Shown here: positions 1 to 64,000 of the stretch, one piece after another
How positions within the stretch are numbered: the stretch's first letter is position 1
Layout: each line of letters starts with the position of its first letter
Origin: Leucobacter sp. OLIS6
Lineage (GTDB): Bacteria > Actinomycetota > Actinomycetes > Actinomycetales > Microbacteriaceae
DNA length: 64,000 bases
Assembly (NCBI RefSeq): GCF_002752355.1
Contig: NZ_MRAV01000008.1
Coordinates: 248,001 to 312,000, forward strand
Direction of reading: 5' to 3'
Position numbers and translations under genes: made by a program
Notes under the pieces: generated by a model
The model's input: the letters and a program-made list of their open reading frames with translations, nothing else
Told to the model about the DNA's origin: nothing
Databases searched by the model: none

Positions 1-1
1 G

Positions 2-1063
2 CGCGCGGCCACCGCGGCCCTCCGCGGTCTGCCGCAGTGGACGCTGCCCACGGTCCTGCCGTGGAGCCCGGACTCGGCGCTCGTCGCCCAGCCGATCGCG
101 ACCGCCAGCAGTGCTGCCGAGGGCGCCGTCGTGCTGCGGGTCGACCAGGCTTCGGCGAAACGGGACGTGCTGTCCGGATGGATCCTCGTCGGTGTCGTCG
201 GTGCCGCGCTGCTCGTCGCGCTGCTGCTCGCCTCGAACCTCTGGACCCGCTGGGTGATCCGACCGGTGCTGGCGCTCGACGCCGCGACGCGGGCCGTCTC
301 GGAACACCGGGGCTTCGATGCGGCCGCGGTCACGGGCCCGCCGGAACTGCGTCGCCTCGCGGCCTCGTTCGAACGGATGGCGGGCGAGGTCGAGGACGCG
401 TTGGCGCAGCAGCGTGGGCTCGTCGCCGACGCCTCGCATCAGCTGCGCAACCCGCTCGCGGCGATCAGGCTCCGGGTCGATGGGCTGCCGCGCGACGATC
501 CGGAGTCGCGCTCCGAGGCCGAGGCGGTGGAGAACGACCTGGACCGGCTCGAGCGCACGGTCGACCGGATGCTCGTGCTCGCCGAAGCGGAGCATCGGGC
601 GAATTCGGAGCCGAGCCGTTCGCCGGTCCGGGTCCGCTGCACGGTCTCAGCCGCGTCGCTCGTCGATCCCTACCGCGCGGCCCTCGCCGGCTCCGGCATC
701 GACGTGCTCGCGAGCAGCGCCGAAGCCGAGCTGCCGTTCCGGCGCGGCGATCTCGAGGAGATCGTCGAGATCCTGGTCGACAACGCCCGCAAGTACGCGG
801 GGTCCGGAGCCCGGATTCGGGTGGAGGTGCGCGGGTCGCCCGCGGAGCTGGTCGTCGCCGACTCCGGCTCGGGCCTCGCCGAGGCGGAGCTGGCTCGCGT
901 CGGCACCCGGTTCTGGCGCTCCGAGATCCACCGCGCGCTGCCGGGCACGGGCCTCGGGTACGCCATCGTCGAGCAGTTGGCCCGGTCCAACGGAGCGGGC
1001 GTCGAGGTCTCCCGGGCTCCGGAGGGCGGACTGCTCACCCGCGTGCGGATGGGCGACGCATGA
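2..1063 (+). CDS. Sensor histidine kinase, 5' end outside the window
   Basis: Membrane sensor kinase of a two-component system. The reading frame is open from base 2, so the start lies upstream. Visible in order: the end of an extracytoplasmic segment, one membrane helix (about nt 170-235), a HAMP-like linker, an H-box with the phospho-accepting His at nt 437-439 (ASHQLRNPL), an N-box (NARKYAG), and G-boxes (DSGSGLA and GTGLGYAI) of a HATPase_c domain. The His is followed by Asn rather than Glu, which is unusual for the H-box. The stop overlaps the start of the downstream TAXI lipoprotein gene (ATGA), so the two are translationally coupled. The response regulator is presumably upstream. Kinase identity is firm; the stimulus is unknown. 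Confidence 0.93.
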   Translation, partial: RAATAALRGLPQWTLPTVLPWSPDSALVAQPIATASSAAEGAVVLRVDQASAKRDVLSGWILVGVVGAALLVALLLASNLWTRWVIRPVLALDAATRAVSEHRGFDAAAVTGPPELRRLAASFERMAGEVEDALAQQRGLVADASHQLRNPLAAIRLRVDGLPRDDPESRSEAEAVENDLDRLERTVDRMLVLAEAEHRANSEPSRSPVRVRCTVSAASLVDPYRAALAGSGIDVLASSAEAELPFRRGDLEEIVEILVDNARKYAGSGARIRVEVRGSPAELVVADSGSGLAEAELARVGTRFWRSEIHRALPGTGLGYAIVEQLARSNGAGVEVSRAPEGGLLTRVRMGDA

Positions 1064-1998
1064 CCGCCGTGTCGAGACGCGCTGCACTGCTCGGGCTCGC
1101 GGCCGGTCTCGCGCTCCCGCTGGTGGCCTGCGCGAACCCGTCGTCCGGGGCGCGGGTACGGATGGCCTGCGGAGAGCCCGGAGGGCTCTACCTGCAGTTC
1201 GGGGAACTGCTGCGCGACGTGCTCGAGCGGCGCGGGATCGCGCTGGACGTCCTCGCGAGCAACGGCAGCGCCGACAACCTGGCCCTGCTCAGGCGAGGGG
1301 ACGCCGACCTCGCGCTCGCGCTCGCCGATTCCGCCGAGCAGCAGGGTGCGGGACTCACCGCCATCGGTCAGGTCTACCAGAACTATCTGCAGTGCGTCGT
1401 GCGCGCCGACGGAGGCGCGCGTCGGATCACCGACCTCGCCGATCTCGCGGGTCGACGGGTCTCCATCGGTGCCCCCGGCTCCGGCAGCTCGCTCACGACC
1501 CGCCGCGTGCTCCGCGCCGCGGGGCTGCTCGACGGCCCCGAACCGCCCGAGCTCGGTCAGCACCCGCTGGAGGATGCGCTGCGCGCGCTCGAAACGGGCA
1601 GGATCGATGCCTTCTTCTGGTCTGGCGGGATCCCGACCCCGAAGATCGCCGAGCTCGGTGCACGAACGCCGCTCGCCCTCGTCGACCTCGCTCCGGCGCT
1701 GGCACGGCTCTCGTCCGGCGATCCGGACCAGTACCTCCCGGCCCGGGTGCCCGCGGGCGTCTACGGGATCCCGGTTCCGACCTCGACCATCGGGATCCCC
1801 AACCTCCTGCTCGCGCGGCCCGAACTCGCCGACGCGACGGCGCAGGGCGTCGTCGACGCCCTGATCGACGACGCGCCGTCGCTCGTCCCCGCGGGCAGCG
1901 TCGGGGTGCAGTTCCTCACCGGTGCGAGCCTCATCGACACCGGGACCCTGCCGCTCCACCCGGCGGCGAAGCGCCGCTACCGCGAACGCGCGGGCTGA
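1060..1998 (+). CDS. TAXI family TRAP-type solute-binding lipoprotein
   Basis: 312-residue secreted lipoprotein of the TAXI family, normally the binding subunit of a TRAP transporter. The N-terminus has a signal with a lipobox (LVAC, lipidated Cys24). The mature part shows family hallmarks: CGEPGGLYLQFGE near the start, an SNGSADNLALLRRGDADLA stretch, and IGAPGSGS followed by an ALETGRIDAFFWSGG segment. ATG 1060 overlaps the kinase stop codon. No DctQ or DctM membrane subunits follow; guaB1 is next, so this looks like an orphan binding protein. Coupling to a sensor kinase suggests it presents a ligand to the kinase instead of feeding a transporter, which is inference. The ligand cannot be read from sequence. 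Confidence 0.88.
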   Translation: MTAVSRRAALLGLAAGLALPLVACANPSSGARVRMACGEPGGLYLQFGELLRDVLERRGIALDVLASNGSADNLALLRRGDADLALALADSAEQQGAGLTAIGQVYQNYLQCVVRADGGARRITDLADLAGRRVSIGAPGSGSSLTTRRVLRAAGLLDGPEPPELGQHPLEDALRALETGRIDAFFWSGGIPTPKIAELGARTPLALVDLAPALARLSSGDPDQYLPARVPAGVYGIPVPTSTIGIPNLLLARPELADATAQGVVDALIDDAPSLVPAGSVGVQFLTGASLIDTGTLPLHPAAKRRYRERAG

Positions 1999-2046
1999 TC
2001 CGGATTCCCACCGACGCCCCGGGGTCCGGCGGGGTAGCGTGGAGCC

Positions 2047-3558
2047 ATGCAGATCTCCGGCCAGCCGACGGGCGACCTCACCTACTCCGACGTCTTCCTC
2101 ATTCCCCGTCGCTCCGCGGTGGGGTCCCGCTTCGCCGTCGACCTGGCGCCGGGTGACGGCACCCCGGCGACGATCCCGCTCGTCGCCGCCAACATGAACT
2201 CCGTCTCGGGCCCGCGCCTCGCGGCGACCCTCGCCCGCCGGGGCGGCCTCGCGGTGCTCCCGCAGGATCCGCCGCTGCCCGTCGTCGAAGAGGCAATCCG
2301 CTGGGTCAAGGAGCGCCCCGCCTCCTGCGACGCCCCGATCGTCGCCGGCGCCGGCGACACCGCGGCCGACGCGCTGCGTCGCGTGCCGCCGAGCGAGCAG
2401 CACGGCCTGGTCGTCGTCCGCGGCGATGCCGGGCGCTACGCCGACGGCACCGCGGGCGCGAGCGGTGCATCGGCCGTCGGGATCCCCGTCGCCGAGGTGC
2501 TCGGCGTCCTCCCCGCGCACCGCCTCGCCAGCGTCCCCGAGGACGCCCGACTCGGCGACCTCGTACGCGGCGAGCTCCCCAGCATCCCGGTCGCCGACCT
2601 CGGCGAGGGCCGCGCGGCGTTCGATGCCGTGCTCGCGGCCGAGGAGGCGCTCGGCGCGCCGATCCTCTGCGTGCTCGACGGCGACCGCGTCGTCGGCACG
2701 ATCACCTCGCGCAGCGCACTGCGCAACGCGCTCTACGCTCCTGCCGTCGACCACGACGGACGCCTCGCCGTCGCCGCGGCCGTCGGTATCAACGGCGACG
2801 TCGCGGGCAAGGCCTCGGCGCTCGCCGCGGCCGGTGCCGACGTGCTCGTCGTCGACACCGCTCACGGGCATCAGGAGGGCATGATCCGCGCGCTGCGCAC
2901 CATCGCCGACCTCGACCTCGGACTCCCCGTCGCAGCGGGCAACATCGTCACCGCCGACGGCGTGCACGACCTCGTGAACGCCGGCGCCACGATCCTCAAG
3001 GTCGGCGTCGGCCCCGGTGCCATGTGCACGACCCGCATGATGACCGCAGTCGGACGCCCGCAGTTCTCGGCCGTGCTCGAGACCGCCGAGGCCGCGAGCG
3101 AGCTCGGTGCGCACGTCTGGGCCGACGGCGGCGTCCGCTACCCGCGCGACGTCGCGCTCGCGCTCGCCGCAGGCGCCGCGTCGATCATGATCGGCTCGTG
3201 GTTCGCGGGCACGATCGAAGCGCCGGGAGAGCTGGTCGCCGACCCGAGCGGACGCCTCTACAAGGAATCCTGGGGCATGGCCTCGACCAAGGCGGTGCAG
3301 GCGCGCTTCGGCGGTCTCGACCCCTACGAGCGCGCCCGCAAGGAGCTGTTCGCCGAGGGCATCTCGTCGTCCAAGATCTACCTCGACCCGCAGCGTCCGA
3401 GCGTCGAGGACCTGGTCGACATGATCACCTCGGGCGTCCGATCGTCGTTCACCTACGCGGGCGCGGGCAGCGTCGCGGAGTTCCACGAGCGCGCGCACGT
3501 GGGCCTGCAGTCGGCCGCGGGGTACGAGGAGGGCAAGGCGCTTCCGGTCTCGTGGTGA
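2047..3558 (+). CDS. guaB1: GuaB1 family IMP dehydrogenase-related protein (probable GMP reductase)
   Basis: 503-residue TIM-barrel enzyme of the IMPDH/GMP reductase family with a CBS pair inserted at about residues 95-230. The catalytic loop is visible: GVGPGAMCTTRMM, with the nucleophile Cys at residue 327. The FMN/NAD-side motif VVDTAHGHQ and the glycine-rich phosphate loop WADGGVRYPRD are also present. Actinobacterial GuaB1 is a paralogue of true IMPDH (GuaB2), and mycobacterial GuaB1 has been reported to act as a GMP reductase, converting GMP back to IMP for purine salvage. That assignment is by family. TAGCGT lies exactly six bases before the ATG and no Shine-Dalgarno is seen, so the transcript is probably leaderless. 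Confidence 0.92.
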   Translation: MQISGQPTGDLTYSDVFLIPRRSAVGSRFAVDLAPGDGTPATIPLVAANMNSVSGPRLAATLARRGGLAVLPQDPPLPVVEEAIRWVKERPASCDAPIVAGAGDTAADALRRVPPSEQHGLVVVRGDAGRYADGTAGASGASAVGIPVAEVLGVLPAHRLASVPEDARLGDLVRGELPSIPVADLGEGRAAFDAVLAAEEALGAPILCVLDGDRVVGTITSRSALRNALYAPAVDHDGRLAVAAAVGINGDVAGKASALAAAGADVLVVDTAHGHQEGMIRALRTIADLDLGLPVAAGNIVTADGVHDLVNAGATILKVGVGPGAMCTTRMMTAVGRPQFSAVLETAEAASELGAHVWADGGVRYPRDVALALAAGAASIMIGSWFAGTIEAPGELVADPSGRLYKESWGMASTKAVQARFGGLDPYERARKELFAEGISSSKIYLDPQRPSVEDLVDMITSGVRSSFTYAGAGSVAEFHERAHVGLQSAAGYEEGKALPVSW

Positions 3559-3590
3559 GCGCCGTCCTCGCGGCATGACACGATGGGGGT

Positions 3591-6173
3591 ATGACTTCCG
3601 AACTCCGTTCCGCGAGCGCGTCGGCGAATCTCGGTCGCACCGAGACCGCCGAGCGCGCCGCGGTGATCGACCTGCACCGGATCCGCGTCGAGCTCGATGT
3701 CACGGCCGCGCCGGACCCCGCCGTCGCCGTGTTCCCGACCGTCACCACCCTCGAGTTCGACGCGCGCACCGACGCCACCTGGATCGACTTCATCGGCGAT
3801 TCGGTGGGCCGGGTCGAGGTGAACGGCGACGAGCAGCCGGTCCGCTACGACGGAGCCCGCATCCGCATCGACGGCCTCGGCGGTACCGCCGAAGCTGCCG
3901 CCGCCGCGGTGGTGCGCGTCGAAGCGCTCGGCGTCTACAGCCGCAGCGGCGAGGGCCTGCACCGCTACGTCGACCCGGCCGACGGCGAGACCTATCTCTA
4001 CACCCAGTACGAGCCGGCGGACGCCCGCCGGGTGATGGCCTGCTTCGAGCAGCCCGATCTGAAGGCCGAGATCGCGTTCTCGGTGCGAGCACCCGAGGCC
4101 TGGACCGTGCTCTCGAACACGGTCCCGACAGGGGAGCGGGTGGCCGACGCCCCGGTCGAGTTCGCGCCGACGAAGCCGATCTCGAGCTACATCACGGCCG
4201 TCGCCGCCGGGCCGTACTTCGGCGTCCGCGATTCCTGGACCAAGGGCGACGGCTCCCTCGAGATCCCGCTCGGCGTCTACTGCCGAGCCTCGCTCGCCGA
4301 GCACCTCGACGCCGACGAGATCCTCGAGGTCACGAAGCAGGGCCTCGACTTCTTCCACGAGCGCTTCGGCTTCGACTACCCGTGGGGCGTCTACGACCAG
4401 ATCTTCGTGCCCGAGTACAACCTCGGCGCGATGGAGAACCCGGGACTCGTGACCTTCACCGAGTCCTACGTGTTCCGCGGCGCCGCGACCGAGTCGCAGC
4501 GCGAAGGCCGTGCGAACACGATCCTGCACGAGATGGCGCACATGTGGTTCGGCGATCTCGTGACGATGCGCTGGTGGGACGACCTGTGGCTCAAGGAGTC
4601 GTTCGCCGACTTCATGGGCGCGTTCGCCGCGTCGCGCGCCACGCGCTTCACCGACGCGTTCGTGACCTTCGCGAACCGCCGCAAGGCGTGGGCCGTCGAG
4701 CAGGATCAGATGCCGACCACGCACCCCATCGTCGCCGATATCCCCGATCTGGAGGCCGCGAAGCTGAACTTCGACGGCATCACCTACGCCAAGGGCGCGG
4801 CGGTGCTGAAGCAGCTCGTGGCCTTCGTGGGGGAGGACGCCTTCTTCGCCGGGGCCCGCCGCTACTTCGCGGATCACGCCTACGGCAACACCGAACTGAA
4901 CGACCTGCTCGTCGCGCTCGAAGAGGCCTCCGGCCGCGACCTCCGCGCCTGGTCGGCCGCCTGGCTCGAGACCACCGGTCTGTCGACGCTCGAGCTGGAT
5001 CGCGGATCCGATGCGGCGGAGGAGCCGGGCGCGCGGATCCTGATGAGCGACCCGCGCCCGCACCGCATCGCGGTCGGCGGCTACGCGCTCGCCCCGAACT
5101 CGGGCGCCATGATCCGCCGCGAGCGCGTCGAGCTCGACCTGGTCGATGCCGAGACCCCGCTGCCGGTCGACCCGAAGCTGCTCCGGGCGTACGACCTCTG
5201 GATCCTGAACGACGAGGACCTGAGCTACGCGAAGGTCCGCCTCGACGCACCCGCGCGCGCGGCGGTCACCGGCCACCTCTCGGCCATCGACGACCCGCTC
5301 GCGCGCGGTCTCGTCTGGGCGGCGCTCTGGAACGCGACGCGGGACGGCGAGCTGCCGGCCCGCGAGTTCCTCGCCGTCGTGGCGAAGCACGCGGGCGCCG
5401 AGCGCAATGTCGGGTTGCTCGAGACGGTGCTCGGCAACGCCGCGCTCGCCGTGCGCAGCTACGTGCGCGCCGAGCATCGGGTCGACGCCCAGTGGGCGCA
5501 GCTGGAGCTCGCGCTGCAGCAGCTCGACGCGGCCGAGCACGGCAGCGGATCCCAGCTCGCCTGGGCTCGGGCGTTCGCCGCGGCCGCCGAGCGCGACGGT
5601 TCGGAGTTCGAGCGGGTCGCCGACATCATGCGCGGGGACGAGGACGCGGTGCCGCTCGGTCTCGCGCTCGACGCCGATCTGCGGTGGCGGCTGCTCACCG
5701 CGCTCGTCGCGACGGGCCACGCGGGGGAGTCCGAGATCGCGACCCAGCTGGCGAGCGACGACACGGGCAGCGGTCGCGCCTGGGCGGTGCGGGCCCGGGC
5801 CTCCGTGTCCGACGCCGAGGTGCGCCTCGCGGCGTGGGAGCGCGCCTGGAACGACCTGGAGCTCAGCAACGAGCACCTCGACGCGACCATCGCGGGCGCC
5901 CGGGCCGGCGGCCGCGACGAACTGCTCGGCGAGCTGCCGTCCGACCCCGAGAACGGCTACTTCGCGCGGATCCTGCCCGCCTGGGAGACCCGCAGCATCG
6001 AGATCGCGAAGCGGCTCGTGCTGGGACTGTTCCCGGAAGCCCCGAACACGGACGCGGTCGACGCCTGGCTCGACGCCAACGCGGATGCGCCCGGCTCGCT
6101 GCGCCGGCTCGTGATCGAGCAGCGCGACCGCCTGGCCCGCCGCATCCGCGTGCGCGCCGCCCAGTCGGCGTGA
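3591..6173 (+). CDS. pepN: Aminopeptidase N (M1 zinc metallopeptidase)
   Basis: 860-residue cytosolic M1 aminopeptidase that removes N-terminal residues from peptides during protein turnover. The substrate-recognition motif GAMENPG is at residues 279-285 and the zinc site HEMAH is at 313-317, with the third ligand Glu in LKESFAD about 20 residues later. An ERAP1_C-like helical domain fills the C-terminus. Length matches the actinobacterial family (about 850). ATG 3591 is the first plausible start. CACGAT lies six bases upstream and there is no Shine-Dalgarno, again suggesting a leaderless message. It is 32 bases after guaB1 but is probably its own transcription unit. Confidence 0.95.
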   Translation: MTSELRSASASANLGRTETAERAAVIDLHRIRVELDVTAAPDPAVAVFPTVTTLEFDARTDATWIDFIGDSVGRVEVNGDEQPVRYDGARIRIDGLGGTAEAAAAAVVRVEALGVYSRSGEGLHRYVDPADGETYLYTQYEPADARRVMACFEQPDLKAEIAFSVRAPEAWTVLSNTVPTGERVADAPVEFAPTKPISSYITAVAAGPYFGVRDSWTKGDGSLEIPLGVYCRASLAEHLDADEILEVTKQGLDFFHERFGFDYPWGVYDQIFVPEYNLGAMENPGLVTFTESYVFRGAATESQREGRANTILHEMAHMWFGDLVTMRWWDDLWLKESFADFMGAFAASRATRFTDAFVTFANRRKAWAVEQDQMPTTHPIVADIPDLEAAKLNFDGITYAKGAAVLKQLVAFVGEDAFFAGARRYFADHAYGNTELNDLLVALEEASGRDLRAWSAAWLETTGLSTLELDRGSDAAEEPGARILMSDPRPHRIAVGGYALAPNSGAMIRRERVELDLVDAETPLPVDPKLLRAYDLWILNDEDLSYAKVRLDAPARAAVTGHLSAIDDPLARGLVWAALWNATRDGELPAREFLAVVAKHAGAERNVGLLETVLGNAALAVRSYVRAEHRVDAQWAQLELALQQLDAAEHGSGSQLAWARAFAAAAERDGSEFERVADIMRGDEDAVPLGLALDADLRWRLLTALVATGHAGESEIATQLASDDTGSGRAWAVRARASVSDAEVRLAAWERAWNDLELSNEHLDATIAGARAGGRDELLGELPSDPENGYFARILPAWETRSIEIAKRLVLGLFPEAPNTDAVDAWLDANADAPGSLRRLVIEQRDRLARRIRVRAAQSA

Positions 6174-6239
6174 CCTCGGCCGACCGTCTGGAACAATAGA
6201 AGGCGATCCCCAGTCGGGGACCCGAAGCAAGGAGCGAAC

Positions 6240-7667
6240 GTGCAGTTCATTTCGACCCGCGGCGGCCTCGAGCCGTCGGAGTTCAGCGCGATCCTGCTCG
6301 AGGGCCTCGCGCCCGACGGCGGCCTCGTCGTGCCGGCGGAGCTGCCGCGCGTCGACGCCGCGACGCTCGAGTCGTGGCGGAACCTCGACTACGCAGGCCT
6401 CGCGACCGAGGTGATCTCGCGCTTCGCGACCGACATCCCGCGCGACGACCTCGCGGCCATGTGCCGTGCGGCCTACTCGGCCGAGAACTTCCCGACCGAG
6501 GGCGTCGTCCCGCTCACCGAGCTCGACGGCGGCGTCACGCTCGTCGGCCTGTCCGAGGGACCGACCTTCGCGTTCAAGGACATGGCGATGCAGTTCCTCG
6601 GCCAGTCGCTCGAGTACGTGCTCGCGCGCACCGGCCGGTCGCTCAACGTGCTCGGTGCGACCTCGGGCGACACGGGCTCGGCGGCCGAGTACGCGCTGCG
6701 CGGCAAGGACCGCGTCGCGGTCTTCATGCTGTCGCCGCAGGGGCGCATGAGCGCGTTCCAGCGCGCGCAGATGTACTCGCTGACCGACGACAACATCCAC
6801 AACATCGCGGTGGAGGGCGTCTTCGACGACTGCCAGAATCTCGTCAAGGAGCTCTCGGGCGACCTCGCGTTCAAGCAGCAGCACCAGCTCGGCACGGTCA
6901 ACTCCATCAACCTCGGCCGTATCACGGCCCAGACCGTCTACTACGTGTGGTCGTGGCTGCGCGCGAGCGACGCGGTCGCTCCCGAGCAGCGCGCCGGCTT
7001 CGAGGTCTCGGTCACGGTGCCGTCGGGCAACTTCGGCAACATCCTCTCGGGCTGGTACGCGAAGCAGCTCGGTGTGCCGCTGCGCCGCCTCGTACTCGCC
7101 GCGAACGAGAACAACGTGCTCGACGACTTCTTCCGGACCGGCGTCTACCGTCCTCGCAGCGCGGCGAACACGCACGCGACCTCGAGCCCGTCGATGGACA
7201 TCTCGAAGGCGTCGAACCTCGAGCGCTTCATCTTCGAGCTCGTCGGGCGCGACGCCGACCGCCTGCGCGGGCTCTGGGCCGAGCTGTCCGAGCGCGGCGA
7301 GTTCGACCTCTCGCACGAGCAGGCCCGATTCGCCGACGAGTTCGGCTTCGCGAGCGGCACGAGCACGCACGCCGACCGGGTCGCGACGATCCGCGCCGTG
7401 CACGACGCGACCGGCATCACCATCGATCCGCACACCGCCGACGGTGTGAAGGTGGCGCGCGAGCACCAGGAGGCCGGCGTGCCGATGCTCGTGCTCGAGA
7501 CCGCGAAGCCCGCGAAGTTCCCCGAGATCGTGGTCGAAGCGATCGGCGCGGCGGCACCGCTGCCCGACGACCTCGCGGCGATGCTCGAACTGCCGCAGCA
7601 CGTCACCGAGATGGCCGACGACGCCGAGGCGCTGCGCGCCTTCATCGCGGAGCGCGCCACCGCCTGA
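6240..7667 (+). CDS. thrC: Threonine synthase
   Basis: 475-residue PLP enzyme converting O-phospho-L-homoserine to threonine, the last step of threonine biosynthesis. The Schiff-base lysine is Lys113 in GPTFAFKDMAMQFLG; the PLP phosphate region GATSGDTGSAAEYAL and PSGNFGNILSG are clear. This is the longer bacterial type whose N-terminus (STRGG) precedes the PLP fold. The start is GTG at 6240, with AAGGAG six bases upstream. A CCCC-agt-CGGGG mini-hairpin sits in the leader just before the ribosome site. No other threonine genes are nearby. Confidence 0.96.
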   Translation: MQFISTRGGLEPSEFSAILLEGLAPDGGLVVPAELPRVDAATLESWRNLDYAGLATEVISRFATDIPRDDLAAMCRAAYSAENFPTEGVVPLTELDGGVTLVGLSEGPTFAFKDMAMQFLGQSLEYVLARTGRSLNVLGATSGDTGSAAEYALRGKDRVAVFMLSPQGRMSAFQRAQMYSLTDDNIHNIAVEGVFDDCQNLVKELSGDLAFKQQHQLGTVNSINLGRITAQTVYYVWSWLRASDAVAPEQRAGFEVSVTVPSGNFGNILSGWYAKQLGVPLRRLVLAANENNVLDDFFRTGVYRPRSAANTHATSSPSMDISKASNLERFIFELVGRDADRLRGLWAELSERGEFDLSHEQARFADEFGFASGTSTHADRVATIRAVHDATGITIDPHTADGVKVAREHQEAGVPMLVLETAKPAKFPEIVVEAIGAAAPLPDDLAAMLELPQHVTEMADDAEALRAFIAERATA

Positions 7668-7766
7668 TCCGCGACCGATCCGCGGCGGCCGGGCGAGGCG
7701 CCGCCGCGGTGTCGGCGGTGCCGCCTACGCTGGGGGACCACAGGTCCACCGACGAAGGGCAAGGTG

Positions 7767-8948
7767 ATGTTCGGCCGCCGTGAACGACGGGAACTCGAGG
7801 GGCGCATCGCCGACCTCGAATCGAGGCTGCCGGAGCCCGAGGCATCGGGGCGGCCATCGCGGAGCGGTGCTGCGGCCGCAGCGCGGGCCGCCTGGGGCGA
7901 CGGCTTCGGTCTGCTCGCCACGCGTGCGCTGCAGATCATCATCGTGCTCGTGCTCACCGCCGGGGTCGTGCTCGGCCTGCGCGTGCTCAGCACGGTCGTG
8001 ATCCCGATCCTGCTCGCGCTCATCTTCGCGAGCACCTTCGCGCCCGTGATGCGCTGGCTGCGGGGACGAAATCTGCCGCCCGCGCTCGCGACCGTCATCG
8101 TGCTGCTCGGCATCGTCCTGATCCTCACCGGGATCGGCTGGATGATCACCTGGGCGGTCATCGACCAGTGGGACGACCTCTCGGACCAGGCCATCGAGGG
8201 TTACGCCCAGGCCGCGGCCTGGGTGCAGACCCTGCCGTTCGCCCCCAGCTCCGAGCAGCTGCTCGAGTGGCGCGACGCGCTCGTGCACTTCGCGACCAGC
8301 GCCGAGTTCGGTTCGGGCGCGCTCGCGGGTGTGGGCGCTGTCGCGAGCTTCGTGACGGGGCTCATCCTCATGGTCGTCGTGCTGTTCTTCTTCCTCAAGG
8401 ACGGCGCGGTCATCTGGCGCTTCCTGCTGCGCCCCTTCCGCGGCGAGGCGCTCGCGCGCGCCGAGCGCATCGGCGACAAGGCCGTCGTGACCCTCGGCTC
8501 CTACGTCCGCGGCACGGCGGCGGTGGCCGCGGTCGATGCCATCGGCATCGGCATCGGCCTCGTGATCCTGCACGTCCCGCTCGCGCTGCCGCTCGCGGTG
8601 CTCACCTTCCTGCTGTCGTTCATCCCGTTCATCGGGGCGACGCTCGGCGGTACCCTGGCGGCGCTCGTCGCCCTCGTGGCGAACGGTCCGATCTCGGCCG
8701 TGATCGTCGTCGGCGTGGTGGTGCTCGTGAACCAGCTCGAGGGGAACCTGCTGCAGCCCGTGCTCATGGGCCGCACGCTGAAGCTGCACGCGCTCGTGAT
8801 CCTGCTCGCGCTGACCATCGGAACGGTGCTGAGCGGGGTGCTCGGCGCGGTGCTCGCGGTGCCGATCGCGGCGGTCGCCTGGGGCATCATCCAGGTGTGG
8901 GACGGCCCGTCCCTCCCGGCGCGCTGGGCGCGGCCGAACACCGAGTGA
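7767..8948 (+). CDS. AI-2E family transporter (TqsA/PerM-like permease)
   Basis: 393-residue polytopic membrane protein of the AI-2E transporter family (PF01594). About eight hydrophobic segments are visible, including the paired N-terminal helices, a large loop with WVQTLPFAPSS, and the conserved end FIPFIGATLGG followed by NQLEGNLLQPVLMGR. Substrates vary widely in this family, so no substrate is assigned. ATG 7767 has AAGGG seven bases upstream; a GTG one codon earlier is possible. The last 77 bases of the gene are perfectly repeated 823 bases downstream (9688-9764), so the present 3' end may have been supplied or displaced by the insert that follows. Confidence 0.88.
   Translation: MFGRRERRELEGRIADLESRLPEPEASGRPSRSGAAAAARAAWGDGFGLLATRALQIIIVLVLTAGVVLGLRVLSTVVIPILLALIFASTFAPVMRWLRGRNLPPALATVIVLLGIVLILTGIGWMITWAVIDQWDDLSDQAIEGYAQAAAWVQTLPFAPSSEQLLEWRDALVHFATSAEFGSGALAGVGAVASFVTGLILMVVVLFFFLKDGAVIWRFLLRPFRGEALARAERIGDKAVVTLGSYVRGTAAVAAVDAIGIGIGLVILHVPLALPLAVLTFLLSFIPFIGATLGGTLAALVALVANGPISAVIVVGVVVLVNQLEGNLLQPVLMGRTLKLHALVILLALTIGTVLSGVLGAVLAVPIAAVAWGIIQVWDGPSLPARWARPNTE
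8865..8941. repeat. 77-bp direct repeat, left copy (inside the 3' end of the permease gene)
   Basis: This stretch is identical over all 77 bases to 9688-9764. It encodes the permease C-terminus from IAAVAWG to WARPNT. Identity stops sharply on both sides: the preceding four bases are gccg here and cttc at the other copy, and the following bases are cgag here and gcgc there. A 3'-end duplication flanking foreign DNA is typical of the attL/attR ends of site-specifically integrated elements. A 77-base core is long for this but possible. Confidence 0.95.
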
Positions 8949-9687
8949 GTGGATCAGCCTGAATGAGCTGAACGTGAGGAGTTCTGCCTGCAACGAGTAG
9001 GTAAGCCTGGCGCCGCCGTCAGTGCGTTGATTCTTCTCCGTCAAAGATCACCTTTGACGCGTAGCCGCTTGCGGAAAAAGTCCACTGGCTGATCGTTTTC
9101 CATCTTCTAGTGGTTTGTGGACCGCGGTACGTCGCGATGTACTCGTCCACGCCGTCAGTTTGCGAAAGAGGAAGACGAAGATTCTCTGGGTCATAGAGAT
9201 TATCCTTGGCTAGGACCGTGCCAAGGCTCCTGCTTCCAACAGTTCCGTCGCGAAGCTTCCAAGTCAAGTGGACATCGCTTGCCGTAAAGTCCGATGTGTT
9301 CGCAAGTTGAACAAGAACAAAGGGCGAACCATCCGGGTCTGATCGTGATTCAGCATCGACATAGATGCTTGGCTTGGTGGCGAAAGAGAGCGCTTTGGTA
9401 GCCTCTCTGGCAGCAGTTTCACTGCTTGAAGAAGCGCGCCATGAGAACAGGGCAGCTGCAGCGGTCGCCAGAGCAGTTACTGCTGCGGCAAAAAGGGACA
9501 ATGTCTGAACGGAGAACCCGTTGCTCCAAACGTGACCAGCGAAAAAACCTAGCAGAGTCGTTGCTAATAGTGCTGATATTAGAAAAACACGGCGTATCCA
9601 CATGCTCATATTGTATTTGGTTTTCTGATCCGACAAGACCGGACCACGAGGGCGACTAGTTCAGTCCAGAATTAATGGTGTCTCTTC
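8942..9687. mobile_element. Lower-GC insert between 77-bp direct repeats, no integrase
   Basis: 746 bases between the two 77-bp repeats, visibly poorer in G+C than the roughly 70% surroundings and with runs such as gaaaaaac and agaaaaacac. It carries one convincing gene (minus strand, 9019-9609). I see no integrase, transposase, relaxase or terminal inverted repeat. The sequence right of the second repeat returns at once to the host style and continues to the next core gene, so the ancestral permease gene probably ended at the right-hand copy (stop at 9768-9770). The structure fits a minimal cis-mobilisable element or a relic of a larger island; a tandem duplication that trapped foreign DNA is the alternative. 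Confidence 0.6.
9019..9609 (-). CDS. Hypothetical membrane-anchored protein carried by the insert
   Basis: Not recognised. About 196 residues from ATG 9609; an in-frame TTG at 9636 would add nine. Two hydrophobic segments come first (about residues 5-25 and 32-58), followed by a Ser/Ala-rich linker and a soluble domain of about 130 residues with a beta-rich look (PFVLVQLANTSDFTASDVHLTWKL). Topology suggests both helices near the N-terminus with the soluble part on one side of the membrane. Codon use is far less GC-rich than the neighbours, a sign of recent transfer. No Shine-Dalgarno is obvious. As the sole cargo of the element, an immunity or defence role is conceivable but unsupported. Confidence 0.6.
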   Translation of the reverse strand: MSMWIRRVFLISALLATTLLGFFAGHVWSNGFSVQTLSLFAAAVTALATAAAALFSWRASSSSETAAREATKALSFATKPSIYVDAESRSDPDGSPFVLVQLANTSDFTASDVHLTWKLRDGTVGSRSLGTVLAKDNLYDPENLRLPLSQTDGVDEYIATYRGPQTTRRWKTISQWTFSASGYASKVIFDGEESTH

Positions 9688-9764
9688 ATCGCGGCGGTCG
9701 CCTGGGGCATCATCCAGGTGTGGGACGGCCCGTCCCTCCCGGCGCGCTGGGCGCGGCCGAACAC
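9688..9764. repeat. 77-bp direct repeat, right copy
   Basis: Perfect copy of 8865-8941. Read in the permease frame it ends WARPNT-Arg-stop, whereas the left copy ends WARPNT-Glu-stop. The sequence beyond it is ordinary high-GC host DNA leading to a promoter-like TACGCT at 9816-9821, so this is probably the original gene end. Confidence 0.95.
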
Positions 9765-9871
9765 GCGCTGAGGAACCCCGGTCGACCGGTCGGGCCGGCG
9801 CGTCGCCGGTTCCGATACGCTGAGCCCAGGACCGCGGCCACGCCCGCAGACACTTCGAAGGAGACGCGTCC

Positions 9872-10294
9872 ATGATCCGATTCCTGCTGGGACTGGCATC
9901 GAACCTGGTGCTCGCCGCGGTGGCGCTCATCGTCGCCTCGCTGGTCGTCGACGGCGTGCACCTGCATCTCGGCGGCTTCCTCGTCGCGGTCGGCGTGCTC
10001 GCGCTCGCTCAGGCGATCCTCGCGCCGTTCGTGTTCAACCTGGCCCGGCGCTATGCCTCCGCGGTGCTCGGCGGCATCGGGATCGTCTCGACGTTCCTCG
10101 CCCTCTGGATCGCGACGCTGTTCCGCGGCGGGATCACGATCGACGGCGTGACCGCGTGGATCGCCGCACCCATCATCGTCTGGGTGGTGACCGCGCTCGG
10201 CGGCTGGGTCATCATGGGCGTGATCGTCGAGCGGTGGCTGAAGCGCCGCGAAGAGGACCGGCTGCTCGATCGCCGGGAGGCGAAGCGCCGGTGA
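9872..10294 (+). CDS. Phage holin family (DUF/4TM) membrane protein
   Basis: 140-residue protein with four hydrophobic segments and a basic C-terminal tail (KRREEDRLLDRREAKRR). It resembles the small four-helix proteins annotated as phage holin family (Phage_holin_4-like) that are common in actinobacterial chromosomes and are not linked to prophages; no phage genes are present here. ATG 9872 has a strong AAGGAG nine bases upstream. The stop overlaps the GTG start of the downstream ABC ATPase, so it is co-translated with the exporter pair and may be an accessory membrane component, which is inference. Confidence 0.75.
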   Translation: MIRFLLGLASNLVLAAVALIVASLVVDGVHLHLGGFLVAVGVLALAQAILAPFVFNLARRYASAVLGGIGIVSTFLALWIATLFRGGITIDGVTAWIAAPIIVWVVTALGGWVIMGVIVERWLKRREEDRLLDRREAKRR

Positions 10295-10926
10295 TCTCCG
10301 CCGGCCTGGGCAGCGCGCTGCTCGTCGCGGAGCGCGCGTCGCTCGTCGTCGACGGCGCGACGCTGCTGCCCGAGACCTCGGTCGCGATCGACGCGGGGGA
10401 GTGCGTCGCCCTGCTCGGACCGAACGGTGCGGGCAAGACGACGCTGCTGCGGCTGTTCTCGGGCCGGGTGCGTCCGAGCAGCGGGCGCGTGCTGCTGCGC
10501 GGCAGGCCGATCGACGAGCGCGAGGCCGCGACCCGGCGGGCGATGGCGATGCTGATCGAGCCGCCCGCGCTCTACCCGGACCTCACGATCTCCGACCACC
10601 TCGCCCTGGTGACGGCGCTCTGGGACGATGCGGGGCCGGTCGAGGACGCGCTCGCGCGGTTCGAGCTCGGTGCGCTCCGCGACCGCTTCCCGCACGAGCT
10701 GTCGAGCGGGCAGCGGCAGCTCGTGCACCTGGCGCTGGTGTTCGCGCGGCCGGCGGAGATCCTGCTGCTCGACGAACCCGAGCAGCGCCTCGATGCGGAC
10801 CGCCGGGGGCTGCTCGCAGCCGCGATCCTCGAGGCCCGCGAACGCGGCACGGCGGTGGCCTGCGCCAGCCACGATCCGGCGCTCGTGGAGCGCGTCGCCG
10901 ACCGCCGGGTGCGGGTCGGAGGATGA
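10291..10926 (+). CDS. ABC transporter ATP-binding protein
   Basis: 211-residue ATPase subunit. Walker A GPNGAGKTT is at about residues 43-51, the signature is LSSGQRQLVHLAL, and Walker B is ILLLDEPEQRLD, followed by the switch His in CASHD. It is short and single-domain, as in exporters with separate permeases. The start is taken as GTG 10291 because it overlaps the previous stop codon (GTGA) and has GGGAGG upstream. The frame is open further upstream, but that part is only the antisense composition of the previous gene. Its stop overlaps the permease ATG. Confidence 0.9.
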   Translation: MISAGLGSALLVAERASLVVDGATLLPETSVAIDAGECVALLGPNGAGKTTLLRLFSGRVRPSSGRVLLRGRPIDEREAATRRAMAMLIEPPALYPDLTISDHLALVTALWDDAGPVEDALARFELGALRDRFPHELSSGQRQLVHLALVFARPAEILLLDEPEQRLDADRRGLLAAAILEARERGTAVACASHDPALVERVADRRVRVGG

Positions 10927-12455
10927 GCCCGCGCTCCGTTCCGGGCGGAGGGTCCCGTGCGCGTGCGCGCGCGATCCTCGCTCGCCGCGCGACGCGATCC
11001 TCGGACGACGGCGCCGTGTACCGCGCCTACCTCGTCGTGATGACTCTGCTGGTGGTCGTAGCGCCCGTACTGCGCGCCGCGACGCTCGCGCTCGCGGACG
11101 CGTGGCCGAGGCTCGGCAGCGCGGGGGCGGGCGTCGCCGGCGTCGCGGTCTGCGCGGTGCTCGTCGCTTGCGCGCTGCTCGGCGCGCAGCGGGGACCCGC
11201 CTCCGCGTCGCTGCCCGAGATCGACCTGGTGCTGTCGGGACCCGGGTCGCGGGCCCGATTGCTCGCCCCGACGGTGCTCCGCGCGTGCGCCGTGTCGGCC
11301 GCGCTGGGGGCCATCTGCGGCGGCATGTTCGGCATCGCGACCGCGCCTCCCGCCGCGTGGGCGCCCGCCATCGCGGTCGGGGGCGGGCTCGGCCTGTGCG
11401 CCGCGGCGGTGCTGCTCGCCGGGCAGGCCGGCCGCGGGGTCCGCGCCGCGCTCGCGACGGGCCTGGTGCTGCTCGGGGCGGGAGTCGCGCTGCTGCCGAA
11501 CGCTTGGATCTCCACGCTCGCAGTGGCAGCCGCCGCGCTCGGGTTCGCGTCGGTGGCTGCTGCGCCGGCGTTCGCCGCGCGGATCCCGCTGCGGACGCTG
11601 CGGGATCAGGCTGCTCGCTGGGAGGACGTCTCGATGCTCGCGCTCTCGGGCGACCCGGCGATCGCCGCGGCCCGGCTCGGGGCTCCCGTGAGAGTCGGGC
11701 GGCGCTGGCGCTGGCGGGTTCCGCGTCGCGCGGTTCCCGCGATCCTGCTCCGCGATCTCCGGGGTGCGCTGCGCGCTCCGGCGCGGAGCGTTCTCGGGGT
11801 GGTCGCGCTGATCGGCGCGGGCGCCGGACTCGCGCTCGTGACGGGCGGGCCGGGAGCACCCCTGGGCGCGGTCCCCGACGCGGAGTCGGCGGCGCTCGCC
11901 GGTGCGGGGCTGGGCGCGGGGCTCTACGCCGCACTGGGGCCGCTCTGCCGCGGCCTCGGAGCCGCCGCCGAGGGGATCGGAGGGCCCGGGCTGCTCCCGC
12001 TGCCCCCGGGCCGCCTGCTGGCCGCGCACGCGATCCTTCCGAGCGCGCTCGCGATCCTGCTGCCCGTGCTCGGTGCGATCATCGTCGGTGCCGCGGGCTG
12101 GAGCGGTGCCGGCGGTGCGGTCGGTGCCGAAGGCGCGGTCGGCATCGCCGGGCCGATCCTTCTCGCCGTCGTCGCACTGGCTGCGATGGGGCAGCAGCTG
12201 CGGATCCTCGCGGTGCTGAAGGGGCCGCTGCCTCAGCGCCTGCTGGCGCCGATCCCGACCCCGGCAGGCGACCTCTCGGCGCTGAACGTGCTCGTGTGGA
12301 CCTTCGACGGCCCCGTCTGCGCGGCCGTGATCGGCGCACTGCTGGCCGCGTTGACGGTGGGCGCCCCGCAGGCGCTCCTCCCGGTGTCGCTCCCGATCCT
12401 GCTCGGGCTCGGGTTCTGGATCCGGGCCCGGTACCGCACCGCGCGAGGGCGCTAG
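10923..12455 (+). CDS. Large ABC-associated membrane protein (DUF6297-like permease)
   Basis: 510-residue polytopic protein, Ala/Gly/Leu-rich with about ten to twelve hydrophobic stretches. ATG 10923 overlaps the ATPase stop codon (ATGA), making the two a coupled pair. The organisation (small ATPase plus one roughly 500-residue membrane protein) fits the actinobacterial DUF6297 type; I assign that only tentatively since no sharp motif is available. Two longer cytoplasmic segments (around RIPLRTLRDQAARWED and VRVGRRWRWRVPRRAVPAI) divide the protein into two halves. Substrate is unknown. Confidence 0.75.
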   Translation: MSPRSVPGGGSRARARAILARRATRSSDDGAVYRAYLVVMTLLVVVAPVLRAATLALADAWPRLGSAGAGVAGVAVCAVLVACALLGAQRGPASASLPEIDLVLSGPGSRARLLAPTVLRACAVSAALGAICGGMFGIATAPPAAWAPAIAVGGGLGLCAAAVLLAGQAGRGVRAALATGLVLLGAGVALLPNAWISTLAVAAAALGFASVAAAPAFAARIPLRTLRDQAARWEDVSMLALSGDPAIAAARLGAPVRVGRRWRWRVPRRAVPAILLRDLRGALRAPARSVLGVVALIGAGAGLALVTGGPGAPLGAVPDAESAALAGAGLGAGLYAALGPLCRGLGAAAEGIGGPGLLPLPPGRLLAAHAILPSALAILLPVLGAIIVGAAGWSGAGGAVGAEGAVGIAGPILLAVVALAAMGQQLRILAVLKGPLPQRLLAPIPTPAGDLSALNVLVWTFDGPVCAAVIGALLAALTVGAPQALLPVSLPILLGLGFWIRARYRTARGR

Positions 12456-12465
12456 TCCCGGTGCG

Positions 12466-12485
12466 GCCGGCCGGTTCCGGCCGGC
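12466..12485. terminator. Palindromic hairpin between convergent genes
   Basis: Nine-base arms (gccggccgg and ccggccggc) around tt, placed in the 34-base gap between the ABC permease stop and the metallo-hydrolase stop. It can serve both strands. There is no T-run, so a factor-independent role is uncertain. Confidence 0.5.
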
Positions 12486-12489
12486 GGCG

Positions 12490-13176
12490 CTAGAGCTCCA
12501 GGCGCGCGGCTCCGGCGTCACCGAGCCGGGGGAACGCCAGGAGTTCGCCCCCGGTGGTCGCGAGCGCCTCGCGCACCCGCTGCTCGAACAGGGCCAGGCC
12601 GGGGCCGGACAGCATGCCGTCGTGGGTCAGGAACACACGGCGCGGCGCGTTCGCCAGCACGAAGTCCATCACGTCGCCGATCGTCGACCAGGGCGAGCCG
12701 ATCGGCACGCCGAGCACGTCCGCGCGGAAGGGCGGTCGCGCGAGCGAGTCGCCGCCGTAGGCGAGCGAGCCGTTCACCCGAACCCCGATGTTGTCGATGA
12801 CGGGGATGCTCGCGTGCAGCACTTCGTGCCGATGCCCGTAGAAGTCGAGCTCGAAACGGCCTGCGGTTGCCGAATCGCCCTCGTGCACCACCACGGCGTC
12901 GGGGATCCCCGCGGCCCGCAGCGCCTCGGCGGTCGCACGGGTCGTGAAGACGCCAGCGCCGGGTGCGGCGGTACGGATCGCGGCCAGGTTCGGCGCGGAC
13001 CAGTGATCGCCGTGCTCGTGGGTGATCACGACGCCCGCGATGGTCGACTCGGCTGAAACCGCGTCGATCGCCGCAGCGAGCTCGGCCTCGGTCGTGAAGG
13101 ACCCGGGATCGATGAAGAGGGCGTGACCCTCGTGCTCGAGCACCAGGCCGGCATGGGAGAGACGGAATCCGCGCAT
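12490..13176 (-). CDS. MBL-fold metal-dependent hydrolase (UlaG-like)
   Basis: 228-residue metallo-beta-lactamase-fold hydrolase. The zinc motif THEHGDHW (HxHxDH) lies at about residues 52-59; further ligands are the His in FYGHRHEVLH and the Asp in AYGGDS, with LTHDG near the end. The compact single-domain form resembles UlaG/RomA-type lactonase-like enzymes. The N-terminal HAGLVLEHEGHALFIDPG strand is typical. It stands alone, convergent with the ABC operon. The natural substrate is unknown. Confidence 0.88.
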   Translation of the reverse strand: MRGFRLSHAGLVLEHEGHALFIDPGSFTTEAELAAAIDAVSAESTIAGVVITHEHGDHWSAPNLAAIRTAAPGAGVFTTRATAEALRAAGIPDAVVVHEGDSATAGRFELDFYGHRHEVLHASIPVIDNIGVRVNGSLAYGGDSLARPPFRADVLGVPIGSPWSTIGDVMDFVLANAPRRVFLTHDGMLSGPGLALFEQRVREALATTGGELLAFPRLGDAGAARLEL

Positions 13177-13399
13177 GCCGTGATCCTAGACCCGGGGGAT
13201 GCGTGTGAGCCAAGGGCCCGTCGGGCTTCGGGCGGGTCATGCAGCCGGGCACGACCGGGCGCGGCCGGGCTCGCAAAAATGGCGGAATCACGGGCGACGC
13301 GCCGTGGAACACGGCCCGATTTGTGGCGCTTTGAATCCGTGTGTCAGAATATACGAGTTGCCGCGGCACGGGGGAAGCCCCGGGAAGCGCAACCAGCTC

Positions 13400-13472
13400 G
13401 GCCCCATCGTATAGCGGCCTAGTACGCCGCCCTCTCACGGCGGTAACGCGGGTTCGAATCCCGCTGGGGTCA
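13400..13472 (+). tRNA. tRNA-Glu (anticodon CTC)
   Basis: Clover-leaf tRNA. The acceptor stem is ggcccca pairing with tggggtc (one G-T pair). The anticodon stem ccgcc/ggcgg holds the loop CTCTCAC, with anticodon CTC at 13434-13436. The T-arm is gcggg-ttcgaat-cccgc. The discriminator base is A at 13472, followed by cc. A promoter-like TTGTGG (13321) and CAGAAT (13345) lie upstream with 18-base spacing, which is weak evidence. A long terminator hairpin follows directly. Confidence 0.96.
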
Positions 13473-13479
13473 CCGAGAA

Positions 13480-13511
13480 ACGAAAGCCTCGCCTTCGGGC
13501 GAGGCTTTCGT
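13480..13511 (+). terminator. Rho-independent terminator after tRNA-Glu
   Basis: 14-bp perfect stem (acgaaagcctcgcc pairing with ggcgaggctttcgt) closed by a stable TTCG tetraloop, followed by tgtttct. It starts seven bases after the tRNA 3' end. Confidence 0.9.
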
Positions 13512-13683
13512 TGTTTCTGCGTGTGCTCGTGTTCGGGGGTGCGGCATTCATCGGGGCCTGAGCCTGCCCCTGCTGTGGGGCCCGGCCCTGGTGTCTGCCG
13601 CTGTGCGGCGCTGCCCCGGTCGGGCGGTGCTCGGTTGCGTCCCCCTTTCGAAGCCGAGGCCGAAGCCGAGCCCCCCCCCGGAA

Positions 13684-13723
13684 ACACCGCAGGGGACGTC
13701 CGAACGGACGTCCCCTGCGGTGT
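13684..13723 (-). terminator. Long terminator hairpin downstream of the UPF0114 gene
   Basis: Perfect inverted repeat of about 18 bp with a gaac loop, 15 bases beyond the stop of the minus-strand UPF0114 gene. A run of nine C (13672-13680) follows on the left. Between this and the tRNA terminator (13512-13683) I see only GC-rich, low-complexity spacer. Confidence 0.8.
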
Positions 13724-13738
13724 GATTCGATCCCGCAG

Positions 13739-14578
13739 CTAGCCGATGCGCTGCGCGCCCTCGGGCAGCACGGTGCCCGCCGGCACGCGCACCGTCACGT
13801 ATCCGTCGGCGTCGACTGCGTCCGCGGCCACAGCGGCGCCGGCCGGAGCCGGGGCAGCCGCTGCATCGGCGAGTCCCGCGGGTGCGACCGCGTATGCGAG
13901 GACCGGCGCGGGCGCGTGCGCGGGGGCGTGCGCCTTCGCGGGCTCGGCGTGGTGGCTCATCTTGTCGATCCAGGCGAGCGCGAGCGCCGACACGATGAAG
14001 GCGAGGTGGATGATGACCTCCCACATCACGCCGTCGTTCGAGTAGATGACGTTCTTGCCGTTCTTCACGAGACCACCGTCCATGCGTCCGACCTCGATGA
14101 AGGTCTTGAGCAGGTGGATCGACGAGATCGAGATGATCGAGATGGCGAGCTTGACCTTGAGCAGGTTCGCGTTGACGTGCGACAGCCAGTCGGGCTCATC
14201 GTGGTGGCCGTCGACGCGGATCTTCGACACGAAGGTCTCGTAGCCGCCGATGATCACCATGATGAGCAGGTTCGCGATCATGACGATGTCGATGAGCGCG
14301 AGCACGCTCAGCATGACCTCGGTCTCGGTGAACTTGCCCTTGATCACCGACTTCTCGATGAGGTGCCACAGCTCGACGAAGAACAGCACCACGTACACCG
14401 CCTGGGCGATGATGAGGCCCAGGTAGAGCGGAGCCTGGAGCCAGCGGCTCGCGAAGATGAAGCCCGCGAGCGTACGGGAGGCGGCCCCGGGGCCGCGCGC
14501 ACCGGAGCGCTCGATCGGGGTCTGAACGGGGCGGGAGCTCACGGGGATCCTCTCGTCGGGTCTGGACATGCGCGGCAT
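13739..14578 (-). CDS. UPF0114 (YqhA-type) family membrane protein
   Basis: 279-residue inner-membrane protein. The core (about residues 30-200) has four helices and the family-typical stretches FFVELWHLIEK, IGGYETFVSKI and DWLSHVNANLLKVKL, as in UPF0114/YqhA. A C-terminal Ala/Pro/His-rich tail of about 75 residues makes it longer than the usual 160-190, ending in a small folded-looking piece (DGYVTVRVPAGTVLPEG). ATG 14578 is chosen; ATG 14569 three codons later is possible, and neither has a clear ribosome site. It is divergent from terC and shares its regulatory region. Molecular function is unknown. Confidence 0.85.
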   Translation of the reverse strand: MPRMSRPDERIPVSSRPVQTPIERSGARGPGAASRTLAGFIFASRWLQAPLYLGLIIAQAVYVVLFFVELWHLIEKSVIKGKFTETEVMLSVLALIDIVMIANLLIMVIIGGYETFVSKIRVDGHHDEPDWLSHVNANLLKVKLAISIISISSIHLLKTFIEVGRMDGGLVKNGKNVIYSNDGVMWEVIIHLAFIVSALALAWIDKMSHHAEPAKAHAPAHAPAPVLAYAVAPAGLADAAAAPAPAGAAVAADAVDADGYVTVRVPAGTVLPEGAQRIG

Positions 14579-14610
14579 ATCGTATCGGAGCCGCCTGCGT
14601 GCGGACCCGC

Positions 14611-14616
14611 TACACT
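14611..14616 (+). promoter_or_regulatory. -10 element of the terC leader
   Basis: TACACT, matching TAnnnT, about six bases before the first riboswitch nucleotides. A convincing -35 box is not seen. Confidence 0.5.
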
Positions 14617-14621
14617 GGTGC

Positions 14622-14740
14622 GCAGCGAAGGGGAGTATTCCGTTTCGCTCGTATCGTCAATACGCCGGGCGCCGTCGCCCGGCCGGTACGGGCGCGATGC
14701 GATCCGACAGGGTCGCACCGGGAAGAGACTTTCGGCCGTT
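14622..14740 (+). ncRNA. yybP-ykoY family riboswitch (Mn2+ sensor) upstream of terC
   Basis: The leader of terC carries the family's conserved elements. GGGGAGTA is at 14630-14637; P1 pairs CGAAGG (14626-14631) with CTTTCG (14729-14734) inside the conserved GAGAC-T-TT segment; two internal hairpins are CGTAT/ATACG (14650-14664) and CCGGGCG/CGCCCGG (14665-14682). Known members bind Mn2+ and often control TerC/Alx or MntP-like exporters. The ribosome site GAAGGGA of terC lies about 25 bases past P1, so control of translation is more likely than termination, which is inference. Confidence 0.8.
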
Positions 14741-14772
14741 CCGCGCACCCGCGCACGCCCGAAGGGAATTCA

Positions 14773-15795
14773 TTGACCACCGCACTTCCGCTCTGGTTCG
14801 AGATCGGCTCCATGGTCGTCCTCGTCGCGATCCTGCTCGTCGACCTCCTGATGATCATCAAGCGCCCGCACGTCCCCTCGATGCGCGAGGCCAGCATCTG
14901 GGTCGGCGTCTACGTGCTGCTGGCGCTGCTGTTCGCCGGATCCCTGTTCCTGCTGGGCGACGCCCAGCACGGCAGCGAGTTCCTCGCCGGCTGGCTGACC
15001 GAGTACAGCCTCTCGATCGATAATCTGTTCGTGTTCGTGCTGATCCTCGGCCGCTTCGCGGTGCCGCACGCCTACCAGCAGCGCGCGCTCATGATCGGCA
15101 TCGTGCTCGCGCTCATCTTCCGAGGACTGTTCATCCTCGCGGGCGCGGCGATCATCGAGCGCTTCATCGCGGTGTTCTTCATCTTCGGTCTGTGGCTCAT
15201 CTGGACGGCCTGGCAGCAGGTCAAGCCGGGAGCCCATGAGGAGGAGGGCGACAGCTGGATCATCCGCCAGGTGAAGAAGGTGATGCCGTTCAGCGACCAC
15301 TACGACGGCGGCAAGCTGCGCACCACGGTCGACGGCAAGCGCATGTTCACCCCGTTCCTGCTGGTGCTGATCTCGCTCGGCGCGACCGACCTGCTCTTCG
15401 CCCTCGACTCGATCCCCGCGATCTTCGGCATCACGCAGAGCCCGTTCATCGCGTTCACGGCGAACGTGTTCGCCCTGATGGGCCTGCGCCAGCTCTACTT
15501 CCTGCTCGGCGGCCTGCTCGAGCGCCTCGAGTACCTCAAGTACGGTATCGCCGCGATCCTCGCGTTCATCGGCGTGAAGCTGATCCTGCACGCGCTGCAC
15601 GAGAACGAACTGCCGTTCATCAACGGCGGCGAGCACGTGCCGGTGCCCGACATCGACACGTGGACCTCGCTCGGCTTCATCGTCGCGGCGATGGCGATCG
15701 CGACGATCGCGAGCGTCGTCAAGGTGCGGCGCGAAGCGGCGGCGGGCGGAGAGAAGCTCCACCTCGGCGCTGCGGAACCGCACGAGAAGCCGTAA
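14773..15795 (+). CDS. TerC family integral membrane protein (probable Mn2+ exporter)
   Basis: 340-residue membrane protein with about nine helices. Hallmarks of TerC/Alx are seen: SIDNLFVFVLILGRF near the front and LGATDLLFALDSIPAIFGIT in the second half, both carrying the membrane-embedded acidic residues, plus the connecting loop SFxDHYDGGKL-like DHYDGGKLRTTVDGKRMFTP. The best start is TTG 14773, eight bases after GAAGGGA; the upstream open frame is the riboswitch. TerC proteins of this type relieve manganese stress, consistent with the Mn2+ riboswitch in the leader. Confidence 0.93.
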   Translation: MTTALPLWFEIGSMVVLVAILLVDLLMIIKRPHVPSMREASIWVGVYVLLALLFAGSLFLLGDAQHGSEFLAGWLTEYSLSIDNLFVFVLILGRFAVPHAYQQRALMIGIVLALIFRGLFILAGAAIIERFIAVFFIFGLWLIWTAWQQVKPGAHEEEGDSWIIRQVKKVMPFSDHYDGGKLRTTVDGKRMFTPFLLVLISLGATDLLFALDSIPAIFGITQSPFIAFTANVFALMGLRQLYFLLGGLLERLEYLKYGIAAILAFIGVKLILHALHENELPFINGGEHVPVPDIDTWTSLGFIVAAMAIATIASVVKVRREAAAGGEKLHLGAAEPHEKP

Positions 15796-15818
15796 CCGGC
15801 GAGCGACGGCACCCGGCT

Positions 15819-15856
15819 CTCGGGAGCCCGCGCTGACCACCGCGCGGGCTCCCGAG
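15819..15856 (+). terminator. Terminator hairpin after terC
   Basis: Perfect 15-bp stem (15819-15833 with 15842-15856) and an eight-base loop, 23 bases after the terC stop. Its right arm runs straight into the promoter of the leu leader. Confidence 0.8.
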
Positions 15857-15859
15857 TGG

Positions 15860-15865
15860 TAAGCT
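15860..15865 (+). promoter_or_regulatory. -10 element for the leu leader transcript
   Basis: TAAGCT seven bases before the ATG of the leader peptide. The start of transcription should fall on or next to that ATG, so the leader peptide would be translated from a leaderless end. No good -35 is visible; that region is occupied by the terC terminator. Confidence 0.5.
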
Positions 15866-15872
15866 GACCGGC

Positions 15873-15917
15873 ATGCGTTCACGGCAGCTGCTTCTTCCGT
15901 GCCGCGACGGGGCCTAA
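15873..15917 (+). CDS. Leucine leader peptide (LeuL-type)
   Basis: 14-codon open frame [14 protein letters not shown] with three consecutive Leu codons (15888-15896), ending in TAA at 15915-15917. It lies directly after a -10 box and 100 bases ahead of leuC. Its last codons form the left arm of an 11-bp perfect hairpin. A leucine run in front of leucine-biosynthesis genes, with a hairpin starting six bases later, is the layout of ribosome-mediated attenuation. The peptide itself would have no function beyond sensing charged tRNA-Leu. Confidence 0.8.
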
Positions 15918-15939
15918 CCATCGGTCATCCCCGTCGCGG
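15902..15939 (+). promoter_or_regulatory. Attenuator hairpin of the leuCD operon
   Basis: 11-bp perfect stem (15902-15912 with 15929-15939) and a 16-base loop that contains the stop codon of the leader peptide. A ribosome stalled on the Leu codons would cover the base of the left arm and keep it open; one that finishes would release it. No T-run follows, so the effector step may be factor-dependent termination or occlusion of the leuC start region rather than intrinsic termination. Confidence 0.65.
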
Positions 15940-16017
15940 AGTTCTGGCATGGCCGAAACACCGAACCCCGCGCAGCAGCACCGCATGTCAGCGCAATCGA
16001 AGCGGAGAAGCAGACAT

Positions 16018-17493
16018 ATGACCGAGCAGTCCACGCCGTCCGCACGGCGCCCCCGTACCCTGGCCGAGAAGCTCTGGGACGACCACGTGGTCGTCAAGGG
16101 CGAAGACGGCAACCCGGATCTCATCTACATCGACCTGCACCTGATCCACGAGGTCACCAGCCCGCAGGCCTTCGACGGTCTGCGTATGGCCGACCGGCCG
16201 CTGCGCCGGGTCGACCTGATGATCGCGACCGAGGATCACAACACCCCGACGCTCAACATCTCGAAGCAGATCGAGGACCCGACGAGCCGTACGCAGATCG
16301 AGACCCTGCGTCGCAACGTCGAGGAGTTCGGCGTCCGCGCCCACCCGCTCGGCGACAAGGAGCAGGGCATCGTCCACGTGGTCGGCCCGCAGCTCGGCCT
16401 GAGTATGCCCGGCATCACGGTGGTGTGCGGCGACAGCCACACGTCGACCCACGGCGCCTTCGGGGCACTCGCCTTCGGCATCGGCACCAGCGAGGTCGAG
16501 CACGTGATGGCGACGCAGACGCTGCCGCTCAAGCCCTTCAAGACCATGGCGATCAACGTCGAGGGCGAGCTGCGTCCCGGCGTCACCGCGAAGGACATCA
16601 TCCTGGCCGTCATCGCCGAGATCGGCACAGGCGGCGGACAGGGCTACGTGCTCGAGTACCGCGGTTCGGCGATCCGCAACCTGTCGATGGACGGGCGCAT
16701 GACCATCTGCAACATGTCGATCGAGGCCGGCGCGCGTGCCGGCATGGTCGCGCCCGACGAGACGACCTTCGCCTACGTCAAGGGCCGCGACCACGCCCCG
16801 CAGGGCGCCGATTGGGACGCCGCAGTCGAGTACTGGAAGTCGCTGCCGACCGACGAAGGAGCGACCTTCGATCGGGAGGTCTTCATCGACGCGAGCGCGC
16901 TCGAGCCGTTCGTCACCTGGGGCACCAACCCCGGCCAGGGCGTGCTGCTGAGCGACACCGTACCGGTGCCCGCCGATATCGCCGACCCGAACGAGCGTGC
17001 CGCCGCCGAGCGAGCCCTCGAGTACATGGATCTCGAAGCAGGGACCCCGATGAAGGAGATCGCGGTCGACGCGGTGTTCATGGGTTCCTGCACCAACGCA
17101 CGTCTCGACGACCTGCGCGACTTCGCGAGCATCATCAAGGGCCGCAAGAAGGCCGACGGCGTGCGCCTCATGGTCGTGCCCGGCTCGGCGCGCGTGCGCC
17201 TCGAGGCCGAGGCCGAGGGGATCGACAAGATCGTCGAGGAGTTCGGCGGCGAGTGGCGCTTCGCGGGCTGCTCGATGTGCCTCGGCATGAACCCCGACCA
17301 GCTGGCTCCGGGGGAGCGCTGCGCATCGACCTCGAACCGCAACTTCGAGGGTCGTCAGGGCAAGGGCGGCCGCACCCACCTGGTCTCGCCGCTCGTCGCG
17401 GCGGCGACCGCTATTCGGGGCACGCTGTCGAGCCCGTGGGACCTGCAGGAAGACGCCGCGAAGGGCATCGCGCACGAGCAGGTGGAGGCCTGA
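16018..17493 (+). CDS. leuC: 3-isopropylmalate dehydratase large subunit
   Basis: 491-residue aconitase-family subunit that, with LeuD, isomerises 2-isopropylmalate to 3-isopropylmalate in leucine biosynthesis. The three [4Fe-4S] cysteines are in [11 protein letters not shown] and GCSMCLGMN; substrate motifs include [22 protein letters not shown]. Length fits the family (about 470). Start ATG 16018 has GGAGAAG seven bases upstream; the frame extends to an ATG at 15949 but without a ribosome site. Followed two bases after its stop by leuD. Expression is probably set by the leucine leader just upstream. Confidence 0.97.
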
Positions 17494-17495
17494 TC

Positions 17496-18098
17496 ATGGA
17501 CAAGTTCACCACCCTGACCGGGATCGCGGCTCCGCTGAAGCGATCCAACGTCGACACCGATCAGATCATCCCCGCGGTGTTCCTCAAGCGCGTCACCAAG
17601 ACCGGCTTCGACGACGCACTGTTCCATCACTGGCGCCAGGATCCCGAGTTCGTGCTCAACCAGCCGCAGTACCGGGGAGCTCAGATCCTCGTGGCCGGCC
17701 CCGACTTCGGCACCGGCTCCTCGCGCGAGCACGCCGTCTGGGCGCTGCGCGATTTCGGGTTCAAGGTCGTCATCTCGGCGCGCTTCGCCGACATCTTCCG
17801 CGGCAACTCCGGCAAGCAGGGACTGCTCGCCGCGCAGGTCGCCGAGGCCGACGTGGAGCGCATCTGGGCGGTGCTCGACGAGCAGCCGGGCGCCGAGATC
17901 ACGGTCGACCTCGAGAACCGCACCGTCGTTGCCGGGAATATCTCAGTCCCGTTCGAGATTGATGATTACACTCGGTGGCGGCTGCTGGAGGGGCTCGACG
18001 ATATCTCGTTGACGCTCCGCGACGAGCAGTCCATCACCGATTTCGAAGCCAAGCGTCCCTCGTGGATGCCGACCACTCTTCCCGTGAGGAACGCGTGA
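17496..18098 (+). CDS. leuD: 3-isopropylmalate dehydratase small subunit
   Basis: 200-residue swivel-domain partner of LeuC. The family signatures [16 protein letters not shown] near the N-terminus and [19 protein letters not shown] are present, with [19 protein letters not shown] after them. The ATG lies two bases after the leuC stop, and its own stop overlaps the GTG of murA, so leuC, leuD and murA form one translationally linked run. Confidence 0.97.
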
Positions 18099-19507
18099 GC
18101 CAGAAGACCGAGACCCCCCAGAGCACGACCGACGCCATCGACGGTCTGAAGCAGGACGCCCAGAAAGCGGGTGCCCGCGTCGGACTCACCTCCGACGAGA
18201 TCCTGATCAACGGCGGACGTCCGCTCCGGGGGCGCATCGAGGTGCGCGGCGCGAAGAACCTCGCGCCCAAGGCGATGGTCGCGGCGCTGCTCGGCAAGAC
18301 GCCGAGCGTCCTGCGCAACGTGCCCAACGTCTCCGACATCCGGATCGTCGCGGGGCTCCTCGCGCTGCACGGCGTGCAGATCACGCGCAGTGACGACCCG
18401 GGCGAGTGGCACCTCGATCCCTCGAACGTCGAGCAGGCGCATCACGCCGACATCGACGCGCACGCGGGCTCCTCGCGGATCCCGATCCTCTTCTGCGGTC
18501 CGCTGCTGCACCGCCTCGGCGAGGCGTTCATCCCCGATCTCGGCGGCTGCCGCATCGGCGATCGTCCGATCGACTTCCACCTGGAGGCGCTCCGCAAGTT
18601 CGGCGCGGTCGTCGAGAAGCTCCCGAGCGGGATCAGCCTGAGCGCGCCCGACGGCCTGCACGGCGCGAACATCGAGCTGCCCTACCCCTCGGTCGGCGCG
18701 ACCGAGCAGGTGCTGCTCACGAGCGTGCTCGCCAAGGGGCAGACCGAGCTGCGCAACGCGGCCATCGAGCCCGAGATCATCGACCTCATCTGCATCCTGC
18801 AGAAGATGGGCGCGATCATCACGGTCGAGCCGAACCGCGTGATCTTCATCGAGGGCGTGGAGGAGCTCCGCGGGTACGACCACCGCGCGATCTTCGACCG
18901 CAACGAAGCCGCGAGCTGGGCTTCGGCCGCGCTGGCGACCCGCGGCGACGTATTCGTCGGGGGTGCCAAGCAGGAGGAGATGATGACCTTCCTGAACGTC
19001 TTCCGCAAGGTCGGCGGCGACTTCGACGTGCACGACGACGGGATCCGCTTCTGGCACCCCGGCGGCGAGCTCAAGCCCGTCACCATCGAGACCGATGTGC
19101 ATCCCGGCTTCATGACCGATTGGCAGCAACCGCTCGTCGTGGCGCTCACGCAGGCCGAGGGCACCTCGACCATCCACGAGACCGTCTACGAGAACCGCTT
19201 CGGGTTCACCGATGCGCTGAACCAGATGGGCGCCGATATCGAGGTCTACAAGGACGGCCTCCACGACGACGCCCGACGCGTGAAACGTCGCGAGTTCGAG
19301 CAGGCCGCCGTCATCACCGGTCCGTCGCCGCTGAGCGGTGCCGAGATCGAGGTCCCGGATCTGCGCGGCGGCTTCAGCTACCTCATCGCGGGCCTCACCG
19401 CCGAGGGGCAGACCAAGGTGACGAACCTCGGCATCATCTCGCGCGGATACGAGAACTTCATCGAGAAGCTGCGGCTGCTCGGTGCGGATTTCGTGTACGA
19501 GGGCTGA
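18095..19507 (+). CDS. murA: UDP-N-acetylglucosamine 1-carboxyvinyltransferase
   Basis: 470-residue enzyme of the EPSP synthase-like fold that transfers enolpyruvate from PEP to UDP-GlcNAc, the first committed step of peptidoglycan synthesis. It keeps the PEP-adduct cysteine in [22 protein letters not shown], the target of fosfomycin in the family, so fosfomycin sensitivity at this site is expected. A hydrophilic N-terminal extension of about 35 residues precedes the catalytic core ([20 protein letters not shown]). The start is GTG 18095, overlapping the leuD stop, with GAGGA upstream. Two-domain length is otherwise normal. Confidence 0.94.
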
Positions 19508-19574
19508 ACCCGCGGTATCCACAGTTCTCCGCGCGCTGTCAGCGGAGGCATGCGGCATCGGCGATAATTGATGC

Positions 19575-20342
19575 ATGCGTGAAACGGTGAAGCTGAGGAG
19601 CCGCTCCTCGGCCGAGAAGCGGCGGCCATCCATGTTCTGGGTGCTCGCTTCCCTGATCCTGCCGCTGTGGTCCCTGATGGTGCGCTACCGGTTCACTCGG
19701 GAGTCCCGTCTGCCGCAGACCGGGCCCTTCATCCTCGCGCCGAACCACTACAGCGAGATCGATCCGGTCGCCATGGGCGCCGCGGTCTGGCACCTCGGAC
19801 GCCTGCCGCGGTTCATGGCCAAGGCCAGCCTGTTCAAGGTGCCGGTGCTGGGCTGGCTGCTCCGGTCCTCGGGGCAGATCCCGGTGGAGCGTGCCGGCGC
19901 CTCGCGCGGGGGCAACAACCCCATGGGCGACGCCGGCGGACTGATCCAGCGCGAGGCGGGGGTCATCGTGTACCCCGAGGGCACGCTGACCCGCGACCCC
20001 GAGCTCTGGCCCATGCGCGGCAAGAGCGGGGCCGTGCGGCTGGCGCTCGAGACCGGGATCCCGCTGATCCCCGTGGCGCACTGGGGCACGCAGGAGCTGA
20101 TGCCGCGGTACGCGAAGCGCATCCACCCGTTCCCGCGCAAGACCATCCGGGTCTCGGTCGGTGAGCCGCTCGACCTGAGCCGGTTCCGCACGGGGCCGAT
20201 TGACCAGCGCGTCGTCACCGAGGCGACCGAGGTGCTCATGCAGGCCATCACCGCGCTGCTCGCCGAGCTGCGGGGCGAGCAGGCGCCGCCGGAGCGCTGG
20301 GATCCGAGCAAGCACCAGCAGAGCGAGACGGGGCGTTTTTGA
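19575..20342 (+). CDS. Lysophospholipid acyltransferase (PlsC-like)
   Basis: 255-residue membrane-associated acyltransferase. Motif I is NHYSEIDPV (H-x4-D) at about residue 57, the glycerol-phosphate pocket YPEGT sits near residue 134, and a basic N-terminus precedes one hydrophobic helix. This is the 1-acyl-sn-glycerol-3-phosphate acyltransferase family making phosphatidic acid; other acyl acceptors are possible. GATAAT lies six bases before ATG 19575 and no Shine-Dalgarno is present, so a leaderless promoter probably restarts transcription here after murA. Its stop overlaps gpsA. Confidence 0.88.
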   Translation: MRETVKLRSRSSAEKRRPSMFWVLASLILPLWSLMVRYRFTRESRLPQTGPFILAPNHYSEIDPVAMGAAVWHLGRLPRFMAKASLFKVPVLGWLLRSSGQIPVERAGASRGGNNPMGDAGGLIQREAGVIVYPEGTLTRDPELWPMRGKSGAVRLALETGIPLIPVAHWGTQELMPRYAKRIHPFPRKTIRVSVGEPLDLSRFRTGPIDQRVVTEATEVLMQAITALLAELRGEQAPPERWDPSKHQQSETGRF

Positions 20343-21469
20343 GCACCAAGTCCACCCCCGCAGCGGGGTCCGGATCCAAGCGACCGAACCCCAACCGGGG
20401 CCGCAAGGTCGCCGTCATCGGTGCAGGCAGCTGGGGGACCACCTTCGCCAAGGTGCTCGCGGACGCCGACTGCGATGTCACCATCTGGGCGCGCCGCCCC
20501 GAGGTCGTGCACGAGATCTCGGTCGCCCGCCGCAACAGCCAGTACCTACCGGGCATCAACCTGCCCAAGGGGCTCAATGCGACCGAGTCGCTCGCCGAGG
20601 CGCTCTCGGGGGCCTCGCTCGTGTTCCTCGCGGTGCCGAGCCAGACCATGCGCCAGAACCTCGAGGACCTGGAGCCCTACCTCGAGCGGCGCAGCGTGCT
20701 CGTCAGCCTGGTCAAGGGCGTCGAGCGCACCACGACCATGCGCATGAGCGAGGTCATCGCCGACGTGCTCGATCTCGAGCCCGAGCGCATCGCCGTCGTC
20801 TCCGGCCCGAACCTCGCCCTCGAGATCGCCAAGGAGCAGCCGACCGGTGCGGTCGCCTCCTGCGCCTCGCTCGAGGTCGCCCAGGAGATCGCCACGGCCT
20901 TCTCGACCTCCTACTTCCGCGGCTATGTCAACACCGACGTCACCGGGACCGAGCTCGGCGGGGTGCTCAAGAACCTCATCGCCCTCGCCATCGGAATCGT
21001 CGACGGTGTCGGGTACGGCGAGAACACGAAGGCCGCGATCATCACGCGCGGGCTCGCCGAGATGACCGAGTTCGCGGTGGCCTCGGGCGGCGACCCCACC
21101 ACCATGTCCGGTCTCGCCGGGCTCGGCGATCTCATCGCCACCTGCCAGTCGCCGCTGTCGCGTAACAATACCGCGGGGCGTCTCATCGGTCAGGGGTACA
21201 GCCAGGCCGAGACCAAGGAGCAGATGCAGCAGACTGCCGAGGGCATCACCTCGGTGCGCCCGGTGCTCGAACTCGCGCGCGAGCGCGGGATCTCGATGCC
21301 CATCGTGGAGCAGGTCCAGATGGTGCTCGACGGCCGCATGGCGCCGCGCGACCTCGGCCCGCACCTCGCCACCGAGGACGGCGTGCCGCAGCCCGAACTG
21401 TCGCTCGGCGGCGATCGCCGCGGAGCCTGGAAACGATTCATCGACCGAGTGAAGGGGGAGCGCCCATGA
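20339..21469 (+). CDS. gpsA: NAD(P)-dependent glycerol-3-phosphate dehydrogenase
   Basis: 376-residue enzyme reducing dihydroxyacetone phosphate to sn-glycerol-3-phosphate for phospholipid synthesis. The Rossmann motif VAVIGAGSWGTTFAKVLAD follows a basic Ser/Asn/Pro-rich tail of about 25 residues. Catalytic and binding motifs SLVKGVE, SGPNLALEIA and LKNLIALAIGI are visible. The start is TTG 20339, overlapping the acyltransferase stop (TTGA), which couples two consecutive lipid-synthesis steps. The C-terminus has a short extension after RMAPRDLGPHL. Confidence 0.94.
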   Translation: MSTKSTPAAGSGSKRPNPNRGRKVAVIGAGSWGTTFAKVLADADCDVTIWARRPEVVHEISVARRNSQYLPGINLPKGLNATESLAEALSGASLVFLAVPSQTMRQNLEDLEPYLERRSVLVSLVKGVERTTTMRMSEVIADVLDLEPERIAVVSGPNLALEIAKEQPTGAVASCASLEVAQEIATAFSTSYFRGYVNTDVTGTELGGVLKNLIALAIGIVDGVGYGENTKAAIITRGLAEMTEFAVASGGDPTTMSGLAGLGDLIATCQSPLSRNNTAGRLIGQGYSQAETKEQMQQTAEGITSVRPVLELARERGISMPIVEQVQMVLDGRMAPRDLGPHLATEDGVPQPELSLGGDRRGAWKRFIDRVKGERP

Positions 21470-22566
21470 GCGCCCGTCGTACCGTCGTCCTCCTCTTCGG
21501 AGGCCGTTCGAGCGAGCACGAGATCAGCTGCGTCACTGCGGCGGGCGTGCTGCGCGCGATCGACCGCGAGCTGTTCGACGTGATCCCTGTCGGGATCACG
21601 AAGCGCGGTGCGACCGTGCTCGTCCCCGAGACGGAGCTGCTCTCGTTCCGTCTCGAGGCGGGCGCGCTGCCCACCGTCGCCGACAACGGCACCCGGGTGC
21701 TGTGGCCGGCGTCGATCGATACGCGCAGTCTCACGGTGATCGAGCAGGAGGGCGGACTCCGCTCGCTCGGTCACGTCGACGCCGTGATCCCGATGATGCA
21801 CGGCCCGTTCGGCGAGGACGGCACCGTGCAGGGCATGCTCGAACTCGTCGACCTGCCCTACGTCGGCAGCGGCGTGCTCGGTTCTGCGCTGGCCATGGAC
21901 AAGCACGTGGCCAAGACGGTGCTCGCCGACGCGGGCATCGCGGTCGCGCCCTGGCGCACCGTGACCCGGTTCGAGCTCGAACGCGATCCCTACCTGGCCG
22001 AGCGCCTCGACGATGGCCTCAGCTACCCCCTGTTCGTCAAGCCCGCCCGAGCCGGATCCTCGGTCGGCGTCAGCAAGGTGTCGGAGCGAGCGGGCATCCC
22101 CGCGGCGCTCGACCTGGCCTTCGCCGAGGACTCGGTGGTGCTCATCGAGTCCGGCGTGGTCGGCCGCGAGGTCGAGATCGCCGTGCTGCAGGGACGCGGC
22201 GGTGCGGCCCCGCGCACCAGCAGCGTCATCGGCGAGATCGTCTTCACCGGACGTGAGTTCTACGACTTCGAGGCGAAGTACCTCGGTGCGGCCGGCGTCG
22301 AGCTCGCGCTGCCCGCAGAGGTGACCGATGCCGAGTTCGAGGCGATCCGCGACGCCGCCGTGCGCGCGTTCGAGGTCGCCCAGCTCGCCGGGCTCTCGCG
22401 CATCGACTTCTTCCTCACCGCCGACGGCCCCGTGCTGAACGAGATCAACACGCTCCCGGGCTTCACGCCCGTGTCGATGTATCCCCGGCTGTGGGAGGAA
22501 TCGGGCCTCAGCTATACGGACCTCATCACCGAGCTCGTGGAGCTCGCGATCGAGACGCACCGGTAG
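21466..22566 (+). CDS. ddl: D-alanine--D-alanine ligase
   Basis: 366-residue ATP-grasp ligase joining two D-Ala residues for the peptidoglycan precursor. Family signatures are HGPFGEDGTVQG near residue 109 and LPGFTPVSMYP with the metal-binding NEINT just before it. The ATG overlaps the gpsA stop and has GAAGGGGG ahead. In this type the residue that sets D-Ala versus D-lactate selectivity cannot be judged safely by eye. It ends the run of envelope genes and is followed by a terminator. Confidence 0.94.
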   Translation: MSARRTVVLLFGGRSSEHEISCVTAAGVLRAIDRELFDVIPVGITKRGATVLVPETELLSFRLEAGALPTVADNGTRVLWPASIDTRSLTVIEQEGGLRSLGHVDAVIPMMHGPFGEDGTVQGMLELVDLPYVGSGVLGSALAMDKHVAKTVLADAGIAVAPWRTVTRFELERDPYLAERLDDGLSYPLFVKPARAGSSVGVSKVSERAGIPAALDLAFAEDSVVLIESGVVGREVEIAVLQGRGGAAPRTSSVIGEIVFTGREFYDFEAKYLGAAGVELALPAEVTDAEFEAIRDAAVRAFEVAQLAGLSRIDFFLTADGPVLNEINTLPGFTPVSMYPRLWEESGLSYTDLITELVELAIETHR

Positions 22567-22592
22567 GCGGAGCCCGCTCCTCGGGAGAGAAC

Positions 22593-22626
22593 GCAACGCC
22601 CGGACGCTCGCGCGTCCGGGCGTTGC
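22593..22626 (+). terminator. Terminator hairpin after ddl
   Basis: 14-bp stem (gcaacgcccggacg with cgtccgggcgttgc) and a six-base loop, 26 bases after the ddl stop. No extended T-run. Confidence 0.8.
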
Positions 22627-22652
22627 TGCGTCTCTGGCTGTGCGACCGCCGT

Positions 22653-22733
22653 GCGTTCAGCCGGATTTGAGCACTCAGCCGGACGATTTCGTTCCCGCGA
22701 TCCGGCTGAGCGTTCAAATCCGGCTGAATGCGC
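22653..22733. repeat. Palindromic repeat with 18-bp period, copy A1
   Basis: About 30-base arms around a 17-base loop (22684-22700). Each arm holds two copies of CAGCCGGA exactly 18 bases apart (22658 and 22676), mirrored as TCCGGCTG at 22701 and 22719. Arms differ at only a few positions. The same design recurs at 23738-23836 and, diverged, at 31784-31848. It lies between the ddl terminator and the DUF559 gene. Confidence 0.85.
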
Positions 22734-22851
22734 GCGCCGCCTCGGCGCCTGCCAGCAGCTTTCGCCGTCCACAACGCGGGAACACGAGGAAGCCGTCCAC
22801 AGATCTCACTGATCCGAGGCATGAATCGTGCGCCGCGGGCAGCCTGGGACG

Positions 22852-23679
22852 ATGCATCTCGAACACCTCCTCAGATCCACCGGCGGAATCGCGCGAATCA
22901 GTCGCCTGATCGAACTCGGCTGCTCGCGCCGCGAACTCGCGGACCGTCTCGCTTCGGGGCGATGCATTCGCCCGCAGCGGGGATGGATCGCGCTCCGCGA
23001 GACGGATACCGATCTGCTGTTCGCCGCCGAGCATCATGTCGTGCTCAGCTGCGTCACTCAGGCGAAGCGAATGGGACTCTGGGTGACGGATCCTCATCCG
23101 GTCCACCATGTGGCGGTACCGCGCCGGAACGCCAAGATCCGCGGTCCGTCTCCGGTGGTGCACTGGCACCGGCCGCTCGTTCCGAGGCGCGCGTTCGTTC
23201 TCGAAGATTCGGTGGAGAACGTGCTCGCCCTGGTCGCTCACTGCCAGCCTCGAGAAGAGGCGCTGGTGGTCTGGGAATCGGCGCTCAACCGGGGCTTGAC
23301 CGACCATTCCGCGATGGCTGCGCTACCGCTCAACGGTCGCGCCCGAAGCGTTCTCGAGGCGTGTACGCCCTTCTCCGATTCGGGACTCGAGACCAAGGTC
23401 AAACACCGACTGCGCTGGCTGGGTGTGCCGATCCACGAGCAGAGCTGGGTGCACGGGCGTCGCGTCGACCTGCTGATCGGGAGCCGGCTCGTGGTGCAGA
23501 TCGACGGTGCTCATCACACCGGTGCACAGCGGGATGCCGACATCGCCCATGACGCGCAGTTGGCGCTGCGCGGGTATCGGGTCATCAGAGTGAGCTACTT
23601 CCAGGTGATGCGCGAGTGGGAGGCCGTGCAGCAACTCATCGTCGGTGCGATCGCACGGGGCGAGCATCTTGCACGATAG
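22852..23679 (+). CDS. DUF559 endonuclease-like protein with AbiEi-type N-terminus
   Basis: 275-residue protein. The N-terminus (HLLRSTGGIARISRLIELGCSRRELADRLASG) resembles the winged-helix found in AbiEi-family antitoxins. The C-terminal third is a DUF559/Vsr-like nuclease fold: an acidic start (DSGLETKVKHRLRWLG), RVDLLIGSRLVVQIDGAHH, then LALRGYRVIRVSYFQVM. The D...(I/V)DG..H arrangement fits a PD-(D/E)xK-type active site. ATG 22852 is preferred over GTG 22828; neither has a strong ribosome site. It is monocistronic and flanked closely by two copies of a palindromic repeat (22653-22733 and 23738-23836). Such genes are frequent singletons in Microbacteriaceae, with unknown role. Confidence 0.8.
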   Translation: MHLEHLLRSTGGIARISRLIELGCSRRELADRLASGRCIRPQRGWIALRETDTDLLFAAEHHVVLSCVTQAKRMGLWVTDPHPVHHVAVPRRNAKIRGPSPVVHWHRPLVPRRAFVLEDSVENVLALVAHCQPREEALVVWESALNRGLTDHSAMAALPLNGRARSVLEACTPFSDSGLETKVKHRLRWLGVPIHEQSWVHGRRVDLLIGSRLVVQIDGAHHTGAQRDADIAHDAQLALRGYRVIRVSYFQVMREWEAVQQLIVGAIARGEHLAR

Positions 23680-23737
23680 CGGTGGAGGGGGCGGCGCCGG
23701 AGTCGGGATCGGCGCCGGAGAGCTGCTGTTGAGAGGC

Positions 23738-23836
23738 TCCGCCCTGCGCACTCAGCCGGATTTGAACACTCAGCCGGACGAATTCGCACCGAGGAACCGG
23801 CTGAGCGTTCAAATCCGGCTGAGTGAACAGGGCGGA
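23738..23836. repeat. Palindromic repeat with 18-bp period, copy A2
   Basis: Longer version of copy A1: arms of about 40 bases with only three or four mismatches, from tccgccctg at 23738 to cagggcgga at 23836. CAGCCGGA motifs start at 23753 and 23771 (18 apart), mirrored by CCGGCTG at 23797 and TCCGGCTG at 23814. It lies 58 bases after the DUF559 stop. The rest of the 348-base gap (to 24027) shows a duplicated ggcgccggag (23691 and 23711) and purine-rich spacer, with no gene I can support. Confidence 0.87.
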
Positions 23837-24027
23837 ACGCAAGAAGAGTCGAAGTCGGGCGGTGAGGCAGGAAGCAGGTAGAGAGACCTCAATCAGGCGG
23901 CGAGGCCGAAGCCGGGCAGCGAGAGGAGCCGAACAGGAGTCAGCCAGGCAGCGGGAATGCCTGTGCGAAGGGCCAGGCCAAAGGGCAGGGCGAAGCGCGA
24001 TCCTGGCGCCTCATCTTCGGGGTGCGT

Positions 24028-24546
24028 CTACTGCAGCTTCGACAGGTCGAGCGTGTCGGAGACGCTGGAGCACTTGCGGGTCTGGGGGAGCAGCTTGGCG
24101 ACCGCACCCAGCTCCTGCACGGCCTCGGTGCCCGAGGCCTTCTTGGAGTCGACGATCACCTCGAGGCCGGGGCTGCGCCCGTACGCCTCGAAACGATAGA
24201 GGGGAGCGCGCGACCGATCGATGATCCAGTCGACGCCGTCGACCGCGACGCACTCCTGCGTGGTCGGTCCCGTCGATTCGATCCCGCAGCGCAGCAGCAC
24301 GGTGGCGGGATCGCCCCACGCGCCGGTCGACTGGGCGTTGGTGGTGCGCTTCTCGAAATCGCCGATGGTGGCGGGAAGGCGCACGGTCACGTCGGCGCAG
24401 CGCGGGTTGTTCGCGTCCTTCGCCGGATCCATCGGCACCTCGCCCGCGCATCCCGTGAGCCCGAAGCTCAACCCCACCGCCACGACGGCCGTTGCCGAAA
24501 GCGCGAACGCGCGCCGAGGTCCTGCGGGGAAGGAAAAGGATCGCAC
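24028..24546 (-). CDS. DUF3515 family lipoprotein
   Basis: 172-residue secreted lipoprotein. The signal segment runs to a lipobox LTGC with the lipidated Cys at residue 33. The mature domain carries the DUF3515 pattern: ANNPRCADVTVRLP, then WGDPATVLLRCGI and CVAVDGVDWI, with several cysteines that could pair outside the membrane. The start is GTG 24546, immediately before the signal sequence. Located opposite thiL, as is usual in actinobacteria where a DUF3515 gene sits between ddl and thiL. Function is unknown. Confidence 0.85.
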   Translation of the reverse strand: MRSFSFPAGPRRAFALSATAVVAVGLSFGLTGCAGEVPMDPAKDANNPRCADVTVRLPATIGDFEKRTTNAQSTGAWGDPATVLLRCGIESTGPTTQECVAVDGVDWIIDRSRAPLYRFEAYGRSPGLEVIVDSKKASGTEAVQELGAVAKLLPQTRKCSSVSDTLDLSKLQ

Positions 24547-24638
24547 CCGTCCAGCGTAGCCTCCCCGCGGGGACCGAGCCTGAGCGTGCCGGGTGACCGG
24601 ACAGCGGAACCCGACGACCGCCCCGATAGATTGATCCC

Positions 24639-25673
24639 ATGCAGAATCCGTCAGCCGACCGCTCCGAGACCGGCCCCACGGTCGAGGAGCTCGGCGAATC
24701 GGGGCTGCTCGCACGGATCCTCGCGCGGCTGTCTCCGGCTGCGACCGCGACGGTCGGGCCCGGCGACGATGCGGCGGTGCTGCGTCCGCGCGGCGAGATC
24801 GTGGTCACGAGCGACACGATGGTCGAGGGGCCGGACTTCCGGCGCGCCTGGCACAGCGGGTTCGAACTCGGGTGGAAGCTCGCGGCCACCAACCTGTCGG
24901 ACGTCGCCGCGATGGGGGCGCGACCCATCGGTCTCACCGTCTCGATCGCCTGCCCGGCCGACCTGCCCGTCGCGTACCTGGAACGGCTCGCCGAGGGCCT
25001 CGACGCGGCGTGCCGCACGTTGGCGCCCGGCTGCGGCGTGGTCGGCGGGGACCTGGGCCGTGCTCCCGTGCTCACCGCCGCCGTCACCGCGCTGGGGGAT
25101 CTCGGCGGCCGCCGTCCGGTGCTGCGTTCGGGCGCGCACGCGGGCGACGTGGTGGCGTACGCGGGCGACCTGGGGCTCGCGGGTCTCGGGCTCTCCCTGC
25201 TCTTCGACCGGGCCGCGACCACCCGGGGCGAGGCGCACGGCCGCACGCTGGGCGAGCTGTGGGCCGAGCATCCCGAAGCGCTCGCCGCGCAGTTGGCGCC
25301 GTCGCCGCCGATCGGGCTCGGAATCGAGGCCGCGAAGCGCGGTGCGACGGCGATGATGGACGTCTCGGACGGGCTCGCGCTCGACGCGGCCCGCCTGGGG
25401 GAGGCGAGCGGCGTCACGATCGACCTGGATCCGCGCCGGCTCGAGTCCGCGTTCGGGGAGCGGGACGACGAACGGATCCCGCTCGACGCGATGCTCAGCG
25501 GCGGCGAGGACCACGGCCTGCTGACGGTGTTCCCGGCGCTCGTGCGTTTGCCGGCCGGGTTCTCGGCGATCGGTCGGGTGCGTCCGCGTTCGGCGGCACT
25601 GCTGGTCGGTGGACGCCCGCACGAACCGCGCGGCTGGGATCCCTACCTGGTCCGCTGGCCCGGGGACGGCTAG
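24639..25673 (+). CDS. thiL: Thiamine-phosphate kinase
   Basis: 344-residue PurM-like ATP-dependent kinase converting thiamine phosphate to thiamine pyrophosphate. The N-terminal GDDAAVLRP metal site, VTSDTMVEGPDFR, the NLSDVAAMGARP motif, GCGVVGGDLGRAP and MMDVSDGLALDAARL all match ThiL. TAGATT precedes ATG 24639 by exactly six bases, so it is probably leaderless. The product cofactor would be needed by the ThDP enzyme encoded at 52840-54471, a plain metabolic link. Confidence 0.94.
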   Translation: MQNPSADRSETGPTVEELGESGLLARILARLSPAATATVGPGDDAAVLRPRGEIVVTSDTMVEGPDFRRAWHSGFELGWKLAATNLSDVAAMGARPIGLTVSIACPADLPVAYLERLAEGLDAACRTLAPGCGVVGGDLGRAPVLTAAVTALGDLGGRRPVLRSGAHAGDVVAYAGDLGLAGLGLSLLFDRAATTRGEAHGRTLGELWAEHPEALAAQLAPSPPIGLGIEAAKRGATAMMDVSDGLALDAARLGEASGVTIDLDPRRLESAFGERDDERIPLDAMLSGGEDHGLLTVFPALVRLPAGFSAIGRVRPRSAALLVGGRPHEPRGWDPYLVRWPGDG

Positions 25674-25759
25674 CGCTAGGCCGGCTCGTGCGGAGCCGAC
25701 TGCGGCACAATGGACGGGCGGCCCGCCGCCGGCGGGCGCGAATCTTCGCGGGAGGCGCC

Positions 25760-26404
25760 ATGACCATCGAGCCGACGACCACCGAGATCATCACCACCGG
25801 GACCGCGGATCGCACGCTCGCGGCCGACCGGGCGACGCTGCACCTGCGCGTCTCGGTGACCGACGCGAACCGCGAGGACGCCGTTCGGCGTGCGGCCGAA
25901 CTGCACGCCGCGCTCGTGCGTCGTGCCGAGGCGCTCGTCGAAGTCGGGGACGCGGAGCGCTTCGAGGCGGATCCGCTCACGACCTCCAGCAGCTCGTGGG
26001 AGCAGGACGGGTCGCGACGCACCGAGCACTACGCCGGCGCGAACGTGCGGGCGCTGCTGCTCCGCCTCGACCTCGTGGGCGAACTCACCGCGGAGCTCGC
26101 GACGACCGGGGTCGACCCGAGCGTCGAGTGGCGGCTGAGCGACGAGGTCCGCCGCAGTGTCGAGAGCGAGCTGCGCGGCGAGGCCGTCGCCGATGCGCGG
26201 GCCCGCGCGGAGGACTATGCGGCGGCGATCGGAACGACGCTGGGCGCGGTGCTCGAGGTGCGCGAGCCGGGATCCGCGGGCGGCAGCGGGGGAGCGGCCT
26301 TCGCCGATGCGCGCTTCGCCCGTGCGGCGGCGCCCGCGGTCGTCGTGACGGAGGGGCAGCTGGAGGTGTCGGCGAGCGTCACGCTCGTCTTCCGTTCAGC
26401 CTGA
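25760..26404 (+). CDS. SIMPL domain (DUF541) protein
   Basis: 214-residue protein of the SIMPL/DUF541 family. The opening strand TEIITTGTADRTLAADRATLHLRVSVT is typical, as is a long helix AVADARARAEDYAAAIGTTLGAVLEVREPG before the last strands ending in VSASVTLVFR. Unlike many family members it has no signal peptide or membrane helix, so it should be cytoplasmic. ATG 25760 has GGGAGG seven bases upstream. It follows thiL by 86 bases. Role unknown; some relatives are envelope or oxidative-stress proteins. Confidence 0.82.
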   Translation: MTIEPTTTEIITTGTADRTLAADRATLHLRVSVTDANREDAVRRAAELHAALVRRAEALVEVGDAERFEADPLTTSSSSWEQDGSRRTEHYAGANVRALLLRLDLVGELTAELATTGVDPSVEWRLSDEVRRSVESELRGEAVADARARAEDYAAAIGTTLGAVLEVREPGSAGGSGGAAFADARFARAAAPAVVVTEGQLEVSASVTLVFRSA

Positions 26405-26415
26405 GCGGCGCGGCC

Positions 26416-27993
26416 TCAGCCGTCACCGGCCACGCGCAGGGCGGCCCAGAGCTCGGCTCGGGTGTCCGGGTCGTCGAGGCTGCGCTGCAGCAGGCTCTCG
26501 GCGGTCTGGATTCGCGCGCGCAGCGTGTGGCGGTGCACGCCGAGCGCGGCGGCGGCGGGGCTCGTCTGGCCGTGGTGGGCGAGCCACACCCGCAGGCTCG
26601 AACCGATGGAGTCGCCGTGCTTGGCGTCGTGCTGCCGCACGGGCGCGAGCAGCCCTTCCGCCGCACGCCGGGCTTCGGGGTCGGCGTCGAGCAGTCGCAG
26701 CACCCCTGCCTGCATCGACGGGCGGTACTCGACGGTCTGGCCGTCGTCGGCGACCCGCGCGCGCTCGAGCGCCTGGTCCGCCTGCTCGATGAGGCGGTCG
26801 AGGTCGGCCATCGCGCCGCGTTCGGAGACGCCCGATGCGATGCCGTGCTCACGCACGACGCGCAGCACGGGCGAGAGCTCGGCGGCCTCGCAGATCACGA
26901 TCGCGCCGCCGCCGTGCGGAGCCGTCAGCACGCCCGCGCGTCCGGCGGCGATCGATCTCAGATCGTCGATCGGAGTGCCGGCGGGCACCGAGGACCGCTC
27001 GAACGAGTCGGTGAGGATCACCGCGATCTGACCGCGCGGGAGCCGGGGCAGGATCCCCGTCGAGATCTCGGCGGCGAGCTCGCCGCGGCCCGCGAGCAGC
27101 AGGCGCACGACGGAGCCGCGCAGCGCGGTCTCGGCGGCGTCGACGCCGATGCGATGCTCGAGCTGCACCGTCGCGAGCGCGGCCACGAGCCCGATGAGTG
27201 TGCGTTCCGCGGTGTCGGGCACGCCGGAACCCTCGACCAGCAGCACGCCCATGAGGCGCTGCGCGCGCCCGAGGGTCTGCAGCTGCACGCCGACGCCGTC
27301 CCGGTCGCGGGAACGCCCGGATCGGATTCCACGCTCCACGAGCTCGCGCGCCTCGGACCGGATCCACTCGGCGCTCAATCGGGTGCGGGCCGAAGCGGGC
27401 GCCGCCTCGATGATCCGCCCGGAGCGGTCGGTGAGCGCGACGCCGCGGCCGAGACGGCTCGCAGCCTCGCGGATCGCAGCCGCGAGCCCGTCCTCCTGGA
27501 GGGCTGCGGTCGAGACCGCCCGCTGCGAGTCCAGCGCCCAGACGTCGCGGGCGCGGGCCTGCGCCTCGAGCAGCTGGGCCGCGGTCTGCACGATCGCGAT
27601 GAACGGGGTGTCGTAGGGGACGCGGATCAGCGGGAAGCCGCGCCGATCGCAGGCCGCGACGAGCGTCGCGGGCGTCCGCTCCCAGACCACGCCGGCCGCG
27701 ACGCCGAGCGCGGTCGCACCGGCCGCGATGAGGCGGTCGACGTAGTCGTCGGCCTGCGCCTGCGTCGGGGGCGCCGGGAATTGCGCCCCGGTGGTGAGCA
27801 GCACGGTCCTCGGCGTGAGGAAGGGGGAAGGGTCTGCGAGGTCGCTGCCGTGGACCCACTGCACGGGGCGTTCCCCGGCGTCGTCGGCGGTACCGGCGAT
27901 GAGCACGAGACCGAGCTGATACTGGCGCAGCAGTTCGCCCAGTTCGATGGTCGCGTGGACCGTCTGGGCGACCGCGGATGCGGGGATCGGCAC
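26416..27993 (-). CDS. PucR family transcriptional regulator (probable GABA regulator)
   Basis: 525-residue regulator. The N-terminal purine-catabolism-type sensing domain spans about residues 10-130, a GAF-like middle part follows, and a C-terminal helix-turn-helix (HTH_30) shows HHGQTSPAAAALGVHRHTLRARI. The start is GTG 27993 with a strong AGGAGGAA. It is divergent from gabT with 157 bases between. PucR-type GabR activates gabTDP in Corynebacterium, so control of the adjacent gabT-gabD is likely. It lacks the aminotransferase domain of Bacillus GabR, which belongs to a different family. Confidence 0.88.
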   Translation of the reverse strand: MPIPASAVAQTVHATIELGELLRQYQLGLVLIAGTADDAGERPVQWVHGSDLADPSPFLTPRTVLLTTGAQFPAPPTQAQADDYVDRLIAAGATALGVAAGVVWERTPATLVAACDRRGFPLIRVPYDTPFIAIVQTAAQLLEAQARARDVWALDSQRAVSTAALQEDGLAAAIREAASRLGRGVALTDRSGRIIEAAPASARTRLSAEWIRSEARELVERGIRSGRSRDRDGVGVQLQTLGRAQRLMGVLLVEGSGVPDTAERTLIGLVAALATVQLEHRIGVDAAETALRGSVVRLLLAGRGELAAEISTGILPRLPRGQIAVILTDSFERSSVPAGTPIDDLRSIAAGRAGVLTAPHGGGAIVICEAAELSPVLRVVREHGIASGVSERGAMADLDRLIEQADQALERARVADDGQTVEYRPSMQAGVLRLLDADPEARRAAEGLLAPVRQHDAKHGDSIGSSLRVWLAHHGQTSPAAAALGVHRHTLRARIQTAESLLQRSLDDPDTRAELWAALRVAGDG

Positions 27994-28029
27994 GGGTTCC
28001 TCCTGGCGTCCGGCGAGTCTCGACAGAGT

Positions 28030-28046
28030 GGCGAAAGATTCTCGCC
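28030..28046. promoter_or_regulatory. Imperfect palindrome in the PucR-gabT intergenic region
   Basis: ggcgaaagattctcgcc, a near-symmetrical 17-mer between the divergent starts, and so a candidate operator for the PucR regulator. A -10-like TAAGCT for gabT lies at 28088-28093, and AAGGAGGAA at 28139 is the gabT ribosome site. Confidence 0.4.
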
Positions 28047-28150
28047 CTGTTCACCATTCTGGCACGCCAGTGGCGTAGTCGCCGGTCCTAAGCTGACTGC
28101 AGTACGCGCGACGATCCGTCGCGACGCCAACTGAGTCAAGGAGGAACTCA

Positions 28151-29494
28151 ATGACCGACGCCACCATCATCGGCGGACCCTCGCTCCCGCAGGAGCGCAA
28201 GCTCGTGACCGCGATCCCCGGTCCGAAGTCGCAGGAGCTGCTCGCTCGCAAGAACGCGGCCGTGGCCTCGGGCGTCGGCGTCGCGCTCCCCGTCTTCACC
28301 GTCGCCGCGGGCGGCGGCGTGCTCGTCGACGTCGACGGCAACTCGCTGATCGACCTCGGCTCGGGCATCGCCGTGACCGGTGTCGGCAACTCGGCCCCCA
28401 AGGTCGTCGAGGCCGTCAAGGCGCAGGTCGAGCGCTTCACCCACACCTGCTTCACCGTGACCCCCTACGACGGCTACGTCGAGGTCGCCGAGAAGCTCAA
28501 CGAGCTGACCCCCGGCGATCACGACAAGCGTTCGGCGCTGTTCAACTCGGGCGCCGAGGCCGTCGAGAACGCGATCAAGATCGCTCGCCACTTCACCAAG
28601 CGCAACGCGGTCGTCGTGTTCGACCACGCGTACCACGGCCGCACCAACCTCACCATGGGCATGACCGCGAAGAACATGCCCTACAAGGACGGCTTCGGCC
28701 CGTTCGCCCCCGAGGTCTACCGCGCCCCCGCGTCGTACCCCTACCGCGACGGTCTGACCGGCGCCGAGGCAGCCGCCCAGGCGATCCTCCAGATCGAGAA
28801 GCAGGTCGGCGCGGCCAACACCGCCGCCGTCATCATCGAGCCCATCCAGGGCGAGGGCGGCTTCATCGCCCCCGCCGAGGGCTTCCTCCCCGCGATCCAG
28901 GAGTGGGCGACCGCCAACGGCGTCGTCTTCATCCTCGACGAGGTGCAGACCGGCTTCGCGCGCACCGGCGACATGTTCGCCGCCGACCACGAGGGCGTCA
29001 TCCCCGACCTCGTCACCACCGCGAAGGGCATCGCCGGCGGTATGCCGCTCTCGGCGGTCACCGGTCGCACCGACATCATGAACTCGGCGCACGCGGGCGG
29101 CCTCGGCGGCACCTACACCGGCAACCCGACCGCGGTCGCCGCGGCGCTCGCCACGATCGAGACCTACCAGGAGGAGAACCTCGTCGAGCGCGCCCGCGAG
29201 ATCGGCGCGATCATCGAGGAGTTCTTCACCGAGCTCGCGAAGTCCGACGACCGCATCGGCGACATCCGCGGCCGCGGCGCCATGCAGGCCATCGAGCTCG
29301 TCGAGTCGGGCTCGAAGACCCCGGCCGCCGCGCTCACCGGCGCGATCGCCAAGTACGCGGGCGAGCAGGGCGTCATCCTCCTCACCTGCGGCACCTACGG
29401 CAACGTGATCCGCTTCCTCCCGCCGCTGTCGATCTCCGACGAGCTGCTCCGCGAGGGCCTCCAGATCGTCGCCGACGCGCTGGCCGCCAACTAA
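28151..29494 (+). CDS. gabT: 4-aminobutyrate--2-oxoglutarate transaminase
   Basis: 447-residue class-III PLP aminotransferase that converts GABA and 2-oxoglutarate to succinate semialdehyde and glutamate. Visible motifs are FNSGAEAVENAIKIAR, FDHAYHGRTNLTMGMT, the PLP aspartate in FILDEVQTGFARTG, and the Schiff-base Lys in TTAKGIAGGMPLSA. A strong AAGGAGGAA precedes ATG 28151. It is paired with gabD downstream and a PucR regulator upstream. No GABA permease is in the operon. Confidence 0.93.
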   Translation: MTDATIIGGPSLPQERKLVTAIPGPKSQELLARKNAAVASGVGVALPVFTVAAGGGVLVDVDGNSLIDLGSGIAVTGVGNSAPKVVEAVKAQVERFTHTCFTVTPYDGYVEVAEKLNELTPGDHDKRSALFNSGAEAVENAIKIARHFTKRNAVVVFDHAYHGRTNLTMGMTAKNMPYKDGFGPFAPEVYRAPASYPYRDGLTGAEAAAQAILQIEKQVGAANTAAVIIEPIQGEGGFIAPAEGFLPAIQEWATANGVVFILDEVQTGFARTGDMFAADHEGVIPDLVTTAKGIAGGMPLSAVTGRTDIMNSAHAGGLGGTYTGNPTAVAAALATIETYQEENLVERAREIGAIIEEFFTELAKSDDRIGDIRGRGAMQAIELVESGSKTPAAALTGAIAKYAGEQGVILLTCGTYGNVIRFLPPLSISDELLREGLQIVADALAAN

Positions 29495-29505
29495 CGACGC
29501 GCACC

Positions 29506-29562
29506 GAGCGGGCGGCGCGGATCCGGGCTCGAACACCGATCCCGGATCCGCACCGCCCGCTC
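29506..29562. promoter_or_regulatory. Long hairpin between gabT and gabD
   Basis: 22-base arms (29506-29527 and 29541-29562) with a single mismatch and a 13-base loop, starting 12 bases after the gabT stop. There is no T-run. It may stabilise gabT mRNA or reduce read-through into gabD. Confidence 0.6.
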
Positions 29563-29597
29563 GACCCGCAGTTCAGAACACCGAAAGGACACCCCTC

Positions 29598-31064
29598 ATG
29601 GCACTGAAGCAGAACGAGCAGGACCTGCTCGACCGCGTCCAGTCGGGCCTCGGCATCGCCGGCACCTGGCAGCCCTCCTCGTCGAACGCGACCTTCGACG
29701 TCAAGGATCCCGCCACCGGCGAGGTCATCAAGTCGATCGCCGACGCCAGCGTCGAGGACGCCGTGCGCGCGCTCGACGCCGCCGTCGCCGCTCAGGACGC
29801 CTGGGCCGCGACCCCCACCCGCGAGCGCTCCAACATCCTGCGCCGCGCCTTCGACCTCCTCATGGAGCGCAAGGAGGAGTTCGCGCTCCTCATGAGCATC
29901 GAGATGGGCAAGCCCATCAGCGAGGCCCGCGGCGAGGTCAACTACGGCGGCGAGTTCCTCCGCTGGTTCTCGGAGGAAGCAGTGCGCGTGCACGGCGACT
30001 ACCGTCAGAACCCCGAGGGCACCGGCACCATGATGGTCTCGCACCTGCCCGTCGGCCCGTGCTACTTCATCACCCCGTGGAACTTCCCCCTCGCGATGGC
30101 GACCCGCAAGATCGCCCCCGCGCTCGCGGCCGGCTGCACCGTGGTCATCAAGCCCGCGGCGCTCACCCCGCTGACCACCATCTTCTTCGTGCAGCTGCTC
30201 GAAGAGGTCGGCCTGCCCGCGGGCGTCGTCAACGTGGTCCCCACGTCGAAGGCCAGCGCCCAGTCCAGCGCGCTGCTCAGCGACACCCGCCTGCGCAAGC
30301 TCAGCTTCACCGGCTCGACCCCCGTGGGCGTCAAGCTGCTCGAGGCCGCTGCGCAGAACGTGCTCCGCACCTCGATGGAGCTCGGCGGCAACGCCCCGTT
30401 CGTCGTCTTCGAGGACGCCGATCTCGATAAGGCCGTCGAAGGCGCGATGCTCGCGAAGTTCCGCAACATCGGCCAGGCCTGCACGGCCGCCAACCGCATC
30501 ATCGTGCACGAGTCGGTCGCCGACGAGTTCGCGAAGAAGGTCGCCGAGAAGGTCGCGGCGTTCAAGATCGGCCGCGGCGCCGAAGAGGACGTGCAGATCG
30601 GCGCCCTCATCGACGACAAGGCCGTGGCCAACTCCGCTCGACTCGTCGCCGACGCGGTCGAGAACGGCGCCACCGTCGTCACCGGCGGCGAGATCATCGA
30701 CGGCCCGGGCAACTTCTTCCAGCCCACGGTCATCGACAAGCTCAGCCCCCAGGCCGCGATCATGCGCGAGGAGATCTTCGGACCGGTGCTCGGCATCATC
30801 CGCTTCTCGACCGAGGACGAGGCCGTCGAGATCGCCAACAACACCGAGTACGGTCTCGTGAGCTACGTGTTCACCGAGAACATCGCGCGCGGTCACCGCA
30901 TGATCGAGAAGCTCGAGAGCGGCATGATGGGCCTCAACACGGGCATCGTGTCGAACGCGGCGGCTCCGTTCGGCGGCGTCAAGCAGTCGGGTCTCGGACG
31001 CGAGGGCGGTGCCGAGGGCATCCACGAGTTCCTCTCGACCAAGTACACCCTCATCCCGCGCTAA
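29598..31064 (+). CDS. gabD: NAD(P)-dependent succinate-semialdehyde dehydrogenase
   Basis: 488-residue aldehyde dehydrogenase oxidising succinate semialdehyde to succinate, completing the GABA shunt begun by GabT. The catalytic Glu is in MELGGNAPFVVFEDAD and the nucleophile Cys in NIGQACTAANRIIVHE; the NAD-binding FTGSTPVGVKLL and the C-terminal GGVKQSGLGREGG are normal. The start ATG 29598 has AAAGGA upstream. The substrate is assigned from similarity in the motifs and from operon context, since the fold covers many aldehydes. Confidence 0.9.
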   Translation: MALKQNEQDLLDRVQSGLGIAGTWQPSSSNATFDVKDPATGEVIKSIADASVEDAVRALDAAVAAQDAWAATPTRERSNILRRAFDLLMERKEEFALLMSIEMGKPISEARGEVNYGGEFLRWFSEEAVRVHGDYRQNPEGTGTMMVSHLPVGPCYFITPWNFPLAMATRKIAPALAAGCTVVIKPAALTPLTTIFFVQLLEEVGLPAGVVNVVPTSKASAQSSALLSDTRLRKLSFTGSTPVGVKLLEAAAQNVLRTSMELGGNAPFVVFEDADLDKAVEGAMLAKFRNIGQACTAANRIIVHESVADEFAKKVAEKVAAFKIGRGAEEDVQIGALIDDKAVANSARLVADAVENGATVVTGGEIIDGPGNFFQPTVIDKLSPQAAIMREEIFGPVLGIIRFSTEDEAVEIANNTEYGLVSYVFTENIARGHRMIEKLESGMMGLNTGIVSNAAAPFGGVKQSGLGREGGAEGIHEFLSTKYTLIPR

Positions 31065-31079
31065 GTCCCGGGAGCGCAG

Positions 31080-31111
31080 CGGGCGTCGGAACCTCCGGGT
31101 TCCGGCGCCCG
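31080..31111. terminator. Terminator hairpin between convergent gabD and rsmD
   Basis: 14-bp stem with one G-T pair and a tccg loop, 15 bases after the gabD stop and 35 before the rsmD stop, followed by ttcgtcgttt. It could serve both genes. Confidence 0.7.
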
Positions 31112-31145
31112 TTCGTCGTTTCCGGGGCGTTGCGGCAGCGCGGGC

Positions 31146-31727
31146 TCAGCGCGCGGCGAGCTCCGACCACCACAGCACGGTCTCGCCGTAGCGCTTCTCG
31201 CGGATCCGGACGAGGCCCTCGGGCCAGCTCGGTTCAGGGCTGCGGCTCGACCGCTCGACGAGCACCACGCCGTCGGGATCCAGCAGGGGCGGGAGCGCCG
31301 CGATGTTCGCCGCGAGCTCTTCCTCGCCCAGGTCGTAGGGGGGATCGAGCAGGATCGCGTCCCAGGCGGCGACGGGCGCCTGCTCGTCGAGGAAGTGCTG
31401 CACCGACTGCCGCGCGACGTCGACCTCTGGGGAGGCGCTCGCCGTGCGGAATGCGCCGAGCACGGTGCGGGCGTTGCGGCCCGCGACCTGCGCCGCCTGC
31501 GGATGCTTCTCGACCAGGGTCGCGCGAGCCGCGCCGCGGCTGATGGCCTCGAGGCCGAGCGCGCCGGATCCCGCGTAGAGGTCGAGCACGCGCGCGCCCT
31601 CGATGAGTCCCCAGGAGTCGAGCGCCGAGAAGATCGCCTCGCGCACCCGGTCGCTCGTCGGGCGCGTGCCCGCCTTGGGGACTTCGAGTCGCAGCGATCC
31701 CGCACTGCCCGCAATGATTCTGGTCAC
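31146..31727 (-). CDS. rsmD: 16S rRNA (guanine(966)-N(2))-methyltransferase
   Basis: 193-residue SAM-dependent methyltransferase modifying G966 of 16S rRNA. The N-terminal TRIIAGSAGSLRLEVPK, the SAM loop VLDLYAGSGALGLEAISRG, and the catalytic DPPYDLG (N/DPPY) are clear. The start is GTG 31727, which gives the canonical N-terminus; the longer frame upstream covers the regulatory region shared with recG. It is divergent from recG, its usual neighbour in this group. Confidence 0.92.
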   Translation of the reverse strand: MTRIIAGSAGSLRLEVPKAGTRPTSDRVREAIFSALDSWGLIEGARVLDLYAGSGALGLEAISRGAARATLVEKHPQAAQVAGRNARTVLGAFRTASASPEVDVARQSVQHFLDEQAPVAAWDAILLDPPYDLGEEELAANIAALPPLLDPDGVVLVERSSRSPEPSWPEGLVRIREKRYGETVLWWSELAAR

Positions 31728-31783
31728 CGGATGAGCGTACCCGGTCGGGCTCGATCGCTTCCCGGGCGGTTCCCCGTCATGCA

Positions 31784-31848
31784 TTCGGATATCTGCACGG
31801 ATTCGGATCGCTCCTGCTCGACACGTCCGAATCAGTGCGGATCTCCGA
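31784..31848. repeat. Palindromic repeat with 18-bp period, diverged copy B
   Basis: Imperfect inverted repeat (31784-31809 with 31824-31848, about 80% complementary). Its left arm has ATTCGGAT twice at 18-base spacing (31783 and 31801), mirrored by TCCGAAT (31826) and TCCGA (31844), again 18 apart. Aligned with copies A1 and A2 it keeps the frame CA..CGGAT.T..GCAC..A..CGGA. It lies in the divergent rsmD-recG region, so it is not simply a terminator. Confidence 0.65.
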
Positions 31849-31950
31849 GGCGGTGAGGCGGGGAGAGCAGGAAGGCAGGGAAGGCAGGGAGCCCCCGGGG
31901 GACGGATCAAGATCGACTCCGGTGTCGGAGGTGCCCGATAGCCTGGAGAC

Positions 31951-34137
31951 GTGAACGACACGAGCCTGGAGACCCGACTCGAGGGAGTCGTGGGCGGCCG
32001 CACGGCCCAGGCCCTCCAGCGCGCGTTCGAGATGCGCACGGTGGGCGAGCTGCTGCTGCACGTGCCGCGGCGGTACTCCCGTCGGGGCGAGCTCACCGCG
32101 CTCACCGGTCTGCCGGTGGGCGAGCAGATCACCGTCGTCGCGCAGGTGCTCGACGTGCGCGAGCGCAGCATGCAACGCCGCAACGGCAAGCTGCTCGAGG
32201 TGCGCATCACCGACGGCACCGGCTTCCTCTCACTCACCTTCTTCAACCAGGCCTGGCGGGCGAACGAGCTGCTGCCGGGCAAGCGCGCCATCTTCGCGGG
32301 CAAGGTCAGCGAGTACCGCGGCCAGCTGCAGCTGCAGCATCCCGACTACGAGCTGCTCGACGACGACGCGGTGACGAACGGCGCCGAACTCGACGAGGCG
32401 GCGGCGAAGGCCTGGTCCGAGACGCCGATCCCCATCTACCCCGCGACCGGGCAGCTGCCCAGCTGGACCATCCAGCGAGCGGTGGGTCTCGCGCTCGACG
32501 CGCTCGGTCCCCTCGAGGATCCGGTGCCGCGGTCGATCCGCGACGCCGAGGGGATCCTGGACCTGCGCGAGGCGTTCGTGCTCGTGCACCGACCGCAGCG
32601 CACCAACGACTGGCAGCGGGCGCAGCAGAGCCTGCGGTTCCGCGAAGCGTTCGAACTCCAACTGGCGCTGCTCGATCGCAGGCGCCGCGCAGGTATCGCT
32701 CCGAGCGCCCCGCGTCCACCGAAAGCCGGCGGGCTGCTCGACCGCTTCGACGCGGCGCTGCCGTTCGAGCTGACGGCAGGGCAGCGGGCGGCCGGATCCA
32801 CGATCACCGAGGAGCTCTCGCAGCCGCATCCCATGCACCGCCTGCTGCAGGGCGAGGTGGGCTCGGGCAAGACCCTGGTCGCGCTGCGAGCCATGCTGCA
32901 GGTCGCCGAGGGCGGCGGGCAGAGCGCCCTGCTCGCGCCGACCGAGGTGCTCGCCGCGCAGCACCTGCGGTCGATCGTCGAATCATTGGGCCCCGAACTG
33001 GCGCCGCTGCTGAACCCCGTCCTGCTGACCAGCAAGATGCCGACCGCCGAGCGCAAGCGCGCGCTGCTGTCGACGGCCGCGGGCTCCGCGCGCATCGTCG
33101 TCGGCACGCACGCGCTGCTCAGCGAGAACGTGACCTTCGCGGATCTCGGCCTCGTCGTCATCGACGAGCAGCACCGCTTCGGGGTCGAGCAGCGCGAGAC
33201 GCTCCGCCGCAAGGGCGACGAGCCGCACGTGCTCGCCATGACCGCGACCCCGATCCCGCGCACCGTGGCGCTCACGGCCTTCGGCGACCTCGAGGTGACC
33301 GCGATCCGCGATCTCCCCGCCGGGCGTCAGGGCATCGAGACCTTCGTGGTCCCCGTGTTCGAGCGGCCGAAGTGGGCCGACCGCGCCTGGCTCCGGTCCC
33401 TCGAGGAGGTCGCGGCGGGGCGGCAGGTCTACGTCGTGTGCCCCGCGATCGCTGCGGGCGCGAAGGAGGAGGGCGTCGAGGATCCGGGGCCGGTCGAGCC
33501 GGAGGCCGGCGGCGGGGGAGCCGCGCCGCAGATCTCCAACGTCGAGGACACGCTGGCGGAGCTCCGGGCGCGCGCCGACTTCGCCGGGATCACGACCGCG
33601 GGCCTCACCGGCGCGATGAAACCCGACGAGAAGGACGCCGTCATGCGCGCCTTCTCCGCCGGCGAGATCCAGCTCCTCGTCGCCACCACCGTCATCGAGG
33701 TCGGGGTCAACGTGCCGAACGCGTCGATGATGGTCGTGCGCGACGCCGACCGCTTCGGCATCTCGCAGCTGCACCAGTTGCGCGGCCGCGTCGGCCGGGG
33801 CGAGCATCCGGGGCTCTGCCTGCTGCTCACCACCGCGGCCGACGGCACGGTGGCGCGCGAGCGCCTCGACGCGGTCGCGGGCACCCGCGACGGCTTCGTG
33901 CTCGCCGAGGTCGACCTCGAACTGCGGCGCGAGGGCGACATCCTCGGAACCGAGCAGTCGGGCGGACGCTCGACGCTGCGCCTCCTGCGCGTGGTCGAGC
34001 ACGGCGAACTGATCGCGCACGCGCGCGACGTCGCCGCCGCGCTGCTCGACGCGGATCCCGAGCTCCGCGGCGCCCCGCTGCTCGCCGCGCTCATCGCGGG
34101 GGATCAGGACCACCTCGACAACCTCGCGAAGTCCTGA
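31951..34137 (+). CDS. recG: ATP-dependent DNA helicase RecG
   Basis: 728-residue superfamily-2 helicase that reverses stalled forks and branch-migrates Holliday junctions. The N-terminal wedge/OB region (TVVAQVLDVRERSMQRRNGK) is followed by the helicase core: Walker A GEVGSGKT at 301-308, the DEQH box at 405-408 (VIDEQHRFGVEQR), TATPIPRT, and motif VI QLRGRVGRGEHPG. A short acidic/Gly-rich insert (KEEGVEDPGPVEPEAGGGG) sits between the two helicase lobes. The start is GTG 31951, six bases after TAGCCT, suggesting a leaderless message. Confidence 0.95.
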   Translation: MNDTSLETRLEGVVGGRTAQALQRAFEMRTVGELLLHVPRRYSRRGELTALTGLPVGEQITVVAQVLDVRERSMQRRNGKLLEVRITDGTGFLSLTFFNQAWRANELLPGKRAIFAGKVSEYRGQLQLQHPDYELLDDDAVTNGAELDEAAAKAWSETPIPIYPATGQLPSWTIQRAVGLALDALGPLEDPVPRSIRDAEGILDLREAFVLVHRPQRTNDWQRAQQSLRFREAFELQLALLDRRRRAGIAPSAPRPPKAGGLLDRFDAALPFELTAGQRAAGSTITEELSQPHPMHRLLQGEVGSGKTLVALRAMLQVAEGGGQSALLAPTEVLAAQHLRSIVESLGPELAPLLNPVLLTSKMPTAERKRALLSTAAGSARIVVGTHALLSENVTFADLGLVVIDEQHRFGVEQRETLRRKGDEPHVLAMTATPIPRTVALTAFGDLEVTAIRDLPAGRQGIETFVVPVFERPKWADRAWLRSLEEVAAGRQVYVVCPAIAAGAKEEGVEDPGPVEPEAGGGGAAPQISNVEDTLAELRARADFAGITTAGLTGAMKPDEKDAVMRAFSAGEIQLLVATTVIEVGVNVPNASMMVVRDADRFGISQLHQLRGRVGRGEHPGLCLLLTTAADGTVARERLDAVAGTRDGFVLAEVDLELRREGDILGTEQSGGRSTLRLLRVVEHGELIAHARDVAAALLDADPELRGAPLLAALIAGDQDHLDNLAKS

Positions 34138-34300
34138 CGGGCCGGGGCTGGTCCGTCGGCGTGCTCCGGACGGGCGCGACACGCCGTCGCGTCGCAGGAT
34201 CTGCGAGCAATCGTGCATCTCGATCCGGAACCGCTGAACGAATTCTGCGCGAAGCCGCAAAATGCCGTGGCGTCGATATCGGAGCCTCTAGGCTGGCCGC

Positions 34301-34795
34301 ATGACCAGAATCGCCGTCGTTCCCGGTTCCTTCGATCCGGTGACCCTCGGACACCTCGACGTGATCCGCCGGGCCGCCGCGATCTTCGACCAGGTCCACG
34401 TGCTCGTCGTGCACAACCCCGACAAGCACGCCATGCTCCCCATCGCCGAGCGGGTCAACCTGCTGCAGCGCTCCATCGACGAGGACGAGACGATCCCGAG
34501 CAACGTGGTCGTCGCCTCGTGGTCGGTCGGCCTGCTGGTCGACTACTGCGTCGAGGTAGGGGCGTCGGTCCTCGTGAAGGGAATCCGCTCGCAGATCGAC
34601 GTGGCCTACGAGACCCCGATGGTGCTGATGAACCGCAGTCTCGCGAACGTCGAGACCGTGTTCCTGCTGCCGGATCCCGGTCACGCCCACGTGTCGAGCT
34701 CGCTCGTGCGCCAGGTCGCCGCGCTCGGCGGCGACGTCGCGTCCTACGTGCCTCCCGCCGTCGGCCGCTACCTCGAGAAGACGCGCCCAGCCTGA
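34301..34795 (+). CDS. coaD: Pantetheine-phosphate adenylyltransferase
   Basis: 164-residue nucleotidyltransferase making dephospho-CoA from 4'-phosphopantetheine and ATP. The T-x-G-H site is in [15 protein letters not shown] at the N-terminus, with [12 protein letters not shown] and the end motif [15 protein letters not shown]. Length is typical (about 160). TAGGCT lies exactly six bases ahead of ATG 34301 and there is no ribosome site, so a leaderless promoter. The 163-base gap after recG otherwise shows no feature I can name. Confidence 0.95.
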
Positions 34796-34812
34796 TCCGG
34801 TACCCTGGATCG

Positions 34813-35367
34813 GTGAATCACCCCCGCGTCTATCAGGAGAACATCCGCGACCTCATCAATCGCCCCGGCGAGATGCGGGAGCGGGAGCGCACCCTCGAGG
34901 TCCCCGACCAGCTCGGCGAGGCCCTGGCCCGCATTCCGGCGGGCGAGCAGCTCGACCTCGCGGTGCGTCTGGAATCGGTCCACGAGGGCATCCTCGTCTC
35001 CGCAACCGCCCGCACGACCATGCATGCAGAGTGCGGTCGCTGCCTCACGCAGTTCGCCGAACCGTTCGAAGTCGATTTTCAAGAGCTTTTCGCGTATACT
35101 CCTTCGGAGGCCGACGAGTATGAGGTTCACGGTGATCACGTGGATCTTGAACCTCCGCTCCGAGACGCGGTAGTGCTCGCACTACCGTTCCAGCCTGTGT
35201 GTCGCCCGGACTGCCCGGGGCTCGATCCCGAGTCCGGTGAGCTGCGCGAGGCCGGAGCTGCAGCCGTGTCCAGCGTGGATGTTGATCCGCGTTGGGCGAT
35301 GCTGGCCGATTTTGTGGCCGACCCAGACCGTGGCGAGGGCGAACAGCCCGCGCCGGATAGCAAGTAG
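34813..35367 (+). CDS. DUF177 (YceD-like) domain protein
   Basis: 184-residue DUF177 protein. Characteristic pieces are the mid-domain [19 protein letters not shown] and the later [16 protein letters not shown]; these two CxxC-like pairs (CGRC and CRPDC) can hold a zinc. In bacteria and plants DUF177 genes sit next to rpmF, and plant homologues act in 23S rRNA accumulation, so a ribosome-assembly role is likely by family. The start is GTG 34813, six bases after TACCCT, again leaderless in style. It precedes rpmF by 11 bases. Confidence 0.9.
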
Positions 35368-35378
35368 GAGAGAACATC

Positions 35379-35582
35379 ATGGCTGTTCCCAAGCGGAAGT
35401 TGTCGCGTTCGAACACCCGTCACCGCCGTTCGGCGTGGAAGGCCGAGGCCCCGAAGCTGGTCAAGACCGTCGAGAACGGTAAGACCGTCTACAGCCTCCC
35501 GCACCGCGCTCGCGTGGTCGAGGATTCGCAGGGCACCCCCCTGTTCCTCGAGTACAAGGGCCGCAAGGTCGCCGACGTTTAA
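35379..35582 (+). CDS. rpmF: 50S ribosomal protein L32
   Basis: 67-residue basic ribosomal protein ([20 protein letters not shown]). It has no cysteines, so it is the zinc-free form; zinc-binding paralogues carry CxxC pairs. ATG 35379 has AGGAGAGAAC upstream. It is followed at once by the GTG of rnc and by a strong terminator hairpin that lies inside the first codons of rnc. Confidence 0.95.
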
Positions 35583-35583
35583 G

Positions 35584-36297
35584 GTGCAGGCACCTGAGAT
35601 GCCGCCGGGATCCCCTTCGGGGGAGCCCGGCGGCTTTCTTTCATCGTTCGGCGTCGCGATCGATCCCGAGCTGCTGCAGCTCGCGCTGACGCACCGCTCC
35701 TGGGCATACGAGCACGGGGGCGCGCCGCACAACGAGCGTCTCGAGTTCCTCGGCGACTCGATTCTCGGCCAGGCGGTCACGGTCAAGCTGTACCGCGACT
35801 ACCCCGACCTGTCGGAGGGTGAGCTCGCCAAGCGGCGCGCCGCGCTCGTGTCGACGGTCGCGCTCGCCGAGGTCGCCCGCGGTCTCGGCCTCGGCGCCGA
35901 GCTGCGTCTCGGCAAGGGCGAGGAGCTGACGGGCGGTCGCGATAAGGACTCGATCCTCGCCGACACCGTCGAGGCGACCATCGGGGCCGTATATCTGTCG
36001 ACCGATCCCGAGACGGCCGCGCAGTTCGTGCGCCAGCTCGTCGCGCCGCTGCTCGAGGATCCCGACCGTTTCACGGTCGCGCTCGACCCCAAGACCTCGC
36101 TGCAGGAGGAGGCGGCCGCCCGCGGCCTGCCGCATCCCGCGTATGACGTCACCGGCGAGGGACCCGACCACGATCGCCGCTTCACCGCGCGCGTCGAGCT
36201 CGCGGGTGCCGTCGGCACCGGCCGGGGCACCAGCAAGAAGGCCGCCGAGCTCGCGGCCGCCCGCGACGCCGTCGCGCAGCTGCGCAAGAGCAAGTAG
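35584..36297 (+). CDS. rnc: Ribonuclease III
   Basis: 237-residue double-strand-specific endoribonuclease for rRNA and mRNA processing. The catalytic signature ERLEFLGDSIL is at residues 51-61 with the second acidic site ADTVEATIGAVYL later, and a double-stranded-RNA-binding domain (KTSLQEEAAARGLPHPAY to KKAAELAAARDAVAQL) ends the protein. The start is GTG 35584, directly after the rpmF stop, or ATG 35599 five codons on. Either way the first 10-16 codons encode a terminator-like hairpin. Confidence 0.94.
   Translation: MQAPEMPPGSPSGEPGGFLSSFGVAIDPELLQLALTHRSWAYEHGGAPHNERLEFLGDSILGQAVTVKLYRDYPDLSEGELAKRRAALVSTVALAEVARGLGLGAELRLGKGEELTGGRDKDSILADTVEATIGAVYLSTDPETAAQFVRQLVAPLLEDPDRFTVALDPKTSLQEEAAARGLPHPAYDVTGEGPDHDRRFTARVELAGAVGTGRGTSKKAAELAAARDAVAQLRKSK
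35601..35641 (+). terminator. Rho-independent terminator shape overlapping the start of rnc
   Basis: 15-bp stem with one mismatch (35601-35615 with 35620-35634), TTCG loop, then tttcttt: the textbook form. It lies 18 bases after the rpmF stop but inside the only possible reading frame for the RNase III N-terminus, because no in-frame ATG, GTG or TTG occurs between the hairpin and the conserved domain. It may act as an attenuator and may also be an RNase III cleavage target. Confidence 0.8.
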
Positions 36298-36311
36298 CCG
36301 AGGCGTTCTCG

Positions 36312-37274
36312 ATGCCCGAGCTTCCCGAAGTCGAGGTCGTTCGCGCGGGCCTCGCGCCCGCGTTGAACGGCGCGAGCGTCGTCGCCGCCGAGGTGCGCGA
36401 TGCGCGGGCGCTGAAGCGCCACGTGCCGCTCTCGGTCGAAGCCGGGGTCGGCGGAGTGGGCGTGAGCCTCGACGCCGCCGCGACGTCGGCGCGCGCCGCG
36501 GACTTCGAACGCCGCATCGTCGGCGCCTCGTTCGCCGCGCCGGCCCGGCGCGGCAAATTCCTGTGGGTTCCGATCGCCGGCGGCTCTCCGGTCGCGCTGC
36601 TCGCCCATCTCGGCATGAGCGGACAGATGCTGCTGCGCGCTCACGACGCCCCGGACGACGCGCACGTGCGCGTGCGGCTCTGGATCGAGCACCCCGAGCA
36701 CGGTGAGCTGCGCCTCGACTTCTCCGACCAGCGACTGTTCGGATCCCTCGCCATCGACGGGCTCGTGGCGACCGACGACGGTTTCGCCGCCGGTCGCGGT
36801 GCGGCGGAGCCGCTGATCCCGGGGCAGGCGGCGCACATCGCGCGCGACCCGCTCGATCCGGCCTTCGACGACGCGCTGTTCATCGCGCGACTGCGCGCCC
36901 GCCCGGTCGCGGTGAAGCGCCAACTGCTCGACCAGGCGCTCATCAGCGGCGTCGGCAACATCTACGCCGACGAGGCGCTGTGGCGCGCGCGGATCCACCC
37001 CGAGACCGCGGGCACGCGCATCGGCGCGGCCAAGGCGGCCGAGCTGCTCGCGCACGTGCGCGAGGTGTTCGCGAAGGCCCTCGCGGAGGGCGGCACGAGC
37101 TTCGACGCGCAATACGTCAACGTGAACGGGCAGGCGGGGTACTTCGCCCACTCCCTCAACGCCTACGGCCGCACGGGGGAGGCGTGCCCGCGCTGCGGCG
37201 GCCCGATCACGCGCATGGCGTTCATGAATCGCGGATCGCACTTCTGTCCGCGGTGCCAGCGGAAGCGGGTGTAG
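36312..37274 (+). CDS. mutM: Formamidopyrimidine-DNA glycosylase
   Basis: 320-residue base-excision repair enzyme removing oxidised purines (8-oxoguanine, FaPy). It begins with the exact MPELPEVEVVR, whose Pro2 is the Schiff-base nucleophile and Glu3 the general acid. The helix-two-turn-helix region (QALISGVGNIYADEALW) and the C-terminal zinc finger CPRCGGPITRMAFMNRG...CPRC follow. It is about 30 residues longer than usual because of a Gly/Ala-rich insert (EAGVGGVGVSLDAAATSAR) after the N-terminal strand. It follows rnc by 14 bases, likely in one operon. Confidence 0.94.
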   Translation: MPELPEVEVVRAGLAPALNGASVVAAEVRDARALKRHVPLSVEAGVGGVGVSLDAAATSARAADFERRIVGASFAAPARRGKFLWVPIAGGSPVALLAHLGMSGQMLLRAHDAPDDAHVRVRLWIEHPEHGELRLDFSDQRLFGSLAIDGLVATDDGFAAGRGAAEPLIPGQAAHIARDPLDPAFDDALFIARLRARPVAVKRQLLDQALISGVGNIYADEALWRARIHPETAGTRIGAAKAAELLAHVREVFAKALAEGGTSFDAQYVNVNGQAGYFAHSLNAYGRTGEACPRCGGPITRMAFMNRGSHFCPRCQRKRV

Positions 37275-37374
37275 CTCGCTCGCTCGGGCGCGCTGATGCA
37301 TTCCGTGTCGCTCGGTGCGCTGCGGAGACGGAGGTGGAGCCGACCCGATTCACCACCCGCTCTATCCTGATGCC

Positions 37375-37875
37375 ATGGGGAATGCTGCCGTCGACGCGAT
37401 CGCGAGGCTCGAACGAGCGGGGTGGTCGGTCGATCCGCCGCCGCCCGGAACCGAGTTGCCGAGCGCGCTCGCGGGTGCCTCGGAAGCGCTGACCGCCTGG
37501 GCGTCCTCGTTCTCCGCCCTCTCGAGTTCGGATGACGCGGTCTGGTTCCTGAGCCGTAACGACTATGCGGCGCAGCCGGAGGACGGGTTCGCCTGGAACG
37601 CCTTCGAAACGCTCAGCCTGGAGGCCGCCGGCACCGCCCGAGAAGCGGCCGAGATCTCCGAGTACTGGAGAGCGCACCGCCCGGTCCTGCTCAGCGTGCG
37701 CGACCACTACGCCTATCTGGCGGAGCGCTCCGACGGTGCGATCGTCCACGGGTCGGAGCCCGAGTTCGAGGAATCAACGGTCGTCGCGGCGAACCTGGGG
37801 GAACTGCTCGGTTCGCTGGCCGACCGGACTCCCGACACTCACCCTCTGGTGGAGCAGCTGCTCTTCGCGCCGTAG
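37375..37875 (+). CDS. SUKH/SMI1-KNR4-like hypothetical protein
   Basis: 166-residue soluble protein, not firmly recognised. The pattern of an aromatic-rich middle (DDAVWFLSRNDYAAQPEDGFAWNAFE), then HRPVLLSVRDHYAYLAER and a closing FEESTVVAANLGELLGSL, is suggestive of SMI1/KNR4 (SUKH) domain proteins, many of which are immunity proteins for toxins. No partner toxin lies beside it. TATCCT is exactly six bases before ATG 37375, so it should have its own leaderless promoter. It opens the accessory block between mutM and smc. Confidence 0.6.
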   Translation: MGNAAVDAIARLERAGWSVDPPPPGTELPSALAGASEALTAWASSFSALSSSDDAVWFLSRNDYAAQPEDGFAWNAFETLSLEAAGTAREAAEISEYWRAHRPVLLSVRDHYAYLAERSDGAIVHGSEPEFEESTVVAANLGELLGSLADRTPDTHPLVEQLLFAP

Positions 37876-37948
37876 CGCACGCGCCGTGCGAGCGGGATCC
37901 GGGAGGAGATCGTCGTGCGCCGGCTCGGAGCTGCGCTATCGTGCAGGC

Positions 37949-38518
37949 ATGCCCTGGAGCCCCGCGGAACGACCCGCCCTCATCGTGATCGACGTGCAGC
38001 GCGGTTTCGACGACGACGCGTTCTGGGGGAGACGCGACAACCCCGCGTGCGAGGCGAACATCGCCGCGCTCATCGAGCACTGGCGGGCGCAGGAGTGGCC
38101 GCTCGTGTTCGTGCAGCACGACTCCGCGAACCCCGATTCCCCGCTGCGCCCGGGTCAGCCCGGCCACGACTTCAAGGACTGCGTCACCGGCGATCCCGAC
38201 CTGCTGGTGCGGAAGCAGGTCAACTCCAGTTTCTATGGAACCCCCGATCTCGACGCCTGGCTGCGCCAGGAGCGCATCTCGCAGCTCGTGATCTGCGGGA
38301 TCACGACGAACCACTGCTGCGAGACCACCGCGCGCATGGCCGGCAACCTCGGCTACGACACGGTCTTCGCGATCGACGCCACGCACACCTTCGACCGCCG
38401 CTCGCCGGACGGGAACCTGATCGACGCGGCCGCGCTGTCGGAGACGACCGCGACGAACCTGCACGGCGAATTCGCGACGGTGCTGCGCACCCGCGAGATC
38501 ATCGCCGCGGCAGAGTGA
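37949..38518 (+). CDS. Cysteine hydrolase of the isochorismatase family
   Basis: 189-residue Rossmann-like hydrolase. The catalytic triad is readable: Asp15 in LIVIDVQRGF, Lys89 in LVRKQVNSSF, and Cys123 in GITTNHCCETTARMA. The family hydrolyses amides or vinyl ethers (nicotinamidase, ureidoacrylate or isochorismate hydrolases, others), and no substrate can be chosen here. TATCGT lies six bases before ATG 37949, giving a probable leaderless single-gene transcript. Confidence 0.88.
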   Translation: MPWSPAERPALIVIDVQRGFDDDAFWGRRDNPACEANIAALIEHWRAQEWPLVFVQHDSANPDSPLRPGQPGHDFKDCVTGDPDLLVRKQVNSSFYGTPDLDAWLRQERISQLVICGITTNHCCETTARMAGNLGYDTVFAIDATHTFDRRSPDGNLIDAAALSETTATNLHGEFATVLRTREIIAAAE

Positions 38519-38663
38519 GCGGCGGGACGCGCGCCGTCTCCTCGCTCGCTACCATCCGGCGGCCGGTGGGGTCGCGGGTCTCGGGCTTCGGTTCGAGAAC
38601 CCGGACTCGAATCGCGGAATAGACTTGCGGACCATGGGCGAACACGGTGGAGCGGGCTGAGCG

Positions 38664-39668
38664 GTGCGCAGGATCTTCGGGAAACCGGTCGTCTGGGCGG
38701 CCCTGCTCATCGCCGCGGCATCCGTGCTCTTCGCGACCGGGAGCTTCGGGCTCAGCGATGACTGGATCGTGCCGTTCCTGCTCACCCTGCTCGGCGGATG
38801 GTTCGCGGGCAACGCGATCCTCGACGGGCTGAACCGGGTCGAGCCGTTCCGTATCCGGATCATGCTCCACGTCGGCGCGACCGCCGCGATCGCGCTCACG
38901 ATCTGGGCGATGTTCCTCTGGACGAAGCCGCTCGCGCAGACCGGGATCCTGCCGGATTCGGGCTGGGGCGTGTTCTTCGCGCTCCAGATGGCCGGGCTCG
39001 TCACCGTCGCCTGGTTGGCGCTCGCACTGCTCCACACGGTCACGGCGCTCGTCAAAGTCGGCAGCAAGCCGGTCGAGCGCCGCCTGCCCGAGTGGGAGGC
39101 CGCCGAGAGCGACGGCGCGATCGTGCGGTTCTCCGCTGCGCCGATGCGGTTCGGCGCGCTCACCGGCGTGATCGTCGGCACGGTCATCGTGGCGAGCCTG
39201 CTGGGAGCGGGACTCATGCTCGCATTCCCGGCGGTCATGAACGTGGGCCCGATGGTGGTGATCATCGCGTTCGCGCTGGTGATCGGGCTGCCGCTCTACG
39301 CGATCATCAGTGCGATGTTCCGCGCCCGCAGCCGCCGCTGCTCGATCCTCTTCGGAGACCGGCGCCTGCGACTCGAGGTCGGAGACGACGTGTTCGAGTG
39401 CGGCTATGCGCAGCTCGACGAACTCCTCTGGCGGCGGGGATCCGAGTATGCGCGGATCGAGCTCAGCGCGCGCGGAGAACAGCGATCCCTCATCGTCGGA
39501 GTCGCGAAGCAGCCGCCGGAGGTCGCACCGAACCTGCCCGAGCTGCCGCGCCGGACGAAGCGGCTGCTCGAAGCCGCCGGGCTCGAGGACGTCTCGAGCG
39601 CGCGCGAGGTCCGGTCGGGGCTGACCCGCTACCGGCGTCAGGCCGTGCCGGCGTCCGCCACCGGCTGA
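38664..39668 (+). CDS. Hypothetical membrane protein
   Basis: 334-residue protein not recognised. Six hydrophobic segments are visible (two near the N-terminus, two in the middle, then two at about residues 165-215). A soluble C-terminal domain of about 110 residues follows (RRCSILFGDRRLRLEVGDDVFECGYAQLDELLWRR), which looks like a PH-like fold and was not identified. The start is GTG 38664. An eight-codon frame starting ATG 38634 after TAGACT ends three bases before it and may couple translation. The last 31 bases overlap the convergent GyrI-like gene. Confidence 0.7.
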   Translation: MRRIFGKPVVWAALLIAAASVLFATGSFGLSDDWIVPFLLTLLGGWFAGNAILDGLNRVEPFRIRIMLHVGATAAIALTIWAMFLWTKPLAQTGILPDSGWGVFFALQMAGLVTVAWLALALLHTVTALVKVGSKPVERRLPEWEAAESDGAIVRFSAAPMRFGALTGVIVGTVIVASLLGAGLMLAFPAVMNVGPMVVIIAFALVIGLPLYAIISAMFRARSRRCSILFGDRRLRLEVGDDVFECGYAQLDELLWRRGSEYARIELSARGEQRSLIVGVAKQPPEVAPNLPELPRRTKRLLEAAGLEDVSSAREVRSGLTRYRRQAVPASATG

Positions 39669-40267
39669 CGCAGGATCGTGCGCAGCTTCTCGGGGGCCGT
39701 GCGGCGCGGATCCCCGAGGTAGACCTCATGATGCCGGCCCGTCATGCGGAGCCCCTGCCCGGGGATGAACCGCTCGTGCAGCTCTGCGAGCGTGTCGGTC
39801 TCCTCGTCGTAGGAGCCGATGTGCAGGGTTTGCACGCAGCGGCCCTCGGTGAGGGACTCGCGCCGGACGTCGCCGATGCGGGCGGCCGCGTCCTTCTTGG
39901 CGCTCGCCGCTGAGACCGCCGCGACGAATCGCTGTTCGTCGATCCAGTCGGGTATCAGCAGCATCATGGTCCAGTCCCACCGCGACTTGTCGCGGGCCGA
40001 AGTGAAGGAATCCATGTCGTCCGCCCACCAGAGCGCCTCGAGCGGCGGTACGACGTAGTCGCGGTCGAGTTCGCGCGCGCTCGCGAACTTCATCGCGTAG
40101 GCCACAGGATAGAGAGCGGCGATCGCATCGGCGGCGACCTCGGAATTCGGGTCGCCGTGGCCGTCGATCATGAGGTACCAGCGCTCGGGGACGTCGACGA
40201 TCTCGAACCGGCCGCGCGGGACGCGGTAGGACGCGAGGGTGCGCTTGAAGTCGATCTTCTCTGCCAT
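39638..40267 (-). CDS. GyrI-like small-molecule-binding domain protein
   Basis: 209-residue soluble protein with the GyrI-like (SOUL/SHS2-type) pattern: FEIVDVPERWYLMIDGHGDPNS, PPLEALWWADDMDS, and the C-terminal HIGSYDEETDTLAELHERFIPGQG followed by HHEVYLGDPRR. Such stand-alone domains bind hydrophobic small molecules or drugs and some act as hydrolases. ATG 40267 is clear of the palindrome upstream. It is transcribed in the same direction as the DUF1648-MarR-DJ-1 genes and could be read with them. Confidence 0.85.
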   Translation of the reverse strand: MAEKIDFKRTLASYRVPRGRFEIVDVPERWYLMIDGHGDPNSEVAADAIAALYPVAYAMKFASARELDRDYVVPPLEALWWADDMDSFTSARDKSRWDWTMMLLIPDWIDEQRFVAAVSAASAKKDAAARIGDVRRESLTEGRCVQTLHIGSYDEETDTLAELHERFIPGQGLRMTGRHHEVYLGDPRRTAPEKLRTILRQPVADAGTA

Positions 40268-40292
40268 GGCGTCATGGTAGTTCCCCCCCCGA

Positions 40293-40354
40293 CATCGAAC
40301 GGACTCAAATTGACCTTTCGGTGCCGTGAATGGTCAATTTGAGTCCGTTCGATG
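40293..40354. repeat. Perfect 23-bp inverted repeat
   Basis: Arms 40293-40315 and 40332-40354 are exactly complementary over 23 bases with a 16-base loop. They are AT-richer than the surroundings (core ggactcaaattgacc). The right arm contains the stop codon and last codons of the DUF1648 gene, and the left arm ends 26 bases before the GyrI-like start. A run of eight C (40283-40290) follows. It may be a terminator or processing hairpin between the two genes. Confidence 0.8.
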
Positions 40355-40864
40355 GGGCATGGAGGCGCGCAGGGTGCGCCAGATGCCGGATCCGACCGCG
40401 ATGAGGAGCAGGGATGCTCCGGCCAGGAGCAGCGGCGCCGCGGTCCAGCCGAACGTCATCGAGAGCAGCAGACCGCCGAGGAGCACCGCGACCCCCGCGT
40501 TCGTCAGAACGAGCGTCTGGCAGGCGACCCGCGCCCGCCGCTCGGCGCGCTCGGGAGACCGCTCGTCCGGCTTCAGGACCCGCTTCGGGTCTCCCGAAGC
40601 CCAGAACAGCGCGCAGCCGAGCACCACGAGGATCGCGAGCGGTGCGAACACCGTCGCCCGCGGCCCGCAATCGTCGGCCGTACCCGACAACCCGAAATGC
40701 ACGGGCACGGTCCCGGGGAGGCCGGGGAACGCGATCAGGATCGCGAGCGTCACGCCGACGATCCAGACCAGGGTCGCGACGCGGAGCGCGCCGAACGCAC
40801 GGTGCGCGCCGAACGCACGGCGCGAACGGCTCCCGGCGCGCCCGGGCCCCGCGCCGTCAGGCAT
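40334..40864 (-). CDS. DUF1648 domain membrane protein
   Basis: 176-residue membrane protein with four hydrophobic segments. The DUF1648 signature VPVHFGLSGTADDCGPR follows the first helix, as in SdpI-like and related proteins. An Arg-rich cytoplasmic N-terminus of about 25 residues precedes it. ATG 40864 lies inside the end of the MarR gene (8-base overlap), so it is translated with the regulator. Its last codons lie in a perfect inverted repeat. Function is unknown. Confidence 0.8.
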   Translation of the reverse strand: MPDGAGPGRAGSRSRRAFGAHRAFGALRVATLVWIVGVTLAILIAFPGLPGTVPVHFGLSGTADDCGPRATVFAPLAILVVLGCALFWASGDPKRVLKPDERSPERAERRARVACQTLVLTNAGVAVLLGGLLLSMTFGWTAAPLLLAGASLLLIAVGSGIWRTLRASMPHRTDSN

Positions 40865-41345
40865 GGTGCCTGTCGGACACCGAATCGCGGGACTCGCGGT
40901 ACTCCCGCGACGCGGCGATCACCCGCGGGATCAGGCGGCTCAGCTCGGCCAGCTCGGAGCGGCCGACCGCGGCGCCGACGTGGTCCGCCCACGCGTGCTG
41001 CTCGGCCGCCATCGCGGCGACCGCCGAGCGGCCAGAGGAAGTCGGTTCCAGCAGCTTGGCGCGCTGGTGCTGCGGGTTGTCGAGCCACTCCGCCCAGCCG
41101 GCCTCCACCACGTCGTTGGCGACGCGCTGGACGCTCTGCCGCGTGAGGCCGAGGCCGATCCGGCGCGCGATCTCGGCGACCGGGATCGGTTCCTCGAGCA
41201 CGGCGCCGAGCACCTGCCACTGCGCCGGGGTGAGCTGATGCGGTGCGCTGATCATCGCGGCCGCGCTCAGGAACTCGCCGTTCAGTTCGAACGCCGGTAG
41301 GACGAGCGCGGTGAGCGCGTCGCCCTCAGGACTTCTGCCAGGCAT
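40857..41345 (-). CDS. MarR family transcriptional regulator
   Basis: 162-residue winged-helix regulator. The core reads HQLTPAQWQVLGAVLEEPIPVAEIARRIGLGLTRQSVQRVANDVVEAGWAEW split over helices, with the wing DNPQHQRAKLLEPTSSGR, both typical of MarR. It overlaps the DJ-1 gene upstream by 20 bases and the DUF1648 gene downstream by 8, so the three form one tightly packed operon. A perfect 20-bp palindrome at 41987-42006, just before the operon, is the likely operator for autoregulation. Confidence 0.9.
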   Translation of the reverse strand: MPGRSPEGDALTALVLPAFELNGEFLSAAAMISAPHQLTPAQWQVLGAVLEEPIPVAEIARRIGLGLTRQSVQRVANDVVEAGWAEWLDNPQHQRAKLLEPTSSGRSAVAAMAAEQHAWADHVGAAVGRSELAELSRLIPRVIAASREYRESRDSVSDRHHA

Positions 41346-41958
41346 CGGCGGCCTCCATCCAGGCCTGGAAGTACCGCGGATCGGCCGTCAGGTTGAGCTG
41401 CTCCCACGCGTCGATCACGTCGTCGGGGAACAGGCCGACGCGCCGCATCACCTCCGCGGTGAACGGGACGGGGCGGATCCCGCTCGCGGTGGTGATACCG
41501 CCGTCGGTGACGACGGGCGCGTCCCGGTAGCGCTCGCCGCCGGCGTAACCCGTCATCTGCAGGTACTCGGCGGCGTTGGAGGTGTGATCGCGTTCGTCGA
41601 GCAGGCCGGTGCGGGCGAGCAGGAAGGTGGCGCCGCAGATCGCCGCGACCGGCACCTCCCGGTCGAGCAGCGCGCGCGTGGTCTCGGCGAGCCGCTCGTG
41701 GCCGGACTCGTAGCGGTCGCTGCCGGGGATCACGAGCGCGGCGAGGGATTCGTCGTCGACGATGTCGTCCAGGTCGACGGACGGCGCGATCGGCAGGCCG
41801 CCCATCGAGGTGACGGGGGTGAGGCCGTCGCCGACGATGACGAGCGAGAACCGGCCCGGTTTCACCTGTTCGGCGTCGGAGAGCTGCGTGGTCAGGTACG
41901 CGTACTCCCAGTCGGCCATGGTGTCGGTCGCGTAGAGGGCGATCTTGGCGGGGTGCAT
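41326..41958 (-). CDS. DJ-1/PfpI family protein
   Basis: 210-residue type-1 glutamine amidotransferase-like protein. The nucleophile elbow is AAICGATFLLA; the N-terminal acidic partner lies in the ADWEYAYLTTQL segment. The HTSNAAEYLQ and TASGIRPVPFTAEVM stretches match the DJ-1/PfpI group (glyoxalase, deglycase or chaperone functions in relatives). ATG 41958 has AGAGGAGG upstream. It is first in the operon with MarR and DUF1648 genes, suggesting a stress or electrophile response, which is inference. Confidence 0.88.
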   Translation of the reverse strand: MHPAKIALYATDTMADWEYAYLTTQLSDAEQVKPGRFSLVIVGDGLTPVTSMGGLPIAPSVDLDDIVDDESLAALVIPGSDRYESGHERLAETTRALLDREVPVAAICGATFLLARTGLLDERDHTSNAAEYLQMTGYAGGERYRDAPVVTDGGITTASGIRPVPFTAEVMRRVGLFPDDVIDAWEQLNLTADPRYFQAWMEAADAWQKS

Positions 41959-41986
41959 GGGGGCCTCCTCTGGCTTGTGCGTTCAT

Positions 41987-42006
41987 TTTGACAGCATGCT
42001 GTCAAA
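41987..42006. promoter_or_regulatory. Perfect 20-bp palindrome, probable MarR operator
   Basis: TTTGACAGCATGCTGTCAAA, symmetrical at every position, centred 38 bases upstream of the DJ-1 start. It contains TTGACA, the ideal -35 hexamer, on both strands, so binding would block a promoter. MarR proteins typically bind such palindromes of about 20 bp. Confidence 0.8.
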
Positions 42007-42086
42007 TGCGCAACGGTGAATGCGACCGCGATCCGCGCGGCGTGCCCGGGCTGCGCGGGGTGAAACCGTACTGCTAGCCTGGCCTC

Positions 42087-42641
42087 ATGGTGGACCTGCA
42101 CCCGGTCGAGCCCGGCATTCGCCTCGACCATCCGTGGATGCGGCGCTCACGCTGGGGGATGGCCTGGCGCACCTGGCTCGGGGTGCTCACCGCGACCATG
42201 GCCGGTCTGCTGCTCCTGCTCGGGCCTGATGGAGGGCTGGGTGGATTCTCCGGACTCTCGGGAACCGCAACACATCCCCTCGTGTTCATTCCACTGCTCG
42301 CCGGTGTGATCGTCTTCGCACTGGGTCCGCGCCTGCGTCGATACTCGGCGATCACCCAAGGGTTCCTGCTCGGGCTCACGGTCGCCGCGGTGGTCGCCCT
42401 CATCGCCCTGGGCGCCAGCGCGTTCGACAGCTGGGGCGCCGTGTTCCTCGTCTACTGCCCGCCGGCGTTCGTCGCCTGCGCGGTCGCGCTCCCGCTGGCG
42501 ATCTGGAGCACCACGCAGACGGGATCCCGTGTCTGCTGGCCGGTGGCCGGCGTGGCCGCGCTGTTCTATGCCGCGGTATCGCTTCTCGTCATCGGCGGGG
42601 CGTTCGACGCCCCCGATGTCGTGGACGGCCTGTCCTCGTGA
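42087..42641 (+). CDS. Hypothetical four-helix membrane protein
   Basis: 184-residue protein not recognised. Four to five hydrophobic segments cover residues about 25-170 with short loops, after a hydrophilic N-terminus (MVDLHPVEPGIRLDHPWMRRSRWG). TAGCCT lies exactly six bases before ATG 42087, so a leaderless promoter. It is divergent from the DJ-1 operon and may also be touched by the palindrome 81 bases upstream. Its last 53 bases overlap the convergent MocR gene. Confidence 0.7.
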   Translation: MVDLHPVEPGIRLDHPWMRRSRWGMAWRTWLGVLTATMAGLLLLLGPDGGLGGFSGLSGTATHPLVFIPLLAGVIVFALGPRLRRYSAITQGFLLGLTVAAVVALIALGASAFDSWGAVFLVYCPPAFVACAVALPLAIWSTTQTGSRVCWPVAGVAALFYAAVSLLVIGGAFDAPDVVDGLSS

Positions 42642-44115
42642 ACTCGGTCACGACCTCGAGGACGGTGCGGAGGCCCCGGTCGAGCCGGATCGCGGTCTCC
42701 GCCCCGTATCCGAGGGCCAGCGCGTCGTCGGCCCGGGGAAGCCGTGCGAACTGGGCGACGGTCTCGACGAGCACCCCGCGCGACTCCAGTGTCGCAGCCG
42801 CCTCGGCGCCGCCGATCCCATCGGGCAGGGCGAGCACCGCGTGCAGGCCGCCGTCGAGCCCCGAGAGGCGGTCGGCCAGGCCGTATTCGGCGAACCGTTC
42901 GAGCAGCAGCGCGCGGCGGTGCCGGTATTCGCGGCGGGTGCGGGCCACGTAGCGGCGCAGCCCGCCCGAGGCGAAGAACGCCGCGAGCGCCGACTGGGTG
43001 ACGAGCGGCACGGTGGGACCGAGCGCGCTGCGGGTGCGCGTCAGCCGCTCGTGGATCGGGCTCCCCGCGGTGGCGACGAGGTATCCGCAGCGCAGTGACG
43101 GGGACAGCGTCTTGTTCAGGCTGCCGATGTGGACCACGACCCCGCCCGGGTCGAGCGCGGCGATCGCGGGCAGCGCGGCGCCGAGGTGGCGAAACTCGCT
43201 GTCGTAGTCGTCCTCGATGATCAGTGTCCCGGCGCGCGCGGCGTGCGCGACGAGGGAGGTGCGCTCGGCCGCGGTCATCCGGCCGCCGAGCGGGAACTGG
43301 TGGCTGGGCGTGACGAGTACCGCGTCGGCTCGCGGGCGCACGGCGCTCAGCAGTTCCGGCCGCAGGCCGCGGTCGCCGACGGGAACCGGTTCGACGCGCA
43401 GGCCGGCGGTCTCGAACACGGCGGACGCCTCGGGGTATCCGGGATCCTCGGTCGCGATGCGCGCACCGGCGCCCAGCGCGAGCGAGACGAGCAGCAGCGC
43501 GTCGGAGGTACCGGAGGTCACGATCACGTCCTCGGTCGCGCAGGGCACGCCGCGCGAGCGTCGGACGTGCAGCGCGATCTGCTCGCGCAGGCGCTGCTCG
43601 CCGAGGGGCGGCGGCGCGTACGAGCGCAGCGGCTCGCGGGCCGCGACGGCGAGGGCACGCCGCCACTCCTCGGGAGGGAGCGGCGGAGCGTAGGGGTGCC
43701 CCGTGCGGAGGTCGATCGGGCCGCGGGCGTCGGAATCGGGCGGTGCCGGCCGCGATCCCTCGCCTGCGCGTCGGGGATCCCTGCCGACCGGAGCGCCGGG
43801 TGACCCTTCCGTACCGGCCGGCGCAATTTCCGCCGCCGCCGCCGGAACTGCCGCCGGAACGATGCCGGCGGCGATCCGCGTCGCGGATCCGAGCCGGGCG
43901 TCGAGGTAGCCCTCGCCCCCGAGCTGCTCGTAGGCGCGCACGACGACCGACCGGGCGACGCCGAGCGATTCGGCGAGCGCCCGGGACGAGGGGAGCGCCT
44001 CGCCCTCGGCGAGGTCGCCCGAGAGGATCCGGTCGCGGAGCCGGCGGACGAGCTGCGCCGCGAGCGATTCGCCGGTCCCGCGGTCGAGCGCGATCCAGAT
44101 CGATGCATCGAGCAT
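42589..44115 (-). CDS. MocR-type regulator (GntR helix-turn-helix plus aminotransferase), PdxR-like
   Basis: 508-residue fusion regulator. The N-terminal GntR winged helix (LAAQLVRRLRDRILSGDLAEGEALPSSRALAE over residues about 17-50) is followed by an Ala/Pro-rich linker and a class-I aminotransferase domain. The PLP lysine is in GSLNKTLSPSLRCGYLVA, with IIEDDYDSEFRH ahead of it. MocR proteins such as PdxR sense PLP and control vitamin B6 genes. The divergent gene is a PNPOx-like flavoprotein, supporting a B6-linked regulon, although no pdxST is here. Confidence 0.9.
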   Translation of the reverse strand: MLDASIWIALDRGTGESLAAQLVRRLRDRILSGDLAEGEALPSSRALAESLGVARSVVVRAYEQLGGEGYLDARLGSATRIAAGIVPAAVPAAAAEIAPAGTEGSPGAPVGRDPRRAGEGSRPAPPDSDARGPIDLRTGHPYAPPLPPEEWRRALAVAAREPLRSYAPPPLGEQRLREQIALHVRRSRGVPCATEDVIVTSGTSDALLLVSLALGAGARIATEDPGYPEASAVFETAGLRVEPVPVGDRGLRPELLSAVRPRADAVLVTPSHQFPLGGRMTAAERTSLVAHAARAGTLIIEDDYDSEFRHLGAALPAIAALDPGGVVVHIGSLNKTLSPSLRCGYLVATAGSPIHERLTRTRSALGPTVPLVTQSALAAFFASGGLRRYVARTRREYRHRRALLLERFAEYGLADRLSGLDGGLHAVLALPDGIGGAEAAATLESRGVLVETVAQFARLPRADDALALGYGAETAIRLDRGLRTVLEVVTEFTRTGRPRHRGRRTPRR

Positions 44116-44149
44116 GGCGGCCTCCCGGGCGCATCGTGATCCCGTATTG

Positions 44150-44217
44150 CCAGGATCGGTCCTCTCGAATCGTAGCGAATCGGACTTCTTCGAGGACCGC
44201 TTCCGGGGCGATCCTGG
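44150..44217. promoter_or_regulatory. Nested inverted and direct repeats between MocR and PNPOx genes
   Basis: CCAGGATCG (44150-44158) is mirrored by CGATCCTGG (44209-44217). Inside it cggtcctctcgaa is mirrored by ttcgaggaccg (44189-44199), and at the centre GAATCG occurs twice in direct orientation. MocR regulators commonly bind direct repeats near such divergent promoters. Confidence 0.55.
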
Positions 44218-44257
44218 AACCGGCGCTCACGCCGAACGACCCCAGGAGGATCCCGGA

Positions 44258-44902
44258 ATGCCCAGTCTCGTCTCGCAACGCATGCCCGAGAAGATGTCGA
44301 CGGAACGCGCGGCGCTCGACGAGCTGCTCGGCTCGACCGTGCTCGCACACGTCGGCCTCGTCGTCGACGGGCGAGCGGTCGTGTTCCCGACCGGCTTCGC
44401 CGTGATCGACGACCGGCTGGTGATCCACGGCTCGACGGGATCCCGCTGGATGCGCGCGATCGCGGAACAGGAGGTCAGCGTCACGGTCACGAAGGTGGAC
44501 GGCGTGGTCGTCGCGCGCAGCACCTTCGAATCGTCGATGCTCTACCGCAGCGCCATGCTCTTCGGCCGGTTCGAAGCGATCGATCCGGCCGACAAGCCGG
44601 CCGTGCTCGACGCGCTCTCCGACCGCTTCATCCCGAACCGCAGCGCCGAGGTGCGGTCGTCGAGCAAGAAAGAGCTCGCGGCGACGGTCGCGCTCGCCCT
44701 GCCGATCGACCGTTGGTCGCTGCGCGTCTCGGCCGATTGGCCCGAGGACGAGGAGTCCGACATCGCGGGCGACGCCTGGGCCGGATTCGTGCGGTTCGGC
44801 GCACCCAGTGCGATCGCCGAGGCGGCTCCCGATCTGCGCGACGGCATCGAGCCGCCCGCGTCGGTGCACGAGCTGCTCGCGCACCCCGAGCGGATCGTCT
44901 AG
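44258..44902 (+). CDS. Pyridoxamine 5'-phosphate oxidase family protein
   Basis: 214-residue split-barrel flavoprotein-like protein. Recognisable pieces are LLGSTVLAHVGLVVDGRAVVFPTGFAVIDDR split at the strand turns, then HGSTGSRWMRAI and ATVALALPIDRWSLRVSADWPEDE. This is the group related to 5-nitroimidazole resistance (NimA-like) and PNPOx-fold proteins rather than classic PdxH. ATG 44258 has AGGAGGA seven bases upstream. It is divergent from a MocR regulator and is its probable target. Confidence 0.86.
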   Translation: MPSLVSQRMPEKMSTERAALDELLGSTVLAHVGLVVDGRAVVFPTGFAVIDDRLVIHGSTGSRWMRAIAEQEVSVTVTKVDGVVVARSTFESSMLYRSAMLFGRFEAIDPADKPAVLDALSDRFIPNRSAEVRSSSKKELAATVALALPIDRWSLRVSADWPEDEESDIAGDAWAGFVRFGAPSAIAEAAPDLRDGIEPPASVHELLAHPERIV

Positions 44903-45037
44903 CTCCTCCCGGAGGTCCGGATCGGCGCGGGATCATGCCGATTCCGCGCCGATCCGGTACCGTTTCCCCAGTGCGTCCGCGCGATCCCGAGGGGTTGCGC
45001 GGCGCGGCAGGCGGCGACGAGCGGAAGGACGGGGCGC

Positions 45038-48000
45038 ATGCACCTCAAGAGCCTCACGCTCAAGGGCTTCAAGTCGTTCGCCCAGCCCACCACCTTCCAG
45101 TTCGAGCCCGGGGTCACCGCGATCGTCGGCCCCAACGGCTCTGGCAAGTCGAACGTGGTCGACGCCCTCGCCTGGGTCATGGGCGAGCAGGGCGCGAAGT
45201 CGCTGCGCGGCGGCAAGATGGAGGACGTCATCTTCGCGGGCACCTCCACCCGCGGGCCGCTCGGCCGCGCCGAGGTGCGGCTCACCATCGACAACTCCGA
45301 CGGTGCGCTGCCGATCGAATACTCCGAGGTCACGATCAGCCGCACCCTGTTCCGCAACGGTTCGAGCGAGTACGCGATCAACGGCGAGAACTGCCGCCTG
45401 CTCGATGTGCAGGAGCTGCTGAGCGATTCCGGTCTCGGCCGCGAGATGCACGTGATCGTCGGCCAGGGGCAGCTCGACGCGGTGCTGCGCGCGACGCCAG
45501 AGGACCGCCGCGGCTTCATCGAGGAGGCCGCCGGGATCCTGAAGCACCGCCGTCGCAAGGAGCGCACCCTGCGCAAGCTCGACGCGATGGAGACGAACCT
45601 CACTCGCCTGAACGATCTCGCCGGAGAGATCCGCCGTCAGCTGAAGCCGCTGGGCCGGCAGGCCGAGGTGGCCCGCCAGGCGCAGGGCATCGCCGCCGAG
45701 GTGCGGGACGCGAAGGCGCGGCTGCTCGCCGACGACGTGTTCCGCCTGCGGAACGAGCTGGAAGCGCTCGCGAAGGACGAATCCGAGCGGCATGCGGAGC
45801 GGATCGTGCTGCAGGAGCAGATCGAGCAGAAGCAGCTGCGGATCCAGAAGCTCGAGCAGGACCAGCAGAGCGAGGAGCTCGACGCCGCACGCCGCGTGAC
45901 GATCGCCCTCGAATCGTCGCAGTCGCGCCTGCGCGGTCTCTACGCGCAGGCGCAGCAGCGGCTGACGTTCCTGGCCACGCAGGCGGAGGATCCCGAGCAG
46001 ATCGGCAGATTGACGCGCGCGAGCGTGGAGGAGGCCGGCGCCGAGGCAGGCCGCCTCGAATCGCTGATCCCCGAGGCGGAGGCGTCCTGGGAGAACGCGA
46101 CCGCCGCAACGGCCCGAGCCCAGCGCGGCCTCGACGCGATCGACGAGCACCTCGCGGCTCAGAGCGCGCTCGTCTCGAAGCACGATCTGGAGCTGTCGCA
46201 GCTGCGTGGACGCGTCGACGCGGCGCAGCAGAAGCGCAGCGCGGTGGAGCAGGAGCTGCGGCGCCGCGAGCTCGCGGTCGAGCAGGCCGAGGCCCGGGCC
46301 GAGGAGGCCGCGCAGCGCTTCGCGGAGTTCGAGGCCGAGTCAGGCGGATCCGAGCCCGCCGAGGGCGGACTCGATGATGCCTATCGCGCCGCGCAGGAGG
46401 CCGGGACCGCGGCGGAGCAGCGGCGCGACGAGGCGCGCGAGCGCGTGCACGGCATGGAGCAGGAGCTCGCCGGCCTCGACGCCCGCATCAGCGCGCTCGC
46501 GCGATCCCTCGACCAGCGGGACGCGTCGGCCGAACTGCTCGGGCAGCAGCCCGCGGGGATCCTCGGCCGCGTCTCCGACCACGTGCGCGTGCGCGAGGGA
46601 TCCGAAGCGGCGGTCGGCGCCGCCCTCGGCCTCTTCGCAGACGCCGTGCTCGCCAGCGACGCCGCTGCCGCCCGCGCCGCGGTCTCCGCAGCCCACGAGC
46701 GCGACCTCGGACGCCTGCGCGTCGTCGTCGCGGGGGAACTGGACGTGCGCCCCGCACCGGACACCGACGCACCTCGGCCGACCGGGGCGAGTCGCGCGCT
46801 CGACGCCGTCGAGTCCGCTCCCGAGGGCGTCATCGCCCTGCTCGCCCGCAGCTACATCGCGCCCGACCTCGTCGCCGCGACGGCCGCGGCCCTCGAACTC
46901 GCCGAGCACTGGCCCGCCGAGAGCGCCACCGTCGTCACCGAGTCCGGCGACGTCGCCACCCGGTACACGACCGCGGGCGGATCCGGACTCGCGCCCTCGC
47001 GCATCGAGCTGACAGCCGACCGCGACCAGGCCGTCGAACGCCGCACGGCCCTGCAGACCGAGCTCGACTCCGCGAGCGTCGAGCTCGCCGAACTGCGGGA
47101 CCGGGCTGCCCGCGCCAAGCGCGACGCCGAACTCGCCTATACCGAGCTGCGCGCCGCCGATGCCCGTCTGGCCGAGACCGCGAAGGAGCGCAACCGCCTC
47201 TCCACCCGCGCCGAGGCGGGGGCCGCCGAGGCTGAGCGCGCGCGCCAGGCGCTCGCCGCCGTCGCAGGATCCGAGCACGAGGCGGGCGCCGCGGTCGCCG
47301 AAGTCGAGAACGCGCTCGAACTCGCCGAGGCGAGACCCCGCCCCATCCTCGACGCGAGTTCGCGCGACGGCGCCTTCGCCGAGGTCGAGCAGGCCCGCAG
47401 CGCCGAACTGGAACTGCGGCTCGCCCTCGAGACCGCGCGCGAGCGCGCCCGCGCCGGGCGCGCGCAGGAGCGCATGCTCGCCGAACAGTACGCGGCCGAG
47501 CAGCGCGCGGCCGCGGAAGCGGCCCGCCGGTCCGTGCTGCGGGCCCGGCAGGTCGCCCGCGCCGAGCGCGTCGCCGGGGCGCTGCCCGCCGTGATCGACG
47601 CCTGCGACCGCTCGCTCGCCGAGGCCAGGCTCGCTCAGCAGGCCGCCGAGCAGGAGCGCGCGCGGCACAGCCAGGAGCTGACACTGCTGCGATCCGAGGA
47701 GTCGGAGCTGCGGCAACGACTGCAATCGCTCACCGAGCGGGTGCACGGAGCCGAACTGAAGAGCTACGAACGGAAGCTCCAGCTGTCGTCGCTGCTGGAG
47801 CGCTCAGGCACCGAGCTCGGGCTCGTCGAGGACGTGCTGATCGCCGAGTACGGGCCGGACCAGCCGATCCCGGAGCTGCCGGATCCCGCGGGGGCGGGGG
47901 CTGCGGGGGGCACCGCAGGCGACCGGGACGACGCGAACGCCGAGGACGATCCTGACGAGGACGTGCCCATGACCGCGCTCGAACGCGAGCTGGAGGCGGA

Positions 48001-48748
48001 GCTGCGCCAGAAGCGCGAACGCGAGCGTGAGCGGGCGGAGCCCGTGCCCCGCGCGACCGCCGAAGCGGAAGCCCCCGCGGGGCGGCCGTTCGTGCGCGCC
48101 GAGCAGGAGCGCCGACTCGCGAAGGCCGAGAAGCAGCTGGCCCAGCTCGGCCGGATCAACCCGCTCGCGCTCGAGGAGTTCGCGGCGCTCGAGCAGCGGC
48201 ACCGCTTCCTCTCGGAGCAGCTGACCGACCTGGCCAAGACCCGGGCCGACCTGCTGAAGATCATCGAGGAGCTCGACGCGAAGATGCAGGGAATCTTCGC
48301 CGACGCCTTCGCCGACACGCAGGCCGCGTTCGCCGAGGTGTTCCCGATCCTGTTCCCCGGCGGATCGGGCGAGGTCGTGCTGAGCAACCCGGAGGAACTC
48401 CTGACGACCGGCATCGAGATGACGGTGAAGCCCGCGGGCAAGAAGGTCGAGCGGCTATCGCTGCTCTCGGGCGGGGAGCGTTCGCTCGCGGCCGTCGCGT
48501 GGCTGATGGCGATCTTCCAGGCCCGACCGAGCCCGTTCTACATCGTCGACGAGGTCGAGGCGGCGCTCGACGACGCCAACCTGGGCCGGCTGCTGCAGGT
48601 GTTCGAGCGTCTGCGCGAGAATTCGCAGCTCATCATCATCACGCACCAGAAGCGGACGATGGAGATCGCTGACGCCCTCTACGGCGTCTCGATGCGGCAG
48701 GACGGCATCTCGGCCGTCGTCGGCCAGCGCATCGCCCGCGAGGACTGA
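45038..48748 (+). CDS. smc: Chromosome segregation protein SMC
   Basis: 1236-residue condensin ATPase. Walker A GPNGSGKSNVVDA is at residues 31-43. Two long coiled-coil halves flank a hinge at roughly residues 490-640 (QQPAGILGRVSDHVRVREGSEAAVGAALG). The C-terminal head has the signature LSGGERS at 1143-1149 and Walker B FYIVDEVEAALDD. A disordered acidic/Pro-Gly segment (PDPAGAGAAGGTAGDRDDANAEDDPDED) interrupts the C-terminal coil at about residue 950. Start ATG 45038 has GGAAGGA upstream. ScpA and ScpB are not in the window. Confidence 0.96.
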   Translation: MHLKSLTLKGFKSFAQPTTFQFEPGVTAIVGPNGSGKSNVVDALAWVMGEQGAKSLRGGKMEDVIFAGTSTRGPLGRAEVRLTIDNSDGALPIEYSEVTISRTLFRNGSSEYAINGENCRLLDVQELLSDSGLGREMHVIVGQGQLDAVLRATPEDRRGFIEEAAGILKHRRRKERTLRKLDAMETNLTRLNDLAGEIRRQLKPLGRQAEVARQAQGIAAEVRDAKARLLADDVFRLRNELEALAKDESERHAERIVLQEQIEQKQLRIQKLEQDQQSEELDAARRVTIALESSQSRLRGLYAQAQQRLTFLATQAEDPEQIGRLTRASVEEAGAEAGRLESLIPEAEASWENATAATARAQRGLDAIDEHLAAQSALVSKHDLELSQLRGRVDAAQQKRSAVEQELRRRELAVEQAEARAEEAAQRFAEFEAESGGSEPAEGGLDDAYRAAQEAGTAAEQRRDEARERVHGMEQELAGLDARISALARSLDQRDASAELLGQQPAGILGRVSDHVRVREGSEAAVGAALGLFADAVLASDAAAARAAVSAAHERDLGRLRVVVAGELDVRPAPDTDAPRPTGASRALDAVESAPEGVIALLARSYIAPDLVAATAAALELAEHWPAESATVVTESGDVATRYTTAGGSGLAPSRIELTADRDQAVERRTALQTELDSASVELAELRDRAARAKRDAELAYTELRAADARLAETAKERNRLSTRAEAGAAEAERARQALAAVAGSEHEAGAAVAEVENALELAEARPRPILDASSRDGAFAEVEQARSAELELRLALETARERARAGRAQERMLAEQYAAEQRAAAEAARRSVLRARQVARAERVAGALPAVIDACDRSLAEARLAQQAAEQERARHSQELTLLRSEESELRQRLQSLTERVHGAELKSYERKLQLSSLLERSGTELGLVEDVLIAEYGPDQPIPELPDPAGAGAAGGTAGDRDDANAEDDPDEDVPMTALERELEAELRQKRERERERAEPVPRATAEAEAPAGRPFVRAEQERRLAKAEKQLAQLGRINPLALEEFAALEQRHRFLSEQLTDLAKTRADLLKIIEELDAKMQGIFADAFADTQAAFAEVFPILFPGGSGEVVLSNPEELLTTGIEMTVKPAGKKVERLSLLSGGERSLAAVAWLMAIFQARPSPFYIVDEVEAALDDANLGRLLQVFERLRENSQLIIITHQKRTMEIADALYGVSMRQDGISAVVGQRIARED

Positions 48749-48771
48749 CCGCGGGGGAGCGGCCTGGGTGG

Positions 48772-48850
48772 TTTGGCCGGTCTGGCCGGTGCGGCCTGGC
48801 CGGTGCGGCCGGTCTGGCCGGTGCGGCCTGGCCTGGCCTGTGCGGCCGGT
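48772..48850. repeat. Degenerate tandem repeat of ctggccggtgcggc type
   Basis: Reiterations of ctggccgg and gtgcggc; a 27-base block starting at 48775 recurs at 48807 (32-base period). It lies between smc and the DUF222-HNH gene. An 8-base inverted repeat AACTCTGG/CCAGAGTT (48884-48891 and 48936-48943) sits between it and the next start. Confidence 0.8.
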
Positions 48851-48948
48851 GAGTTGTCGACTCCTCAACAACGATCTGCACAGAACTCTGGAACAGAAAC
48901 GGCCGGATCAGGGCCAGAAATGTCGGAGGTCCGCACCAGAGTTGACCC

Positions 48949-50469
48949 ATGAGCATTCCCTTCCCGACGGACAGCGAGCAGCACCGGCTGCTGTCCGAAG
49001 TGGTGCGCGAACTGGAAGAGGTCGAGGGCCGGCTGCGTGCCCTCGACGCGCGCAAGGCTGAGCTGCTCGCGGAGGCGGATCGCCTCGCCCGGGCCGAGCA
49101 GGAACGGCTGCCCGGCATCGGCGGCGCGGGCGAGATGGCGCACCGCACCGTCGCGGCGGAGGTCGGCTTCGCGCTGGGGATCGCCGACCGGACCGCGGAG
49201 CGCCTGATCGAGCACGCGGCCGCCCTCTGCTCACAGTACCCAGCGGCGCACGCGGCGCTCGCCGACGGCCGGATCGCCCTGGCGCACACCTCGGCGATCG
49301 TGGAGGCGGGGCACGCGATCGATGCGGAGATTCTCGCGGTCAATCCGAGTGCCAGAGGCGAGTACGCCGCCGCGGTGCTCGCGTATGCGGAGCAGCAGAC
49401 GCCGAACCGCACACGCCGCCAGGCGAAGGTGCTCGCAGTCCGGTACGCCGAGCGAAGCTTCGAACGGCGGTGCGCACGTGCCCTGGCGGAACGCCGAGTG
49501 TGGGTATCCGAGCTCGACGACGGTCTCGCCGAATTGCATGCGGTCCTCAGCGCGCCGATTGCGCACGCCCTGTTCGATCGGCTCACCCGGCAGGCCCGCC
49601 ATGTGCAGGGGGAAGAGAACCCAGAAGAGCGGCGGCTCCTCGGGCAGATCCGCGCCGACCTGCTGGGCGATCTGCTGCTGAACGGTACACCCGCGAACGA
49701 ACGCGGCGCCATCGAGCTGGGCGCGGTGAAGGCCCGCGTGCAGGTGACCGTCCCGGTGCTTTCGCTGCTGCCGTCGCGCGCGCAACCCGCCGACCCGCTT
49801 CAGGAAGACGCCGCCGCTGGGCACCCGGCATCCGGGAGCGCGAGAGAGCCGGTCGCTGCCGCGGGACTGGTCGGCGCAGCGGTCCTCGCCGGATACGGCC
49901 CGATCGACGGCGCCTCTGCGAGGATGCTCGCGGGTCTCTCAGCGGGGCTCGACCGGATCGCCTGCCATCCGCAGACAGGAGCCGTCCTGGGAGTCGATCG
50001 ATACCGTCCGTCGGCGGAGATGAGGCGCTTCCTGAGTGCGAGGGATCAGCGATGCAGATTTCCCGGGTGCAACATCGTCCCGCATCGAGCGGATCAGGAC
50101 CACACGATCGACGCGGCCCGCGGCGGACCGACCACGGTGGCGAACCTCTCAGTGCTGTGCCGTCGGCACCACATGATGAAGCATCATGCCGGCATCGGAA
50201 TGGTGCAGCGGCCGGACGGAGAGATCGAGTGGACGTCACGGCTAGGGCGTCGGCGCAGGGAGCAGGCTCCTGCGCTGCTGGGGCGGGCCGAAGGGGCAGC
50301 TCACGGCACTGCGCCAGCATCCCCCGAAGACGCTTCGGGGTCGAGCTCTGCGGAAGGGAATCGTCGCTCGGCGATGCGCCGTGCGACTCAGCCCGACCTC
50401 GCTGCGAGCTCGGGTCGAGCCGAAGAACTGCAGCGCTCGGAGCCCGGGGAACCGCGCCGCGCAGCGTGA
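48949..50469 (+). CDS. DUF222 and HNH endonuclease domain protein
   Basis: 506-residue protein of the actinobacterial DUF222-HNH family. It has an N-terminal coiled region (LRALDARKAELLAEADRLARAEQ), a DUF222 domain to about residue 330, then an HNH nuclease: CRFPGCNIVPHRADQDHTID with ARGGPTTVANLSVLCRRHHMMKHH, keeping the zinc cysteines and catalytic histidines. A disordered Ser/Glu-rich tail follows. Such proteins occur in many near-identical copies per genome, and their role (suspected mobile or defence nuclease) is unknown. ATG 48949 has no clear ribosome site. Confidence 0.88.
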   Translation: MSIPFPTDSEQHRLLSEVVRELEEVEGRLRALDARKAELLAEADRLARAEQERLPGIGGAGEMAHRTVAAEVGFALGIADRTAERLIEHAAALCSQYPAAHAALADGRIALAHTSAIVEAGHAIDAEILAVNPSARGEYAAAVLAYAEQQTPNRTRRQAKVLAVRYAERSFERRCARALAERRVWVSELDDGLAELHAVLSAPIAHALFDRLTRQARHVQGEENPEERRLLGQIRADLLGDLLLNGTPANERGAIELGAVKARVQVTVPVLSLLPSRAQPADPLQEDAAAGHPASGSAREPVAAAGLVGAAVLAGYGPIDGASARMLAGLSAGLDRIACHPQTGAVLGVDRYRPSAEMRRFLSARDQRCRFPGCNIVPHRADQDHTIDAARGGPTTVANLSVLCRRHHMMKHHAGIGMVQRPDGEIEWTSRLGRRRREQAPALLGRAEGAAHGTAPASPEDASGSSSAEGNRRSAMRRATQPDLAASSGRAEELQRSEPGEPRRAA

Positions 50470-50550
50470 CGGTGCGGTTCGGGGGAGGCGGTCCCGGGCT
50501 GTCCCCGGGCGGTCTCGGTTAGTCCCCGACGGCGACGGCCACTCTCCGCG

Positions 50551-50607
50551 CCTGCCTGCCTGCCTGCCTGCGGGGGCCTGCAGGGGCCTGCGGGGGCCTG
50601 CAGGCCC
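50551..50607. repeat. Tandem microsatellite (CCTG)5 and ggggcctgcN repeats
   Basis: Five perfect CCTG units (50551-50570) are followed by three copies of a ten-base unit ggggcctgc(a/g), ending in cctgcaggccctgg. It lies in the 197-base gap between two convergent genes, which holds nothing else I can name. Confidence 0.9.
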
Positions 50608-50666
50608 TGGTGGTTCCTCCTGCAGTCAAGCCCCTCGCCCGTCCGGCGTCCGGTGCCTCGTCCTCC

Positions 50667-51110
50667 TCAGCACGCGCAGGAGACGGAGTCCATCGGCGCG
50701 GTGAGCGGGTCTTTGGCACGCACGATCGGGCCGTGATCGTTCTCGACGGGATAGCCTTCGCGGGCCCAATACTCGAAGCCGCCGATCATCTCTCTGACCT
50801 GGTAGCCCAGCCGCGCGAATTCGAGGGCGGCGCGGGTTGCGCCGTTGCAGCCGGGGCCCCAGCAGTAGGTCACGATGGGCATGCCGATGGGGAGCTCGGC
50901 GGGTGCCCGGTCGGCGATCTCCGCGGTCGGCATGTGCATCGCGCCCGAGATGCGGCCCTGCACCCACGCCGCGGTTCCGCGCGAGTCGATCAGCGCGAAC
51001 CGTGTGCCCCGTTCCTGGTCGGCGTGCACGTCGGATGCATCGGTTTCGAACGCGAGTTTCTGCGCGAAGTGGGATACGAGGAGTTCGTGCGAAAGCGGGG
51101 GAGTCGTCAT
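50667..51110 (-). CDS. Rhodanese-like domain protein
   Basis: 147-residue single-domain sulfurtransferase-like protein. LIDSRGTAAWVQGRISGAMHMP is the CH2A-type entry motif, and the active-site loop is YCWGPGCNGATRAA with the catalytic Cys at residue 83 and a second Cys at 88. It ends in the unusual tail SVSCAC, adding two cysteines. ATG 51110 starts just opposite an Lrp-type regulator gene, 93 bases away. It probably handles persulfide or cysteine-derived sulfur, which is inference from family and neighbour. Confidence 0.9.
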   Translation of the reverse strand: MTTPPLSHELLVSHFAQKLAFETDASDVHADQERGTRFALIDSRGTAAWVQGRISGAMHMPTAEIADRAPAELPIGMPIVTYCWGPGCNGATRAALEFARLGYQVREMIGGFEYWAREGYPVENDHGPIVRAKDPLTAPMDSVSCAC

Positions 51111-51203
51111 GTCTGAAACGCTATTCGCGTCGTTCGGTGATCTGAAGACGTGCTTCACGGTGTTCGGTGCGGGTTGCCGGCAATTTCGTGGCAGTATCTG
51201 CAC

Positions 51204-51665
51204 ATGGCCGCGAATAGTGTATTCGAGCCGGATCAGGTCGATTCGGCGATCCTGAACGTCCTCCAGAGCAACGGCCGTCTGAGCATCGCCGATCTGGCTC
51301 GTCGCATCAGTATGAGTCACAGCGCCGCCGCCGAGCGCGTGCGGCGACTCGAGGAGGCCGGGGTGATCAGCGGCTACTGCGCTCAGGTCGATCCCGAGCG
51401 GTTGGGGTTCGCGATCCTCGCCTATTTGCGTCTGCGCTACCCCAGCAGCACCTACGAGCCGTTGCATGCCCTGCTCGCCGGGCTCCCGGAGGTCGTCGAG
51501 GCGCACCACGTCACCGGAGACGACTGCTTCATCATGAAGGTCGTCGCGACGAACATGAAGCACCTCGAGCAGATCAGCGGGAGGGTCGGAACCCTCGGCA
51601 GCGTCACCACGAGCGTCGTGTATTCCTCGCCGCTGCCGCGGCGCCCCCTGCTCCCGCCGTCGTGA
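51204..51665 (+). CDS. Lrp/AsnC family transcriptional regulator
   Basis: 153-residue single-module Lrp-type regulator. The helix-turn-helix is VDSAILNVLQSNGRLSIADLARRISMS with HSAAAERVRRLEEAGVISGY, followed by an AsnC-type ligand domain (EAHHVTGDDCFIMKVVATNMKHLEQI). CAGTAT lies six bases before ATG 51204, so it is probably leaderless. Divergent from the rhodanese gene, which is its likely target, with an amino-acid (perhaps sulfur amino acid) signal by analogy. Confidence 0.9.
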   Translation: MAANSVFEPDQVDSAILNVLQSNGRLSIADLARRISMSHSAAAERVRRLEEAGVISGYCAQVDPERLGFAILAYLRLRYPSSTYEPLHALLAGLPEVVEAHHVTGDDCFIMKVVATNMKHLEQISGRVGTLGSVTTSVVYSSPLPRRPLLPPS

Positions 51666-51715
51666 GCCCCGGGCCGGGCTGGGCCGAGCGGCCGGCTCGT
51701 CCGGCCCGGGTGATC

Positions 51716-51845
51716 TCTCTGAGCAGCAGTTCAGGCGAGCAGCTCGCACGAGCAGCGCAGAAGAGCCGCTCACACGAGCAGCCCTGACGACCAGCGCAGC
51801 CGAGCCACTCAGCCGATGAGCTCAGACGAGCCGCTCAGCCGAGCC
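51716..51845. repeat. Degenerate direct repeats of gagccgctca / gagcagc type
   Basis: Between the Lrp gene and the hydroxyacid dehydrogenase the sequence is a string of variants of (c/a)gagc(a/c)gc(t/c)ca, spaced roughly 10-20 bases, running into the end of the dehydrogenase gene. There is no open gene and no hairpin with a T-run. It looks like decayed low-complexity repeat. Confidence 0.65.
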
Positions 51846-52836
51846 GCTCCGCGGGATGGTTGACGGGCGATTCGGGCGCGCCGGTCTCGTGCAGGGCGAC
51901 TGCGTTCTGCGCTTGGATCCGCACGTATTCGATCTCGGTGCGCGCCGAAAAGTAGGCGATGTGCGGGGTCAGCACGACGTCGTCGCGGCCGAGCATCGGG
52001 TGGTCCGCGGTAGGCGGTTCCTGCTCGAGCACGTCGAGCGCGGCGCTCGAGAGGTGTCCGGCATCGAGCGAGGCGGCGAGTGCCGCGTGGTCGACGAGCG
52101 CTCCGCGGGAGACGTTGACGAGCACCGCTCCTGCGGGCATCGCCGCGAGGAATTCGGCGTCGACCATCCGCTCGGTCTCGGGGGTGAGGGGTAGGTGCAG
52201 CGAGAGCACGTCCGCTGCGCCGCGCACTTCGTCGAGGTCGGCCCGGCGTACACCGAGCCGCTCCAGTTCGGCGCGCACCTCGGGGGTGTCGGGAAGCATG
52301 GGGTCGTATCCGACGATCGATCCGAACAGGGGGCCGGCGAGGCGCACGAGCTCTCGGCCGATGCGGCCGAGGCCGATGATGCCGAGCGTCGTCTCGCTGA
52401 GGCGCGGCGGCGCTTCGGCGGCGCGATCGTTCCAGCGTTCGGGCGTCGCGGACGCGCGGTAGAAGCCGAGCTGGCGCACGGCCGACAGGAGGATCGCGAG
52501 CGCGTGGGTCGCGACCTCTTCGGTCGCGGCGCCGGGCACGTTGGTGACCCAGATGCCGCGTTCGGTCGCTGCGTCGATGTCGACGTAGTCGAAGCCCATC
52601 GACATCAGCGAGATGAGCCGCAGCCTAGGCAGCGCGTCGATGACCTCGCGCGAGATCGCGGCGTAGCCGGGCAGCAGCACGGTCGCGTCCCGCGCCTCGG
52701 CGATGATCCGCTCGGGGTCGCGCGTGCCGAGCACGCGCACCTCGAAACCGTGCTCTTCGAGGAGCCGGATGCCCGGCGTGGGGTCGGTGTCGTCGACGTC
52801 GGTGTAGACGGCGACGGGGCGGGGTGCGTCGGTCAT
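51835..52836 (-). CDS. D-2-hydroxyacid dehydrogenase family protein
   Basis: 333-residue NAD-dependent dehydrogenase of the D-isomer family. The Rossmann motif LGIIGLGRIGRELVRLAGP, the catalytic Arg in NVSRGALVDHAAL, Glu in DVLEQEPP and His in LTPHIAYFS are all present. The family interconverts 2-oxo acids and D-2-hydroxy acids; the exact substrate is unknown. It starts three bases after the ThDP-enzyme gene upstream in the transcript, so it is the last gene of a three-gene operon with that enzyme and an MHS-type transporter. Confidence 0.9.
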   Translation of the reverse strand: MTDAPRPVAVYTDVDDTDPTPGIRLLEEHGFEVRVLGTRDPERIIAEARDATVLLPGYAAISREVIDALPRLRLISLMSMGFDYVDIDAATERGIWVTNVPGAATEEVATHALAILLSAVRQLGFYRASATPERWNDRAAEAPPRLSETTLGIIGLGRIGRELVRLAGPLFGSIVGYDPMLPDTPEVRAELERLGVRRADLDEVRGAADVLSLHLPLTPETERMVDAEFLAAMPAGAVLVNVSRGALVDHAALAASLDAGHLSSAALDVLEQEPPTADHPMLGRDDVVLTPHIAYFSARTEIEYVRIQAQNAVALHETGAPESPVNHPAERLG

Positions 52837-52839
52837 GGC

Positions 52840-54471
52840 TCACGCCTCCTGGCCGGCCGCGAACGCGGCCTGGTCGATGTGGATCAGCTGGAGTCCGCCG
52901 GCGGCGACGGCGGCCGCGACCGCCTCCGACAGTTCGGCGCCGGTCGCGGCGCGGCGGCCGGTGCCGCCGAACGCGGTCGCGACGGCGGCCCAGTCGGGCT
53001 GCACGAGGTCGACGGCGACGGGTGCGATGCCAGCGTCGACCTCGTTCTGCTTGATCTCCGCGTAGCCGCCGTTGTCGACGACGATGACGGTCACGTCCTC
53101 GCCCTGCTCGACGACGGTGATGAACTCGTTCATGGAGAACATGAGGGCGCCGTCGCCGACGACGACGAAGGAGGGCCGCTGCGGCGACGCGATGCGCGCG
53201 CCGAGCGCGGCGGGCAGGCCGTAGCCGAGGGTCGCGTAGGTCGCCATGTAGGGGGTGGAGTTCGGTTCGGCGACGCGCAGGGTGTTCAGCAGGCCCCAGT
53301 AGGCGATCTGCGAGGAGTCGGTCGCGACGATCGCGCTCTCGGGCAGGGCCGCCGCGATGCTCCGGGCGAGCGCGGTGTTCTCGGCCGAGAGCTCGGCGGA
53401 TTCGGTGCGCACCGCGGCGAGGGTCTCGGCGACGCGGGCTTCGGCGCCGGCGGCATCGCGGGGCGTGCCCGAGCCGAGCGCCTCGAGGAGCGCGGTGAGC
53501 GCCGCCGAGGCGTCGCCCACGAGGCCGACGTCGGTGCGCTGGTTCTTCTGGATCTGGCTCTCGAGCAGGTCGATGCGGATCACGCTGCCGCGGGCGTTGA
53601 GCTTCGGGGCCCAGAGCTCGGCCTCGCCGAGCTTGGAGCCGACGACGAGCAGGACGTCCGCGTCCTGCGCGACGCGCCGGCCTGCGGCGAGTCGCAGGTT
53701 GGATCCGGCGGCGAGCGGGTGCGACTCGTCGAGCACGCCCTTGGCGTTGAGCGTGGTCACGACGGGGGAGCCGAAGCGCTCGGCGAGGGCGCGCAGCTCC
53801 ACGGCGGCGGCGCGGGATCCGCCGCCGGCGAGGATCGCGGGGGACTGGGCCGCGGCGAGCAGTTCGGCGGCGGCGGCCACGGACGCCGCGTCGGGGGCCG
53901 CTGGGGCGGCGAACTCGCGGGGGGCGAGCGCCGAGTCGGACAGCTCGGTCTCCTGTTCGAGCACGTCGAGCGGGACCTCGATGTAGACGGGGCGGGGGCG
54001 CGTCGTCGCGAAGAGCTCGAAGGCGTCGTGGACGGCCTGCACGGCCTCCTCCGCGGTGCGCACGCGGCGGCCCCACTCGACGATCGCGGAGGCGGCGCCG
54101 AGCTGATCCTTGGTCTCGTGCAGCGTGCCGATGTCGGCGAACTCGGCGCCGATCGCGGGGCCGGGCGAGAGCAGGATCATGGGGCGGGATTCGCAGTAGG
54201 CGGTGCCCGCCGCCGACAGCGCGTTGAGCAGGCCGGGGCCGCTCGTCGTGATCACGACGCCGGGCTTGCCGGTCTGCAGCGACCAGCCGTCGGCGCCGTA
54301 GCCGGCGCCCTGCTCGTGCCGGGTGGTGACGGGGCGGATCCCGAGCGCTCCGAGCGGGCGGTAGAACTCGAGGTTGTGCGTGCCGGGAATGCCGAAGACG
54401 GTGTCGATGCCGTAGGCCCGGAGGGCCTCCATGACGACCCAACCGGTCGTGCGCTTGCGGGTGGTTTCCAT
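52840..54471 (-). CDS. Thiamine-diphosphate-dependent enzyme (2-oxoacid decarboxylase/acetolactate synthase-like)
   Basis: 543-residue ThDP enzyme with three alpha/beta domains. The activating Glu is in TRHEQGAGYGADGW, the middle domain shows AGGGSRAAAVELRALAERFG, and the ThDP-binding motif is VVGDGALMFSMNEFITVVEQGED with NGGYAEIKQ after it. It differs from biosynthetic acetolactate synthase in its front end (KRTTGWVVMEALRAYGIDTV) and resembles catabolic members such as 5-guanidino-2-oxopentanoate decarboxylase; that is a suggestion only. It lies between a transporter gene and a D-2-hydroxyacid dehydrogenase gene in one operon. Confidence 0.88.
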   Translation of the reverse strand: METTRKRTTGWVVMEALRAYGIDTVFGIPGTHNLEFYRPLGALGIRPVTTRHEQGAGYGADGWSLQTGKPGVVITTSGPGLLNALSAAGTAYCESRPMILLSPGPAIGAEFADIGTLHETKDQLGAASAIVEWGRRVRTAEEAVQAVHDAFELFATTRPRPVYIEVPLDVLEQETELSDSALAPREFAAPAAPDAASVAAAAELLAAAQSPAILAGGGSRAAAVELRALAERFGSPVVTTLNAKGVLDESHPLAAGSNLRLAAGRRVAQDADVLLVVGSKLGEAELWAPKLNARGSVIRIDLLESQIQKNQRTDVGLVGDASAALTALLEALGSGTPRDAAGAEARVAETLAAVRTESAELSAENTALARSIAAALPESAIVATDSSQIAYWGLLNTLRVAEPNSTPYMATYATLGYGLPAALGARIASPQRPSFVVVGDGALMFSMNEFITVVEQGEDVTVIVVDNGGYAEIKQNEVDAGIAPVAVDLVQPDWAAVATAFGGTGRRAATGAELSEAVAAAVAAGGLQLIHIDQAAFAAGQEA

Positions 54472-54563
54472 GCGTTTCCTCGCGTTCGTGGTGGTGCGTT
54501 CGGGGAAGGGAGCAGGTTCCGCGCGGCGCGCGGAACCCGCTCGGGGTCAGCCGTCGGTGCGGG

Positions 54564-55919
54564 TCATCCGTCGGTGCGGATCGCGGTCGTGTCCGTGCGG
54601 GCGTTGAAGGATCCGGTGACCGGGGCGATGTCGGAGTGCTGCGGGGCGAAGCGCACGCCGATCCAGGCGACGACGGTCAGCAGGCCGAAGAAGGCGACCA
54701 CGGACCAGAAGTTGCCGCCGGTGGCGAGGAGCAGCGCCGACGCGATGGCGGGCGACAGGCCGCCCCAGACCGCGGCGCCGATGCCGTACGAGAGTGACAT
54801 CGAGGTGTAGCGCGACTGCGGGCGGAACATCTGCGCCATGAGCGTCGACAGCGGGGCCCAGGCGCCGCTCAGGGTGACGCGGATCAGGATCACGAAGATC
54901 CAGATGAGTGCGACGTTCTTCGACTGGATCGAGAGCACGAGCGGGATGATCACGACGAACGAGGCCAGGATGCCGAAGTACATGACGGCCTTCGGGCCGA
55001 TCTTGTCGCCGAGGGCGGCGAGGGGCAGCGTGACGAGCATCTCGATGAGCGACGCGATGGTGAGGGCGCCCAGGATGATGGTCGGGTCGAGGCCGATCTC
55101 GGGGGTGTCCGCGTAGTTCTGCACGAAGGTCGTGGCGATCACGTAGCCGCCGGACGACATGGCGATGATGCAGAAGCCGAGCAGGATCGGGGACCAGTTG
55201 TTCTTCAGTGCGAACAGGAGCGGCGTGGACTGCTCCTTGCCCTCGACCTTCGCCTCGAAGACCGGGGTCTCCTCGACCTTGAAGCGCACCCAGAAGCCGA
55301 CGGCGATGAGCACGATGCTGAAGAGGAACGGCAGGCGCCAGCCCCAGCTCAGGAGCGCGTCCTGACCGAGGGAGGAGAGCGCCCAGAAGGCGCCGGTCGC
55401 CATGAGCGCGCCGAGGGGGTTGCCGACCTGCGTGAAGCCGCCGTAGAAGTTCTTCCACTTGCTGGGCGCGCTCTCGACGGCCATGAGGCTGGCGCCGCCC
55501 CACTCGCCGCCGACGGCGAGGCCCTGCGCCATGCGGCACAGGATGAGAAGGATCGGGCCCCAGATGCCGATCTGGGCGTAGCCGGGCAGGACGCCGACCA
55601 GAGTGGTCGCGACGCCCATCAGGATGAGGGTGATGGTGAGCGCGGGCTTGCGGCCCAGCTTGTCGCCGACGTGGCCGAAGATGATGCCGCCGAGGGGCCG
55701 CATGAAGAAGGCGACGGCGTAGGTGCCGAACGATGCGAGCGTGGCGAGCCCGGGATCGAGGTCCTCGGGGAAGAACACGTGCGGGAAGATGATGGCCGCC
55801 GCGGTGGCGTAGACGTAGAAGTCGTACCACTCGATCGAGGTGCCGACGAGGGCGGCGAAGCCGCCCCGCAGCGCACGACGGTGCGTGTTCTCGGGGACTG
55901 TGGGGGCTGATGCTGACAC
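54564..55919 (-). CDS. MFS transporter, metabolite:H+ symporter (MHS) type
   Basis: 451-residue carrier with twelve predicted helices. The start of the MHS group is plain: GGFAALVGTSIEWYDFYVYATAAAIIF across the first helix, then the loop motif GHVGDKLGRKPALTITLILMG after helix 2 and a second LGDKIGPKAVMYFG half-way. MHS carriers take up organic acids, osmolytes or aromatic acids with protons. GTG 55919 has AAAGGAG ahead. First gene of the operon with the ThDP enzyme and dehydrogenase, so it probably brings in their substrate (an oxo- or hydroxy-acid). Confidence 0.9.
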   Translation of the reverse strand: MSASAPTVPENTHRRALRGGFAALVGTSIEWYDFYVYATAAAIIFPHVFFPEDLDPGLATLASFGTYAVAFFMRPLGGIIFGHVGDKLGRKPALTITLILMGVATTLVGVLPGYAQIGIWGPILLILCRMAQGLAVGGEWGGASLMAVESAPSKWKNFYGGFTQVGNPLGALMATGAFWALSSLGQDALLSWGWRLPFLFSIVLIAVGFWVRFKVEETPVFEAKVEGKEQSTPLLFALKNNWSPILLGFCIIAMSSGGYVIATTFVQNYADTPEIGLDPTIILGALTIASLIEMLVTLPLAALGDKIGPKAVMYFGILASFVVIIPLVLSIQSKNVALIWIFVILIRVTLSGAWAPLSTLMAQMFRPQSRYTSMSLSYGIGAAVWGGLSPAIASALLLATGGNFWSVVAFFGLLTVVAWIGVRFAPQHSDIAPVTGSFNARTDTTAIRTDG

Positions 55920-55954
55920 GTGCGAGCTCCTTTGCTGGGCAGCGAATTCGGTAC

Positions 55955-55998
55955 GAGCGTAATCGCGATCCGCGGTGCCGCAAGACGGAATTACGCTC
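55955..55998. promoter_or_regulatory. Inverted repeat between transporter and double-Lrp genes
   Basis: GAGCGTAAT (55955-55963) and ATTACGCTC (55990-55998), nine bases each with 26 between, centred about 57 bases upstream of the transporter start. A candidate binding site for the divergent regulator. A further weak hairpin AAACAC...GTGTTT lies around 56069-56090. Confidence 0.5.
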
Positions 55999-56124
55999 TC
56001 GGGGACTCGATATTGCTGATCTGTCGGCCTGTTCTGCCATTTCGGTTGAAACCGGTGCGTCAAACACGGCTTCGGCGGTGTTTCTGTCGCCATCGACGGC
56101 GAGCGATCTGCCACAATACGGACC

Positions 56125-57048
56125 ATGAACGCGTTCGACGAGGACCTCATCCGCGCCCTGCAGTTCGACGGGCGCGCCCCGTTCTCGGCCCTGGCCAAGC
56201 AGCTCGGGGTGCATCGCACGGTCGTCGCGCAGCGGGTGCACGAGCTCCTGGAATCCGACGAGATCCGGATCATCGCGGCGGTGCCCCCGCGAGCCCTCGG
56301 GCTGCCGCTGCAGGTGCACCTCATGCTCCGGATCGCCGGACCGACCCAGCCGGTCTTCGAGCAGCTGCTCGAGCACGGCAGCGTGGTGTTCCTCACCGAG
56401 ACCATCGGCCAGTACCAGGCGGTGGTCGAGATCTGGGCGCCCGATCACGAGGAGGTCGGACGCACGGTGCGCGCGATCCGCTCCATCGACGGGATCGTCG
56501 AAGTGCAGTTCGGGCTCTACGACCGCGTGCTGCGCCGCCTGCGCCTCGGTGAGGATCCCGAGCTCGGCGAGATCGTGTTCGACGACTTCGACATCGCCCT
56601 GCTCGCGCGACTGCAGGTCGACGGGCGCTCGACGTTTGGTGAGCTGGCGCGGCACACGGGACGATCAGCCTCGGCCTGCCGCGCGCGCGTGCTGCGCCTC
56701 CTCGACGCGCAGATGGTGCGCATCGGCGCGGTTCGCGGCCGCCGGGTCGAGACGGGCGCGGTGCTCGCCGGGATCGGGATCGTGCTCGTCGGCGAGCAGG
56801 GCGCGCAGGAGGCCGTCGAGGAGATGCTGCTCGACATCCCCACGATCGAGTTCGCGGCGCGCACCACCGGGCGCTACGAGATGGTCGCGACCATCGCGGC
56901 GCGCACCATCGCCCAGTGCACCGAGATCATCCGCACGGTGCGCGCACACCCCGGGGTCGTGCTCGCCGACTCGTGGGTGCACGCCGCGCTGTGGTGCGAG
57001 CGCTACGAGTGGGGGATCGAGCGCCTGGCCCGCCTGCGCGGGGCCTGA
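56125..57048 (+). CDS. Double-module Lrp/AsnC family regulator
   Basis: 307-residue protein made of two Lrp modules in tandem. Module 1 has a helix-turn-helix at residues 4-48 (FDEDLIRALQFDGRAPFSAL) and a ligand domain to about 145. Module 2 restarts with a second helix-turn-helix (FDDFDIALLARLQVDGRSTF) at about 152 and a second ligand domain to the end. Actinobacteria have such fused Lrp proteins. It is divergent from the transporter/ThDP/dehydrogenase operon, which it probably controls in response to an amino or oxo acid. Confidence 0.9.
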   Translation: MNAFDEDLIRALQFDGRAPFSALAKQLGVHRTVVAQRVHELLESDEIRIIAAVPPRALGLPLQVHLMLRIAGPTQPVFEQLLEHGSVVFLTETIGQYQAVVEIWAPDHEEVGRTVRAIRSIDGIVEVQFGLYDRVLRRLRLGEDPELGEIVFDDFDIALLARLQVDGRSTFGELARHTGRSASACRARVLRLLDAQMVRIGAVRGRRVETGAVLAGIGIVLVGEQGAQEAVEEMLLDIPTIEFAARTTGRYEMVATIAARTIAQCTEIIRTVRAHPGVVLADSWVHAALWCERYEWGIERLARLRGA

Positions 57049-57091
57049 GCGCGGGACGCGCCGGCGGGTCCGCCGCCGATAGACTCGTGCC

Positions 57092-57967
57092 ATGGCAGAG
57101 CGCTCCTGGTCCTTCTCGAACGTCTTCCAGAGCATGTTCCGCGGTGCCGAGCAGATCACCGAGGACACCTGGGACGATCTCGAGACCGCACTCATCTCGG
57201 CGGACTTCGGTCCCGACATCACCGAGGCGATCCTCGGCGAGCTGCGCGCGCAGGTCGATCGGCACCGGGTCACCGAGGTCAAGGAGCTGCGGCGCATGCT
57301 GCGCGAATCGATCGAGGAGCGGCTCGCCGCGTTCGACCCGACGCTCCACCTCTCGGAACGCCCCGCGGTGATCCTCGTGGTCGGCGTCAACGGGGTCGGC
57401 AAGACCACCACCATCGGCAAGTTCGCCCGGTACCTCAAGACCTTCGACAAGAAGATCGTCGTCGGCGCGGCAGACACGTTCCGCGCCGCCGCTGTCGAGC
57501 AGCTCGCCACTTGGGCCGACCGCGCGGGCGTCGACATCGTGCGTCCGCAGCAGCAGGGGCAGGATCCGGCGTCGGTCGCGTTCCAGACGGTCGAGCGCGC
57601 CAAGAACGACGACTTCGACATCGCGATCATCGACACCGCCGGTCGTCTGCAGACCAAGGGCGGTCTGATGGACGAGCTCTCGAAGGTGCGGCGCGTGGTC
57701 GAGAAGCAGGCGCCCATCGCCGAGGTGCTGCTGGTGCTGGACGCGACGACCGGGCAGAACGGGCTCGCGCAGGCGGAGGCGTTCATCGAGCACGCCGGGG
57801 TGACCGGCCTGGTGCTCACCAAGCTCGACGGTTCCGCGAAGGGCGGCTTCGTCCTATCGGTGCAGCAGAAGACCGGTCTGCCCATCAAGCTCGTCGGACA
57901 GGGCGAGGGCATCGGCGACCTCACCGGTTTCACCCCGCACGTGTTCGCCCAGCAGCTCATCGGCTGA
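57092..57967 (+). CDS. ftsY: Signal recognition particle receptor FtsY
   Basis: 291-residue SRP-docking GTPase that brings translating ribosomes to the translocon. The N domain (residues 1-85) is followed by the G domain with G1 GVNGVGKTTTIGKFA at 98-112, DTFRAAAVEQL, G3 DTAGRLQTKGGLMDEL and TKLDGSAKGG. The acidic A domain of E. coli FtsY is absent, as is common in short actinobacterial forms that bind lipid through the N-terminal helix. TAGACT lies six bases before ATG 57092, so leaderless. Confidence 0.95.
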   Translation: MAERSWSFSNVFQSMFRGAEQITEDTWDDLETALISADFGPDITEAILGELRAQVDRHRVTEVKELRRMLRESIEERLAAFDPTLHLSERPAVILVVGVNGVGKTTTIGKFARYLKTFDKKIVVGAADTFRAAAVEQLATWADRAGVDIVRPQQQGQDPASVAFQTVERAKNDDFDIAIIDTAGRLQTKGGLMDELSKVRRVVEKQAPIAEVLLVLDATTGQNGLAQAEAFIEHAGVTGLVLTKLDGSAKGGFVLSVQQKTGLPIKLVGQGEGIGDLTGFTPHVFAQQLIG

Positions 57968-57986
57968 TCCCGGCCCGGGCGACGGA

Positions 57987-60900
57987 ATGAGCGACGAGGA
58001 GCGCGAGCGGCTGGCCGACGACCTGGCCGAGGCCCAAGCCGGCGCGGAGCGCGGGGACCTGGAGCGCACGAAGCGGGCGATCGACGAGCTCCGCATCCTG
58101 CTGCCCCGCGTCGTCGCGGTGTTCGGCGCCGCGAGCGAGGCGCACCGTTCGGCGATCTCGTCGCTCGCGACGGGGCTCAACCGCATCGACGAGACCGAGC
58201 GTTCGCGCGAGCTGTTCGAAGCGCTCGGCGAACTGGTCAACGACGCGATCCGAGAGGTCGGCGGGGATCCCGAGACGCTCGACGAGGGCGCGTTCGAGGA
58301 GTACCTGAGCGCGCACGGGCTCGCAGCGGTGGTCGGCGCGAGCGCGGAGACGGCGAGCCGCGACCTCGACGCGCTCGAGACCCTCGCCGGGCAGGCCGAA
58401 CGGCGGCTCGGGCCGTCGCACCCGCTCACGCTCTGGATGCTGTCGCTGCGCGCTCAGCAGCGCGCCCGATTCGACGGGGCCGACGGGCTCGAGGCGTTCG
58501 ACATGCTGATCGCCCGGGCGCTCGCGCACGGCGACGGCTCCCTGCTCCACCTGCGCGCGATCGCCGACAAGGCGACGGCGCTGTCCCGGCTCGACTTCGA
58601 CGCGGAGTCCGCGCAGCTCTGGCGCCGCGTGCTCGAGGGCCGCCGCATCGAGCTCGGGCTCGAGGATCCCGACACCCTCGACGCCTGGTTCTGGCTGGCC
58701 CGGACCCTGGCCTGGTCCGAGGACGCCGTCGAGGCGGCGGACGAGCTCGACCGCCTGGTCCCGGCGATGGAACGGGCGCTGGGGCGCGATGCCGACGACA
58801 CGCTCGAGGCGATGCGGTTCCGCGTCCGCGTCCTGCGGCGGCTCGCGGACGACGGCGACGACCCGCGGAGCAGTGCGGAGCACCTGCTGGGGCTCCTGCG
58901 CGAGATCCTGGGCCGCGAGACCGTGCTCGCCGGGCCGGATGCCGAGACGCCGCTGCGCACCCGCTTCGAGATCATCGAGCTGCTGCGCGAGAACGGCCAG
59001 ACGGAGGACGCGCTGACCGCCGCGACCGCGGTTCGGGAGGACGCCGTCCGCGCACTCGGCCGCACCTCCGTACTCTCCGTGGAAGCGGGCCTGCGCGAGC
59101 AACGCCTGCTGCGGACGCATCTCGACGGAGCCGGTGCCGGAGCCGGAGCCGAGCCCACCGGGAGCACCGAGACAACCGAGCCCACCGCCTCCGGCGAGGC
59201 CCGGGACCGCGCGGTGCTGCTGGCCGAGGAACTCTGCGACGCCGCCGAGGACGCCTGCCGGGAAGCGGTGCAGCGCTCCGCCGCGCGCGATGAGCTGCGG
59301 ATCCGCGGGCGGGCGCTCGCGGAGGCCTGGATCATCCGAGCCGACTGGTTCCCCGAGGGCTCGCAGGAGGCTGCCGACCTCTTCGAGGCGGGCGCCGCGC
59401 GCATCGACGCGCTCGGCATCCCGTTCCGAGTCGACGCGATCCGCCTCTACGACCGGCTGGCCGGCCTGCTCATCTCGATCGAGCGGCCGGCGGACGCGCT
59501 GCCGCCTGCGGAACGCTCGCTGCGGCTCGAGCAGGACGAGTATGCGCGGCTCGCCGCGGGCGACCCGGATCCCGCGGGGGAGGTCGAGCTCCGGGGCAGC
59601 GCCACGCGGATCGCGCAGTCCCTCGAGAACGTGGGGATCGCGTTGCGCCGCATGGGACGCGCGATCGAAGCCGAGCCGCGCCTGCGCAGTGGGATCGCCG
59701 AGGCCGTCGCGGCGGGGGCGTCGCCCGGAGCGCTGGACGACCTCCGCACGCTGCACGCGCTCGCCCTGCAGGAGCTCGACCGCTTCGACGAGGCCGCGGC
59801 CGAGCTGCGCGAGATCGCCGAACGTAGCGGCGACCCCCGCCGGGCGATCGACCTCGCCGTCGTCTACCTGAACGCGGACCGGCCCCGCGAGGTCGAGACC
59901 CTCTTGAACCCCGTGCGCGCCCGCCTGGAGCAGGAGGGGCGGCTCGAGACCCCTACCGGGCTCAGCGTACTGGGCAACCTCGCGCTCGCGGTCTGCCAGC
60001 TCGACCGCCACGCCGAGGCGATCGCCCAGTGGGATCGCCTGTACGAGCTGCAGGTCCGCGTGCTCGGCGCTCTGAACCGGGACACGCTCAAGACCCTCAA
60101 CAACCGCGCCCTCGAAGAACTCCACCTCGGACGGTACGCCGCATCGGCGCACCGATTCGAACGCGTCGTCGAGCAGCGCACCGAGGCGCTCGGTCCGCGC
60201 TCGCCCGAGACGCTCGGCGCGCTCGCGAACCTCGCACGCGCGGTCCGTCTCTCGGGCGATCTCGTCCGCGGGAAGCAGCTCTCGGAACACGTCGTCGCCG
60301 AGTCGCGCGAGGTGCTGGGCGAAGCCCACCCCGAGACGCTCGGCCGCATCAGAGAGCTGGACCGCGTGCTCGAGGAGATCGGACGTTCGGCGGACGGCCC
60401 CGCGGGAGCGGAGGCGCTCGCAGCGGAGCGTCGCGAACTGGCCGAGGGGGTCACGGCCGCGCTCGCCGCGGATGCCGCGGACGCGGATCCCGCCGACGCG
60501 CACGCGGTCGGGGTCCGGGTGCTCCGCTACGCGGATCACCTGCGGAGCATGGATCGCGTGGCCGACGCGCTCGTCGAGTACACCCGCGCCCGCGACGGGC
60601 TCGCGGGGGATCCCGGGCTCGACTGGCTGGCCGCCGAGCGCGGCATCGCGGATTGCCACCGCCGGATGCAGGCCTACCGCGAGGCGGCCGACAGCTATGC
60701 GCGGCTCGTGCCGCAGATCGAACGCCTGCTCCCGCAGGAGCCCTGGGCGCTCGCGGATGCGCTCGACCAGCAGAGCTTCGCGCTCGCGCAGCTGAACCGG
60801 GTGGACGAGCTGGTGCCGCCGCAGGAGCGGGCGATCGCGATCGCCGAGCGCCAGGGCGATCGGCCGGAGCAGGAGATCAAGTACCGGACCTGGCTGGGCC

Positions 60901-61250
60901 GACGGCTCTCTGGGCGCGGGCAGCACGGGCTCGCCCTCGAGGTGTACCGTGCCGCCGCTGCGCGCTCCGAGGCGCTGCTCGGGGAGCGGCACCGGCTCAC
61001 GCTCGACCTCTTCGACGACGTCGCCGAGGCGCTGATCGCGACCGGGCAGGATCGGGAAGCGCTGCGCGTCTACCGCCGCAATCTGCCGCGCATGATGAAG
61101 GAGCTCGGGGCGAACGCGAAGCCGGTGAAGCGGGCCATCGCGAGCCGCGACGCCGCCGCGAAGCGTGCGAGCCGCCCCGTCAGCATCACCATCGGCGTGG
61201 TGGCGGCCGCCACGATCATCGTCGTGGCGATCCTCAATCTGCCGCACTGA
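57987..61250 (+). CDS. Giant tetratricopeptide-repeat protein with C-terminal membrane anchor
   Basis: 1087-residue protein not recognised by name. Nearly all of it is helical with TPR-type motifs: repeated pairs such as LWRRVLEGRRIELGLEDPDTLDAWFWLARTLAW-type units and LGPRSPETLGALANLARAVRLSGD, spaced about 40-45 residues, dense at 120-330, 540-800 and 850-1050. No kinase, NTPase or protease motif is visible. The last 25 residues (SITIGVVAAATIIVVAILNLPH) form one hydrophobic segment, so it should be tail-anchored facing the cytoplasm. It starts 19 bases after ftsY. A scaffold role is inference. Confidence 0.8.
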   Translation: MSDEERERLADDLAEAQAGAERGDLERTKRAIDELRILLPRVVAVFGAASEAHRSAISSLATGLNRIDETERSRELFEALGELVNDAIREVGGDPETLDEGAFEEYLSAHGLAAVVGASAETASRDLDALETLAGQAERRLGPSHPLTLWMLSLRAQQRARFDGADGLEAFDMLIARALAHGDGSLLHLRAIADKATALSRLDFDAESAQLWRRVLEGRRIELGLEDPDTLDAWFWLARTLAWSEDAVEAADELDRLVPAMERALGRDADDTLEAMRFRVRVLRRLADDGDDPRSSAEHLLGLLREILGRETVLAGPDAETPLRTRFEIIELLRENGQTEDALTAATAVREDAVRALGRTSVLSVEAGLREQRLLRTHLDGAGAGAGAEPTGSTETTEPTASGEARDRAVLLAEELCDAAEDACREAVQRSAARDELRIRGRALAEAWIIRADWFPEGSQEAADLFEAGAARIDALGIPFRVDAIRLYDRLAGLLISIERPADALPPAERSLRLEQDEYARLAAGDPDPAGEVELRGSATRIAQSLENVGIALRRMGRAIEAEPRLRSGIAEAVAAGASPGALDDLRTLHALALQELDRFDEAAAELREIAERSGDPRRAIDLAVVYLNADRPREVETLLNPVRARLEQEGRLETPTGLSVLGNLALAVCQLDRHAEAIAQWDRLYELQVRVLGALNRDTLKTLNNRALEELHLGRYAASAHRFERVVEQRTEALGPRSPETLGALANLARAVRLSGDLVRGKQLSEHVVAESREVLGEAHPETLGRIRELDRVLEEIGRSADGPAGAEALAAERRELAEGVTAALAADAADADPADAHAVGVRVLRYADHLRSMDRVADALVEYTRARDGLAGDPGLDWLAAERGIADCHRRMQAYREAADSYARLVPQIERLLPQEPWALADALDQQSFALAQLNRVDELVPPQERAIAIAERQGDRPEQEIKYRTWLGRRLSGRGQHGLALEVYRAAAARSEALLGERHRLTLDLFDDVAEALIATGQDREALRVYRRNLPRMMKELGANAKPVKRAIASRDAAAKRASRPVSITIGVVAAATIIVVAILNLPH

Positions 61251-61368
61251 TCCGGGTGCCGCCGCGGCATCGGAGCGGTTTCGCGGCGTCGGCAATTTCC
61301 GGTACTCTGTCGCGTAATGCGCGGCCCGGCGTCGGAGCCCCTGCGCCCCGGATCCCGGAAGGACCCTC

Positions 61369-62034
61369 GTGCCCGCACAAGAAGAAGATCTGCCCATCCT
61401 CATCTTCCTCGCCATCGGCGCGCTGGTGCTCGTGCTCATCGTCGTGCTCGGCGTGCGCAGCAGCCGTCGCAAGAACCGCGCGATCGAGCCGTCTTACGAG
61501 CTCGCAGTGCAGTGGGACGCGGGTCAGCCCCTGCTGGCGACCTCGTCGATGAACGCCTACGAGGGCAAGCGCCAGTGGGAGATCTTCCAGCAACGCTTCG
61601 TTCCCGGGACGGAGGTGCCCGGGCTGCCGCTCGGCGATCCCGGCGGCAAGGAGCTCCCCGTCGAGCGGGGCGCGCTCCGGGTGTCCCGAGTGGCCCGCGA
61701 GGTCCGCGAGGGCTATCCGAACGCGCGCGTCGGATTCGTCGCCTACTTCGCCCCCTACGAGCAGTCCGAGTTCCCGATGGCGCTCCCCGCGGGCGGTCGC
61801 GGTATCGCGCGGGTCGAGCTCGACGGCGCGGGCGTGCGCGTGCTCGCCGCCGACGGCTCGCTCGTGTGGGACGCCGCGTGGGCGGACTGCAGGGTCGCGG
61901 GGCGCGAAGCCGCCATCCGCGTGCACAACGGCCGGTCCCAGCTCGACTTCGAGCGGGATCGCACCCCCGACCACCGCACGCTGGAGGCCGTCCTCGTGAA
62001 GTACGGCAACTACTGGCCGATGGGTGCGGTGTAG
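61369..62034 (+). CDS. Hypothetical single-pass membrane protein
   Basis: 221-residue protein not recognised. A hydrophobic helix (LPILIFLAIGALVLVLIVVL) sits at residues 8-27, followed by basic residues (RSSRRKNR), so the soluble domain of about 190 residues should be cytoplasmic. That domain has aromatic-rich strands (YELAVQWDAGQ, GFVAYFAPYEQSEFPMALP). The start is GTG 61369 with GGAAGGA ahead. It lies between the TPR protein gene and the hydroxyacyl-CoA dehydrogenase. Confidence 0.65.
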   Translation: MPAQEEDLPILIFLAIGALVLVLIVVLGVRSSRRKNRAIEPSYELAVQWDAGQPLLATSSMNAYEGKRQWEIFQQRFVPGTEVPGLPLGDPGGKELPVERGALRVSRVAREVREGYPNARVGFVAYFAPYEQSEFPMALPAGGRGIARVELDGAGVRVLAADGSLVWDAAWADCRVAGREAAIRVHNGRSQLDFERDRTPDHRTLEAVLVKYGNYWPMGAV

Positions 62035-62059
62035 CTTTCCGCGAAAGATCCATATTTGA

Positions 62060-62074
62060 CCGCAGAATCTGCGG
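62060..62074. promoter_or_regulatory. Palindrome downstream of the hypothetical membrane protein
   Basis: CCGCAGAATCTGCGG, symmetrical apart from the central base, 26 bases after the stop and about 150 before the next start. It is a terminator stem or an operator for the dehydrogenase gene. The 192-base gap also holds tcgcgaatcgcga (62091-62103) and is otherwise featureless. Confidence 0.4.
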
Positions 62075-62226
62075 AGAATTCTCGATCTGATCGCGAATCG
62101 CGAAACCGCAGGGTGGGCTTCGCCGAAGAGGAGTAGACCAGAAGCATGGCCTGACGGTCGGCTCGATCAGCGGCCGCCGGACCGGATCGCCGCCACCCGC
62201 GCGGCGACGTTCGAGAAAGGCGCACC

Positions 62227-63075
62227 ATGCAGAACCTCACCGTGCTCGGGACCGGCGTGCTCGGCTCCCAGATCATCTTCCAATCGGCCTACGCCGGCAA
62301 GGACGTCGTGGCCTACGACCTCAGCGACGAGATCCTGGCGAAGCTGCCGGAGCGGTGGGACTACCTGCGGGCCGCCTACCTCCGGGATCTGCCCGACGCG
62401 ACCGCCGAGAAGCTCGACGCCGCCGTCTCGCGGATCCGGGCGACCTCCGACCTGGCGGACGCGCTGAGCGACGCCGACATCGTGATCGAGGCGGTGCCCG
62501 AGTCGCTCGAGATCAAGCAGCAGACCTGGGAGAAGGTCAGCGAGCTCGCACCCGAGAAGACGATCTTCGCCACGAACTCGTCTACCCTGCTGCCGAGCGC
62601 CATCGCGCCGTTCGTCGACCGGCCGGCGAAGTTCCTGGCGCTCCACTTCGCGAACGAGGTGTGGAAGTTCAACACGGGCGAGGTCATGGGGCACCCGGGC
62701 ACCGATTCCGAGGTCTTCGAGCAGGTGGCGCGGTTCGCCGAGGAGATCGGCATGGTGCCGATCCGGATCATGAAGGAGCAGCCCGGCTACGTGCTCAACT
62801 CGCTGCTCGTCCCGTTCCTCGACGCCGGTGCGGCGCTCTTCGTGAAGGGCGTGGCGACTCCCGCCGACATCGACAAGACCTGGAAGATCGCGACCGGTTC
62901 GCCGTCCGGCCCCTTCGAGATCTTCGACGTCGTCGGCATGATGACCCCGTACTACCTCGGCAAGGACAGCACGGATCCGGTGAAGCGCGAGTTCGCCGAG
63001 ATCCTCAAGCGGGACTACATCGACCGGGGTCGCCTCGGCAAGGGCTCGGGGCACGGCTTCTACGACTACGAGTAA
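62227..63075 (+). CDS. 3-hydroxyacyl-CoA (3-hydroxybutyryl-CoA) dehydrogenase
   Basis: 282-residue NAD-dependent dehydrogenase of the HCDH family. The N-terminal Rossmann motif LTVLGTGVLGSQIIFQSAYAG, the SDADIVIEAVPESLEIK segment, and the catalytic region FATNSSTLLPSAIA with LHFANEVW are visible. The C-terminal helical domain carries GYVLNSLLVPFLDAGA. In most relatives the catalytic His is in HFFNP-like LHFxNP; here it reads LHFANEVWKF, a noticeable variant. ATG 62227 follows GAGAAAGG. No beta-oxidation partner lies nearby, so the substrate may be a different hydroxyacid. Overlaps the convergent glycosyltransferase by ten bases. Confidence 0.85.
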   Translation: MQNLTVLGTGVLGSQIIFQSAYAGKDVVAYDLSDEILAKLPERWDYLRAAYLRDLPDATAEKLDAAVSRIRATSDLADALSDADIVIEAVPESLEIKQQTWEKVSELAPEKTIFATNSSTLLPSAIAPFVDRPAKFLALHFANEVWKFNTGEVMGHPGTDSEVFEQVARFAEEIGMVPIRIMKEQPGYVLNSLLVPFLDAGAALFVKGVATPADIDKTWKIATGSPSGPFEIFDVVGMMTPYYLGKDSTDPVKREFAEILKRDYIDRGRLGKGSGHGFYDYE

Positions 63076-63962
63076 TCGGACGGGTTCGCGGTCAGCCCGC
63101 GGAGCCGCTCCTCGAACTCCTGGCGGGAACGTACCGCGCCGAGGGCGCCGGCTCCGTCGCCCGAGATGATCGCCCGCGCCGTCGCCAGGCTGCGGGCGAT
63201 CAGGCGTTCGGCGGCGGCAGCCGTATCGGGCGTGGATGCGAAGTCCCGGGCGAAGCCGTGCGCGTCGTGCGGGCGATCCCTCCGATAGAGGTGGAACAGC
63301 GGCACCGATCCCGGTGCGCGCACGTTCCATCCGTGCGTGAACAGACGCAGGGCCTGCACATACTCGTCGGCGATCATCACGTCGCGCACCTGCTCGAGCT
63401 CGCTGCAGAGCGCGCCCGCCGAGAACTGGAACCCGCCGGACACGAGCAGTCCGGTGGCACCGGCCGATGCGGCCGGGCCCCCGTCCTGCCGCGGCAGACC
63501 GTACTGATCGGTTCCGGCGGGAACGATCAGGTGCGGCCCGGCCTCCCGCAGCTCGACGCGGTGCTCGTCCAGCGGGGTGAAGGCGCCCGGGTAGCAGCTC
63601 AGCACCGCGCGCGGATCGTCGAGCGACTCCCACCGGTCGATCAGCGCCGTGTCCCAGCCGGGTGCGAAGCGGGTGTGCGCGTCGATTTGCAGCGCGAAGG
63701 ACTCGTCGACGCGCATGCGGTCGGTCATGCGCCGAGCCCAGCCGAGTCCGCGCGCGCTCGACCACTCGGTGCGGAACACCCGCACACGCGGGTCGCCGCG
63801 CAGCGGCTCCAGCTGCTCGGCGGTCTCGGGGCCGAACTGCTGCACGATCGCGAAGCGAATCCGCTCGGGTCGATCGGCCTGCTCCCAGGCCGATGCGACG
63901 GTGCGCAGCAGCTCCGGATCGCGATAGCTCACGACCCGGACGAGGATGGTCGACGCGGACAC
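63066..63962 (-). CDS. GlcNAc-type glycosyltransferase (PF11397-like)
   Basis: 298-residue cytosolic GT-A glycosyltransferase. The opening TILVRVVSYRDPELLRTVASAWEQADRPERIRF, the RGLGWARRMTDRM segment, the metal-binding LQIDAHTRFAPGWD (D-x-H) and SCYPGAFTPLDEH all match the family named for the Dictyostelium Skp1 GlcNAc-transferase. FSAGALCSELEQV and ADEYVQALRLFTHGWNV continue the fold. The start is GTG 63962. The acceptor in this bacterium is unknown. Only 38 bases of the window remain upstream. Confidence 0.85.
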   Translation of the reverse strand: MSASTILVRVVSYRDPELLRTVASAWEQADRPERIRFAIVQQFGPETAEQLEPLRGDPRVRVFRTEWSSARGLGWARRMTDRMRVDESFALQIDAHTRFAPGWDTALIDRWESLDDPRAVLSCYPGAFTPLDEHRVELREAGPHLIVPAGTDQYGLPRQDGGPAASAGATGLLVSGGFQFSAGALCSELEQVRDVMIADEYVQALRLFTHGWNVRAPGSVPLFHLYRRDRPHDAHGFARDFASTPDTAAAAERLIARSLATARAIISGDGAGALGAVRSRQEFEERLRGLTANPSDYS

Positions 63963-64000
63963 GGGGCTCCCTCGTCGTCTCAGGCGCCGCGTCGGGAACG

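Follow-up and report, generated by a model that had tools for sequence, protein, structure and literature searches.

We read the palindromes analysed here, with a rough probability of 0.6, as the scattered recognition sites of an AbiEi-type/Vsr-EDxHD-type PD-(D/E)XK protein that spreads or maintains them. The key to the palindrome family is a DUF559 gene in the window (the whole 64,000-nucleotide stretch of Leucobacter DNA analysed), which two of the window's three palindromes bracket and which does not appear in the first-pass annotation. The features that carry this reading are visible in the sequences: the matched pairing of gene and palindrome, the scatter of the copies, their strict geometry, the conserved nuclease residues and the turnover between sister genomes.

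The palindromes of the window and their family

Two palindromes of family A, element 1 (22658-22726; arms 22658-22683 and 22701-22726, loop 22684-22700) and element 2 (23753-23821; arms 23753-23778 and 23796-23821, loop 23779-23795), and one of family B, element 3 (31782-31851; arms 31782-31807 and 31826-31851, loop 31808-31825), were located in the window, none with an assigned strand. The complementarity of element 2 reaches out to 23738-23836. All three consist of two 26-base arms, within each of which a box ending in CGGA is repeated 18 bases on, and all are predicted to form long hairpins. The dyads that the first-pass annotation had described are real, and the common frame it had proposed, CANNCGGATNTNNGCACNNANNCGGA with up to three mismatches, matches exactly the six arms of these elements, compared with a mean of 0.24 matches (maximum 1) in 100 shuffles of the window. 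A structural scan of the reversed window and of three block shuffles gave no matches. The proposed loop of 14-17 bases was inaccurate, since the distance from the inner CGGA to TCCG is 17, 17 and 18 bases in elements 1, 2 and 3. The proposed two 8-mer copies per arm describe element 1, which has four perfect copies of CAGCCGGA, but elements 2 and 3 deviate: one inner copy is mismatched in element 2 (CAGCCGGT), and element 3 has two copies of ATTCGGAT in its left arm, whereas its right arm combines one good copy with an outer box that is degenerate.

Element 1 lies upstream of the DUF559 gene and behind a terminator-like hairpin of ddl, element 2 lies downstream of the same gene between convergent genes, and element 3 lies in the divergent rsmD-recG region, where the corresponding place in a sister genome is occupied by an element of family C. 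The names ddl, recG, rsmD and DUF3515 are those we take to apply to window genes from their sequences. The window also holds a near-perfect 27-base inverted repeat at 40293-40354 (96%, 8-base loop) that is A+T-richer than its surroundings and unrelated to the elements, and another at 29505-29563 (93%, 5-base loop) that is probably a terminator, with genes on either side that are presumably of aminobutyrate type. A tRNA at 13400-13472 is the window's sole Rfam match at gathering thresholds.

The first-pass annotation had staked the family on its occurring at more than three loci and on compensatory changes between its arms, and both were found. An initial count with CAGCCGGA-N10-CAGCCGGA at two mismatches (52 matches versus 106 in the control) was replaced by a covariance model, which, at E ≤ 0.01, found at least 33 sites across the 3.33 Mb of the genome, including 18 outside its training set; the total is a lower bound, as 150 of 5345 first-look candidates were scored, and it includes one doubtful site (C21:14910, 86% GC). 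Across 15 aligned elements the arms covary, with changes at both positions in 16 of 26 pairs (a count at least as high in 16 of 500 shuffles), 89% of cells paired (69.7% when shuffled) and a covariation score of 0.49 versus 0.15 (reached by none of 500 shuffles and at most 0.14 in slid registers), although these figures lean upward because several of the 15 elements came from a scan that required pairing. Presence in relatives, also suggested as a check, was examined in 60 genomes and extends from this genome to at least 17 of 36 other Leucobacter and at least one of 23 genomes outside the genus.

The gene contexts of 32 elements in this genome were assigned with a codon-usage model trained on seven window genes (16 tandem, 13 convergent, two divergent and one within a predicted coding sequence). 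This model failed to call the DUF559 gene, so that element 1 was filed as convergent though it is tandem, and the corrected setting is 17 tandem, 12 convergent, two divergent and one inside a coding sequence. With 31 of 32 outside predicted coding sequences, the elements are scattered and mostly intergenic, at a copy number at the low end for REPs. Two elements that by eye had seemed to lie in coding sequence (C18:95707 and C5:18532) were both set between genes by the model.

A nuclease-fold gene and its palindromes

The gene bracketed by elements 1 and 2 occupies 22852-23679 on the forward strand and encodes an AbiEi-like/DUF559 protein with a nuclease fold, as defined by its open reading frame, Pfam, an alignment of relatives and the predicted fold. 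Its frame is open from a GTG at 22828, and the alignment places the probable start at the ATG at 22852. In Pfam the protein matches DUF559 above the cut-off (E = 1.9e-7) and MTES_1575 and AbiEi_4 below it; PADLOC gives AbiEi (E = 5.2e-6) and a weak HEase match (0.016), and NCBIfam gives no family at E ≤ 0.1. For the AlphaFold2 model (mean pLDDT 89.4), the top-ranked Foldseek match is the AbiEi antitoxin 6y8q (E = 9.3e-5, TM 0.38 on the query), followed by a mitoribosomal chain of T. gondii, and the C-terminal part resembles the homing endonuclease I-Bth0305I (3r3p) and 3hrl both by fold and by profile. Residues D208, D220, D232 and D236 are invariant in all 102 relatives and H224 is present in 90 of them; E182 is also invariant but lies within the peptide that collected 80 of the relatives. 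Among 24 partner proteins, Pfam matched DUF559 in all and AbiEi_4 in ten, with no Y1/HUH domain among the matches.

Plasmid and phage collections each yielded a single weak relative (30.9% and 29.4% identity, respectively), and on this ground we ruled out plasmid- or phage-borne spread. Just one further relative was found in the same genome (L048, 2420-2936 on G000:C20); it is apparently degenerate, since its two matches sit in different frames. A family B element lies about 150 bp upstream of it, and the corresponding place in the sister genome is occupied by a family C palindrome on its own.

Palindromes are strongly concentrated beside genes of this kind. At 80 loci, the best 80 of 98 relatives (from Leucobacter, Microbacterium, Agromyces and a few other Microbacteriaceae/Actinomycetota), the 250-bp bins next to the gene contained a palindrome with 20 or more of 24 pairs in 27 of 78 and in 29 of 80 cases, compared with 47 of 4964 for bins more than 1 kb away. 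After loci from the genus were added (103 loci with 102 distinct proteins; threshold 18 of 24 pairs), a palindrome was found within 350 bp upstream of the gene at 66 of 102 loci, downstream at 61, on both sides at 45 and on at least one side at 82, the remaining 20 having none at this threshold. Single 350-bp control windows contained a palindrome in 48 of 1193 cases, so that about 8% would be expected for a pair of them. At a relaxed threshold many of the palindromes are ordinary terminator-like hairpins, and each count here uses the threshold stated with it. The upstream inverted repeats have arms of 24-26 bp and lie about 100-190 bp ahead of many start codons.

The palindrome sequence varies from gene to gene, and it does so in step with the protein. 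Where both copies are present, the upstream and downstream palindromes are more alike than 95% of between-locus comparisons at 42 of 45 loci. Across 82 loci, protein identity and palindrome similarity are correlated (r = 0.50), which none of 2000 permutations reached (best 0.09). The same palindrome is found in 81-100% of pairs with at least 65% protein identity, in 12% of those at 60-65% and in at most 1.2% of those below 60%. When 67 same-palindrome gene pairs with long flanks were compared, 45 were at orthologous sites, ten had one flank in common and 12 had none, which indicates that the gene is mostly inherited in place; another 19 gene pairs share a site but have different palindromes. 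The gene of Leucobacter sp. Ag1 (L119/L349) breaks the same-family rule, its upstream palindrome being D-type and its downstream one C-type. Judged from these sequence comparisons, gene and palindrome almost certainly form a matched pair.

Copies of a gene's own palindrome also lie elsewhere in the genomes that carry it. Among 16 Microbacterium genomes, CAGGTCAACC-N9-CAGGA (at most one mismatch) had 12-58 copies in each of the six cognate genomes and one copy in the other ten, while its backward-pattern control had two matches in total across the 16; AAGGAGANCTC-N7-GAAGGA had 8-46 copies in each of its six cognate genomes and none in the other ten, with one match for its control. A stray match thus occurred in one of 20 non-cognate comparisons of genome and palindrome. 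These are not 12 independent events, because the six genomes of each family are related and mostly share the gene site. Across 65 loci and several families, 153 palindromes lie farther than 1 kb from the gene, and ten of them match the palindrome of their own locus (0.2 expected), although some of the ten loci concerned are orthologues of one another.

The geometry of the copies is strict. Boxes recur every 18 bases in the window's families and every 19 in both Microbacterium families, and in the elements of 40 fetched regions the loops, for which 14-21 bases were allowed, are 17 or 18 bases in 40 of 40 elements of family i and 17 in 20 of 20 of family ii. Family i has nearly invariant boxes, but its spacers are unpaired between arms (0.539 versus 0.574 with shuffled partners); the spacers are partly matched in family ii (0.662 versus 0.507) and strongly matched in the window's families. 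Because family i keeps its boxes without spacer pairing, we read the boxes as probably being recognised on double-stranded DNA with no need for a hairpin, while families ii, A and B are compatible with both possibilities. Some arms hold tandem runs of the 18/19-bp unit; in L396 (G065:C7:219465-219564) and L377 (G066:C1:1335956-1336074) the arms are iteron-like tandem runs of the 19-bp box unit.

Turnover between sister genomes

We compared the sites with those of Leucobacter sp. Ag1 (G018), a sister genome in which the start of recG is 97% identical at the protein level. At its ddl site, a 1389-bp segment corresponding to 22634-24022 (unstranded), with both palindromes and the gene, is missing, and no palindrome is left. 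In the window this segment is bounded by 7-bp direct repeats (TGCGTCT) at 22627-22633 and 24023-24029, which could be either a target duplication or deletion microhomology. About 195 bases of it, at 23828-24022 between element 2 and the next gene, are purine-rich and of low complexity. Thirty ddl loci comprise four that bear the gene, 21 without DUF559 in which the next gene follows within about 330 bp, and five unclassed. In a relaxed scan, long palindromes with 14-21-base loops were seen in three gene-less loci (L290, L308 and L314), and the four gene-bearing loci had palindromes at both ends in two cases, at one end in one and at neither in one (L302). The genes at the four occupied ddl sites group with one MAG gene in a single clade (0.986), so that a loss in G018 is as likely as a gain in the genome studied here.

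An element was found at the corresponding G018 place for 15 of the at least 33 sites plus one weaker case, some of them located by one flank. Fourteen of the 16 orthologous pairs were compared; L060/L337 was set aside because two elements face a single one, and L334/L343 because one element exceeds the limit of 0.01. In eight pairs the family is the same, with identities of 0.86-0.97; in the other six it differs (five B to C and one D to A), with identities of 0.61-0.65, the same level as between unrelated B and C elements (0.59-0.70). Flanking blocks at these six sites are 88-98% identical and start at a distance of up to about 180 bp, while the tens of bases adjoining the element often differ as well, so that the replaced tract exceeds the palindrome. 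Two of the six switches are less certain: just one flank is collinear in L322/L340, and L323 carries an additional weak element resembling family A. Such a switch cannot arise by point change at the rate seen in the flanks, whereas replacement or re-insertion can yield it.

The overall composition of the two genomes differs by a crude motif rule, which misfiles at least L066 and L280: 34 elements of the genome studied here (32 in the gene-context tally above) comprise 18 B, 12 A, two C and two D, and 34 elements of G018 comprise 16 C, ten A, six B, one D and one unassigned. C is also the family downstream of the G018 gene. At two sites the gene accompanies the palindrome in one genome and the palindrome stands alone in its sister. 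The gene-bearing genome is the one studied here at one site and G018 at the other, and the upstream side of one of the two is cut by a contig start. Twelve further sites were sought in G018, of which seven could be aligned, with no covariance-model match among the candidates scored at these alleles; the L067 allele is longer in G018. In the five that did not align (L050, L052, L058, L062 and L066), the flanks are separated by 0.8-2 kb of different DNA, one flank is absent or the contig is interrupted. Specifically, about 0.8-2.1 kb of other DNA lies between the flanks of L050, L052 and L058 in G018 (C42:28397-30806, C53:13086-14236 and C55:115665-116818).

Possible explanations and known systems

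We infer from these patterns a process of binding by the AbiEi-like part, cutting, and copying by repair. The AbiEi-like part would bind one arm (24-26 bp, with two boxes 18-19 bp apart), an assignment that fits the 23-bp inverted repeats that AbiEi and Rv2827c bind, two by AbiEi and four by Rv2827c, in their own promoters according to the available text of PMC7319586. The fixed centre of 17-18 bp would place two copies of the protein head to head; the nuclease part might then cut in or beside the palindrome, and during repair the palindrome, in some cases along with the gene, could be copied into another site or replace what is there. A palindrome on its own would then be a non-autonomous copy, comparable to a REPIN, and a gene enclosed by palindromes the autonomous form, comparable to a RAYT. 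We consider this full mobilisation mechanism moderately probable. Several observations count against mobilisation, namely that the gene is mostly inherited in place, that the G018 ddl allele is palindrome-free, that L302 and 20 of 102 loci overall have no palindrome at the thresholds applied and that the G018 gene has two palindrome families.

A regulatory reading would make the protein an AbiEi-like autorepressor, with the flanking palindromes as its operators, the scattered copies as a regulon or decoys and the nuclease part as secondary. The AbiEi and Rv2827c operators and the position of the upstream palindromes ahead of start codons agree with this, but a downstream copy is present at 61 of 102 loci, divergent promoter regions hold just two of 32 elements, orthologous places in the sister species are empty or of a different family and the nuclease residues are invariant, so that we regard it as unlikely. 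Somewhat less likely still is a free-standing homing endonuclease that cuts solitary palindromes so that its gene enters by repair, the palindromes spreading otherwise or being old host repeats. I-Bth0305I is the closest nuclease structure, the ddl-site gene is present in four of 30 loci as one clade, and at each of two sites one species has the gene while its sister has the palindrome alone, as expected if an empty allele keeps its site; the empty G018 ddl allele, however, has no palindrome, and homing leaves both the cognate scattered copies and the overwriting of one family by another unexplained. The protein resembles EDxHD/Vsr homing endonucleases such as I-Bth0305I in catalytic fold and profile, conserved acidic residues and patchy site occupancy, but its gene does not lie in an intron, and it has an AbiEi-like DNA-binding part and palindromic scattered sites.

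It is improbable that another enzyme encoded elsewhere (e.g. a Y1/RAYT or another transposase) moves the palindromes with the DUF559 gene as a passenger, given that this gene sits between matching palindromes and tracks their sequence and that a GTAG tag is found at none of 68 element ends. We give very little credence to a defence role, in which the nuclease would attack foreign DNA while the palindromes mark self or serve as sinks: the AbiEi-like part and its PADLOC match would suit it, but palindrome sequence and position differ between sister species. Transcription terminators or structured RNA, for which the predicted long hairpins and the convergent elements (13 of 32 by the codon model, 12 after correction) might speak, are the least credible of all and were ruled out on the absence of Rfam matches at gathering thresholds from the window's elements, the unpaired spacers of family i and a T tract, a feature of intrinsic terminators, at just one of 68 element ends; nor would a link to a nuclease gene be expected. 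Nothing here supports the suggestion in the first-pass annotation that the palindromes are sites of a chromosome-organising protein, and sites are gained and lost between sister species.

Its other suggestion, REP-like mobile repeats, holds as a functional likeness, the elements being scattered, nearly all intergenic, patchy, polymorphic and beside a cognate nuclease gene, but not in the strict sense. Two defining REP features that were tested, the GTAG tag and a Y1/HUH partner, were both absent (the former ruling out GTAG-type REPs), and we therefore do not file the family as REP. As far as the available text of PMC3116915 and PMC8266576 describes them, REP/REPIN sequences and their RAYT (TnpA_REP), together a "REPtron", are nonetheless the nearest parallel by analogy: both systems have short, intergenic, scattered palindromes, each family beside its own co-evolving gene, a gene that is mostly inherited in place, inverted-box pairs about 70-100 bp long and a cognate gene flanked by one palindrome family, as we also found here. 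Unlike the HUH Y1 enzyme of REPtrons, the partner here is a PD-(D/E)XK/DUF559 protein, the GTAG tag is absent, there are four boxes with an 18-19-bp period and family i has box symmetry without spacer pairing.

AbiEi/Rv2827c antitoxin operators, as the available text of PMC7319586 presents them, are similar in the N-terminal fold of the protein and in inverted repeats of about arm length near the gene, but here there is a C-terminal nuclease and copies lie downstream and genome-wide as well. An AbiEii nucleotidyltransferase toxin gene, the usual neighbour in type IV AbiE systems, was not noticed beside the gene on inspection of the window. The GTAG/CGTC palindromic repeats in the accessible part of PMC3733652 are likewise abundant intergenic palindromes; they differ in their tags, GTAG being absent here and CGTC occurring at nine of 68 element ends, a raw count without a chance baseline. 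An open-access literature search, with most subscription papers outside its scope, returned no pairing of DUF559 or AbiEi-DUF559 with palindromes among the matches listed, and in the portions of the literature examined the partner enzymes of REP-like repeats are HUH RAYTs only.

We see even odds that the system is a second, non-homologous REPtron, in which an AbiEi-DUF559 nuclease of restriction fold would own, spread and homogenise a private, genome-wide population of four-box palindromes. Within that picture, a change of specificity would lead to site-by-site overwriting, of which families B and C at the same positions in the two sister species would be an example. If a restriction-fold nuclease does have co-evolving palindromes of this kind, a REP-like way of life would have arisen more than once, and DUF559 proteins, whose domain is one of unknown function, would gain a testable role. 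Such pairs would also provide a natural series of co-diverging proteins and sites, including sister species in mid-switch at several places, and not every AbiEi-domain gene should be taken as an antitoxin.
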